Shown: piece by piece, positions 1 to 34,377 of the stretch
Numbering within the stretch: the first letter of the stretch is position 1
Layout of the letters: every line of letters begins with the position of its first letter
Source: Wohlfahrtiimonas larvae
GTDB taxonomy: Bacteria; Pseudomonadota; Gammaproteobacteria; Cardiobacteriales; Wohlfahrtiimonadaceae
Reading direction: 5' to 3'
Assembly (NCBI RefSeq): GCF_002006755.1
Contig: NZ_MVDO01000103.1
Location: 1-34,377 of the forward strand
DNA length: 34,377 nt
Program-made: the position numbers and the translations under genes
The notes under the pieces: model-generated
Told to the model about the DNA's origin: nothing
Database searches by the model: none
What the model saw: the letters and a program-made list of their open reading frames with translations, nothing else

Positions 1-1
1 T

Positions 2-1159
2 CGTTGTTTGGATCAATTTCCGATAGATGCATTCCAAGGTGGTGCTGGCACTTCAGTTAATATGAACACCAATGAAGTAATTGCGAATCTTGCATTAGAA
101 ATTCTGGGGCATGAAAAAGGTCAATATGACATCATTAATCCCAATAATCATGTAAACATGTCGCAATCCACCAATGATGCCTATCCTTCAGGTTTACGTT
201 TAGCATTCTATGAAAAAATGCATACTCTGATTGCAGGTTTAATTTATTTAAAAGCTGGCATCGATGCAAAAGCACAAGAGTTTGATGGTGTATTGAAAAT
301 GGGTCGTACACAATTACAAGATGCCGTTCCTATGAGTGTCGGTCAAGAATTCAATGCATTCTCTGCAATGCTCGGCAATGAAATAGTCGCGTTGAAACAA
401 GCAACTGATGCATTATTAACATTTAATTTAGGTGCTACAGCCATTGGTTCTAGTATCAATACACCAGAAAATTATCCTGCAACTGTTGTGAAGCATTTAT
501 CTGAGTTGATGGCAAAAGAGTGCAAATCAGCACCCGACTTATTCTCAGCAACTTATGATTGTTCTGATTTTGTCACATTACATGCTGGCTTAAAACGTTG
601 TGCAATTCGTTTAGGTAAAATTTGTAATGACCTTCGTTTATTGGCATCAGGCCCACGTGCGGGTTTGAAAGAGTTAAACTTACCAGAATTACAAGCAGGT
701 AGTTCAATTATGCCAGCAAAAGTCAACCCTGTTATTCCTGAAGTGGTGAACCAAGTTTGTTTTAAAGTGATGGGCAATGATGTTACCGTTTCTATGGCCG
801 CAGATGCTGCCCAATTACAATTAAATGTGATGGAACCTGCATTGGTTCAAGCATTATATGAATCCATTACATTATTAAATAACAGCTGTTATAACTTGCG
901 TGATCGTTGTATTGATGGCATCACTGTCAATGCTGATCGCTGCCGTGAACACGTTTTAAATTCAATTGGCATCATCACGTACTTAACGCCAGTGATCGGT
1001 CATGCAGAAGGTGACATCGTTGGCAAGATTTGTGCTGAAACAGGTAAAAGCATCAAGGAAGTTGTGTTAGAACGTAACCTAATGACAGAAGCTGAGTTAG
1101 ATGATCTGTTATCTGAAGAGAACTTGTTGCATCCACATCATGTAAAGCCTAAGTTTTAA
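2..1159 (+). CDS. aspA: Aspartate ammonia-lyase, 5' end cut by window
   Basis: This enzyme reversibly deaminates L-aspartate to fumarate and ammonia in the cytoplasm. The reading frame is open to the left edge; the codon at 8 is TTG (Leu) inside a Cys-Leu-Asp-Gln-Phe-Pro run that matches the internal CMDQFP of E. coli AspA, so position 8 is not a start and roughly the first 90 residues lie outside the window. Visible family features are [14 protein letters not shown], the STNDAYPSG segment, [13 protein letters not shown], and the superfamily signature [11 protein letters not shown] near residue 232 of the visible part. The CxNxR/NGI and [12 protein letters not shown] stretches are AspA-like rather than FumC-like. 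It is followed directly by an intrinsic terminator. It is a source of free ammonia, relevant to the guaA observation in this window. Confidence 0.95.
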
Positions 1160-1180
1160 GATAAAATATCAATAAAAATA

Positions 1181-1206
1181 GGGCTCTATATTTATGAGCC
1201 CTTTTT
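1181..1206 (+). terminator. Intrinsic terminator of aspA (bidirectional)
   Basis: A 6-bp stem GGGCTC/GAGCCC with a 9-base loop is followed by TTTTT. It begins 21 bases after the aspA stop. An A-rich run on the left side gives a T-run on the other strand, so it may also stop the leftward fimbrial operon that ends at 1230. Confidence 0.85.
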
Positions 1207-1229
1207 ACCATCTACAAATGAAATATAAA

Positions 1230-2237
1230 TTACCTATAACTTATAGAATAATTAACAGTAATACCAAATGGCCCTGGCGTTACCTTTGTAGATGGATCTT
1301 TCTTAATACGCCCCTCATATGTTTCAGCTCTTGTAGTTAAACCAGATTGAGAATCCCAATCATAAGCTTTGCCAAAATCTACTAGACGCTTTGTTTTTTC
1401 TCGATATATACTGAACAACAAACCTCTCTCAGGAATCTTTGCATCTGTTTTCTCACTGAGAGCATTAGATGTTGTAAAAGTTATTGAAGGTGTTGTTGTA
1501 TCTTTACAATTCTGATTAGCTTTTCTAGTAATTGTTATAACAAAAGACTTCACAAATTCTGTATCTTTTTCAAGGGCATTGATATCCATTTGTTTAAAAT
1601 CAACTTGCGATGGTGCTACCACTGTAAATGCATTGGCGGTGCATGTTGGTTTAGTAGGCGGTCTTTGGTATGCTATATCCCCCTGTACGTAAAAATTAGC
1701 TAGCGCCATTGGGAAAATTAGATAAGCTGAGCTTGGTCGATATCTAGAAACTAATGGGATAGGTTCCTTGCCACCAGAAACTATAACCATTCCGACTACA
1801 TTTTCTATCTCAAAAAAATATTCAACATCTTTTTTTAAAGTATATGAATGTGTATTTTTAGTAACAATTTTTTGGGCCATATCAAAGTCCCATGTTGATA
1901 CAATTCGACTATCAGCTTTTGTTTTTAATGTTGCGCGAAATTTTGCTACTACTTGGTCATCCCTCAAACTACCATGCACTGGATATTGACTCCTCTTAAG
2001 CTCGACAATGAAATTATTCCAGTCTGTTGGTTGATTTACGAGTGGGGTTATTACAGTATCAAATGTGCATTTAAGATCCCCCCTAGTTTTAGGGCCTGAA
2101 TTAGGAGAAAGCCCCACATCCATAGTAATAGTAAAAGTTCTGTTTCCTGAGAAACTACAGTCAGCTAAAGTAACATTGCCTAATAATGCAATGCCTAATA
2201 ATACTATGGATATTTTTCTCTTAAAATTAAATATCAT
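1230..2237 (-). CDS. Two-domain fimbrial tip adhesin (FimH/PapG-like architecture)
   Basis: Probable secreted adhesin at the fimbrial tip, 335 residues. The ATG at 2237 overlaps the upstream chaperone stop as ATGA and has GGAGG five bases ahead; an in-frame TTG further upstream is not needed. Residues 1-25 form a signal peptide (basic start, hydrophobic core, ending TLA before Asp-Cys). The mature protein has two Cys pairs: about C27/C57 in an N-terminal half that I cannot assign to a known lectin family, and C199/C244 in a pilin-like C-terminal half. It ends in an alternating aromatic strand (TVNYSISYR) typical of pilin subunits handled by PapD-type chaperones. Last gene of the operon, where tip adhesins often sit. 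The adhesin call rests on architecture and position; the receptor is unknown. Confidence 0.75.
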   Translation of the reverse strand: MIFNFKRKISIVLLGIALLGNVTLADCSFSGNRTFTITMDVGLSPNSGPKTRGDLKCTFDTVITPLVNQPTDWNNFIVELKRSQYPVHGSLRDDQVVAKFRATLKTKADSRIVSTWDFDMAQKIVTKNTHSYTLKKDVEYFFEIENVVGMVIVSGGKEPIPLVSRYRPSSAYLIFPMALANFYVQGDIAYQRPPTKPTCTANAFTVVAPSQVDFKQMDINALEKDTEFVKSFVITITRKANQNCKDTTTPSITFTTSNALSEKTDAKIPERGLLFSIYREKTKRLVDFGKAYDWDSQSGLTTRAETYEGRIKKDPSTKVTPGPFGITVNYSISYR

Positions 2238-2968
2238 GATTCCTCCAATTGGCAAGTATTCTTCTTACAACGAAATGTTAGCTTTTCAACTTCCCCAGAA
2301 TCCAAGATATAAAATATTGATATCTTATCTTTTACCTTGATCGTCATAGTTTCTGATGACAATGGCTTGACAATAATATCTTTTTGCACCATATCATCAG
2401 CACCTGTCATATTATACCCATAGATAACAATATGATATTGTGTTGGATTTTCTAGGGTTAAAGTATCGCCTGATGGCTTAACCTTTAAATTCTTAACCCA
2501 ATCTTGAGTACCCGAATATTTTTTTAATCCTTTTGGCCTAAAGAATATTTTCATATCTGTCGAAATAACAATAGTGACTTGACTATAATCACTCGATGTT
2601 CCAGAAGGAACGCCTAAAATGTGCAACAACAACAAACTTTCGCGATCTTGAGGCAATAGATTTTTATTACCAACCATACTGACTTTAATCTGTTTCGCCT
2701 GCTGAGCTTCTAATCTTTGTAAAAAAGGTAATGCGACTAATGGTTCTTGGATCTTATTGCCTGCTAAATCCGTAATCCACGCATGCGCTAAAAAAGGGCG
2801 CTCTGTATTTGTATTTTCAACTACTAGTGAAGAAGATTGATTTTGTGATTGATCAAATATCACTCGCGTTCTATCAAACGTTAATTGCGCCCATGAAAAT
2901 GTTATCAATGAGGCACAACATAGCCCTAACATTAGCCCTTGAAAATAACGTCTAAACCTGAACATCAT
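2234..2968 (-). CDS. Periplasmic fimbrial chaperone, PapD/FimC family (second copy)
   Basis: Periplasmic chaperone that donates a strand to fold pilin subunits and delivers them to the usher. 244 residues with a signal peptide ending around SWA before QLTFDRTR. The family features are present: the FDRTR arginine equivalent to PapD Arg8, LPQDRES, the MKIFFRP lysine equivalent to PapD Lys112, LENPTQYHIVIYG, and a terminal Cys pair (RCKKNTC). Tandem ATGATG start with AGGAG ahead at 2973-2977. It lies 23 bases after the first chaperone gene and overlaps the adhesin start. It is clearly a paralogue of the neighbouring chaperone (long identical blocks such as PLVALP and RPKGLKKYS), but it has diverged in the loops, so it may serve a different subunit, for example the adhesin next to it. 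Confidence 0.9.
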   Translation of the reverse strand: MMFRFRRYFQGLMLGLCCASLITFSWAQLTFDRTRVIFDQSQNQSSSLVVENTNTERPFLAHAWITDLAGNKIQEPLVALPFLQRLEAQQAKQIKVSMVGNKNLLPQDRESLLLLHILGVPSGTSSDYSQVTIVISTDMKIFFRPKGLKKYSGTQDWVKNLKVKPSGDTLTLENPTQYHIVIYGYNMTGADDMVQKDIIVKPLSSETMTIKVKDKISIFYILDSGEVEKLTFRCKKNTCQLEES

Positions 2969-2991
2969 TATTCTCCTGTTGTATTAAAATT

Positions 2992-3699
2992 TTATTGCAC
3001 GACCGTACATAAATTACTATTACAACGATAATGAATGGCTGCCCCACCACCATTATCTTTCATATAAAGAATCGATGGTGTATTACCTAAATTGACTGTC
3101 ACTTTTTCACTGCTAAATGGCTTTAAAACCACATCTTTTTCAATTGCCTTACTACCTTTTCCTGCTCTAAAACCATAAATTACAATATGATAGGGTGTTG
3201 GGTTCTCGAGTGTATATGTCCCCCCTGATTTACTGACCTTCATTTCTTGCACCCAAGCGTTATTGCTATACTTTTTTAACCCTTTAGGGCGATAAAACAA
3301 TTTTAAGTTTGATTTAATCATAATGTTTAATTGGCCTGCTACTTGGCTATCTTTTGGAGGTACACCCAATATATTTAAACTCAATAAACTCTCTTTATCT
3401 TGAGGTAGAACTTGTTCACTGCCAACTAAACCAATCTTAATTTGTTTTTCTTGTTTAGGATTAATGCGCTGCAACATTGGTAGTGCAACCAATGGCTCTG
3501 ATACTTTTACACCTTGCTGAGTTTCTATCCATGTTTGTGCTAAAAAAGGCATTTTAGGGCTAATATTTTCCACAGCAATGGACACAGAATTTTGGCTACT
3601 ACGATCCAAAATAACACGTGTTCGATCAAATGCTAATTGCGCTGTTGAGACATTCATCATGAGTGTTGAAAGAATTAAAAACTTTGAGAGATTACGCAT
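2992..3699 (-). CDS. Periplasmic fimbrial chaperone, PapD/FimC family (first copy)
   Basis: Periplasmic donor-strand chaperone, 235 residues from the ATG at 3699. That start has GGAG eight bases upstream inside the end of the usher gene; a longer start at 3720 would overlap the usher by 16 bases and has no better ribosome site. The signal peptide ends near VSTA before QLAFDRTR. Conserved features: FDRTR (subunit-carboxylate arginine), LPQDKES, LKLFYRP (active-site lysine), LENPTPYHIVIYG and a C-terminal Cys pair (RCNSNLC). The gap after the usher stop is five bases. Its C-terminal YMKDNGGG segment resembles classical PapD more closely than the second copy does. Confidence 0.92.
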   Translation of the reverse strand: MRNLSKFLILSTLMMNVSTAQLAFDRTRVILDRSSQNSVSIAVENISPKMPFLAQTWIETQQGVKVSEPLVALPMLQRINPKQEKQIKIGLVGSEQVLPQDKESLLSLNILGVPPKDSQVAGQLNIMIKSNLKLFYRPKGLKKYSNNAWVQEMKVSKSGGTYTLENPTPYHIVIYGFRAGKGSKAIEKDVVLKPFSSEKVTVNLGNTPSILYMKDNGGGAAIHYRCNSNLCTVVQ

Positions 3700-3704
3700 A
3701 TTTT

Positions 3705-6191
3705 TTACTCCATACGACATTGTAAATTTCTAAGAGATTCTGTATCTAATGAATCTATTTTGAGTGAGCACTCTTGATCTGACCACTTCACAATAAATTT
3801 AGATGTACTATTTAAACCAGATAGATAGGTCAAACCATTTTCAGCAATCATACCCACTTCACGATCATGGCCATTTTCCCTATAAACAACCGCGCCAAAA
3901 GGAGGATAGCTACCATCGTCTAATGTGATAGTTGAAATTGATTTTTCACCACTGACCGCTCCTGTTGCCTTATACAAAATTGCACCGTCTGTGGATGCGC
4001 TTTTCACCACACTGTTTTCAATCTCAACATTATCTGGCAAATTATCATTATCAATAGAATAAGATGACTCATAATAGTTTGGAATATTACTGATACCAAT
4101 CATACCAAACAGGTTTGAAGATGCTGTTGAGGATCTTATTCTCACACCTGATACACCTGTATCAATAAGCAATCTCGACCCATCATCATAGACTTTTGGA
4201 TGCGTCGCAATACCGTGTTGTGTTAAGGTGATAGAACCATCAAACCCAACAGTTGCACTTTGATAATCAGAAGTATAATCAGTACTAGTTCTTAATGTAC
4301 CTCTAGATGTTTCAAGGTTATATGATGTACTGAATCTATTTTCAGATGATTCACCTTTATTCTTTCTATTTTCTGCTGTAATTGATGCACGACCATCCCA
4401 TAAATATGTTGAGTATGTTGCCTGATTACTGAGTGAACGATCTGGATTAGAGAATTGAGAAGAATACGTCACGGTGCCATCATATTTCTCAAGCGGAATA
4501 TTTACATATAACCCTACTTGATTATTATTTTTACCATTTTGAGTACTGTGCCTAGAAAAAGACAAATTAATGTTCGTATTTTCAAACCATCCATCTTTGA
4601 CTATTTTGTTAGCAGAAATATTATAACTAGACATATTTTTTTGGTTCCAATAACTGCCCTTTGTGATAGATGCTGTCACGCTCGTGGCAATTGATGGAAA
4701 TGACTGAGTCATACTCAATGTGAATCGATTTTTTTCTAGAGAAGTATTTCGGCTATTAGATTTCATATCAATATAGTTATTGAGTGATCTAAAATCTCGG
4801 CTAGAGAAACGATAACCTGCTAGATTTAACATTAATGAAGAAGAAAAACGCTTAGCATAGTTAACTCTATAGCTGTGTCCTTTTAAAGTTTTATGGCTAG
4901 GCAAAGCAGTTTCAGAGCTAGTTACATCAAATGATACTGCACCAAATTGCTCCAAGTTCATACCCACACCTAAGTTGTATGACTTATATTCACTATTTGA
5001 TGTCAAAATTGCGCCACCATAAACAGAAACATTATTAGTTAAACCGTACGAGGTATCAAATGAAACAAAATTACTATTCACCTCTTTTCGATATTTGGGT
5101 GATAACTTACCAATATTTACGTTATAACGAATATCATTTTTACGTGTTAAAAATGGAACACGTGCAATATCTACTTGATAAGTATACTTTTGCCCATTAT
5201 TTTCTTCAATTTCAACATCCACTGTCCCAGTAATGTATGATGGCAAATCTGAAATAGCAAAAGGACCCGGCGTGACTTGCTCACTTCTAATAATAGAACC
5301 ATTTTGTTTAATCGTCACAATAGCATTACTTGATACTGTACCTGTGATTTGTGGTGAGTAACCTTGTAGATACGAAGGCATCATACTTTCATCACTGAAT
5401 AAACTCACCCCTTTGAATCTAACGCTATCAAAAACGTTACTGCGTGAATATAATTCGCCCGCATATAATTTAGCATTAAGAGATGCGACATCCATAAAAA
5501 CATAACGCTCATCCCATTCTATCTTCTTTTTTCCCTTTGAGTCATACTCATATTTGGCTCTAAATCTTAAACGATCAATGTTAAAGCCCACAACACCATA
5601 ACTGCGTAGAGCATCAAATGATTGAGTTTTACCACCATTTTTGGAACGAGAAAATGTTCCCAACAAACTATAATCCATGATGATCCCAGCGATACCATAA
5701 TCTCTGTTTCTTGGCATCAACCAAGATGAATCATAATTTTCTAAAAACATTTGAGGCATTGTGATATTGACAATCTGTGCACTCGAATCAAAATCAATAG
5801 CAACAGCTGAATCTAAAGATTCCAAAGAATAGCATAACCCTACATCTGTCTCATGCGCTTCTGTTTTATACAATAATGTTAAGGCTTCATCTTTCAAAGG
5901 TAATTCAGAGGCTAGTTCCTTTGTTACACATAAAATATTCTGATCATCTTGCATGTAAAAAAATACTGTTTTAGAATAATCAACAGTCGTATTATTAATA
6001 TTAAAAGTAACTAAATACTCCCCTGAAAATTGCTCATTCTCCCCTGAAAAAGCAGTTAAATCGACAGAATCCATCCCCAAAGATTCTAACAAGGCACTAT
6101 CAAAAGTATAGGTACTTGCTACCGCACTTGATAATACTCCTCCCAATGCTACGACTAATACTTTTTTATATAATAATTTATCCACAGCCAC
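3705..6191 (-). CDS. Outer membrane fimbrial usher, FimD/PapC family
   Basis: Outer membrane pore that accepts chaperone-subunit complexes and assembles the fimbria. 828 residues, slightly shorter than FimD (about 878). The start used is GTG at 6191, with AAAGG 11 bases ahead; a second GTG at 6185 is also possible and no ATG is available before the signal peptide. The signal peptide (basic KKVLVVALGG core, ending AVA) precedes the N-terminal periplasmic domain TYTFDSALLESLG, which has a Cys pair (LCVTKE and GLCYSL). A plug-domain region follows (GYSPQITGTV, TPGPFAISDLPS, GTVDVEIEENNG), then a long beta-barrel with the PFLTRKNDIRYN signature. A C-terminal domain ends in a Cys pair (CSLKI, LQCRME). 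It follows the pilin after 94 bases holding a hairpin and runs straight into the chaperone gene. Confidence 0.95.
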   Translation of the reverse strand: MAVDKLLYKKVLVVALGGVLSSAVASTYTFDSALLESLGMDSVDLTAFSGENEQFSGEYLVTFNINNTTVDYSKTVFFYMQDDQNILCVTKELASELPLKDEALTLLYKTEAHETDVGLCYSLESLDSAVAIDFDSSAQIVNITMPQMFLENYDSSWLMPRNRDYGIAGIIMDYSLLGTFSRSKNGGKTQSFDALRSYGVVGFNIDRLRFRAKYEYDSKGKKKIEWDERYVFMDVASLNAKLYAGELYSRSNVFDSVRFKGVSLFSDESMMPSYLQGYSPQITGTVSSNAIVTIKQNGSIIRSEQVTPGPFAISDLPSYITGTVDVEIEENNGQKYTYQVDIARVPFLTRKNDIRYNVNIGKLSPKYRKEVNSNFVSFDTSYGLTNNVSVYGGAILTSNSEYKSYNLGVGMNLEQFGAVSFDVTSSETALPSHKTLKGHSYRVNYAKRFSSSLMLNLAGYRFSSRDFRSLNNYIDMKSNSRNTSLEKNRFTLSMTQSFPSIATSVTASITKGSYWNQKNMSSYNISANKIVKDGWFENTNINLSFSRHSTQNGKNNNQVGLYVNIPLEKYDGTVTYSSQFSNPDRSLSNQATYSTYLWDGRASITAENRKNKGESSENRFSTSYNLETSRGTLRTSTDYTSDYQSATVGFDGSITLTQHGIATHPKVYDDGSRLLIDTGVSGVRIRSSTASSNLFGMIGISNIPNYYESSYSIDNDNLPDNVEIENSVVKSASTDGAILYKATGAVSGEKSISTITLDDGSYPPFGAVVYRENGHDREVGMIAENGLTYLSGLNSTSKFIVKWSDQECSLKIDSLDTESLRNLQCRME

Positions 6192-6233
6192 AAACCCAAT
6201 AACCTTTATTTTTCGTTAAAATTTTATGATTGA

Positions 6234-6259
6234 AACACTTTGCTAATCAACAAAGTGTT
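6234..6259 (-). other. Intercistronic hairpin between pilin and usher genes
   Basis: A perfect 9-bp inverted repeat, AACACTTTG and CAAAGTGTT, with an 8-base loop lies between the pilin stop (6286) and the usher start (6191). In the leftward transcript it is followed by a mixed A/T stretch without a strict U-run. It looks more like a partial terminator or RNA-stability hairpin than a full stop. Such structures commonly keep the major subunit in excess over the usher. Confidence 0.6.
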
Positions 6260-6285
6260 CCAACCTAGGTTACCTATAAATTAGG

Positions 6286-6816
6286 TTATTTGTATGTCGC
6301 TTCAAATGATACTGTAGCTTCAAAATCACCTTCGCCTGCTTTCTCTGTTGCCTTCATACGTGCTTGAATTGGTACAGACAAAGTACCTGCTTTTGTAATC
6401 GGCAAATCAGTCAAGTTAGCACCTTCAGGCTTAACATTTTCATTCGCTATTCTTAATTCTAAACCAACATTAGCAGCTGGAGTACCTGCAATATTGTTCC
6501 ATAACTCAGAGCTACCTGAATGTGCAGTACCTGGCAAAATAGAAAGATCAACGGCTGAAAGTGCATCACCATCATCTTCACCTGTAGTTGTATCACAATC
6601 ATAGAATTCGATACTTGATTTTTCCCAACGAGATGTCTTACCTGCTTCACTCAAAGTTTTAGTTGATACAGAACCCAATCTCACATCAGATACAGGCGCA
6701 ACTGTACATGCAGCTTTCAAAACTTCACCTGTAAATCTAATGTCACCTTTTGATTGTGCCATTGCTGCTGAACCGAAAGATAAAACTAATGCTAAACCTA
6801 ATACTGCCTTTTTCAT
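6286..6816 (-). CDS. Major fimbrial subunit (type 1-like pilin)
   Basis: Structural pilin, 176 residues from the ATG at 6816, which has GGAAAG just upstream; in-frame codons further upstream lie in the leader RNA. The signal peptide MKKAVLGLALVLSFGSAAMA is cleaved before QSKGDIRFTG. The mature protein has the type 1 pilin layout: FTGEVLKAACTV early, a second Cys in FYDCDTTTG forming the usual disulfide, and a C-terminal strand ending FEATVSFEATYK with the penultimate aromatic. It is the first gene of the operon, as expected for the most abundant product, and is preceded by a plausible promoter at 6892-6920. Confidence 0.92.
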   Translation of the reverse strand: MKKAVLGLALVLSFGSAAMAQSKGDIRFTGEVLKAACTVAPVSDVRLGSVSTKTLSEAGKTSRWEKSSIEFYDCDTTTGEDDGDALSAVDLSILPGTAHSGSSELWNNIAGTPAANVGLELRIANENVKPEGANLTDLPITKAGTLSVPIQARMKATEKAGEGDFEATVSFEATYK

Positions 6817-6891
6817 AAAACTTTCCTTTGATATACAGTTATATAAACTAATTAAACATTGTTCTTCATAAATTAATGAAGTAGGCCATAA

Positions 6892-6920
6892 TTTATACAT
6901 TTAAAATGATCTGTAGTAAA
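6892..6920 (-). promoter_or_regulatory. Predicted promoter of the fimbrial operon
   Basis: On the minus strand TTTACT (6915-6920) and TATAAA (6892-6897) are separated by 17 bases. The predicted start near 6885 gives a leader of about 70 bases containing an 18-base AT-rich inverted repeat (CTTCAT/ATGAAG, 6864-6881) before the pilin start. The match is moderate and in very AT-rich DNA. Confidence 0.45.
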
Positions 6921-7340
6921 TTTGACCAAATAATTGTAACAAAGGTAAATTTTATTTTCAATAATTAAAAAAATAAATAAACTTTTACATAAAAATTACT
7001 TTTCTACATTTAACTAACAAATATGTTTATAAGCATGAGTTTTATTAGCTTTCAAACTAAAACTTTAATAAGAAATCATTATAAAAATTTTCATTTCTTA
7101 ACAATAAAAAGATGTTTAATTCTATTTTTTATAAAATTTATTAGTAGAATTTCTACATAATCATAAAAGTTTCTAATTTTCTAACGTAATATATTGGGCA
7201 TAAAACATCATATAAATATATGTTAAGATAGTTAATCACAGAGATTTAGGTATAATTTTAATTATGGAACCTCAACACCCTAAAAAATAACTATTTTTAG
7301 CGATCTATGAGACTAAATATGCACTACACATTTTAGAACT
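6921..7340. other. AT-rich intergenic region between fimbrial operon and zur
   Basis: About 420 bases with no credible gene. It is extremely AT-rich with long A and T runs, so promoter-like hexamers are plentiful and individually weak. A 7-bp AT-only inverted repeat (CTAAAAA/TTTTTAG, 7280-7300) lies 40 bases beyond the zur stop and might act as a poor terminator. I found no long inverted repeats flanking an invertible promoter and no recombinase gene, so fim-switch-type phase variation is not supported. Confidence 0.6.
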
Positions 7341-7805
7341 TCATTTATCATGATTACAATCCTTACAAATCCCCTGAATTTCAATACAGTGATCCTGCAA
7401 TGACATCCCCATATCGCCCAATTTATCGCAAATGGTATCAGTTAAAACTTCATCATCTATTTCTTCAGCTTTTTGGCACTGAGAACAGATCACCATCAAT
7501 GAGTTATGCTCATGTTGATGATCCACAGTACAAGAAATATAAGCATTCAACGTATGAATTTTATGGATGAGTTTTTCTGATAATAAGAAATCCAAGATTC
7601 GGTATGCTGTGGTTGGCGTAATGCTATGGCCTTGCGCGCGCATTTTTTCAATCAACTCATAAGCTTTAACAGGTGCATTCGCTTCCAACAATAGCGCCAA
7701 AATCATTTTACGTAAAGTCGTTAGGCGCACGCCTTGTTGTGCGGCCAATGCTTCTGCATCTCCAAGATATTTCATCATTGTTTCTGATAATTGACCTTTT
7801 GCCAT
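7341..7805 (-). CDS. zur: Zinc uptake regulator Zur (Fur family)
   Basis: Zinc-sensing transcriptional repressor. 154 residues from the ATG at 7805, which overlaps the previous stop as TGATG; a GTG one codon upstream is also possible. The N-terminal winged helix carries VRLTTLRKMILALLLEA and the recognition region TPTTAYRILDFLL (about residues 60-72). The C-terminal dimerisation and metal domain has a DHQHEHNS histidine cluster and two CxxC pairs (CSQC and CKDC) for structural zinc. The wording CSQC plus the HxHEHN cluster is Zur-like rather than Fur- or PerR-like. It is the last gene of the zinc operon, so it should be autoregulated through the operator at 12656-12678. Confidence 0.92.
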   Translation of the reverse strand: MAKGQLSETMMKYLGDAEALAAQQGVRLTTLRKMILALLLEANAPVKAYELIEKMRAQGHSITPTTAYRILDFLLSEKLIHKIHTLNAYISCTVDHQHEHNSLMVICSQCQKAEEIDDEVLTDTICDKLGDMGMSLQDHCIEIQGICKDCNHDK

Positions 7806-8350
7806 CACTCATATCTCTTAATTTCATCCGGTAATATAGTATAGCCCGAAACACCCATTGCTGCCGCATCATTTCTTTGAATGACAAGCTTACCTGAAAT
7901 TGAGATTTCCTCCATGGAACGGGCGCCTTTTAAAGGTTCATCCATTTTGACATAAATGATTTGATTTGCAGGTGGTGGCGGAGAATGAATGCATGCACCA
8001 AAATATGGTACCAATAAAAACTCATTCAATGATCGATCTTCCGCCCAATCTAACGGTACGATATAACCAGAAATATTGACAGCATGATCATTCAATAGTT
8101 CATTGATAGGCGCATTTGCCCATTCAGCCAAAATATCTTGTAACATTTCTTGCGCCATAGGATCAGAGTCTGAAATGGCATTCAGATTCATATTGACAAA
8201 TAGGGTTTCAGGCGTAATAGGATCTTGAGAAATTAAATCGTGCCACTGAATTTTTTGATATTCCTGTGGTGTATTTTGATGAATACCAAAACCTAATACC
8301 AAAAATAAACCTATGAATAACAATCCAACAACTCGTACCAGCCAAATCAT
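7805..8350 (-). CDS. DUF3299 protein, membrane-anchored, zinc operon
   Basis: Function not established; it belongs to the DUF3299 family whose members recur in Zur-controlled loci. 181 residues. An N-terminal hydrophobic segment (residues 3-22, VRVVGLLFIGLFLVLGFGI) is an uncleaved anchor or signal peptide, so the rest faces the periplasm. The family core is visible: NISGYIVPLDW, EFLLVPYFGACIHSPPPP and NQIIYVKM. The Cys-Ile-His pair before the proline run is an obvious candidate metal ligand. The ATG follows the preceding stop by three bases, and the stop overlaps the zur start by one base. It is a paralogue of the DUF3299 half of the adjacent fusion gene. Confidence 0.85.
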   Translation of the reverse strand: MIWLVRVVGLLFIGLFLVLGFGIHQNTPQEYQKIQWHDLISQDPITPETLFVNMNLNAISDSDPMAQEMLQDILAEWANAPINELLNDHAVNISGYIVPLDWAEDRSLNEFLLVPYFGACIHSPPPPANQIIYVKMDEPLKGARSMEEISISGKLVIQRNDAAAMGVSGYTILPDEIKRYE

Positions 8351-8353
8351 TAT

Positions 8354-9538
8354 TTAACCAATTGCGATTAGCATGGTTAATAATATCATCACAACGAAAG
8401 CGATAGAGATTCCCAATATAGCAGATCGCCTATATTGGGACGGCTCTGCTTTCGGCAATATTTCTTTAAGTGCAACATACAACATCATTCCACCTGCCAA
8501 AGCTGATAGATGAATCAAATATTCCATAGATAATATTGAACGCAAAAACAAATACATCAATATTGCCAAGCAAGCAGGCATGATACCTGTGAATAATGTT
8601 CTATAACATTGCTGTTTTTTAGATTTCACAGATTCAGGTAAAACCAAACCACACCCCAAAGGAAAATTATGACAAATTACTGTAACTGCCAATAACAAGC
8701 CCAACCAAATATTCATCATTGCGGTGCTAAAAACAATAAAACTCTCTGGAATATTATGAATCACCAATGCTGTGATGGTTAATTTACCTTGAGTATGCAG
8801 AATTCTATTTAACAATAGCAATGCAACGAAACCACCAATCCATAAGCCCACTGATAAAACATTTAACTGCATCCACAATACTGCCAAACTCAAATAGATC
8901 ATCGTACCTGCTGAAAAACTCAGTAATATTCGCATCAATAATTTATTTTTTTGCTGAATACAAATCCCCACAAACCAGCCAATACAAATAGTTAACCCAC
9001 ATATTAAAGTAAGCAACGTTGCCCATATAAATGCTTGGTTCTTCTGCTCTACATCATATTGAATACTATCCGCCACTAACAAATAATCTGATTCACCATA
9101 TTCAGAAACATTACCATCTAAATTCAATCGCCCCAATACTGTGAGATTATCCATCGTTTGAATGCCAGCTAATCCTTCTTTTAACTTTACATGAATGATC
9201 TGATTTTTCGGTGGCGGTGGCACATGAATACAAGCACCATAATAAGGCACCAATAAAAACTCACTGATATTGGAAGCTTGATCCCATTCCAATGGCACCA
9301 CAAAACCAGAAATTGCTATATTTTTTCCTGATAAAGCTTGATTAGGTAATCGTTGATCTTGTGCATCCATATAGTTTTGCAAAGCTTCTGGTGATATTTC
9401 ATTGTGTGATAAATCAACAGAAGATTGCATTAACAATTGATCCCAAGTGATTGTTGGATAATCTTCTGCCAAGCTCCAAGAATTCATCAACATCAAGGCA
9501 ATGATGGTTATGAAAAGTTGCTGAAGTTTCTGCATCAT
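8354..9538 (-). CDS. DUF3299 domain fused to a ZIP-family metal transporter
   Basis: Probable inner membrane metal carrier with its own periplasmic domain; 394 residues. Residues 1-24 are a signal sequence (ending SLA). Residues about 26-165 are a DUF3299 domain (ISGFVVPLEW, EFLLVPYYGACIHVPPPP, NQIIHVKL). Residues about 168-394 hold eight hydrophobic helices with ZIP features: SFSAGTMIYLSLAVL in helix 2, HNIPES at 261-266 in helix 4, HNFPLG at 290-295 in helix 5, and ALAGGMMLYVALKEILP in helix 7. Typical ZIP proteins carry HNxPEG in helix 4 and H/QNxPEG in helix 5; here helix 4 keeps its Glu, but the helix 5 Glu is Leu. The start overlaps the permease stop (ATGA). No frameshift separates the halves. 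Zinc as substrate is inferred from context. Confidence 0.85.
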   Translation of the reverse strand: MMQKLQQLFITIIALMLMNSWSLAEDYPTITWDQLLMQSSVDLSHNEISPEALQNYMDAQDQRLPNQALSGKNIAISGFVVPLEWDQASNISEFLLVPYYGACIHVPPPPKNQIIHVKLKEGLAGIQTMDNLTVLGRLNLDGNVSEYGESDYLLVADSIQYDVEQKNQAFIWATLLTLICGLTICIGWFVGICIQQKNKLLMRILLSFSAGTMIYLSLAVLWMQLNVLSVGLWIGGFVALLLLNRILHTQGKLTITALVIHNIPESFIVFSTAMMNIWLGLLLAVTVICHNFPLGCGLVLPESVKSKKQQCYRTLFTGIMPACLAILMYLFLRSILSMEYLIHLSALAGGMMLYVALKEILPKAEPSQYRRSAILGISIAFVVMILLTMLIAIG

Positions 9539-10806
9539 TTGGAAACACTCAGACCATCAGCCAAGCTCATGCGATAAGCTCGCCATGCAGGAATCATACT
9601 TGTGAGCAAACCTGCCAACATAATCGCCCCTAATAGAAGCCATTCACCGCTCGTTGGCCAAGATAAAGTAATGAAAATACCATAGTGATTGATTAGAATT
9701 GAGCTGAATATAATGATCATCAATACTAATAAAATAATCCCCAATACAACGCCAATCACCAATAACATCAATCCTTCACAAACCAATAAAACTAAAATAT
9801 CTGTGGGCTTTGCACCTGCAGAACGAAGAATTGCCAACTCTCTTCTACGTTCACCCAATCCTGCTAAAATCGTTGCGGTTAAACCTGCTAAGCCAACAAC
9901 TGTCACCAAAGCTGAAACAATCAATAATACTTTTTCTGCTGAATTCATCATCGCCCAAATTTGATCCATCACAATGCCCGGCATGACTGCCATTAAAGGC
10001 TCTGATCGATATTCATTGATGGATTTTTGCAAGGCAAATACATGGCTACGTTTCTTCAAACCCACCAACATTGCTGTGATACTTTTCGGCTGTAAATCAA
10101 ATTTTGTAATCTGTTCCGCAGGGATGTTTAGCCCTGGAATTGGCGCACCACTTTGCCAATTTAAGTGAATGGCTTCCATCGCTTCCAATCCTATATATAA
10201 GGAGCGGTCCACAGGCGTGCCCGTTGGCGCTAGAATGCCTACGATTTCAAAGGGTTTATCACCATGCTGTGCAATCTCTGATGTACTGTTGCCATGGCTC
10301 AACACAACTTTTTGTCCAAGTTCATAATTAAGATTTTTAGCAACTTCCGAGCCAATCACAACATCAAATAAACCATCAAATTGCTGCCCTTTCGCAAAAG
10401 CCAAAGTTTTATCTCGTTGATAGCGATAATATGCAAACATATTTTCATTGGTGGCAACCACAGGATAACTTTGATGTGTATCGCCAAGTGAAATTGGAAT
10501 CACCCAATCCACTTCGGGACGTTTTGCAATCTGCTCTGCGCTTTGCCAGCCCATATTATTAGTGGCTCCGCCCAAATGAAAAATTGCATACAGAATCAAT
10601 TGCACATTGCTACCGCGTGCACCAATCACTAAATCCGTGCCAGAAACCGCTTGCACAAAATTTTCTCTCACTTGCACACGAGTTTTTTCAATGCCCAACA
10701 ATAATGTTGTGGATAATGCGATGGAAAACACGATTAACAACAATGTACCACGACGATTCCAAGAACTTTTCCAAGAGAGTGATAATAAGTAATTCAATCG
10801 TTTCAT
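9535..10806 (-). CDS. FtsX/MacB-type ABC permease of the zinc operon
   Basis: Inner membrane subunit of an ABC system with the ATPase encoded just upstream. 423 residues from the ATG at 10806, which overlaps the ATPase stop as TAATG and has AAAGG six bases ahead; an in-frame TTG further upstream is less likely. The layout is that of the FtsX/MacB/LolC family: helix 1 at about 20-39, a large periplasmic domain of about 240 residues, then three C-terminal helices. The family coupling segment GERRRELAILRSAGA follows helix 2. This family usually couples ATP hydrolysis to mechanical movement of periplasmic partners rather than forming an import channel. The likely partner here is the ZinT-ZrgA protein. 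Comparable ATPase/permease pairs accompany ZrgA-type proteins in Zur regulons of Vibrio and Pseudomonas. Confidence 0.88.
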   Translation of the reverse strand: MKRLNYLLSLSWKSSWNRRGTLLLIVFSIALSTTLLLGIEKTRVQVRENFVQAVSGTDLVIGARGSNVQLILYAIFHLGGATNNMGWQSAEQIAKRPEVDWVIPISLGDTHQSYPVVATNENMFAYYRYQRDKTLAFAKGQQFDGLFDVVIGSEVAKNLNYELGQKVVLSHGNSTSEIAQHGDKPFEIVGILAPTGTPVDRSLYIGLEAMEAIHLNWQSGAPIPGLNIPAEQITKFDLQPKSITAMLVGLKKRSHVFALQKSINEYRSEPLMAVMPGIVMDQIWAMMNSAEKVLLIVSALVTVVGLAGLTATILAGLGERRRELAILRSAGAKPTDILVLLVCEGLMLLVIGVVLGIILLVLMIIIFSSILINHYGIFITLSWPTSGEWLLLGAIMLAGLLTSMIPAWRAYRMSLADGLSVSK

Positions 10807-11531
10807 TATGTACCTTTCCCACAATCATTAATGTCATTAAGATGTATTGCTTTGGTAAAATTCTGCATGATTTCTAAATCATGGCTCACAAATAACAATG
10901 TCGTACCGTGATCTCTGCATACATCCAATAACAAATCCAAAAAATCTTGACGACGATTAGCATCCAACGCAGAGGTTGGTTCATCTGCAATCAATATGGA
11001 AGGTTTACCAATTAAAGCTCTTGCAGCAGCAACACGCTGTTGTTGCCCCACTGATAATTGATGAGCTTTTTGATGCCATAAATCAGAAGATAAATCCAAG
11101 CGTGTTAATAATGCTTTTGCTTCATTCAGTACTGAACCATGATGCTTAATGCTATTTTGAGTGCGTAATTTCGATAACTGACAAGGAATCACCACATTTT
11201 CCAAAATAGTTAAATAAGGAATCAAATTGAACTGTTGGAAAATAAAACCAATATGATCGCCACGAAAAATATCTCGCTCACTGCTACTGAGCTGATTTGT
11301 TGCGCAATCATTGATGATAATTTCACCCGATGTTGGCGCTAAAATACCTGCAATCAAACTCAACAGTGTACTTTTACCGCTACCGCTTGGCCCTGAAATA
11401 AAGAGCTGCTCACCTCGATAAATGTTCAATTCATCCATAGCAATTGTTGGTTCTGTTGCTTTAGGCCAAAGAAAGTGAACTTTCTTCAGCGCTATTGCAA
11501 TGGATTTTGCACTCTCCATTTCGTTTACCAT
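10806..11531 (-). CDS. ABC transporter ATPase of the zinc operon (LolD/MacB-like)
   Basis: Cytoplasmic ATPase subunit, 241 residues. All motor motifs are present: Walker A GPSGSGKST at 47-55, the Q-loop region FIFQQFNLIPYLT, the signature LSVGQQQR, Walker B ILIADEPTSALD and the switch histidine in LLFVSHD. The FQQFNLIPYLTILENV wording is typical of the LolD/MacB/FtsE branch, matching the FtsX-type permease next door. The ATG at 11531 overlaps the end of the ZinT-ZrgA gene by seven bases, and no strong ribosome site is seen, so translation is probably coupled. A second in-frame ATG four codons later (11519) is possible. Confidence 0.92.
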   Translation of the reverse strand: MVNEMESAKSIAIALKKVHFLWPKATEPTIAMDELNIYRGEQLFISGPSGSGKSTLLSLIAGILAPTSGEIIINDCATNQLSSSERDIFRGDHIGFIFQQFNLIPYLTILENVVIPCQLSKLRTQNSIKHHGSVLNEAKALLTRLDLSSDLWHQKAHQLSVGQQQRVAAARALIGKPSILIADEPTSALDANRRQDFLDLLLDVCRDHGTTLLFVSHDLEIMQNFTKAIHLNDINDCGKGT

Positions 11532-12631
11532 TGAATCACAGTATTTTTACGAGATAATTCCGCAGATTTCTGCCCATTTGGCGTAATCATCTGAACTTCT
11601 ACATGTTCTAAATGTGGGAAATATGGGAATAGTTTTACTTCTAATTGTTGAAGTTTTGCAGGAGTTTGGCATTGCCATTGTGCTGTCATAGTAAGATTAC
11701 CGTGCGTTGTGTGATGATGTTTATGTTCTTCTGAATGTGCTTTGTGCCCTAATAATTCAGGCTCAATCACATCTGATGCCAAGCCTAGATTTTTCACTGC
11801 ACAATTTGCATCTTTTGGTAATACAAATAGTTGATCAATGGCATTCAGTTGTGTAGCCATTGCTTTGACTTCTGCAATTTCCGCATCACTTTTTGGTGCA
11901 TATTCAAAAGAGATAAAATTCGCTAAAGCGCCTTCTAGCTCTAATTCAACATTGCCGTGTTCAATACTGATATTCATATTGGCAACACCGTGTTGATGTG
12001 CGCCATGTGCATCATGCCCAATCATTTCATGAATAATGTCTGATTGGTTAAATGCTGCAGGATAAAAAGTTGGCCAGTTACTCAGTTGTACAGCAAGCGC
12101 ATCATGTGAATCATTGCCCATATATAAATGGAAATGACCCGCTTTTTCTGGCGCAATGATGTGATCACTGAATTGAATATATTTTGGTGCAGTTGAGTTG
12201 GCATCTAAACATTCAAATTGATAGCGCACACCTTTTTTACCTGAATCATAATTGAGAATTTTCTTACCTGAATATTTATATTCGCATGAAGAGACTTTAT
12301 TAGGTGCGATAAATTCAATCTGGCTGCCATGAATTTTTACTAATGTTAAATCTGTTTTGTAGCCATTTAAATAATACGCACGATATTCTTCTATCGTTTT
12401 ATCGCCTTTCTCAGCTTTTGCCGCCAATACACGATCTAACTCACCACTCACTAAATAAGGATAAATGGATTGCCAATCACCTTCCCAATCACTCAATGTA
12501 CGATCTTGAACATCTTGATCATCAAAAATTCCTTGGCTCGCTAATATCGATTTTTCTGAATGATTATGATGCTGATGCGCCCAACTCATTTGCAAACTTA
12601 ATACTGCTAAAACAATAGCCGTTTTTTTCAT
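11525..12631 (-). CDS. ZinT-ZrgA (DUF2796) fusion, periplasmic zinc-binding protein
   Basis: Secreted zinc-binding protein joining two zinc-acquisition domains; 368 residues from the ATG at 12631 (the TTG two codons upstream is less likely). Residues 1-18 are a signal peptide ending SWA. A His-rich start (HQHHNHSE) leads into a full ZinT domain, about 27-205: GIFDDQDVQDRTLSDWEGDWQS, KKGVRYQFEC and IQFSDHIIAP, with the ZinT metal histidines in SDH (157) and GHFH (166, 168). A His-rich junction (GHDAHGAHQHG) leads to a ZrgA/DUF2796 domain, about 212-368: HGVANMNISIEHG, a four-Cys-type pattern, and a second His-rich loop (HKAHSEEHKHHHTTHG). First gene of the operon, directly behind a promoter overlapped by a Zur-like operator. 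ZinT and ZrgA are normally separate proteins. Confidence 0.9.
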   Translation of the reverse strand: MKKTAIVLAVLSLQMSWAHQHHNHSEKSILASQGIFDDQDVQDRTLSDWEGDWQSIYPYLVSGELDRVLAAKAEKGDKTIEEYRAYYLNGYKTDLTLVKIHGSQIEFIAPNKVSSCEYKYSGKKILNYDSGKKGVRYQFECLDANSTAPKYIQFSDHIIAPEKAGHFHLYMGNDSHDALAVQLSNWPTFYPAAFNQSDIIHEMIGHDAHGAHQHGVANMNISIEHGNVELELEGALANFISFEYAPKSDAEIAEVKAMATQLNAIDQLFVLPKDANCAVKNLGLASDVIEPELLGHKAHSEEHKHHHTTHGNLTMTAQWQCQTPAKLQQLEVKLFPYFPHLEHVEVQMITPNGQKSAELSRKNTVIQW

Positions 12632-12655
12632 ACCCAATCCCTATCATTTAAAAAT

Positions 12656-12678
12656 GCAATGTTATATCATTTCATTTT
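12656..12678 (-). promoter_or_regulatory. Candidate Zur operator
   Basis: Compared with the gammaproteobacterial Zur consensus GAAATGTTATA-N-TATAACATTTC, the minus strand here gives a right half TATAACATTGC (10 of 11) and a weaker left half (7 of 11). The plus strand shows the core AATGTTATATCATTTCATT at 12658-12676. It covers the -10 element and spacer of the promoter at 12659-12687, so a bound repressor would block RNA polymerase. The consensus is recalled, not recomputed. Confidence 0.6.
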
Positions 12679-12687
12679 TATCGTCAA
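12659..12687 (-). promoter_or_regulatory. Predicted promoter of the zinc operon
   Basis: On the minus strand TTGACG (12682-12687) and TAACAT (12659-12664) are 17 bases apart. The predicted start near 12652 leaves a leader of about 20 bases before the ATG at 12631, with AGGG/GGGT ribosome-site sequence in between. Confidence 0.6.
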
Positions 12688-12714
12688 ACTGCTTTCAAAA
12701 TTTTTTAAAATGAC

Positions 12715-12749
12715 TTATTCACAAATTGTGTGATTAAGGATGTGGATAA
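12715..12749. promoter_or_regulatory. Two DnaA-box matches upstream of guaA
   Basis: TTATTCACA on the plus strand (12715-12723) and TTATCCACA on the minus strand (12741-12749, read as TGTGGATAA) both fit the TTATNCACA consensus and lie 17 bases apart in inverted orientation. They sit between the zinc-operon promoter and the guaA promoter. Regulation of guaBA by DnaA is known in E. coli; a role here is inference. Confidence 0.4.
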
Positions 12750-12766
12750 CTTTGTGGGTAAGATTC

Positions 12767-12796
12767 AAGACAAGTATTGTGGGTTTTTGATACAAT
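12767..12796 (+). promoter_or_regulatory. Predicted guaA promoter
   Basis: AAGACA (12767-12772) and TACAAT (12791-12796) are separated by 18 bases. Initiation near 12803 would exclude start codons at 12777 and 12795 and leave the ATG codons at 12822 and 12831 as candidates. Confidence 0.45.
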
Positions 12797-12821
12797 GCCC
12801 TGCTTATTAACCCTTGGAAAA

Positions 12822-14069
12822 ATGAGCATTATGAGCACTCAAATTGACGAAATATTAGTGGTATATTCCAATCTGCAAGATGCACAAACTGTTGCACAGA
12901 TGATTCGTTCATTGAACTTCTACTCTGCGTTAACACCTGCATTTAAAGTCACCGAAGATATTGTTAACCAAGCGCCTGCAATTATTGATTTATCAGAGCA
13001 GGGTAGCTTTCCACAAGCAAAAACTTTCACAATCACAAAAGAATCATTAACAGATATTCACTTAAAAGCTCATATTGCTGAATTCTTAAAAGAAAAATGC
13101 CAATTAAAACCCACTTGGACAGTAGAAGCATTTGCTGAATTAGAAACTACTCGTATTCAAGAGATTGTTGGCGAAGATGAAGTGATCTTAGCTTTGTCTG
13201 GCGGTGTTGATTCATCTGTTGTTGCAGCTTTATTGCATAAAGCGATTGGTAAAAAATTAACCTGTATTTTTGTGGATACTGGCTTGATGCGCTTGAATGA
13301 AGGCGATCAAGTGATGCAAATTTTTGCTGATAACATGGGTGTTAATGTCATTCGTGTCAATGCTGAGGATCGATACTTAGCAGCATTAGCGGGTGAAAAT
13401 GATCCTGAGCGTAAACGCAAAATTATCGGTGAATTGTTCATCAAAATCTTTGAAGAAGAAGCACAAAAATTGTCTCATGCTAAATGGTTGGCTCAAGGCA
13501 CAATCTACCCTGATATTTTAGAATCAGGAGATCATCATGGTGCTGCAAATGTCATCAAATCACATCATAACGTGGGCGGATTGCCTGAAGATATGCAATT
13601 TGAATTAATTGAGCCCTTGAAATATCTCTTTAAAAATGAAGTGCGTGAATTGGGTGTTGCGCTGGGCTTGCCACCAGAAATGTTGTATCGTCATCCATTC
13701 CCAGGACCTGGCTTGGGCGTACGTATTTTGGGTGAAATCAAAAAAGAATACGCAGATATCTTACGTTTAGCAGATGATATTTTTGTTCAAGGTTTACGCG
13801 AGCATGGCTTATATGACAAAACCTCACAAGCTTTTGCAGTATTTTTACCTGTAAAATCTGTAGGCATTAAAGATCATAAAAGAACTTATGAGTACACAAT
13901 TGCCCTCCGCGCTATTGAAACTATCGACTTTATGACAGCTCGTGCAGCCCGTTTGCCATACGAATTCATTGAAGAGATTTCGGACAAGATCATTTTATCG
14001 ATTCCTAAAGTGACAAGAGTTGTTTATGATGTATCGAATAAGCCACCTGCAACAATTGAGTGGGAATAA
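12822..14069 (+). CDS. guaA: GMP synthetase lacking a functional glutaminase domain
   Basis: Converts XMP to GMP using ATP and an amino donor. 415 residues against about 525 normally. The ATPPase and dimerisation parts are complete: the pyrophosphate loop LSGGVDSS (126-132), [50 protein letters not shown] and the terminal KPPATIEWE. The first 60 residues still align loosely with the start of a class I glutamine amidotransferase ([12 protein letters not shown] in place of RILILDFGSQYT). The frame then jumps to the helix just before the ATPPase domain. The region with the nucleophile elbow (GVCYGMQ type) and the HPE dyad is absent, about 110 residues. The frame is uninterrupted. The start at 12822 has GGAAA just ahead; ATG 12831 is equally possible. 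The reaction should depend on free ammonia or a separate glutaminase subunit. Confidence 0.93.
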
Positions 14070-14077
14070 CAAAATAG

Positions 14078-14089
14078 TGTAATATTACA
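14078..14089. repeat. Perfect 12-bp palindrome between guaA and adk
   Basis: TGTAATATTACA lies eight bases after the guaA stop and 36 bases before the adk start. It could be an operator for adk or chance in AT-rich DNA. I do not recognise a regulator for it. Confidence 0.4.
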
Positions 14090-14125
14090 GAGATGTATTA
14101 TCACATATCGATTTAGGAGAATGAC

Positions 14126-14668
14126 ATGCGTATCGTATTATTGGGTGCACCTGGCTCAGGCAAAGGAACTCAAGCAGCCAATTTGGTCGAAAAATATGGG
14201 ATTACTCACCTTTCAACAGGTGATATGTTGCGTGCTGAAGTTAGCGCGGGTACAGAACTTGGCGTAGAAGCTAAGAAAATCATGGATGCTGGCCAGTTGG
14301 TTTCAGATGATATCGTATTAGGTATGATCAAAAACAACATCGAGTCTATTGATGGTGGTTTTTTATTAGATGGTTTTCCACGTAACTTGAACCAAGCAGA
14401 AGCGTTGGATTCATTATTATCAGGTATTGATCAACCCATTGATAAAGTAATTTTCTTTGATGTGCCTTTTGAAATCATCAAAGAACGCTTATTATCTCGT
14501 GGCCGCTCAGATGATAACGAAGAAACCATCGAAAAACGTCGTAAAGTTTATGAGTCTGAAACTGCACCATTAATCAACTATTACACTAAACAAGGTAAGT
14601 TAGTGACAGTGGAAGGTGTTGGCGACGTGACTGAAATCAGTCAACGCATTTTTAAAGCATTAAGCTAA
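14126..14668 (+). CDS. adk: Adenylate kinase, short-LID form
   Basis: Cytoplasmic enzyme interconverting ATP + AMP and 2 ADP. 180 residues, shorter than the 214-residue E. coli form because the LID domain is reduced to a short loop (RGRSDDNEETIEKRRKVYES). P-loop GAPGSGKGTQ at 7-16, AMP site STGDMLRAEV and DGFPRN, and the LID-flanking arginines RGR and KRR are all present. The ATG at 14126 has AGGAG six bases upstream (14115-14119). It is 56 bases downstream of guaA, pairing two purine-nucleotide genes, and ends just before an intrinsic terminator. Confidence 0.96.
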   Translation: MRIVLLGAPGSGKGTQAANLVEKYGITHLSTGDMLRAEVSAGTELGVEAKKIMDAGQLVSDDIVLGMIKNNIESIDGGFLLDGFPRNLNQAEALDSLLSGIDQPIDKVIFFDVPFEIIKERLLSRGRSDDNEETIEKRRKVYESETAPLINYYTKQGKLVTVEGVGDVTEISQRIFKALS

Positions 14669-14690
14669 ATACAGCTTAAAATTAGATGGA

Positions 14691-14714
14691 ATGGCAGCAC
14701 ACGCTGCCATTTTT
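14691..14714 (+). terminator. Terminator or attenuator after adk
   Basis: An 8-bp perfect stem ATGGCAGC/GCTGCCAT with a 4-base loop is followed by TTTT. It begins 22 bases after the adk stop and ends six bases before the next start codon at 14721. Confidence 0.85.
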
Positions 14715-14720
14715 GTGAGC

Positions 14721-15407
14721 ATGAAAAAAGAAACTATAATTACTGTTGCTTGTATCTTATTTGTGGGGGCTTTTGCCTACTTTGGTTTGCCGATGTTTAT
14801 TCCAAGAATGGAAAATCCAAGCCAACAACCTTTTTGGGAAACATCCCTATCTGAAACCAATGATATGCAAGCCTTTGGTTTAACATTAAACCAATCTACA
14901 TTACAAGATGCCATTGATACTTTTGGTAATCGCGTTTCCCTGACTTTATATGAAACTAAAAATGGCGATCAAGTAGAAGGTTATTTTAGAGAAACACAGG
15001 TAGGCCCTTTTTTAGGACGAATGGCATTCACATTGGTTAATAATCCTGAAGATATGCAACTTGCCAAAGAAAAATCTATCCCAGAACAAGCACCTATGAG
15101 CGGCAACAAAAGCTACAAATTAACTTCAAACTTGAATGAATTATTCTTAGATGAAGCTGTTTTTAGCCTAGCATTTATCCCAACTCATGTTGTTTTAACA
15201 CCTGATGATGTAAAAGGTCGATTTGGTGAACCGAGCCAAATCATAGAAGAAGTCATCGATGGCAAAAAAACAGGCACTGTTCATTATCTCTACCCTAATA
15301 AGGGGATTGATGTAACTTTAGATAAAGAAAAAAGGTCAATTATTCAGTATATCTCACCCAGATATTTTAGGGAAAAAATCATCGCGCCAATCGCAGTTGA
15401 AAATTGA
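14721..15407 (+). CDS. Membrane-anchored protein of unknown function
   Basis: Not recognised. 228 residues from the ATG at 14721. An earlier in-frame ATG at 14691 would lie inside the terminator stem, so the later start is preferred although its ribosome site (GTGAG, very close) is poor. Residues about 5-24 are one hydrophobic segment after a lysine start, giving a single N-terminal anchor with the remainder probably periplasmic. The rest is mixed alpha/beta with no Cys pairs and no recognisable catalytic motif; the last third (LTPDDVKGRFGEPSQ, GTVHYLYPNKGIDVTLD) looks like a compact folded domain of the kind found in lipoprotein-like periplasmic proteins. It sits between adk and a candidate small RNA. 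Confidence 0.65.
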   Translation: MKKETIITVACILFVGAFAYFGLPMFIPRMENPSQQPFWETSLSETNDMQAFGLTLNQSTLQDAIDTFGNRVSLTLYETKNGDQVEGYFRETQVGPFLGRMAFTLVNNPEDMQLAKEKSIPEQAPMSGNKSYKLTSNLNELFLDEAVFSLAFIPTHVVLTPDDVKGRFGEPSQIIEEVIDGKKTGTVHYLYPNKGIDVTLDKEKRSIIQYISPRYFREKIIAPIAVEN

Positions 15408-15422
15408 TATTAATCAAAAAAG

Positions 15423-15450
15423 TTGACATCTACAATAAAAATGGTAATTT
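15423..15450 (+). promoter_or_regulatory. Predicted promoter of candidate small RNA
   Basis: Consensus TTGACA (15423-15428), a 16-base spacer and an extended -10 element TGGTAATTT (TG at 15442-15443, hexamer TAATTT at 15445-15450). No gene follows on this strand before the terminator at 15528-15558. Confidence 0.5.
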
Positions 15451-15456
15451 GTATGT

Positions 15457-15558
15457 AGCTCCTGAAAAAGAGATGCCCATAAAAGCTCTTCAGGAACTTA
15501 GGCAAAATAACACATAGAGGATATGACAAAGCCCGCGATAGCATCTATCGCGGGCTTT
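15457..15558 (+). ncRNA. Candidate small RNA, about 100 nt
   Basis: A promoter with a perfect -35 box is followed after about 100 bases by a very strong hairpin, with no credible gene between. The 5' part can fold into a hairpin (TCCTGAA 15460-15466 with TTCAGGA 15489-15495, extended inside by GAG/CTC). A single-stranded A-rich middle follows, then the 14-bp terminator stem. It does not resemble 4.5S RNA, 6S RNA or tmRNA as I know them. A 26-codon frame starting at 15523 behind AGAGG runs through the terminator stem and is not considered a gene. Confidence 0.45.
15528..15558. terminator. Bidirectional terminator, 14-bp perfect stem
   Basis: AAAGCCCGCGATAG pairs perfectly with CTATCGCGGGCTTT around a CAT loop. 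The stem ends in A/T runs on both strands. It terminates the rightward transcript from 15423 and, in the other direction, the arginine operon whose last stop is at 15577. Confidence 0.85.
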
Positions 15559-15576
15559 GCCTTTATCAGAAATTAT

Positions 15577-16746
15577 TTATTGAATAACGATGTTATCTAA
15601 TACTTGCTCTAACCGACCAACCATTGCATCAATATGATCTAAGCTAATGTTCAATGGCGGGAAGAAACGCACAACATTATCACCAGCGCCCACTAACAAT
15701 AAACGCGCCTCAAACGCCGAATTCACAACATCAGAAGCTTTTACCATTGACTCATCAAATTGAATACCGAGCAATAAACCTTTACCACGAATCTCTTTCA
15801 CAAAAGGATATTTTACTTTCAACAAGTTTAATTTTTTCTGTGTATATGAACCCCGCTCTTCTACAGCTGCCACAACACCATGATCAATCAATTCGGTCAA
15901 TACTGCATGCGCGATTGCACATACAAAAGGATTACCACCATAAGTCGAGCCATGATCCCCGGGCACAATGATATTATTAGCTTTTTCACGCGTTAAACAT
16001 GCAGCGATCGGCACACCACCACCCAATGCTTTAGCAATGGTCACAACATCTGGCACAACATTCATTTGCTGATAAGCAAATAATGTACCCATTCTGCCCA
16101 TGCCACACTGAATCTCATCAAATACTAATAGCGCATTGAATTGATCTGCTAACTCACGCAATGTTTGTAAAAATTCAGACGTTACAGCACGAATACCACT
16201 TTCACCTTGCACAGGCTCAATAAAAATACCGCAAAAATCTTCATTCACCAATGATTTTGCCATCTCAATGTTATTAAATTCACATTCCACAACATCGCCC
16301 ATCAATGGCCTAAAATCCACTTGATATTTTTCTTGCCCTGTGATCGCTAATGCACCTGTGCTGCGACCATGAAACGATTCTTTCATATATAAAATCTTCG
16401 TTTTATTCGGCGCAATATTATGCCCATGTTTACGCACAATTTTAATGGCTAATTCATTCGCTTCAGTACCTGAATTACAGAAAAAAACTTGTTGATGATA
16501 GCTATTTCGGATTAATTTTTGTGCCAATAATGTTTGCATATCATTCTGATATAAATTAGAGATATGAAACAATTTTTCGCTCTGCTCTTTAGCAGCTTGA
16601 ACCATTGCTGGATGCGAATGTCCTAAACAGTTAACAGCAATCCCCGAAACACAATCAATGTATTCATGATTCTGATCGCTGTATAAAAAAGGACCTTTCC
16701 CACGGACAAAATTAACAGGAAAGCGCTTATAAGCATTCATTAACAT
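15577..16746 (-). CDS. argD: Acetylornithine aminotransferase
   Basis: PLP enzyme that transaminates N-acetylglutamate semialdehyde to N-acetylornithine in arginine synthesis; ArgD often also serves in lysine synthesis as the succinyl-diaminopimelate aminotransferase. 389 residues, normal for the class III family. Visible features: CVSGIAVNCLGHSHP, the PLP phosphate-site turn FFCNSGTEANE, ESFHGRSTGAL, LLVFDEIQCGMGRMG with the PLP-ring aspartate, the catalytic lysine in TIAKALGGGVPIAA, and GSTYGGNPFVCA. The ATG at 16746 overlaps the argB stop as TGATG, with GAGG about 10 bases upstream. Last gene of argCJBD. Confidence 0.95.
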   Translation of the reverse strand: MLMNAYKRFPVNFVRGKGPFLYSDQNHEYIDCVSGIAVNCLGHSHPAMVQAAKEQSEKLFHISNLYQNDMQTLLAQKLIRNSYHQQVFFCNSGTEANELAIKIVRKHGHNIAPNKTKILYMKESFHGRSTGALAITGQEKYQVDFRPLMGDVVECEFNNIEMAKSLVNEDFCGIFIEPVQGESGIRAVTSEFLQTLRELADQFNALLVFDEIQCGMGRMGTLFAYQQMNVVPDVVTIAKALGGGVPIAACLTREKANNIIVPGDHGSTYGGNPFVCAIAHAVLTELIDHGVVAAVEERGSYTQKKLNLLKVKYPFVKEIRGKGLLLGIQFDESMVKASDVVNSAFEARLLLVGAGDNVVRFFPPLNISLDHIDAMVGRLEQVLDNIVIQ

Positions 16747-17636
16747 CAGTTATTTTCCTCTTGAGTTTCTTTGATCAACGTCCCTGCACCTTCTGCAGTG
16801 AAGATCTCTAATAAAATTGCATGCAATGTTTTACCATTTAAAATGATCACATTTTTTACACCACGATCAATGGCATCTAAACACGTTCTAACTTTTGGTA
16901 GCATTCCACCGGAAATGACTTCATCTTTAATCAGCTTCAATACTTCTTCATAATCCACTTCTTTTAACAATGTTGATGGATCACGGAAGTTCATCATAAT
17001 GCCATCCACATCTGTTAAAAAGATTAAACGAAATGCGCTCAATTCCGCTGCTATAGCACCTGCAACATAGTCAGCATTGATATTGTAAGTATTACCATCT
17101 TCATCCATACCAATTGATGAGATCACTGGAATATAGTTATCTTTCGTCATTGTATAAATGATATCAGGATTAATCTTTTCGATTTCACCCACAAAGCCAA
17201 TATCAATCTGCTCGCCATTTTTATCGGCAAATTTTTTCTTCGCAGTGATTAAGTTACCATCTTTACCACTTAAACCAATTGCTTTACCACCTTGCCGCTG
17301 AATATCCGCAACAATGCCTTTATTGATCTTTGCAGACAATACCATTTCAGCCAATTCAACAGTATCTTGATCGCTCACGCGCAAGCCCTCGATGAATTCT
17401 GTGGTTTTATTCACACGCTCAAGCATTTGATTAATTTCAGGGCCACCACCATGCACAATTACAGGATGAATCCCCACGTATTTCATTAACACAATATCTT
17501 TAATGAACTCTTGGCGAATCTCTTTATCCACCATCGCACTGCCGCCATATTTAATGACAACCGTTTTACCATGATAACGGCGAATAAAAGGTAATGCCTC
17601 AATTAAGAAGGCCGCTTTATCTTGATTACTAATCAT
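16746..17636 (-). CDS. argB: Acetylglutamate kinase
   Basis: Phosphorylates N-acetylglutamate, the second step of arginine synthesis. 296 residues from the ATG at 17636, chosen because AGG at 17645-17647 lies eight bases upstream. ATG 17642 and GTG 17645 are alternatives two and three codons earlier. Amino acid kinase motifs: VVIKYGGSAM near the start, VIVHGGGPEIN, GLSGKDGNLI, the DYVAGAIAAEL region and FLTDVDGIM. ISGGMLPKV near the C-terminus completes the site. Only a few bases separate it from argJ upstream, and it overlaps argD by one base. The length and N-terminal helix (DKAAFLIEALPFIRRYHGK) resemble the arginine-sensitive, cyclic-pathway type. Confidence 0.95.
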   Translation of the reverse strand: MISNQDKAAFLIEALPFIRRYHGKTVVIKYGGSAMVDKEIRQEFIKDIVLMKYVGIHPVIVHGGGPEINQMLERVNKTTEFIEGLRVSDQDTVELAEMVLSAKINKGIVADIQRQGGKAIGLSGKDGNLITAKKKFADKNGEQIDIGFVGEIEKINPDIIYTMTKDNYIPVISSIGMDEDGNTYNINADYVAGAIAAELSAFRLIFLTDVDGIMMNFRDPSTLLKEVDYEEVLKLIKDEVISGGMLPKVRTCLDAIDRGVKNVIILNGKTLHAILLEIFTAEGAGTLIKETQEENN

Positions 17637-17645
17637 TTCCATCAC

Positions 17646-18863
17646 CTAGGTTCTATAATCTGCATTGATTTTGACGTAATCATAAGAGAGATCACAGCCC
17701 CAAGCTGTTGCAACAGCCTCACCATTATGCAAATAGATTTCAATTTCCACTTGTTTAGCGGAGAAGATCTGCGCAAGCAATGCTTCATCAAAAGCGATCC
17801 CAGCACCATTGGCAACAATCTGAATTTTTGCATCACCACCTTTCACAAAAATTTCAATTTTATTGACGATGAGATCAGCTGATGAATAACCAACGGCGCA
17901 TAAAATCCTACCCCAGTTTGCATCACCACCAAAAATTGCAGTTTTGACTAAGCTTGAACCAATGACAGATTTTGCAACCTTACGTGCGTCTTCTACAGTT
18001 TTTGCGCCAAATACATTCGTTTCAATGAGCTTGGTTGCACCTTCCCCATCTTCTGCGATTTTCTTAGCCAAGGTTTGATTCACAAAACGCAATGCTTTGA
18101 CAAAAGCATCATAACCCTCATCTTTTTCAGACGTAATAACGTCATTACCTGCTAAACCATTCGCCAAAATGATTGCTGTATCATTCGTACTTACATCGCC
18201 ATCCACAGAAACCATGTTATAGCTTTCATCCACGCTTTCTAAAAATATACGTTGTAATAATGATTTTTCAATTGCAATATCAGTTGTAATAAATCCAAGC
18301 ATTGTCCCCATATTTGGATGAATCATACCTGAACCTTTAGCAATACCACCAATTGTGACAGTTTTGCCTTGAATCTCTAATTCAACCGCTATATTTTTCT
18401 CGGTGAGATCCGTCGTCATAATTGCTTTGGTTGCAATCGTACCATCTTGAGACAGCTTATCCACAACATGGCCAATGCCAACATTAATTTTTTCCATCGG
18501 CAATTGCACACCGATAATGCCTGTTGATGCAACCAACACAGCATCTTGTGCAAGATCTAATCGCCCTGCTACTAATTTGCACATATTCTCAGCATTACGG
18601 TAACCTTCATCGCCCGTACAAGCGTTCGCATTACCACTATTGACAATGATTGCTTGCACATTGTCTGATTTAACATGCAGTTCTGATAACATTACAGGTG
18701 CTGCTCGCACTGCATTACGCGTGAATGCACCTGCAGCAACAGCCGGTGTTTCTGAATAAATGAGCGCCATATCATAGTTACCGCTCGCCTTAATTCCCGC
18801 TTTAACACCTGCAGCTAAAAAACCTTTAGCAGATGTTACATTTCCATCCTGAATGATTTTCAT
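17646..18863 (-). CDS. argJ: Glutamate N-acetyltransferase / ornithine acetyltransferase
   Basis: Transfers the acetyl group from N-acetylornithine to glutamate, and in bifunctional versions also uses acetyl-CoA. 405 residues. The precursor is self-cleaved before a nucleophilic Thr: the motif here is KGSGMIHPNMGTMLGFITTD, with Gly instead of the usual Ala before the Thr of the ATML site. Other family features: NSGNANACTG, STGIIGVQLP, TTDLTEK, the SVDGDVSTNDT loop and the terminal SYDYVKINADYRT. GGAT about eight bases ahead of the ATG gives a modest ribosome site. Together with argB, argC and argD it implies acetyl recycling, so a dedicated ArgE deacetylase would not be needed. Confidence 0.95.
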   Translation of the reverse strand: MKIIQDGNVTSAKGFLAAGVKAGIKASGNYDMALIYSETPAVAAGAFTRNAVRAAPVMLSELHVKSDNVQAIIVNSGNANACTGDEGYRNAENMCKLVAGRLDLAQDAVLVASTGIIGVQLPMEKINVGIGHVVDKLSQDGTIATKAIMTTDLTEKNIAVELEIQGKTVTIGGIAKGSGMIHPNMGTMLGFITTDIAIEKSLLQRIFLESVDESYNMVSVDGDVSTNDTAIILANGLAGNDVITSEKDEGYDAFVKALRFVNQTLAKKIAEDGEGATKLIETNVFGAKTVEDARKVAKSVIGSSLVKTAIFGGDANWGRILCAVGYSSADLIVNKIEIFVKGGDAKIQIVANGAGIAFDEALLAQIFSAKQVEIEIYLHNGEAVATAWGCDLSYDYVKINADYRT

Positions 18864-18887
18864 ATTTTATCCATTATCATCATATTT

Positions 18888-19934
18888 TTATATATACATA
18901 GACAACTGATGAATACCAGTTTCTTCCTGAATGCCAAACATTAAATTCATACATTGCACTGCTTGACCACTTGCACCTTTAATCAAATTATCAATTGCAG
19001 AAACTACGATCACTTTTTGGCGCACTTCATCCACGCGAATACCCACTTCGCATAAATTACTATTTTTAACATGTGAAATTTGTGGCAATTCATTCACAAC
19101 ACGGACAAAAGGCTCATCTTTATACATTGCAATGTATTGCTGATAAATTTCAGCTTCTGTCATACGCTCAGTAATATCTAAATAAATGGTTGATAAAATC
19201 CCACGATTGATCGGTAATAAATGAGGTGTAAATGTTACGTCAACATCTTGATGTAATAATTTAGACATTTCTTGTGCTATTTCGGGCGTGTGTCGATGAG
19301 AAAATAAGCCATAAGCCTTAAAGTTTTCATTTAATTCAGCAAATAGTAATTCGATTTTCTCACTACGACCTGCACCACTCACACCAGACTTAGCATCCAC
19401 AATTATTGATGGCTTTACTAAACCTGTTTTCAATAATGGAGCAACACCTAAAATTGCCGATGTTGGGTAACACCCTGGGCAAGCAACAATTTTTGCAGTT
19501 TTAATACTTTCACGGTATAACTCTGGCATACCATAAACAGCTTGCTGATTGATCGTGGGATCTTCATGCTTAGTTTTGTACCATTGCTCAAAAACTTCTT
19601 CATCATCAAAACGGAAATCTGCACCCAAATCGATCACTTTAACGTTTGCATCGACAGCCTTTTTCGCCAATGGCTCTGATAAACCATGTGGCAATGCCAA
19701 AAATAACAAATCAATCGATGGTAATCGCTCTTCAACCTGCTCTAAATTAATTAATCGCTTATCAAAAAAAGACTCATAATTTCGGTAAACTTCCGAGAAT
19801 TGTTTAGCACTATGGCTGTGTGATGCGACAAAATTAATCACAACATTAGGATGTTGATGTAATAACCAAACTAATTGTTGCCCAGCGTAACCTGTAGCCC
19901 CAATGATTCCGACTGAAATTGTTTTCTGTGACAT
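18888..19934 (-). CDS. argC: N-acetyl-gamma-glutamyl-phosphate reductase
   Basis: NADPH-dependent reduction of N-acetylglutamyl phosphate to the semialdehyde. 348 residues. The N-terminal Rossmann motif GIIGATGYAGQQL, FLALPHGLS, DLGADFR, the catalytic Cys in VACPGCYPTSA and the histidine segment SHRHTPEI are present, with the late KGASGQAVQCMN typical of type 1 ArgC. A strong ribosome site AAGGAGG lies four bases before the ATG at 19934, marking this as the first gene of the operon. I see no clear ARG box (TGAAT...ATTCA) in the 130 bases upstream. Confidence 0.95.
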   Translation of the reverse strand: MSQKTISVGIIGATGYAGQQLVWLLHQHPNVVINFVASHSHSAKQFSEVYRNYESFFDKRLINLEQVEERLPSIDLLFLALPHGLSEPLAKKAVDANVKVIDLGADFRFDDEEVFEQWYKTKHEDPTINQQAVYGMPELYRESIKTAKIVACPGCYPTSAILGVAPLLKTGLVKPSIIVDAKSGVSGAGRSEKIELLFAELNENFKAYGLFSHRHTPEIAQEMSKLLHQDVDVTFTPHLLPINRGILSTIYLDITERMTEAEIYQQYIAMYKDEPFVRVVNELPQISHVKNSNLCEVGIRVDEVRQKVIVVSAIDNLIKGASGQAVQCMNLMFGIQEETGIHQLSMYI

Positions 19935-20064
19935 ATTTTCCTCCTTGAACTTAATAATGTAGCAAGGATTACTAGCTTTAAGAATAGCTAAAAAAAGTTT
20001 TTTAAATAAAGACCCAATTAAAAGTGAGATATGATAAAAAATTATCCCTAATGGTGGTATGAAT

Positions 20065-20730
20065 ATGAAAAGAAAGCTCCTTCTCGCAACATTTTTAACA
20101 CCTTTATTCGTTATAAGTCCAAGCTATGCTACAGACTTACCCAATGAGGTTGTTTTAAACTATACAGGGCCTTATGGCATCCCTGCCACAATGACATTCA
20201 CCCACAACAAAGAAAACTATACAATTGATACCACTGTTTTGATCCCTTTTAATAAAATGCGATTCATTATTAAAGGTCAAATCAAAGGTAATCAACTGTT
20301 ACCCACAGAATATACTGTCTTTCGTAGTGATAAAGCTTATTCTTCTGCGATCATTGACTACAACAAAAATATCATTACTTACGGTAAATTACCTGAACGT
20401 AAACAAGAAAGCTTAGCCCAAAACACACAGGATTTATTTTCTGTTGCTTGGCAGATGAGCATTAACCAAGGATTACCTAACAAAAATACTCAAACAACTG
20501 ATGGCAAAAAAATCTATCAATTACCTGAGCTGACACAAACTCAATCCATTGAACATCGCATCAATGGCAAAAAAGAGAATTCTATTTATTTTAAAGGTGG
20601 AGAGGATGATCGTCGTTTAGAAATTGGCTTAGCAACTGAACAGCACTTTATTCCCTCGGTCATCGTCTATTATGACAAAGGCACACGATATGAACTTACT
20701 TTGAGAAAATCTAAGATTACTCATCGATAA
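20065..20730 (+). CDS. Secreted DUF3108 protein
   Basis: Function unknown; DUF3108 family. 221 residues from the ATG at 20065, chosen because GGTGG at 20053-20057 lies seven bases upstream; an ATG two codons earlier is too close to it. Residues 1-22 are a signal peptide (KRKLLLATFLTPLFVISPSYA), so the product is periplasmic. The body is beta-rich with features of the family: YTGPYGIPATMTFTHN, a TTVLIPFNKMRFIIKGQI strand pair, DLFSVAWQM and IGLATEQHFIPSVIVYYDKGTRYELTL near the end. Divergent from argC and followed by a bidirectional terminator shared with the AbgT gene. Confidence 0.75.
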   Translation: MKRKLLLATFLTPLFVISPSYATDLPNEVVLNYTGPYGIPATMTFTHNKENYTIDTTVLIPFNKMRFIIKGQIKGNQLLPTEYTVFRSDKAYSSAIIDYNKNIITYGKLPERKQESLAQNTQDLFSVAWQMSINQGLPNKNTQTTDGKKIYQLPELTQTQSIEHRINGKKENSIYFKGGEDDRRLEIGLATEQHFIPSVIVYYDKGTRYELTLRKSKITHR

Positions 20731-20736
20731 AAACAC

Positions 20737-20771
20737 AAAAGCCATTCACATCATTGATATGAATGGCTTTT
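20737..20771. terminator. Bidirectional terminator between DUF3108 gene and abgT-like gene
   Basis: A 12-bp perfect stem AAAAGCCATTCA/TGAATGGCTTTT with an 11-base loop sits between convergent genes. The A-run and T-run at the stem ends suit either direction. Confidence 0.85.
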
Positions 20772-20785
20772 AACCTAATCTAACA

Positions 20786-22354
20786 TTAAGCGTGATGCGT
20801 ATAAAAATAATGTCCTTCAATGCCCAATGGTAAACCTAATCCCCACCAGATCAATAAGAAAATGATCCATGAAATCAAGAATGCGATTGTGTAAGGAATC
20901 ATAATAGAGATCAATGTGCCGATCCCTGTAGTTTTAATATAACGCTGACAATAAACCACAACCAATGCAAAGTAAGTCATCAATGGTGAAATAATATTAG
21001 TTGTTGAGTCGCCGACACGGTAAGCTGCTTGAGTCAATTCAGGCGCAATACCCAAATGCATCAACATTGGTACTAAAATAGGAGACAACAACACCCATTT
21101 TGCAGATGCAGAACCAATAAATAAGTTAATGAATGCAATGAATAAAATCGCCATTACTACTGTTGTTTTTGGCCCAACATTCATATTTTGCAATGTTTCA
21201 GCGCCCGCTAATGCAATTAAACGGCCCAAACCTGATTGCGTAAACGCTTCGATGAAGAATGCACAGAAAAACATCATGATTAAGAAGCTACTCATATCTT
21301 TCATATTTTCTGTCAATGATGTAATGATATCATCCGCTTTTTTGTAATAACCCACTAAATAACCATAAACGATACCAGGAATAATGAATACAATAAAAAT
21401 GATCGCAACAATTGATTTCATCAATGGTGCACCTGCACTGGTTAATGATCCTTCATGTCTTAATAAAGAATCTGTTGGAATCGCCCAAATCACAAATACT
21501 GATAATACTGCCACCATCACTATCGAAGAGATCCAGAATGCTTGACTTTCCTTCGCCGTGATTTCTTTATGTTCTTCCACTTGAGCATCATCATCAATTT
21601 GTGTACGCTTTAATCTTGGTTCAACAATTTTATCTGTGACAAACCAACCCACAACAATTAAGAAAAACACGGAAGCACTACCAAATGCCCAATTAGATAA
21701 TACATTCACTGTATACTCAGGATCCACGATACGCGCGGCTGACTGCGTAATACCTTGTAATAAAATATCATTTGTTGCAGGAATCATATTGGCAGAAAAA
21801 CCAGCTGAAACACCTGCAAATGCTGCAGCAATACCTGCAACAGGATGACGACCTGCCGCATAGAATAAAATCCCACCAATTGGAATCACAACAATGTAAC
21901 CTGCATCTGCTGCAAAGTGGCTCAACATTGCAACGAATAAAACCATCGGCGTTAATAATTTTTTCGGCGTAATATTCAATAATTTTTGCAGTGCAACATT
22001 CACATAACCTGTGCGTTCTGCAATGCCAATCCCCAACATACCCACAACCACAACGCCTAATGGTGCAAATGTTACAAATATGCGAACAAAATCAGTTAAG
22101 AAATATAATAATTTTTCACCAGATAATAAATTATAAACTTTTTCAGTTTGTACAACTGATTCGCCATGTGAATTAGTCAATGTAAATGAAAAATCTACAT
22201 ATGATAATGGCAAAGATACGATCATAATCAATAACATTGAATAAAAAAACAACAACGCAGGCGCTGGTAATTTATTGCCAACCCATTCAATACCATTTAA
22301 AAATTTATTAATCAGCCCTTTTGACTGATCTTTCATTTGTGGCTGTTCACCCAT
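20786..22354 (-). CDS. AbgT-family transporter
   Basis: Polytopic inner membrane protein of the AbgT family, whose characterised members import p-aminobenzoyl-glutamate (AbgT) or export sulfonamides and hydrophobic drugs (MtrF/YdaH). 522 residues with about a dozen hydrophobic segments. Family landmarks: LINKFLNGIEWVGNKLPAPALLF at the start, FAPLGVVVVGMLGIGIAERTGY, FAADAGYIVVIPIGG, GVSAGFSANMIPATNDILLQGI, SGLGRLIALAG, NLFIGSASAKWVLLSPILVPM and AYRVGDSTTNIISPLM. AGGA lies eight bases before the ATG at 22354. The gene stands alone between a terminator and a 350-base gap. The substrate cannot be told from sequence. Confidence 0.9.
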   Translation of the reverse strand: MGEQPQMKDQSKGLINKFLNGIEWVGNKLPAPALLFFYSMLLIMIVSLPLSYVDFSFTLTNSHGESVVQTEKVYNLLSGEKLLYFLTDFVRIFVTFAPLGVVVVGMLGIGIAERTGYVNVALQKLLNITPKKLLTPMVLFVAMLSHFAADAGYIVVIPIGGILFYAAGRHPVAGIAAAFAGVSAGFSANMIPATNDILLQGITQSAARIVDPEYTVNVLSNWAFGSASVFFLIVVGWFVTDKIVEPRLKRTQIDDDAQVEEHKEITAKESQAFWISSIVMVAVLSVFVIWAIPTDSLLRHEGSLTSAGAPLMKSIVAIIFIVFIIPGIVYGYLVGYYKKADDIITSLTENMKDMSSFLIMMFFCAFFIEAFTQSGLGRLIALAGAETLQNMNVGPKTTVVMAILFIAFINLFIGSASAKWVLLSPILVPMLMHLGIAPELTQAAYRVGDSTTNIISPLMTYFALVVVYCQRYIKTTGIGTLISIMIPYTIAFLISWIIFLLIWWGLGLPLGIEGHYFYTHHA

Positions 22355-22662
22355 GTTAAATATCCTTTATTTTCTAAATAACGCGCCAATATTACTAAAA
22401 AGCTACATATTTATCTTCTTTATTCATTTGATATTTAGATTATATTTAATAAAAATAAAACAAAAATCAAAATAAATACATTTGCATCAAATAATTAAGA
22501 TGATAGTTTTTTATACATCCTCGCCATTTCTATAAAGAAAAATATATCTGAATGATGACTTCAAGAAAAAAATATCATTTTGTTCCTTGATATTTTTATG
22601 CTAATAACTAATTGTTATATATACAACCAAATAAATTTTCTATAATTTCATTCAAAAAAAGT
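22355..22662. other. AT-rich intergenic region upstream of the AbgT gene
   Basis: About 300 bases without a gene. It presumably holds the AbgT-gene promoter, but many weak AT-rich hexamers make a choice unreliable. A 10-bp inverted repeat AAAAATATCA/TGATATTTTT (22568-22597) with T-runs in the leftward direction is the only clear structure and could be a weak terminator or an operator. Confidence 0.5.
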
Positions 22663-22690
22663 TTGACAAAGTTATCTCAACATATATAAT
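22663..22690 (+). promoter_or_regulatory. Strong promoter of tRNA-Asn
   Basis: Perfect TTGACA (22663-22668) and perfect TATAAT (22685-22690) with a 16-base spacer, 13 bases before the mature tRNA 5' end. Confidence 0.85.
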
Positions 22691-22703
22691 GCGAATCCTT
22701 AAT

Positions 22704-22780
22704 TCCTCGATAGCTCAGTTGGTAGTAGCACTTGACTGTTAATCAAGGGGTCCCTGGTTCGAGCCCAGGTCGAGGAGCCA
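22704..22780 (+). tRNA. tRNA-Asn(GTT)
   Basis: Acceptor stem TCCTCGA/TCGAGGA, discriminator G and encoded CCA (22778-22780). Anticodon stem CTTGA/TCAAG with loop CTGTTAA gives anticodon GTT at 22738-22740, and the T-arm CCTGG-TTCGAGC-CCAGG is regular. The gene is 77 bases including CCA, one longer than the usual tRNA-Asn. The extra base appears in the 3' side of the D-arm (GGTAGTAGC where GGTAGAGC is common), so the D-stem is bulged or has a C-T mismatch at its top pair. Confidence 0.95.
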
Positions 22781-22789
22781 AATTAAGAA

Positions 22790-22815
22790 AACCTAGCCTA
22801 GCTAGGTTTTTTTTT
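22790..22815 (+). terminator. Terminator after tRNA-Asn
   Basis: 8-bp stem AACCTAGC/GCTAGGTT around a CTA loop with a run of nine T (the last two stem bases plus seven). It separates the tRNA from the hydrolase gene starting at 22841. Confidence 0.85.
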
Positions 22816-22840
22816 GCTCAAAATATTGTAAGGCACAGAT

Positions 22841-23671
22841 ATGCAATCAATGACCATTGATAATTATTCATTAAATTACCAGCAGACTGGTCCTAAAAAT
22901 CAAACACCTATTTTTATCTTAGGTAGTGCAATTTATTACCCAAGATTATTTCAGCATGCTTTATTCCAAAACCTTCATTTAATCTTTATTGACCACAGAG
23001 GCTTTGTCAAAGCGCCAACAAATCACACAGCACACACATTACAAGATATTGTGAATGATATTGAAAAAATTAGAGTGGCATTAAATATTGAAGAAATGTT
23101 CTTATTGGGACATTCTGGCCATGGTTTTATGGCAATGGCATATGCAGAACAGCATGCTCAACACGTCAAAGGTATCATCTTATCCAATCTCGCTCCCACT
23201 AACACACAAGAGCGCCAAGATGGTAGTATTGCTTATTTTGAATCAACCGCCACACCGGAACGCAAAGAGTACTTTTATTCAGAAATTGTAAAATTACAGG
23301 ATGATATTCGCAATGATCCTGCCAATCGCTTTTCTCATATCAATATTCGTATGCAGGCCCATAGCTTTTATGATTTCACCTATGATGGTGCTTATCTTTG
23401 GGATAATGTACCTAACAACATGCCTGCAATTAATCATTTATGGGGTATCGAATTTGCAAAGTTTAATACTGCTCAGTTTCTTAGCTCTTGGCACAAACCA
23501 ATACTATTAATCTTGAGCAAGTACGATTTTTTAGTTTCCCCAATATCTTTGTGGAATGATATCTGCCGTAACGCTAATATAGCTCCTATTATTTTTGATA
23601 AAAGTGGGCACAATCCCATGCTAGAAGAACCTGAAAAATATTATCAGATTCTGCAATCATTCATATCTTAA
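22841..23671 (+). CDS. Alpha/beta-fold hydrolase
   Basis: Probable cytoplasmic hydrolase of unknown substrate; 276 residues, no signal peptide. The fold landmarks are in order: a strand ending IFILGSAIYYPRLF (oxyanion region), IDHRGFVKAP, the nucleophile elbow GHSGHG near residue 91-96, an acid candidate in LILSKYDFLVSP, and the catalytic His in KSGHNPMLEEPEKY. This is the usual Ser-Asp-His order. AAGG lies about seven bases before the ATG at 22841; a second ATG three codons later is possible. It begins 25 bases after the tRNA terminator and is followed after 11 bases by the TAXI-type gene, so the two are probably co-transcribed. Confidence 0.85.
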   Translation: MQSMTIDNYSLNYQQTGPKNQTPIFILGSAIYYPRLFQHALFQNLHLIFIDHRGFVKAPTNHTAHTLQDIVNDIEKIRVALNIEEMFLLGHSGHGFMAMAYAEQHAQHVKGIILSNLAPTNTQERQDGSIAYFESTATPERKEYFYSEIVKLQDDIRNDPANRFSHINIRMQAHSFYDFTYDGAYLWDNVPNNMPAINHLWGIEFAKFNTAQFLSSWHKPILLILSKYDFLVSPISLWNDICRNANIAPIIFDKSGHNPMLEEPEKYYQILQSFIS

Positions 23672-23682
23672 TTGCGAGCGTT

Positions 23683-24645
23683 ATGACAATGAAGCATTTA
23701 CTCAGTTTACTCCTATTTACCAGTAGCTTATACATTGCCCAAGGTAAAACACTACATAGCATAGTGATTGGTTATAGTGATACTTTGGAAATTACAAAAG
23801 AAGCTTCCAACCTAGTCTGCTTGGGATTTGAAGCTGACCATCCCAATAACCACTGTACTGCAGAATATATCGATGCTGAACAAATTTGGGATAAACTAAT
23901 GAGCAATGACATCCAAGTTGCGCTGATGCCCGAAGAAGTCCTACTAGCTAATCAGCGAAAGAAAAAACAACCTATTGTTATGACCCCGATGTACCAACAA
24001 TACCTTATTGTTGTTGGCAATCATGAATTAGCCTTAAATCGCCCCAATAGCTTCAGAGATCGTACTATTGGCGTTACAGATTGGATTACTAAAGAATATC
24101 GAGGTAAACCATTGGCTAAATCTCTGGGGCTCAATGAAAAGGATATTTATTTCCCCATTAGTCAAACACGAGAACAACTATCTGAGCTCTTTTGCAATTA
24201 TTCCATCGATGGCGTTATGATCATGTCAGCACCATCCAGCGCACTTGCACGAGAATTAACAACAAGCTGTGATGGTAAAATCTTATCTTTTACTAATGAG
24301 CAAGCTCAAAAAGTCATGAAATCTACACCAGGTTTATATCCTGCGACTATCTCCAAAGGGCTATATTGGCGTATCGATGAAGATATTCAAACATTGCGCT
24401 CTCGCACTATTCTAGTTACTAATCCTAACCAAGATGTAGTAGATACCGTTTGTGAAAGCTTAGAACATATCAATACGGAGCTTAATCTAACGACATTACG
24501 CACCAATATTACACCCCAAAGCATCCTAGACAGTTATGATCTAAAACCTATTCCTTTGCATCCTTTAGGGCAAAAGCTAATCGATATCTTACGAGAACGA
24601 ACAAGCAATGAACAAGACAATGAAAACCTTATATTTGCTGAGTGA
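23683..24645 (+). CDS. TAXI-family periplasmic solute-binding protein, orphan
   Basis: Resembles the solute-binding subunits of TAXI-type TRAP transporters. 320 residues with a signal peptide (KHLLSLLLFTSSLYIAQG); ATG 23683 or the in-frame ATG 23689. Support comes from the bilobed binding-protein pattern. The first lobe begins SIVIGYSDTLEITKEASNLVC and has VALMPEEVLLANQ; the second has IGVTDWITKEYRGKPL. The family-like C-terminal run is GLYWRIDEDIQTLRSRTILVTN and PLHPLGQKLIDILRE (PLHPGA in typical members). Similarity is moderate, and the first-lobe glycine motif is not canonical. No TRAP permease gene lies nearby. Its stop lies 17 bases inside the 3' end of the convergent miaA gene. Confidence 0.6.
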   Translation: MTMKHLLSLLLFTSSLYIAQGKTLHSIVIGYSDTLEITKEASNLVCLGFEADHPNNHCTAEYIDAEQIWDKLMSNDIQVALMPEEVLLANQRKKKQPIVMTPMYQQYLIVVGNHELALNRPNSFRDRTIGVTDWITKEYRGKPLAKSLGLNEKDIYFPISQTREQLSELFCNYSIDGVMIMSAPSSALARELTTSCDGKILSFTNEQAQKVMKSTPGLYPATISKGLYWRIDEDIQTLRSRTILVTNPNQDVVDTVCESLEHINTELNLTTLRTNITPQSILDSYDLKPIPLHPLGQKLIDILRERTSNEQDNENLIFAE

Positions 24646-25561
24646 TCGTATTATAAATGGCCACATGATGATCGGATGACTCCACGCTGACCAATGTTAC
24701 ATTTTCTTCACTGCGCAGCCATGTGCGTTGCCTTTTTGCATATTGGCGCGTTGCAATAATCGCGCGCTCAATTGCTTCATCTTTTGTCATCAATCCATCC
24801 AAATAATCCCAAATTTGACGATACCCAACAGCACGTTGTGATGGATAATCACCATTCAATTCAGGATATTTTGCTTTTAAATACTCAACTTCTGCAATAA
24901 AACCATCATCAATCATTTGATGAAAACGTTTTTCCATCGATTGATTGGCGCGCTGAATATCTTGATACGTTAACGCAAATTTCAAATAAGGGTATTCTAA
25001 TGCCTCTTTCGGTGGCATTTTCCAAAAGTCATTTAAAGTTTGCCCTGAACTTAATACAACTTCTAAAGCTCGTAAAATACGTTGAGTATCTGCAGGTGCT
25101 AATCTTTCCGCACTGACCGGATCTAATCGTTGTAACTCTTTATACAAAGGCTCAATACCTTCTGCATGATGCCTAGCAATCACAGCTTCCCTAACCTCAG
25201 CTTTCACCTCAGGAATCGGTGAAATACCTTCGATTAAGGATTTCATATATAAAAATGTTCCGCCCACAATGATTGGCATTTTGCCTAATACTCGAGCTTT
25301 TTCGATCTCTGCACGCGCATCTTGCCTAAATTGTTCTGCAGAATATCGTTCCATTGGAGATAAGATATCCACAAGCGCATGTGGATAACTTGTGAGTATC
25401 TCTTTACTGGGCTTCGCTGTCCCAATATCCATATCCTGATAGATCAATGCTGAATCACAGGAAATTAAATGGCATGGAAAATGATCTGCTAAATAGAGCG
25501 CGGTATCAGTTTTACCGGACGCAGTTGGTCCCATCAAGAAAATAACTGGAAAATTTGGCAT
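24629..25561 (-). CDS. miaA: tRNA dimethylallyltransferase
   Basis: Adds the dimethylallyl group to adenosine 37 of tRNAs reading UNN codons. 310 residues from the ATG at 25561 (GTGAG four bases upstream); an in-frame TTG upstream is less likely. Motifs: P-loop GPTASGKTDTALYLA, SCDSALIYQDMDIGTAKPS with the substrate aspartate, PHALVDILSPMERYSAEQF, VGGTFLYMKSLIEGI, GYRQIWDYLDG and the late RQYAKRQRTWLR tRNA-binding segment. The usual mutL/hfq neighbours are absent. The 3' end overlaps the convergent TAXI gene by 17 bases. Confidence 0.96.
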   Translation of the reverse strand: MPNFPVIFLMGPTASGKTDTALYLADHFPCHLISCDSALIYQDMDIGTAKPSKEILTSYPHALVDILSPMERYSAEQFRQDARAEIEKARVLGKMPIIVGGTFLYMKSLIEGISPIPEVKAEVREAVIARHHAEGIEPLYKELQRLDPVSAERLAPADTQRILRALEVVLSSGQTLNDFWKMPPKEALEYPYLKFALTYQDIQRANQSMEKRFHQMIDDGFIAEVEYLKAKYPELNGDYPSQRAVGYRQIWDYLDGLMTKDEAIERAIIATRQYAKRQRTWLRSEENVTLVSVESSDHHVAIYNTITQQI

Positions 25562-25600
25562 AATACTCACTTTGATTATCAACTGGCTCTATTATCGCTC

Positions 25601-26554
25601 ATGGCTCGCTACTGGACAACTCTTAAAGATTTACATAACGCAAAAATTATCAACAATACAGAAGATTTATCTTCTGTGGCTGATCATTTCCAAATTAGAG
25701 TTTCGCCTGCTATGCAAGCTATATTAAAAAATAATGAGAAAGACCCTATTTATCAACAATTCATCCCATCTATTCATGAATCCATCATTTTAGATGATGA
25801 AGTGGGTGATCCCATTGGTGATATTCCTTACACACCTGTAACGGGCATTGTGCATCGCTATGAAGATCGCGCATTATTAAAAGTCACACAATTATGTGCA
25901 GTATATTGTCGCTTCTGCTTTCGCAAAGAGATGATTGGGCAATATGGTGAATCTCTCAGTAAGGATGAACTTAATGATGCATTTTACTACATTGAAACGC
26001 ACCCTGAATTATGGGAGATTATTTTAACAGGCGGGGACCCGCTGATTCTATCCGTGAATCGCTTAACTAATATTATGCATCGCTTAGCTGATATTGAACA
26101 TATTCAAAATATCCGTATTCACACAAGAATTCCTGTAGTTTCACCTGAAATGATTACAGACGAATTACTAGCATTATTCACAGCTATTCAAGACAAAGGC
26201 AAAACTATCACCATTGTGATTCATGCCAACCATGCCAATGAACTAACCAATGACGTTGCTGTAACCATGAAACGCTTACAGAAAAATGGTGTCATGCTAA
26301 TTTCTCAATCAGTGATGCTGCAAGGTATTAATGATGACTTTGAGACATTGGCAAACTTAATGCGCAGATTCATTGCCGTTGGCATTAAACCTTATTACTT
26401 GCACCAATTAGATTTTGCACGTGGCACAAGTCATTTTCGAGTCAAAGAAGAGAAAGCAGTTGCGTTAATCCGCGAGTTACGCTTGAAGCTCTCTGGCATT
26501 TGCGTGCCTGTACTCATTCAAGAGATACCTCATGGCAAAAAGCCTTTATTTTAA
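25601..26554 (+). CDS. Lysine 2,3-aminomutase-like radical SAM protein (KamA/EpmB family)
   Basis: Radical SAM, PLP-dependent aminomutase; 317 residues. The cluster motif CAVYCRFCF has the CxxxCxxC spacing, followed by ILTGGDPL, IRIHTRIPVVSPEM, HANHANELT, LISQSVMLQGINDD and KPYYLHQLDFARGTSHF. EpmB, which modifies elongation factor P with beta-lysine, is the usual gammaproteobacterial member. The YEDRALLKVTQLCAVYCRFCFRKEMIG wording and the LSGICVPVLIQEIPHGK end are closer, from memory, to the lysine-aminomutase-like proteins of Alphaproteobacteria. Neither efp nor epmA is in view. The ATG at 25601 has no strong ribosome site and is 39 bases from the divergent miaA start. Compared with related proteins the C-terminus stops slightly early. 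Confidence 0.8.
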   Translation: MARYWTTLKDLHNAKIINNTEDLSSVADHFQIRVSPAMQAILKNNEKDPIYQQFIPSIHESIILDDEVGDPIGDIPYTPVTGIVHRYEDRALLKVTQLCAVYCRFCFRKEMIGQYGESLSKDELNDAFYYIETHPELWEIILTGGDPLILSVNRLTNIMHRLADIEHIQNIRIHTRIPVVSPEMITDELLALFTAIQDKGKTITIVIHANHANELTNDVAVTMKRLQKNGVMLISQSVMLQGINDDFETLANLMRRFIAVGIKPYYLHQLDFARGTSHFRVKEEKAVALIRELRLKLSGICVPVLIQEIPHGKKPLF

Positions 26555-26557
26555 TCA

Positions 26558-27169
26558 TCATTCAATCTCATAAGTTAATCGGCTAGCTTCTGCCATAATC
26601 TTATGATACTGCATAATACGATTCCAAGTCGTTCCTCCCGCCTGATGCCATAAAATACCTGAACGCACGCCAGCTAGTAGCAATGTTCTGATTTTTGCAG
26701 CATGGGATTCTGTCATTGCAACACTCGGATCACCTTTAACATAAATGCGTGGTGATAATTTGCTGATTGTTTGAGTATATAAATCTGCTAATGCCATTTG
26801 AATATTATCATGCATCATTGGAAAATGAACTAAACGCCCTTTAACATTCTCTATCCCACTACCCATAATATTCAAATAGGATGAATGCTCCCGTAAGCGT
26901 TTTTGTAACTTTAACATATTTGTAAAATATACCATGGCATCTTTAGGTAAATTACGCGGATTCCCCAAAGCTTGGAAACCAACTTTCAAATTTGATAAGC
27001 CATCATAAACACTCTCGATATTTTGAGGATCAGTTTCAAAAATACTATAAACCAAACCATGAGCAGCAGCTTCTGAATATTGCTGCTGCTTTGCTAAACG
27101 ATCCACTAAAATTGCACTTTGCATAACGCCAGCTAATGCAATTGTTTGTCCTCTTAAATCATTTGTCAT
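26558..27169 (-). CDS. hflD: HflD lysogenization regulator homologue
   Basis: HflD is a small, mostly helical, peripheral membrane protein known in E. coli for binding phage lambda CII; its housekeeping role is unclear. 203 residues, the normal length. Recognisable stretches: QTIALAGVMQSAILVDRLA, SIFETDPQN, SNLKVGFQALGN, RYLNIMG-like SYLNIMGSGIENV, SPRIYVKGDP and IRTLLLAGVRSGILWHQAGG. AGGT lies six bases before the ATG at 27169. It is usually found next to mnmA or purB, which are not here. It converges on the radical SAM gene with a three-base gap. Confidence 0.92.
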   Translation of the reverse strand: MTNDLRGQTIALAGVMQSAILVDRLAKQQQYSEAAAHGLVYSIFETDPQNIESVYDGLSNLKVGFQALGNPRNLPKDAMVYFTNMLKLQKRLREHSSYLNIMGSGIENVKGRLVHFPMMHDNIQMALADLYTQTISKLSPRIYVKGDPSVAMTESHAAKIRTLLLAGVRSGILWHQAGGTTWNRIMQYHKIMAEASRLTYEIE

Positions 27170-27228
27170 ACACTACCTAAAATTTTTTTCATCAATGATT
27201 AATATCATACATTATGACATAGGAAAAT

Positions 27229-27984
27229 ATGGATAGTTACCAATCTCTCTCTGCACAAGTTTACAACTTTGATAAACCTATTGGCAAAAGCTTTGGCGAT
27301 CTTGAATATTATCAATCTCGATTACTCAACAATGCAAGCCAAATCTTAGAACCTGCTGTTGGTACAGGCAGAATTATGATCCCCTTATTACAACAAGGTT
27401 ATAACATTCAGGGATTTGATCTCTCTAAAGAGATGCTCAGTTACTGCGAAGAAAATTTACAAGCCGTAAATTTACCAACAAACATTATTCAGCAGGCCAG
27501 TTTTACTAATTTTAATTATGACCAAGCTTTTGATGCCATCATTATTCCCTCTGGCACTTTTTTGCTGATGACAGATTATGATGAAATAAAACTTGCACTT
27601 CAGAAGTTTTACGCAGCCCTCAATCCCAATGGCAAGCTTATCTTTGATCTATTTTTTCAGAATAACTTTCAATTAGGTAGAACCAATATTAAAACATTTA
27701 CGTTATCTGCCGTGGAAAAAATCACATTGACAATGACAGAATCACATATTGATTATGCCCATCAAGTCGCCACTTATATACATCGTTATGAACATTGGGT
27801 AAACAATCAATTGACAACAACTGAACTTGAAACGTTCCGCTTGAAATGGCTAGGTATTGAAGAAATTCAATTACTACTGAAAGAGGCTGGATTTACAGAA
27901 ATCACAATCTCAGCTGATTACCAACACAAAAAAGTAGTCACTAATGAAACAGAAATTTTTACAGTAGAAGCCTACAGACTATAA
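27229..27984 (+). CDS. Class I SAM-dependent methyltransferase
   Basis: Probable methyltransferase of unknown substrate, 251 residues. The SAM site is clear: motif I ILEPAVGTGRIMIPLLQQGY near residue 39, the acidic end of strand 2 in IQGFDLSKEMLSYC, motif II region FDAIIIPSGTFLLM, and GKLIFDLFF at strand 5. The C-terminal part is the beta-sandwich insertion typical of small-molecule methyltransferases. AGGA precedes the ATG at 27229 by about five bases. Divergent from hflD and abutting the stop of the next, convergent gene. Confidence 0.88.
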   Translation: MDSYQSLSAQVYNFDKPIGKSFGDLEYYQSRLLNNASQILEPAVGTGRIMIPLLQQGYNIQGFDLSKEMLSYCEENLQAVNLPTNIIQQASFTNFNYDQAFDAIIIPSGTFLLMTDYDEIKLALQKFYAALNPNGKLIFDLFFQNNFQLGRTNIKTFTLSAVEKITLTMTESHIDYAHQVATYIHRYEHWVNNQLTTTELETFRLKWLGIEEIQLLLKEAGFTEITISADYQHKKVVTNETEIFTVEAYRL

Positions 27985-28593
27985 CTAATGAACTGTCTCA
28001 CCGGGATTGAACGGCAAATCCGTATTAGTTGTCGTCAATCCCACTTCTTCACGTGAAACCAACTCTAATTTAATAGCATTATGATCACTATAAGCGATAG
28101 CTTGCTTTGTAATACCATATTCATCACTCAAAACACCAACAAAACTAGCGGCTTCTTTAATTGCTTGCGTTGCAAAATGGCTTTCAACATCTAAAGTTGG
28201 CGCCGTATTACCACGTAAAGCTTCTATATCAATTAGTAACGCTAAATATAGCTCACGCAAACTTGCCATATTTTGATCATAGCTTTGACGCTCGATGCCT
28301 TCTGCCATCAAATATTCAGGGATTTTTCTTAAAATAATCTCTAACATTTGTGTCAACTGTTCTTGAAAAAGTGGCTGAGCCATTTTAAATAAGACGCCAC
28401 TATTATTCGGTGATGGAATAAAGCGAATCCCACTATCACTAAAGAATACAAATGAACCCACAGGATTCTCTTCACCATAGACCTTCAATAGTTCTGGAGA
28501 TTCTTCTCCTAACGCACGGCAAATGGCTTTATGATCAATCTCATAACAAGCACCCAATCCTTTTAAAGATTTTTGAACATTCTTCTTTTTCAT
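27985..28593 (-). CDS. Conserved-looking soluble protein of unknown function
   Basis: Not recognised. 202 residues from the ATG at 28593, which has GAGG about seven bases upstream; an in-frame TTG two codons earlier is less likely. No signal peptide or membrane segment, so probably cytoplasmic. The N-terminus is basic (KKKNVQKSLKGLG), the middle is predicted helical (QEQLTQMLEIILRKIPEYLMAEG, SLRELYLALLIDIEAL), and the C-terminus is acidic. Its stop directly abuts the stop of the convergent methyltransferase gene. It lies 38 bases beyond the sfsA stop and has its own good ribosome site. Confidence 0.7.
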   Translation of the reverse strand: MKKKNVQKSLKGLGACYEIDHKAICRALGEESPELLKVYGEENPVGSFVFFSDSGIRFIPSPNNSGVLFKMAQPLFQEQLTQMLEIILRKIPEYLMAEGIERQSYDQNMASLRELYLALLIDIEALRGNTAPTLDVESHFATQAIKEAASFVGVLSDEYGITKQAIAYSDHNAIKLELVSREEVGLTTTNTDLPFNPGETVH

Positions 28594-28631
28594 GGGCAAT
28601 CCTCACTTTTTCTACTATAGAGATATCATAT

Positions 28632-29342
28632 TTAATTATGGATGAAAGGCAATGAATGTGAAATTCTGATTGATTCATTAGAAATCTGTGTACCATATAC
28701 CAATGGTTTCACACCATTGGTAATCGCTTCTTCAAATGCTGCAGCATAAGCGGGATCGATTTCACTCGCAACACGAACACCCTCTATACCGGATAAATTC
28801 ACACAATATAAAATATAAGCTTCAATATTATCCGCTTGTACATTAGCCAACTCGCGCAAATGTTTAGCCCCTCTTATTGTAACTGCATCAGGAAAGGCAG
28901 CAATATTGCTATCATCAAACCCCAAAGTAACACTTTTGACTTCCAAATAGACAGTACGATCTTCATATTCTAAATAAAAATCTATTTTGGAATTTTCTGT
29001 GCCATATTTCACTTCGCGCTTTAACTTTGTAAAATCTGCCAATTCAGTGATCACACCGTCATACAAAGCTTCTTCAACTAAGGTATTGGCTAAATGCGTA
29101 TTAATACAAGCTAATCGCCCTTGCGGTGTTGCTGATAAAATCCAACTACCTTTTGTTTTACGATTAGGATCGGAAGATGGCTCATACCAAATCTCACCAT
29201 TGGGCACCATGCAATTCATCATAGAGCCAGTATTAGCACAATGAATTGTTATTTCATCACCATTTTCTGTGACTATATCAGCCAAAAAGCGCTTATAGCG
29301 CTTAATGAGGGTTGCTTTATGTAAAGGAGCCTTGAATTCCAT
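28632..29342 (-). CDS. sfsA: SfsA family protein
   Basis: SfsA was named for effects on sugar fermentation in E. coli; it has an OB-fold-like N-terminus and a nuclease-like C-terminal domain and probably binds DNA, but its role is unclear. 236 residues from the ATG at 29342 (MEFKAPLHKATLIKRYKRFLAD matches the E. coli N-terminus); GTG at 29360 would overlap rph. Landmarks: IHCANTGSMMNC, GSWILSATPQGRLACINTH, the PD-(D/E)xK-like core KIDFYLEYEDRTVYLEVKSVTL, FPDAVTIRGAKHLREL and AYILYCVN. It starts two bases after the rph stop with no strong ribosome site, which suggests coupled translation. Confidence 0.95.
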   Translation of the reverse strand: MEFKAPLHKATLIKRYKRFLADIVTENGDEITIHCANTGSMMNCMVPNGEIWYEPSSDPNRKTKGSWILSATPQGRLACINTHLANTLVEEALYDGVITELADFTKLKREVKYGTENSKIDFYLEYEDRTVYLEVKSVTLGFDDSNIAAFPDAVTIRGAKHLRELANVQADNIEAYILYCVNLSGIEGVRVASEIDPAYAAAFEEAITNGVKPLVYGTQISNESIRISHSLPFIHN

Positions 29343-29344
29343 AA

Positions 29345-30061
29345 TTACTGATTGAAGCACTCTTTCTGTTTTTCAATGATTTGATAAATGCTATTTTTGG
29401 CAAACTTTAACATTCGTGAAAACTCTTCTTCAGAAAATGCTGCTTCCTCAGCCGTCGCTTGAATTTCAATAAAACGACCTTCCGCATTCATCACAACGTT
29501 CATATCTGTTTCTGCTTCTGAATCTTCAACATATTCCAAATCAGCAATCACATTACCTTTATGAATACCAACAGAAATGGCAGCAATATTAGAAATGATT
29601 GGATTTTCTGTTAAAACACCTTCTTTCATCAATTTATCAATCGCGAATTGCAATGCTAAAAAACTACCGGAAATTGCAGTTGTGCGCGTCCCACCATCTG
29701 CTTGAATCACATCACAGTCGATAGTTAAAGTATTTTCACCTAACTTTTCCAAATCAACCGCAGCACGTAGTGAACGGCCGATCAAACGCTGAATCTCTTG
29801 TGTACGACCAGATTGTTTGCCTTTCGCAGCTTCACGTTGCATTCTAGAATGTGTAGAACGCGGCAACATGCCATATTCAGCAGTGATCCAACCACGACCT
29901 TCGCCACGCATAAAAGATGGCACTCTGTTTTCAAATGAAACTGTACATAAAACTTTGGTTTCACCAAAGCATGCTAAAACAGAACCTTCTGCATGTTTTG
30001 TATAATGAGGGATGAATTCTATTTTGCGCATTTCATCAAATGCACGTTCAGATGGACGCAT
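29345..30061 (-). CDS. rph: Ribonuclease PH
   Basis: Phosphorolytic 3' exonuclease that trims tRNA precursors. 238 residues, normal length. Motifs: [16 protein letters not shown] at the start, [58 protein letters not shown] (phosphate and RNA binding), [20 protein letters not shown] and [23 protein letters not shown] lies seven bases before the ATG at 30061. It lies 110 bases from the infA stop, where a TATAAT hexamer is visible but no convincing -35. Confidence 0.96.
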
Positions 30062-30171
30062 GAATTACCTTTATATTTTTAAGACGAATAAAGACTAGCC
30101 ATATTATATGATTATTATGGCAAAAGCGATGCTGATTCAGCTAATCTTTTAGGCGATCAATTGATGATAAA

Positions 30172-30390
30172 TTAACGACCGCGGAAAACAATACGAGCTT
30201 TGCTCAAATCGTATGGTGTCAATTCTACTCGCACCTTATCACCAGTTAAAATACGGATAAAGTTTTTACGCATTTTACCTGACAAGTGTGCAGTCACAAC
30301 GTGACCATTTTCTAATTCTACTTTAAATGTTGTATAAGGAAGTGTTTCAATCACTGTTCCTTCCATTTCAATATGATCTTCTTTAGACAT
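30172..30390 (-). CDS. infA: Translation initiation factor IF-1
   Basis: S1/OB-fold factor that binds the ribosomal A site during initiation. 72 residues, the exact usual length, with the conserved sequence [35 protein letters not shown] and [16 protein letters not shown] sits just ahead of the ATG. Only 27 bases separate the start codon from the poly-U end of the terminator that follows tRNA-Pro on the same strand, so it has little room for its own promoter. Confidence 0.97.
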
Positions 30391-30417
30391 AATTTCCCAT
30401 TCATAAAGATTTCAATG

Positions 30418-30445
30418 AAAAAAGCCTTAAGATGACCTTAAGGCT
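30418..30445 (-). terminator. Terminator after tRNA-Pro
   Basis: On the minus strand a 9-bp stem AGCCTTAAG/CTTAAGGCT with a 5-base loop runs into TTTTTT. It lies between tRNA-Pro and infA, both leftward. Confidence 0.85.
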
Positions 30446-30450
30446 AAATT

Positions 30451-30527
30451 TGGTCGGGATAGCAGGATTTGAACCTACGACCCCTTGCACCCCATGCAAG
30501 TGCGCTACCAGACTGCGCCATACCCCG
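30451..30527 (-). tRNA. tRNA-Pro(GGG)
   Basis: Read leftward, the acceptor stem CGGGGTA pairs with TATCCCG (one G-T pair), followed by A and an encoded CCA (30451-30453). The D-arm GCGC/GCGC and T-arm GTAGG-TTCAAAT-CCTGC are regular. The anticodon stem CTTGC/GCAAG with loop ATGGGGT gives anticodon GGG at 30491-30493. Total 77 bases including CCA. Confidence 0.96.
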
Positions 30528-30539
30528 TTTCGAGCGAGT

Positions 30540-30567
30540 ATTATACAGTTTCTACATAATTTTGCAA
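30540..30567 (-). promoter_or_regulatory. Promoter of tRNA-Pro
   Basis: Leftward TTGCAA (30562-30567) and perfect TATAAT (30540-30545) with a 16-base spacer, 12 bases before the mature tRNA 5' end. A GC-containing discriminator (ACTCGCTCG) follows, as at stringently controlled stable-RNA promoters. Confidence 0.75.
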
Positions 30568-30576
30568 TCTAAGGAC

Positions 30577-32004
30577 TTATTTTGCCTCGACAAACATTGG
30601 TTCATCCGATTGCGCATTCACTGTATCTTCATACAAACCGCCACCCAATGCTGTGTACAAATCAATACCATTGAGTATTTTTTCTTGGTATGTGCTTAAT
30701 AGTCCTGTTCTTGCTTGGAAATGCGAACGCTGTGCATCCAATACGTTCAAGTAACTTGCAATACCATTATCGTATAACAACTGAGCTAAACGTAAGCTTT
30801 CTTTGGTTGTTGAAACAAGCTTAATCTGCGCCCCCAATTGTCTTTGTAATGGTTGTTGTGACTGCAAACCATTTGCCACATTCATAAATGCAGTTTGAAT
30901 GGCTTTCTCATAAGATGCGATACTCGACTCTTTACGAACTTGTGATAAGTCATAATTTGACTTAATTTTGCCCCAATTGAAAATTGGGATAGAAATGGAT
31001 GGCGCAAAACTCCAAGTTTGAGATGGACCTTTAAATAAATCAGAAAAATCCGTCGACATTGAACCAATAGTCGTCGTCAATGAGATACTTGGGAAGAAAG
31101 CCGCACGAGCCGCACCAATATCAGCATTAGCAGACATCAATTGATATTCTGCAGCCATTACATCAGGATGCGCTAATAACACCTCTGATGGCAATCCTGC
31201 TGGCAATTTACCTAAGATGTTTTGACTACTGATCGCATAACCTTTAGCCGCAGGCTTAATTGCTTTCCCCACAACTAAATCTAATGCATTATTCAATTGA
31301 ACAACTGCTTTTTCTGCTGCTGCCACTGAAACTTTAGATGAATATAATTGTGCTTCTGCTTGCGCTAAGTCCAAATCATTTGCAATACCAGCTTCAACTT
31401 GCTGCTTCACTAATTGATAAGAATCATTATATGTACGCATTGTAATGCGAGACAAATTCAATTGCTCTTCAGCTGTTCTCAGTTGAATATAGCTACGCGC
31501 AACTTGTGCAACTAAAGAAATGTGAGCACCTTTTTGCCCTTCTACAGTTGCTAAATATTTAGCCTTTGCAGCATCACTCAATGATGCATATTTGCCAAAG
31601 AAGTCTAACTCAAACGCTGAAATACCTGCGTTAATTTGGTAGCCTGAATTAATTGGGCCGCCATTCCCTTGCTGGGAGCGACTATATCCACCCTGCGCAT
31701 TAATGCCTGGCAAACGATCACTAATTGTAATGTTATATGATAAACGAGCTTGCTCAACATTTAACATAGCAATGCGTAAATCACGATTATTGATGAGCGC
31801 AGCTCCAATATACTCTTGTAAACGAGGATCTTTAAAGTATTCCTTCCATCCTATTTGCGCAGCTTTCACTTGAAGCTCTTCTGCCTTTACAGGCTCACTC
31901 GGAAAACTATCCGCAACTGGTAAAGGTGGACGTTGATAATCTGGTGCCATCGAACAAGCACTTAGAACGGCTGTTAATACCATATAAAGAGGTAACTTTC
32001 TCAT
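30577..32004 (-). CDS. Outer membrane factor lipoprotein, OprM/NodT family
   Basis: TolC-like trimeric exit duct for RND or other tripartite efflux pumps; 475 residues. The lipoprotein signal is MRKLPLYMVLTAVLSAC with the lipobox LSAC, followed by the usual MAPDYQRPPLPV. Two outer-membrane-factor repeats are visible, each with long helices. Landmarks are WKEYFKDPRLQEYIGAALINNRDLRIA, FELDFFGKYASLSDAAKA, ARSYIQLRTAEEQL, LLAHPDVMAAEYQLMSANADIGAARAAFFPSISLT and IPIFNWGKIKSNYD. The ATG at 32004 has GGAG about 10 bases upstream. No membrane-fusion or inner-membrane pump gene is adjacent: it stands between tolA and tRNA-Pro, so its partner must be encoded elsewhere. Confidence 0.92.
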   Translation of the reverse strand: MRKLPLYMVLTAVLSACSMAPDYQRPPLPVADSFPSEPVKAEELQVKAAQIGWKEYFKDPRLQEYIGAALINNRDLRIAMLNVEQARLSYNITISDRLPGINAQGGYSRSQQGNGGPINSGYQINAGISAFELDFFGKYASLSDAAKAKYLATVEGQKGAHISLVAQVARSYIQLRTAEEQLNLSRITMRTYNDSYQLVKQQVEAGIANDLDLAQAEAQLYSSKVSVAAAEKAVVQLNNALDLVVGKAIKPAAKGYAISSQNILGKLPAGLPSEVLLAHPDVMAAEYQLMSANADIGAARAAFFPSISLTTTIGSMSTDFSDLFKGPSQTWSFAPSISIPIFNWGKIKSNYDLSQVRKESSIASYEKAIQTAFMNVANGLQSQQPLQRQLGAQIKLVSTTKESLRLAQLLYDNGIASYLNVLDAQRSHFQARTGLLSTYQEKILNGIDLYTALGGGLYEDTVNAQSDEPMFVEAK

Positions 32005-32104
32005 AAAGTCGTAACTCCAAGTTTTAAATTTAGTTTATTGATATTCTTCTCTTAAAAAAGTATAACAACTTCATGAGAAGAAACCACTGATTTTATACTA
32101 TTTA

Positions 32105-32134
32105 TGACAACCTTGTTGTCAATAATATGACAAC
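32105..32134 (-). repeat. Triple inverted heptamer at the tolA 3' end
   Basis: TGACAAC occurs at 32105-32111 and 32128-32134, with its inverse GTTGTCA at 32115-32121 between them. In the leftward transcript the middle copy can pair with either neighbour, giving two mutually exclusive 7-bp hairpins (loops of 6 and 3 bases). The copies overlap the last codons of tolA. Neither hairpin has a strict U-run, so it is a weak terminator candidate. Confidence 0.55.
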
Positions 32135-33075
32135 CCTTGGTCTTTTGGATCAAAATTAATCAATAAGACCTGTTTAGCTAACTGTTCAACCCCATTTTTG
32201 TTTTGCGGTACTGGTACTCGGCCAACACGCCACACAGTACTACGCACATTACTATCAAAAGCATCATTACCACTCCAAGAAGATTGGGATTCTACAATCT
32301 CCAAAATCTTGCCTGTCTTATCCACGCGTATAGCAACTACAGCTGTATAACCAATAGCATCCATCCCAATATTCCATTGATCTCTAAAAGCAGCTGCTAA
32401 CATCGACTGGTAACTCGCATCATTCAATGCACTCAAACCCTCCGCAGTAGCTCTAGCTTCTGCCTCAGCCTTTGCTTTTGCCGCAGCAACTTCTTTAGCG
32501 CGTTTTTCTTCAGCTGCTTTCTTTTCAGCCGCAGCCTTTGCCTTCTTCTCCTCTTCTATTCTTTTTTTATCAGCTTCTGCCTGACGCTTTTTCTCTATTT
32601 CATCGGCTTGGCGTTTTTTTTCTGCTTCCTCAGCTTTTTTCTTATCTTCAGCTTGTTTTTTCTTTAAAGCAATTTCCTCTAGTCGTTTTTGCTCAGCGGC
32701 TTCTGCTTTTTTCTTCGCTTCTAACTCTGCCAAACGTTTCTTTTCGGCCTCGGCTTTCTTACGCGCTTCTTCTGCTTTGCGTTTAGCTTCTGCTTCAGCC
32801 TTTTTACGAGCCTCTTCAGCTTTACGTTTTTCCTCGACTTTGCGCTTTTCTTCTGCTATGCGATTCATCTCATTTTCCACTTGCTCTTCATCAATGCGCT
32901 CGGAAGCAACAGGTTTTTGTGCGCCTGAAATATTAGATTCTATTTTGCTCGCAGGTGCAAATAAAGAAAATGAATCATGTTTTTCATAAATAAAATAACC
33001 TAAACCAATTACAATCATGGCGGTTAAAGACCCACTTACAATATTAGCAATCAAAGATCTTGGGCGCATATTCAT
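32119..33075 (-). CDS. tolA: TolA, Tol-Pal envelope protein
   Basis: Inner-membrane-anchored periplasmic rod linking TolQR to TolB/Pal, needed for outer membrane constriction at division. 318 residues. Domain I has a single membrane helix (about residues 9-28). Domain II (about 65-215) is a long charged helix of Lys/Glu/Ala repeats (variants of KKKAEAE and EEARKKAEAE). Domain III (about 216-318) is the compact C-terminal domain, with SYQSMLAAAFRDQWNI, YTAVVAIRVDKTGKI and a late VRSTVWRVGRVPVPQ. It is shorter than E. coli TolA (421), mainly in domain II. The ATG at 33075 starts two bases after the tolR stop; an in-frame ATG two codons later is possible. Confidence 0.93.
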   Translation of the reverse strand: MNMRPRSLIANIVSGSLTAMIVIGLGYFIYEKHDSFSLFAPASKIESNISGAQKPVASERIDEEQVENEMNRIAEEKRKVEEKRKAEEARKKAEAEAKRKAEEARKKAEAEKKRLAELEAKKKAEAAEQKRLEEIALKKKQAEDKKKAEEAEKKRQADEIEKKRQAEADKKRIEEEKKAKAAAEKKAAEEKRAKEVAAAKAKAEAEARATAEGLSALNDASYQSMLAAAFRDQWNIGMDAIGYTAVVAIRVDKTGKILEIVESQSSWSGNDAFDSNVRSTVWRVGRVPVPQNKNGVEQLAKQVLLINFDPKDQGLSYY

Positions 33076-33077
33076 AA

Positions 33078-33515
33078 TTATTCATCCATAGGGGCGGTCA
33101 TTAATTGAACATTTTGCTGCGTAATAGACTGTAACAAACTCATCGCATCAATTACCTTGCCATAAGGTGCTAATTTATCGCCCTTGACCAAGGCCTGTAT
33201 TTTAGGGTTCTCCGAGAACATCTGTGTTGCCAAGTCTATAATTTTCTGTTCTGACAACGGACTATTCGGATCCTCTGCATGATTGAAGAAAAACTCTCCA
33301 TCGCTATTAACAGAAATCACCAACATCACATCATCATTCTCTGCAGCAATAGCTGTACTTGACTCCATTTTGGGCGGATCAACATCTATCCCTACAGAGA
33401 TTGTCGTTGCTGTTACCATAAATATTGTTAATAACACAAACATTACGTCCACATAAGGGACAATGTTCATTTCGGCCTGCAAGCCTTTGCCACCTTTTTT
33501 ACGTGATCGACGCAT
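33078..33515 (-). CDS. tolR: TolR, Tol-Pal motor protein (ExbD/TolR family)
   Basis: Part of the proton-driven TolQR motor in the inner membrane. 145 residues. A basic start (RRSRKKGGKG) leads into the single helix NIVPYVDVMFVLLTIFMVTA, whose Asp in YVDVM is the proton-carrying residue of the family. The periplasmic part has the SVNSDGEFFFN and QALVKGDKLAPYGKVIDAM segments. The ATG at 33515 overlaps the tolQ stop as TAATG. Confidence 0.95.
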   Translation of the reverse strand: MRRSRKKGGKGLQAEMNIVPYVDVMFVLLTIFMVTATTISVGIDVDPPKMESSTAIAAENDDVMLVISVNSDGEFFFNHAEDPNSPLSEQKIIDLATQMFSENPKIQALVKGDKLAPYGKVIDAMSLLQSITQQNVQLMTAPMDE

Positions 33516-34222
33516 TATTGCGCTCCGTTTTGACGTTGTAATTGCATTTGACCATATTGACGCGCCAAAATATTCGCAAATTCTTCAATAAACACATCAT
33601 AATGATCTGAAATTTTCTGAATGGTATTCACAAACGAGTTATAGATCATCACTGAAGGAATCGCTACCAATAAACCTAACGCTGTCGCAATCAATGCCTC
33701 AGCAATACCAGGTGCCACTTGTGATAATGTCACCTGCTTCACCGCACCTAAGGCAACAAACGAATTCATCACACCGATCACTGTACCAAACAAACCAAAA
33801 TAAGGTGCAACTGAACCTGTTGTTGCCAGCCATGACAGTGATTTATGTAAAGTATTCTCTTCACGCTGTGCACTGGCTTCCATTGCGCGACGAATATTTT
33901 CCACCACAAACTCAGGCGAAAAAATTGGCGTTGTACGTAAACGATTAAATTCATGAAAACCTGAAACAAAAATATACTCCATACCTTCTGTATATTTCTT
34001 TTGGCTCGTCATATTATATAACTCTTGGATATCTGTGCCTGACCAGAACTTACTTTCAAATTTTTTGGCATCACGTAAAGCAAGCTTTAACAAAATCCAT
34101 TTTCGCCAAGCAATAAAGCTAACAGAGATCAACATCAAAACGAGTAATAGCATTACGATTTGCACAATGATATTTGCTTCGACAACTAATGTCCAAAGGC
34201 TCAATTGTGAGTGTGCGTTCAT
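33515..34222 (-). CDS. tolQ: TolQ, Tol-Pal motor protein (MotA/TolQ/ExbB family)
   Basis: Inner membrane channel-forming partner of TolR. 235 residues with three membrane helices: about 16-37, about 130-155 and about 170-195. The family segments are WLATTGSVAPYFGLFGTVIGVMNSF and VAPGIAEALIATALGLLVAIPSVMIYN. The ATG at 34222 has AGGA seven bases upstream, and it starts eight bases after the ybgC stop. Confidence 0.96.
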   Translation of the reverse strand: MNAHSQLSLWTLVVEANIIVQIVMLLLVLMLISVSFIAWRKWILLKLALRDAKKFESKFWSGTDIQELYNMTSQKKYTEGMEYIFVSGFHEFNRLRTTPIFSPEFVVENIRRAMEASAQREENTLHKSLSWLATTGSVAPYFGLFGTVIGVMNSFVALGAVKQVTLSQVAPGIAEALIATALGLLVAIPSVMIYNSFVNTIQKISDHYDVFIEEFANILARQYGQMQLQRQNGAQ

Positions 34223-34230
34223 GATTTTTC

Positions 34231-34377
34231 CTATGAAAATAATGATGGTAAAGGGATGGGACGACGGGTTTCAGTATTCAAACAAACTAGTTCAACTAGA
34301 CCAGATACTAATAATTCTTCATTGCGATAAATTAATTGCTGAAAACAAACTCGTGTTGCTGTGAGCTTTGCCACAGA
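34231..34377 (-). CDS. ybgC: YbgC thioesterase, C-terminal part cut by window
   Basis: Acyl-CoA thioesterase of the hot-dog fold, first gene of the tol-pal cluster. The frame is open to the right edge. The visible 48 residues include KLTATRVCFQQLIYRNEE and LLVSGLVELVCLNTETRR, ending RPIPLPSLFS at a TAG (34231-34233). This matches the last strands of YbgC (ATAQATLVCVD and RALPKSI in E. coli). The catalytic Asp region lies outside the window. The identification leans on this tail plus its position directly before tolQ. Confidence 0.8.
   Translation of the reverse strand, partial: SVAKLTATRVCFQQLIYRNEELLVSGLVELVCLNTETRRPIPLPSLFS

Follow-up and report, generated by a model that had tools for sequence, protein, structure and literature searches.

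The working of zrg systems is disputed: their ABC pair is an importer according to Vibrio workers and an exporter according to Pseudomonas workers, and the permease resembles a mechanical machine of the MacB/Lol type. A locus of Wohlfahrtiimonas larvae bears on this question. It was found in a window of 34,377 nucleotides (contig NZ_MVDO01000103.1, positions 1 to 34,377). This cassette combines zrg parts with a candidate membrane route (a ZIP domain), a private regulator with its operator, and clear residue predictions, and because all of these are packed together the question of zrg import can be tested with one operon. The operon has six genes on the minus strand, running from 12631 to 7341, and its features are listed in transcription order.

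12659..12687, minus strand: possible sigma-70 promoter, TTGACG-17-TAACAT, a consensus match of a kind no commoner than in shuffles
12651..12678, minus strand: candidate Zur operator, a 28-bp inverted repeat, AAAATGAAATGATATAACATTGCATTTT, self-complementary at 24 of its 28 positions and extending over the likely -10 element (chance expectation 0.01)
11525..12631, minus strand: ZinT-ZrgA fusion, with a signal peptide, a ZinT lipocalin-like domain and a ZrgA ferredoxin-like domain with a His-rich loop (Pfam)
10806..11531, minus strand: ABC ATPase, LolD/MacB-like, ZrgC-type (Pfam/NCBIfam)
9535..10806, minus strand: type VII (MacB/LolC/FtsX-like) permease, ZrgB-type, with a large periplasmic domain (Pfam, model)
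8354..9538, minus strand: DUF3299-ZIP fusion, with a signal peptide, a periplasmic OB-fold domain and an eight-helix ZIP domain (Pfam, model)
7805..8350, minus strand: DUF3299 periplasmic protein, ZrgE/PA4066-type (Pfam)
7341..7808, minus strand: Zur, Fur-family zinc sensor (Pfam, NCBIfam, residues)

An earlier note, made from the letters alone, had named these six genes in this order. Pfam matches far beyond the cut-off confirmed both: ZinT (1.4e-76) and ZrgA (1.7e-44) in one ORF, ABC_tran (5.5e-32), FtsX (9.5e-16) and MacB_PCD (9.7e-12) in the permease, DUF3299 (3.1e-34) and Zip (5e-17) in one ORF, and the free DUF3299 (1.4e-37), so that DUF3299 is present twice, once free and once fused. 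The note's statement that all junctions overlap or lie within three bases was also correct: neighbouring genes overlap by 1 to 7 bases everywhere except between DUF3299-ZIP and DUF3299, which stand 3 bases apart. The operon contains no ZnuA binding protein and no ABC-3 permease of a cluster A-I importer; Znu-type genes are located elsewhere in the genome.

No new class is involved: the cassette is one form of the zrg zinc operon, already known under Zur control from Vibrio (zrgABCDE) and Pseudomonas (PA4063-PA4066). The operon of V. cholerae and V. parahaemolyticus encodes ZrgA (DUF2796), the permease ZrgB, the ATPase ZrgC, ZrgD and ZrgE (DUF3299), and, like the cassette, it unites a ZrgA, an ATPase, a permease of the FtsX/MacB type and a DUF3299 protein in a single operon. 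The Vibrio operon is repressed by Zur (PMC9817125, PMC9820375), and in V. parahaemolyticus it is upregulated in zinc shortage (PMC9817125). It lacks ZIP, ZinT and zur, whereas the cassette lacks ZrgD (DUF2607) and has two copies of DUF3299. P. aeruginosa PA4063-PA4066 is likewise Zur-regulated and comprises homologues of ZrgA (7ahw), the ATPase, the permease and DUF3299 (match to 4hsp, 9e-20), but it has only four genes, without fusions, ZIP or zur. ZIP as an obligate zrg partner is not supported: a ZIP above the Pfam cut-off was found in 10 of 43 ZrgA-positive versus 160 of 326 ZrgA-negative gammaproteobacterial genomes (Fisher p = 0.0017). Most canonical zrg genomes are thus without any ZIP, and ZIP is no general partner of the system.

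What is new in the cassette is its content: a DUF3299 domain fused to an eight-helix ZIP, ZrgA fused to ZinT, and its own Zur gene and Zur box. The ZinT part of the first fusion also matched the NCBIfam model NF033605. The ZrgA part passed the Pfam cut-off easily (PF10986, 152 bits, cut-off 27.4) and reached 97 of the 185 bits required by the NCBIfam ZrgA equivalog, which makes it a distant member of its family. An assembly artefact or frameshift was ruled out for both fusions, as both are also carried by independent genomes, those of W. populi and of a Wohlfahrtiimonas MAG from rabbit gut. No ZinT-ZrgA fusion was found outside Wohlfahrtiimonas among the 43 ZrgA-positive gammaproteobacterial genomes, and two other long ORFs among them had no ZinT match. 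DUF3299-ZIP was found in six more distant loci; its sole carrier in the 369-genome gammaproteobacterial sample was this W. larvae genome, and it was absent from 72,556 plasmids. The combination with ZinT and ZIP as fused modules and zur as the last gene had been unfamiliar to the author of the earlier note, and neither fusion is reported in the literature that we searched. The closest likeness to ZinT-ZrgA is AdcA of Gram-positive bacteria, in which a ZinT domain is also joined to a protein that binds and captures zinc for uptake; there the partner is the cluster A-I protein ZnuA of a Znu-type ABC importer, whereas here it is ZrgA.

The last gene matched Pfam FUR (4.1e-14), and its best NCBIfam match was Zur, with a score of 101.7 bits against an equivalog threshold of 167. 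As this threshold was missed, the name Zur is given on residues, operator and context. All eight zinc ligands are kept, comprising the sensing site (H82, C93, H101 and E116, equivalent to H77, C88, H96 and E111 of E. coli Zur) and the structural CxxC...CxxC site (C108, C111, C148 and C151). It is the only Zur found in the genome, and related species without the cassette are also without Zur. The 28-bp repeat fits all eight positions defined in the Zur operator skeleton of E. coli and is the only Zur-box match in the 2.5-Mb genome; none was found at znuA. The repeat was absent from the earlier note. Zur very probably controls the cassette, judging from these sequence features: when zinc is ample, the protein would bind the single promoter operator and silence the six genes together, its own among them.

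The earlier note had proposed a search for co-occurring homologues across Cardiobacteriales and relatives; its guess of the order is supported, as the kin are Wohlfahrtiimonas. Both fusions were recovered in W. populi and the rabbit-gut MAG; beyond the genus, what recurs is the core from ZrgA to Zur. The order ZrgA, ATPase, permease, DUF3299::ZIP, DUF3299, Zur is present in termite-gut Desulfovibrio and an 'Accumulibacter' MAG behind the same operator, which is conserved across two phyla; its sequence is identical in W. populi and locus L008, with close variants in loci L040-L044. In a permease tree the W. larvae protein groups with permeases of ZrgA/DUF3299 loci, and the permeases of cassettes with ZIP and Zur form one clade (100/100). 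This single clade and the shared order and operator indicate that the cassette moved between phyla, a zinc regulator travelling together with what is apparently its only target. In a goat-rumen MAG, DUF3299::ZIP and Zur are all that remains of the cassette set at the locus.

The ZIP domain of the fusion has eight helices, the ZIP fold and both termini outside, according to an AlphaFold model (pLDDT 78.6), BbZIP matches and positive-inside loops. From the model and charge pattern, the DUF3299 domain is predicted to be periplasmic and to sit by the entrance of the ZIP. Across nine DUF3299-ZIP fusions the primary (M1) site H261, E265 and H290 is invariant, and position M213 is Met or Leu. These features of fold and primary site are shared with ZupT and BbZIP, which differ from the fusion in having no N-terminal DUF3299 domain and no replacement of the binuclear-centre glutamates. 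In all nine fusions the bridging glutamate of helix 5 is Leu and the glutamate of helix 6 is Pro or Ala, so that the binuclear centre is incomplete and the second metal site is missing. A complete binuclear centre is a feature of many ZIPs and not a requirement for the ZIP fold. Because the helix-5 and helix-6 glutamates are missing, the ability of the fused ZIPs to transport zinc is uncertain.

The modelled permease is of the four-helix MacB/LolCDE/FtsX type, with MacB as the best structural match. Members of this type VII class have a large periplasmic domain and a LolD-like ATPase, separate or fused, and act on the periplasmic side, where they move substrates or transmit force; we know of no importer channel among them. 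The zrg permeases differ in four periplasmic histidines (H111, H171, H181 and H214), which all of 25 aligned zrg permeases share and which MacB, LolC and LolE lack at the corresponding positions. The permease of the cassette also has no MacA or lipoprotein partners adjoining.

From the protein families we infer a hand-over of zinc in the following order. In zinc shortage, ZinT-ZrgA would take up periplasmic zinc, and the MacB/Lol-type ABC pair would spend ATP on reshaping its own periplasmic domain, whose four invariant histidines may touch zinc or zinc-loaded ZrgA. Zinc would next pass to DUF3299, and the ZIP domain, its entrance covalently tied to a DUF3299 domain, would admit it to the cytoplasm by a single-site pathway. 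What stands of the earlier note's single zinc acquisition device is one zrg-type unit with a conserved gene set and very probable Zur control; its model of capture, ABC hand-over and ZIP entry is plausible. The account as a whole, from Zur control to ZIP entry, is backed by gene content, touching junctions, the unique and conserved operator, the Zur ligands, the gene order and permease clade shared with the distant cassettes, the predicted position of DUF3299, the primary-site H/E/H, the goat-rumen remnant, the permease histidines and the Vibrio data on ZrgA and Zur; these must be weighed against the ZIP-less majority of canonical zrg genomes, the lost ZIP glutamates and the unaffected growth of V. 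cholerae single knockouts of ZrgD or ZrgE (DUF3299) (PMC9820375). We regard it as an evenly balanced proposition that the operon is a self-contained, autoregulated, horizontally transferred zrg-type zinc-acquisition cassette with this hand-over to ZIP entry included. More tentative is its reading as a hybrid ABC-ZIP importer with a private zinc sensor, transferable as a whole, in which the type VII ABC would carry no zinc across the membrane, and ATP and the periplasmic histidines would strip ZinT-ZrgA and load an OB-fold DUF3299 gate to the attached single-site ZIP elevator.

The ABC pair could instead import zinc itself, as proposed for Vibrio ZrgABC, with the ZIP then serving as a secondary way in or to anchor DUF3299 in the membrane. 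Growth of a V. cholerae znuA mutant under zinc limitation requires ZrgA (PMC9820375), zinc must enter most zrg genomes by some route other than a ZIP, and the permease histidines are invariant; we nevertheless consider this rather unlikely in view of a permease modelled on a class with periplasmic-side action and a ZIP primary site kept in all nine fusions. The same resemblance to MacB favours export of a zinc or cobalt chelator, with other proteins handling the returning metal, as proposed for the P. aeruginosa PA4064-PA4065 pair and pyochelin-cobalt; PA4065 mutants have pyochelin phenotypes (PMC11481552). Such export appears quite improbable here, as neither a chelator biosynthesis gene nor a MacA-like adaptor adjoins the ABC genes in the 34,377-nt window or in the Wohlfahrtiimonas or Desulfovibrio loci, and the cassette crossed phyla without them.

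It is also improbable that the ZIP domain is degenerate and non-transporting, an anchor or zinc-level sensor that places DUF3299 beside the ABC complex. The equivalents of E211 and E240 are gone from all nine fusions and present in free-standing ZIPs, and the ZIP parts of the Desulfovibrio fusions have weak Pfam scores; against it, none of H261, E265 and H290 varies, the primary transport site of ZIPs is not their second metal site (PMC9873690), and the rumen MAG retains DUF3299::ZIP and Zur with the ABC genes not adjoining. Separately, an extra conserved histidine was rejected as a hallmark of the fused DUF3299 domains, as several free DUF3299 proteins carry it too.

All six genes of the zinc acquisition operon proposed in the earlier note were recovered exactly at the positions and in the order it gave:

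12631-11525, minus strand: ZinT-ZrgA fusion (Pfam), first gene transcribed
11531-10806, minus strand: ABC ATPase, second gene
10806-9535, minus strand: permease, third gene
9538-8354, minus strand: DUF3299-ZIP fusion (Pfam), fourth gene
8350-7805, minus strand: DUF3299 protein, fifth gene
7808-7341, minus strand: Zur (alternative ATG start at 7805), sixth gene

The junctions, described there as overlapping or within three bases, comprise four overlaps and one 3-base gap. In both ZinT-ZrgA and DUF3299-ZIP, a single frame holds two strong Pfam matches that do not overlap. As the note had suggested, the cassette belongs to the zrg family, which Zur controls in Vibrio and Pseudomonas (PMC9817125, PMC9820375, PMC8561739). 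The fused modules had been called unfamiliar, and neither fusion was found described in the open-access papers searched. We regard the cassette as a confirmed, well-conserved variant of the known zrg system, which sharpens an open question.

The nearest relatives of the window genome are Wohlfahrtiimonas (Cardiobacteriales), among them W. populi and a MAG from rabbit gut (G005). The proposed search for co-occurring homologues recovered the complete six-gene operon with both fusions in three of the six genus genomes; the cassette was not found in the other three genus genomes searched (G001-G003). Two species have the cassette beside a guaA-like gene. In the third species it occupies another site, and there the guaA-like gene adjoins the EutQ-like gene that in W. 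populi flanks the cassette. ZinT is present only in fused form in cassette-bearing species; in cassette-less members it stands alone and shares about 55% identity with the fused version (G001:C4:101276 and G003:C10:100716; loci L130 and L131). The GuaA-like protein (window 12777-14069), with synthetase and C-terminal domains and no recognisable glutamine amidotransferase domain, is present in all six genomes; a second, distinct copy (~52% identity) occurs in the other five and was not found in the window's genome. Directly downstream of the cassette lies a chaperone-usher fimbrial operon (window 1230-6900), absent from that place in W. populi.

When the fusion alignment was scanned against 84,980 species genomes, DUF3299-ZIP appeared in four Desulfovibrio MAGs of termite-gut type (L040, L041, L043 and L044; from its isolate codes, the JAIS MAG series is presumably of termite-gut origin), an 'Accumulibacter' MAG (L042) and a goat-rumen Desulfovibrionaceae MAG (L045). 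The operon's order is kept outside the genus, from ZrgA through ATPase, permease, DUF3299-ZIP and DUF3299 to Zur, with ZrgA lacking the ZinT fusion (L040-L042 and L044; the L043 contig ends inside zur). Of the cassette genes, L045 (404-3553) has only DUF3299-ZIP followed by Zur; upstream of the pair is a Sel1-repeat gene with a degenerate Zur box (position 404). In the permease tree the eight full cassettes form a single clade (100/100) in which Wohlfahrtiimonas joins Desulfovibrio, and the window permease shares 62-68% identity with its counterparts in the Desulfovibrio and Accumulibacter loci versus 34-53% with other zrg permeases. Horizontal transfer is the best reading of this distribution; the analysis identified no mobile element with the cassette. 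Four separate MAGs back the Desulfovibrio assignment; the 'Accumulibacter' label is doubtful because MAG contigs can be misbinned.

Each of the three Wohlfahrtiimonas operons has an identical 28-bp inverted repeat, a putative Zur operator, upstream of it, ~20 bases ahead of the start codon. A 22-bp pattern derived from this repeat, with up to three mismatches allowed (chance expectation 0.01 in the window), occurs once and only once across the 2.5-Mb genome. Its central 18 bases fit the skeleton RxxxYRxxR*YxxYRxxxY from the E. coli Zur-DNA structure (PMC4219657), as do the repeats preceding the Desulfovibrio and Accumulibacter cassettes. The eight zinc ligands of E. coli Zur are all retained in the window Zur. 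No second Zur was found in its genome, where the remaining family member is a distant homologue (22% identity), probably Fur; cassette-less genus genomes have only such a distant homologue. The znuA locus yielded no operator-like box. Zur thus appears to serve the cassette operon alone, and from the missing box we infer that znuABC may lack Zur control. Zur autoregulation within an operon is known in another case (PMC6103462).

Sequence and model group the permease with MacB, LolCDE and FtsX. Four periplasmic-domain histidines (H111, H171, H181 and H214 in 423-residue numbering; H117, H177, H187 and H220 in an alternative numbering) are unchanged in 25 zrg permeases with identity down to 34%, as are D109 and D200. 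E. coli MacB, LolC and LolE differ at the histidine positions, in an alignment that is rough at such distance. The invariant histidines would fit contact with a metal or metal chaperone.

The AlphaFold model of DUF3299-ZIP (pLDDT 78.6), an OB-fold domain followed by eight helices, matches PA4066 (4hsp, 1.6e-9) and the ZIP-family protein BbZIP (2.2e-4). Because positive charges fall on loops 1-2, 3-4, 5-6 and 7-8 in most members, the DUF3299 domain is predicted to be periplasmic, at the ZIP entrance. H261, E265 and H290 (aligned with BbZIP H177, E181 and Q207, the last a glutamine in place of histidine) are invariant in nine fusions, and M213 (BbZIP M99) is Met or Leu. In all nine, BbZIP-aligned E211 is Leu and E240 is Pro/Ala or another non-acidic residue; free ZIP relatives retain both glutamates. 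M1 has been described as the site of primary importance for transport in ZIPs (PMC9873690), so the fused ZIP may act as a single-site transporter, but it might also be non-transporting.

The route put forward in the earlier note, in which ZinT-ZrgA captures zinc, ATP drives its hand-over and ZIP lets it in, is the best reading of the cassette, though only partly evidenced. A direct test spoke against extending it to zrg systems generally: ZIP occurs in 10 of 43 ZrgA genomes versus 160 of 326 others in a 369-genome sample (p = 0.0017, nominal because the sampled genomes are related). Canonical zrg systems therefore operate without ZIP, and the DUF3299-ZIP fusion extends the system in particular lineages.

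In alphaproteobacterial zrg loci, a protein of ~350 aa that looks secreted is encoded between the permease and DUF3299 (L059 7907-8962, L065 7748-8809, L062 and L063); the L059 and L065 copies had no Pfam match. In another gammaproteobacterium (L009 4857-12802), ZrgA, with no adjoining MacB-type permease, belongs to a zinc cluster that also contains znuCBA-like genes, a zur-like gene and two CobW/COG0523-like GTPases.

Follow-up and report, generated by a model that had tools for sequence, protein, structure and literature searches.

Known ZinT and ZrgA systems

Stand-alone ZinT proteins, such as those of E. coli and Salmonella, consist of a complete lipocalin-like domain with its histidines, and are described as separate proteins that help ZnuA. 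In the AdcA proteins of Streptococcus and Staphylococcus, ZinT is covalently joined to an ABC zinc carrier and keeps its His triad (PMC8878332); this carrier is of cluster A-I (ZnuA), pairs with an ABC-3 permease, and bears ZinT at its C-terminus in Gram-positive hosts. In ZrgA of V. cholerae and PA4063 of P. aeruginosa, which are encoded in zrgA-ATPase-permease-DUF3299 operons, a disordered His-rich N-terminal stretch precedes the zinc site (PMC8561739, PMC9820375). What this widespread operon does is disputed, with the Vibrio work arguing for zinc import and the Pseudomonas work for export of a metal complex. When ZnuA is missing, V. cholerae requires ZrgA to grow in low zinc (PMC9820375), and the V. 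parahaemolyticus protein has been reported as required for zinc acquisition (PMC9817125), whereas the case made for PA4063-4066 is that of a MacB-type exporter tied to pyochelin-cobalt (PMC11481552).

The Wohlfahrtiimonas gene analyzed here combines elements of these systems. Like stand-alone ZinT it encodes the complete lipocalin-like domain with its histidines, and like AdcA it joins ZinT covalently to a carrier, but ZinT is N-terminal, the host is Gram-negative, and the carrier has the unrelated ZrgA fold and is paired with a MacB-like permease. Compared to V. cholerae ZrgA and PA4063, the ZrgA domain, zinc site 1, disulfide cysteines, and operon order are the same, but a ZinT domain is found in place of the disordered tail and the operon includes a ZIP fusion that theirs do not have. 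Hence, a ZinT joined to its carrier is already known from AdcA (PMC8878332), and what is new is the unrelated carrier fold and the different transporter class. The earlier note on this DNA had treated ZinT and ZrgA as families normally thought of as independent, a fair description given that our literature search found no joint naming of ZinT and DUF2796.

A single gene encodes complete ZinT and ZrgA domains

The window, i.e. the whole 34,377-nucleotide stretch of DNA that was analyzed, is an entire contig of a Wohlfahrtiimonas genome, and the fusion gene is internal to it. Its features are as follows:

12631 (ATG) to 11525, minus strand: zinT-zrgA fusion gene, a single open reading frame of 368 amino acids, stop at 11525-11527
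12578..12631, minus strand: predicted Sec signal peptide, residues 1-18, MKKTAIVLAVLSLQMSWA, from direct reading of the sequence
12014..12541, minus strand: ZinT domain (PF09223), residues 31-206
11528..12001, minus strand: ZrgA domain (PF10986), residues 211-368
11990..12016, minus strand: junction HDAHGAHQH, residues 206-214, where the last ZinT histidine leads into the site-1 His-x-His of ZrgA

The reading frame lies at the coordinates first proposed, without internal stops across its 368 codons in the window translation. In a Pfam profile search, residues 31-206 matched PF09223 over positions 5-181 of 181 (E=1.4e-76, 256.8 bits vs a cut-off of 27), and residues 211-368 matched PF10986 (ZrgA, formerly DUF2796) over positions 1-161 of 161 (E=1.6e-44, 152.1 bits vs a cut-off of 27.4), so that each half belongs to its own family, and the ZinT half is complete with its metal histidines, as the earlier note had claimed. 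The same search gave no match to PF01297 (ZnuA-type carriers) in the fusion protein. Against the NCBIfam equivalog models, both halves scored below cut-off, with 281.7 vs 300 bits for ZinT (NF007639) and 97.3 vs 185 bits for ZrgA (NF047873), a normal outcome when members of a family are divergent or fused; these scores thus speak for domain membership rather than for an ordinary ZinT or ZrgA gene.

Fold and zinc ligands

An AlphaFold2 model of the fusion protein, built on an alignment of 25 rows, reached a mean pLDDT of 79.5 and a low pTM of 0.54. Residues 21-206 of this model superpose on the ZinT proteins of E. coli and Salmonella with Z scores of 28.6-28.8 and rmsd of 1.2-1.3 (28.8 and 1.3 over 186 residues for 1oej), consistent with the lipocalin-like ZinT fold. 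Residues 212-368 take up the noncanonical ferredoxin-like fold of V. cholerae ZrgA (8f1b, Z 21.3, rmsd 1.3), with a Z score of 20.6 in the fold comparison with PA4063 (7bgo). The linker at residues 207-214 has low pLDDT and is disordered or flexible in the model, in which contact between the ZinT and ZrgA halves was not seen.

The ZinT ligand histidines H157, H166, and H168, along with H206, are invariant in 25 aligned ZinT domains, and the spacing of the first three is that of the AdcA triad His468, His477, and His479 (PMC8878332). In most of the aligned stand-alone ZinTs H206 is the final residue, and the fusion continues from there: H212 and H214, which lie six to eight residues further on, align with His16 and His18 of PA4063 and His35 and His37 of V. 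cholerae ZrgA (alignment to 7AHW and 8EZW). Among the other site-1 ligands, E243 aligns with PA4063 Glu47 and V. cholerae Glu66, while the fourth is possibly H310, two positions off from V. cholerae His184 and PA4063 His120. C277 and C321, invariant in the three known fusions (see below), align with the cysteines of PA4063 (Cys100-Cys195 in V. cholerae). The ZinT domain thus stands where ZrgA usually has its His-rich tail.

All three histidine clusters noticed earlier are present: HQHHNH at the predicted mature N-terminus, which by direct reading follows residues 1-18; H206, H209, H212, and H214 at the junction; and the loop at about 296-310 of the ZrgA half. The last of these, noted earlier within the ZrgA domain, is there in the window, but its His-richness is not conserved: the loop evolves with a dN/dS of 0.62 against the uncultured relative described below, which has few histidines there. 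We therefore set it aside as an argument.

The fusion recurs and is under purifying selection

The same fusion, with the same operon, is encoded by W. populi (85% identity) and by an uncultured Wohlfahrtiimonas metagenome-assembled genome (MAG, 55%). Relative to these two, dN/dS is 0.12 and 0.24 for the ZinT half, 0.09 and 0.28 for the ZrgA half, and 0.14 and 0.22 for the junction, the latter from 17 codons only, which indicates purifying selection on both halves. That an assembly or gene-calling artefact joined two genes is thus extremely improbable: the same single open reading frame was found in three separate assemblies at 85% and 55% identity, purifying selection spans the junction, and the gene sits inside its contig.

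The fusion heads a zrg operon

Downstream of the fusion gene, which is the first of the operon, the following genes run in the same direction:

10806..11531, minus strand: ZrgC-type ABC ATPase of the LolD/MacB class (PF00005, E=5.5e-32)
9535..10824, minus strand: ZrgB-type permease with MacB-like periplasmic and FtsX domains (PF02687, E=9.5e-16; PF12704, E=9.7e-12)
8354..9538, minus strand: ZrgE-type DUF3299-ZIP fusion (PF11736, E=3.1e-34, residues 45-160; PF02535, E=5e-17, residues 253-387)
7805..8350, minus strand: second DUF3299 (ZrgE-type) protein (PF11736, E=1.4e-37)
7341..7808, minus strand: Fur-family repressor, probably Zur (PF01475, E=4.1e-14)

The order zrgA-ATPase-MacB/FtsX permease-DUF3299 agrees with most of the 68 loci used for comparison. 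We take DUF3299 to be the ZrgE family, based on its place in the operon, which is that of V. cholerae ZrgE and PA4066. The small single-TM protein ZrgD is missing in some Vibrionaceae (PMC9817125). The DUF3299-ZIP fusion is kept in W. populi and in the MAG, and 368 further genomes sampled from the class gave no other case. Its ZIP domain reads HNFPLG at the second metal motif, without the usual glutamate; ZIP proteins usually read HNxPEG there. A chaperone-usher type fimbrial cluster, with a major subunit, an usher, two chaperones, and a putative tip protein, adjoins the zinc operon (window positions 1230-6900, minus strand).

Upstream of the fusion gene lies a candidate operator:

12652..12677, strand not applicable: Zur-box-like imperfect palindrome AAATGAAATGATATAACATTGCATTT, 5' of zinT-zrgA

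A 28-base stretch holding this 26-base palindrome does not differ between the three species, and the palindrome stays identical in the MAG although the flanking upstream DNA has diverged. The window contains one copy, against an expectation of 0, and the core pattern has no other zero-mismatch site in the genome. Near matches elsewhere in the genome marked no recognizable zinc gene, and their count was close to that of a reversed control. The palindrome fits 18 of 23 positions of the gamma-proteobacterial Zur consensus (16 or fewer in shuffles). A Fur-family gene closes the operon in all three species, and Fur/Zur-type genes are found near zrgA in many other loci. With a Fur-family gene in the operon and a conserved Zur-like palindrome, this operon would likely be under Zur control.

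A probable two-stage zinc capture protein

There are good grounds to link ZinT functionally to the Zrg system, because a real fusion heads a ZrgA/MacB-type ABC operon, and this suggests that ZinT is able to supply a ZrgA-type transporter with zinc. The fusion is probably a secreted protein that captures zinc in two stages for the Zrg ABC system, an analogue of AdcA built on a non-classical carrier. In this model, we infer regulation by Zur, passage of zinc from one half to the other, docking of the protein on ZrgB, and net import. Upon zinc starvation, the Zur-type repressor encoded at the end of the operon would leave the promoter, and the fused protein would be exported to the periplasm, where the ZinT half and the N-terminal His tail would scavenge zinc. 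The metal would then pass over the short linker (H206, H209, H212, H214) to ZrgA site 1 (H212, H214, E243, and perhaps H310). The ZrgA half would dock on the MacB-like permease ZrgB, and ZrgBC/ZrgE would spend ATP to move zinc onward. ZinT would here replace the disordered His-rich tail that adjoins site 1 in other ZrgA proteins. As the two domains are covalently paired, transfer from scavenger to carrier could be measured within one molecule.

The earlier note had proposed that ZinT feeds a ZrgA/FtsX-type ABC system rather than ZnuA. The first part of this proposal agrees with the fusion gene being the first of a ZrgA/MacB-type operon, but “rather than ZnuA” is too strong, as ZnuA-family binding proteins and ABC-3 permeases are present in every genome of the genus (n=6), so that both systems could in principle be supplied by the fusion. 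One such ZnuA-type carrier, with a His-rich loop, is unlinked and located directly behind a DprA-like gene (L105 1432-2349, plus strand); its likely znuC and znuB are on other contigs (G000:C53/C54). The retained ZnuA proteins also lend some weight to a reading in which the protein mainly buffers zinc in the periplasm or shuttles it to ZnuA/ZnuBC or other acceptors, and is linked to ZrgBC by co-regulation only. Salmonella ZinT assists ZnuA, according to work cited in PMC8561739 and PMC8878332, and the zinc binding of PA4063 is only micromolar (PMC8561739). However, the zrg operon starts with the fusion gene, the ZrgA half retains the conserved site 1, and a ZinT that serves ZnuA would have no need of a fusion to ZrgA; two congeners do keep a separate ZinT. 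On balance, we consider a mainly buffering role unlikely.

The membership of the ATPase and permease in the LolD/MacB class raises another alternative, in which the ABC genes encode an exporter of the MacB type and the fused protein acts in the periplasm, as a sensor or adaptor governing the export of a metal complex in zinc starvation. Indeed, permease mutants of P. aeruginosa build up cobalt in a pyochelin-dependent manner (PMC11481552). We searched the six genomes of the genus for NRPS condensation domains and found none, while control genomes gave the expected matches; hence pyochelin cannot be made by the known route, and a role in pyochelin-cobalt export cannot apply here. In addition, the ZinT and ZIP partners and the adjacency to znuABC point to uptake, and Vibrio ZrgA mutants are zinc-starved (PMC9820375). 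An exporter is therefore quite unlikely in this genus, and for the broader dispute the ZrgA-ZinT and DUF3299-ZIP fusions in one operon provide independent evidence of zinc uptake, from an organism that lacks the NRPS genes for pyochelin.

Within the two-stage capture model, how zinc crosses the membrane could take a less expected form. MacB/FtsX-type permeases are thought to transmit force and not to pass substrate (PMC11481552), which makes it possible that ZrgBC passes no zinc itself and is an ATP-driven loader, handing zinc from ZinT-ZrgA to DUF3299 (ZrgE) and on to the fused ZIP channel. We regard this version as rather improbable, since the ZIP domain has HNFPLG in place of HNxPEG and V. 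cholerae zrgE knockouts, in work cited in PMC9820375, had no growth defect.

Gene neighborhoods of other ZrgA loci

Elsewhere, ZrgA loci adjoin znuABC genes, ZIP genes, and in one case a CobW-family gene, an arrangement that also favors a role in zinc uptake. ZIP genes are found directly upstream of zrgA or divergent from it in L182 (3052-3858), L235 (7006-7779), and L257 (5225-6046), all on the minus strand, and in L179 (genome G624) zrgA-zrgC-zrgB and DUF3299 come directly after znuC-znuB-znuA, all on one strand. In L199, L225, and L194, zrgA lies beside ZnuA-family genes (a full znuCBA in L199 and L225), and zrgB and zrgC were not found around it in the stretches examined; this suggests that ZrgA can work with ZnuABC.

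Distribution and origin of the fusion

Across six Wohlfahrtiimonas genomes, three encode the fusion, two a separate ZinT without ZrgA, and one neither. In two overlapping samples, a ZrgA scoring over cut-off was found in 42 of 369 genomes from the class and in 66 of 398 from the phylum. Based on open-frame length, with outliers read individually, none of the approximately 110 sampled ZrgA-positive genomes outside Wohlfahrtiimonas had a ZinT-ZrgA fusion. Likewise, ZinT was absent from 68 zrg neighborhoods of other genomes, no other fusion with ZrgA was found among the best 80 loci listed in a genome-wide ZinT scan, and none occurred in 128 plasmid records.

Several candidates were rejected upon inspection. 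The listed match at 32-366 in Paracoccus caeni (L016) corresponds to a 227-aa ZinT that ends at the usual AH and stop; long frames near ZrgA in G156, G624, G770, and G648 proved to be neighbor genes or spurious extensions on the upstream side, and not ZinT; and a 363-aa frame in G324 matches ZrgA only. The internal loop of this G324 ZrgA (L181 1-1089, minus strand) is a long His/Glu/Asp repeat that runs off the contig end.

The fusion likely arose once. In a tree of the Wohlfahrtiimonas ATPase and permease with 61 other zrg pairs, the pair clusters with six loci (SH-aLRT 99), a sister set in which a ZIP gene lies directly 5' of zrgA in L182 and L235 and znuCBA is found in L179. The fused ZinT groups with Enterobacterales ZinT (support 96/93), and a clade of the fused ZinT with the genus's own separate ZinT was not rejected (p-AU 0.34), so that a derivation from the latter is neither supported nor rejected by the trees.

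ZinT nested in a ZnuA carrier

In Clostridia bacterium UC5.1-1D10 (L018 5578-7062, plus strand) and in Anaerotignum lactatifermentans (L019, same layout), ZinT is nested within ZnuA, with ZnuA profile positions 1-93, then ZinT, then ZnuA 91-263, i.e. an insertion at about position 92. The nested ZinT sits exactly in the His-rich loop of ZnuA (EHEHEEDHH...DHEEEIDEHVW), and znuC- and znuB-like genes are directly downstream. As in the Wohlfahrtiimonas fusion, ZinT replaces or extends a His-rich segment by the zinc site of the carrier, but in Anaerotignum it is inserted inside ZnuA, in a znuABC operon of Bacillota, whereas in Wohlfahrtiimonas it is N-terminal to ZrgA. Since both new cases place ZinT where a His-rich segment normally flanks the zinc site of the carrier, we hypothesize, taking AdcA into account as well, that ZinT may be a mobile, folded equivalent of the flexible His-rich segments that collect zinc.
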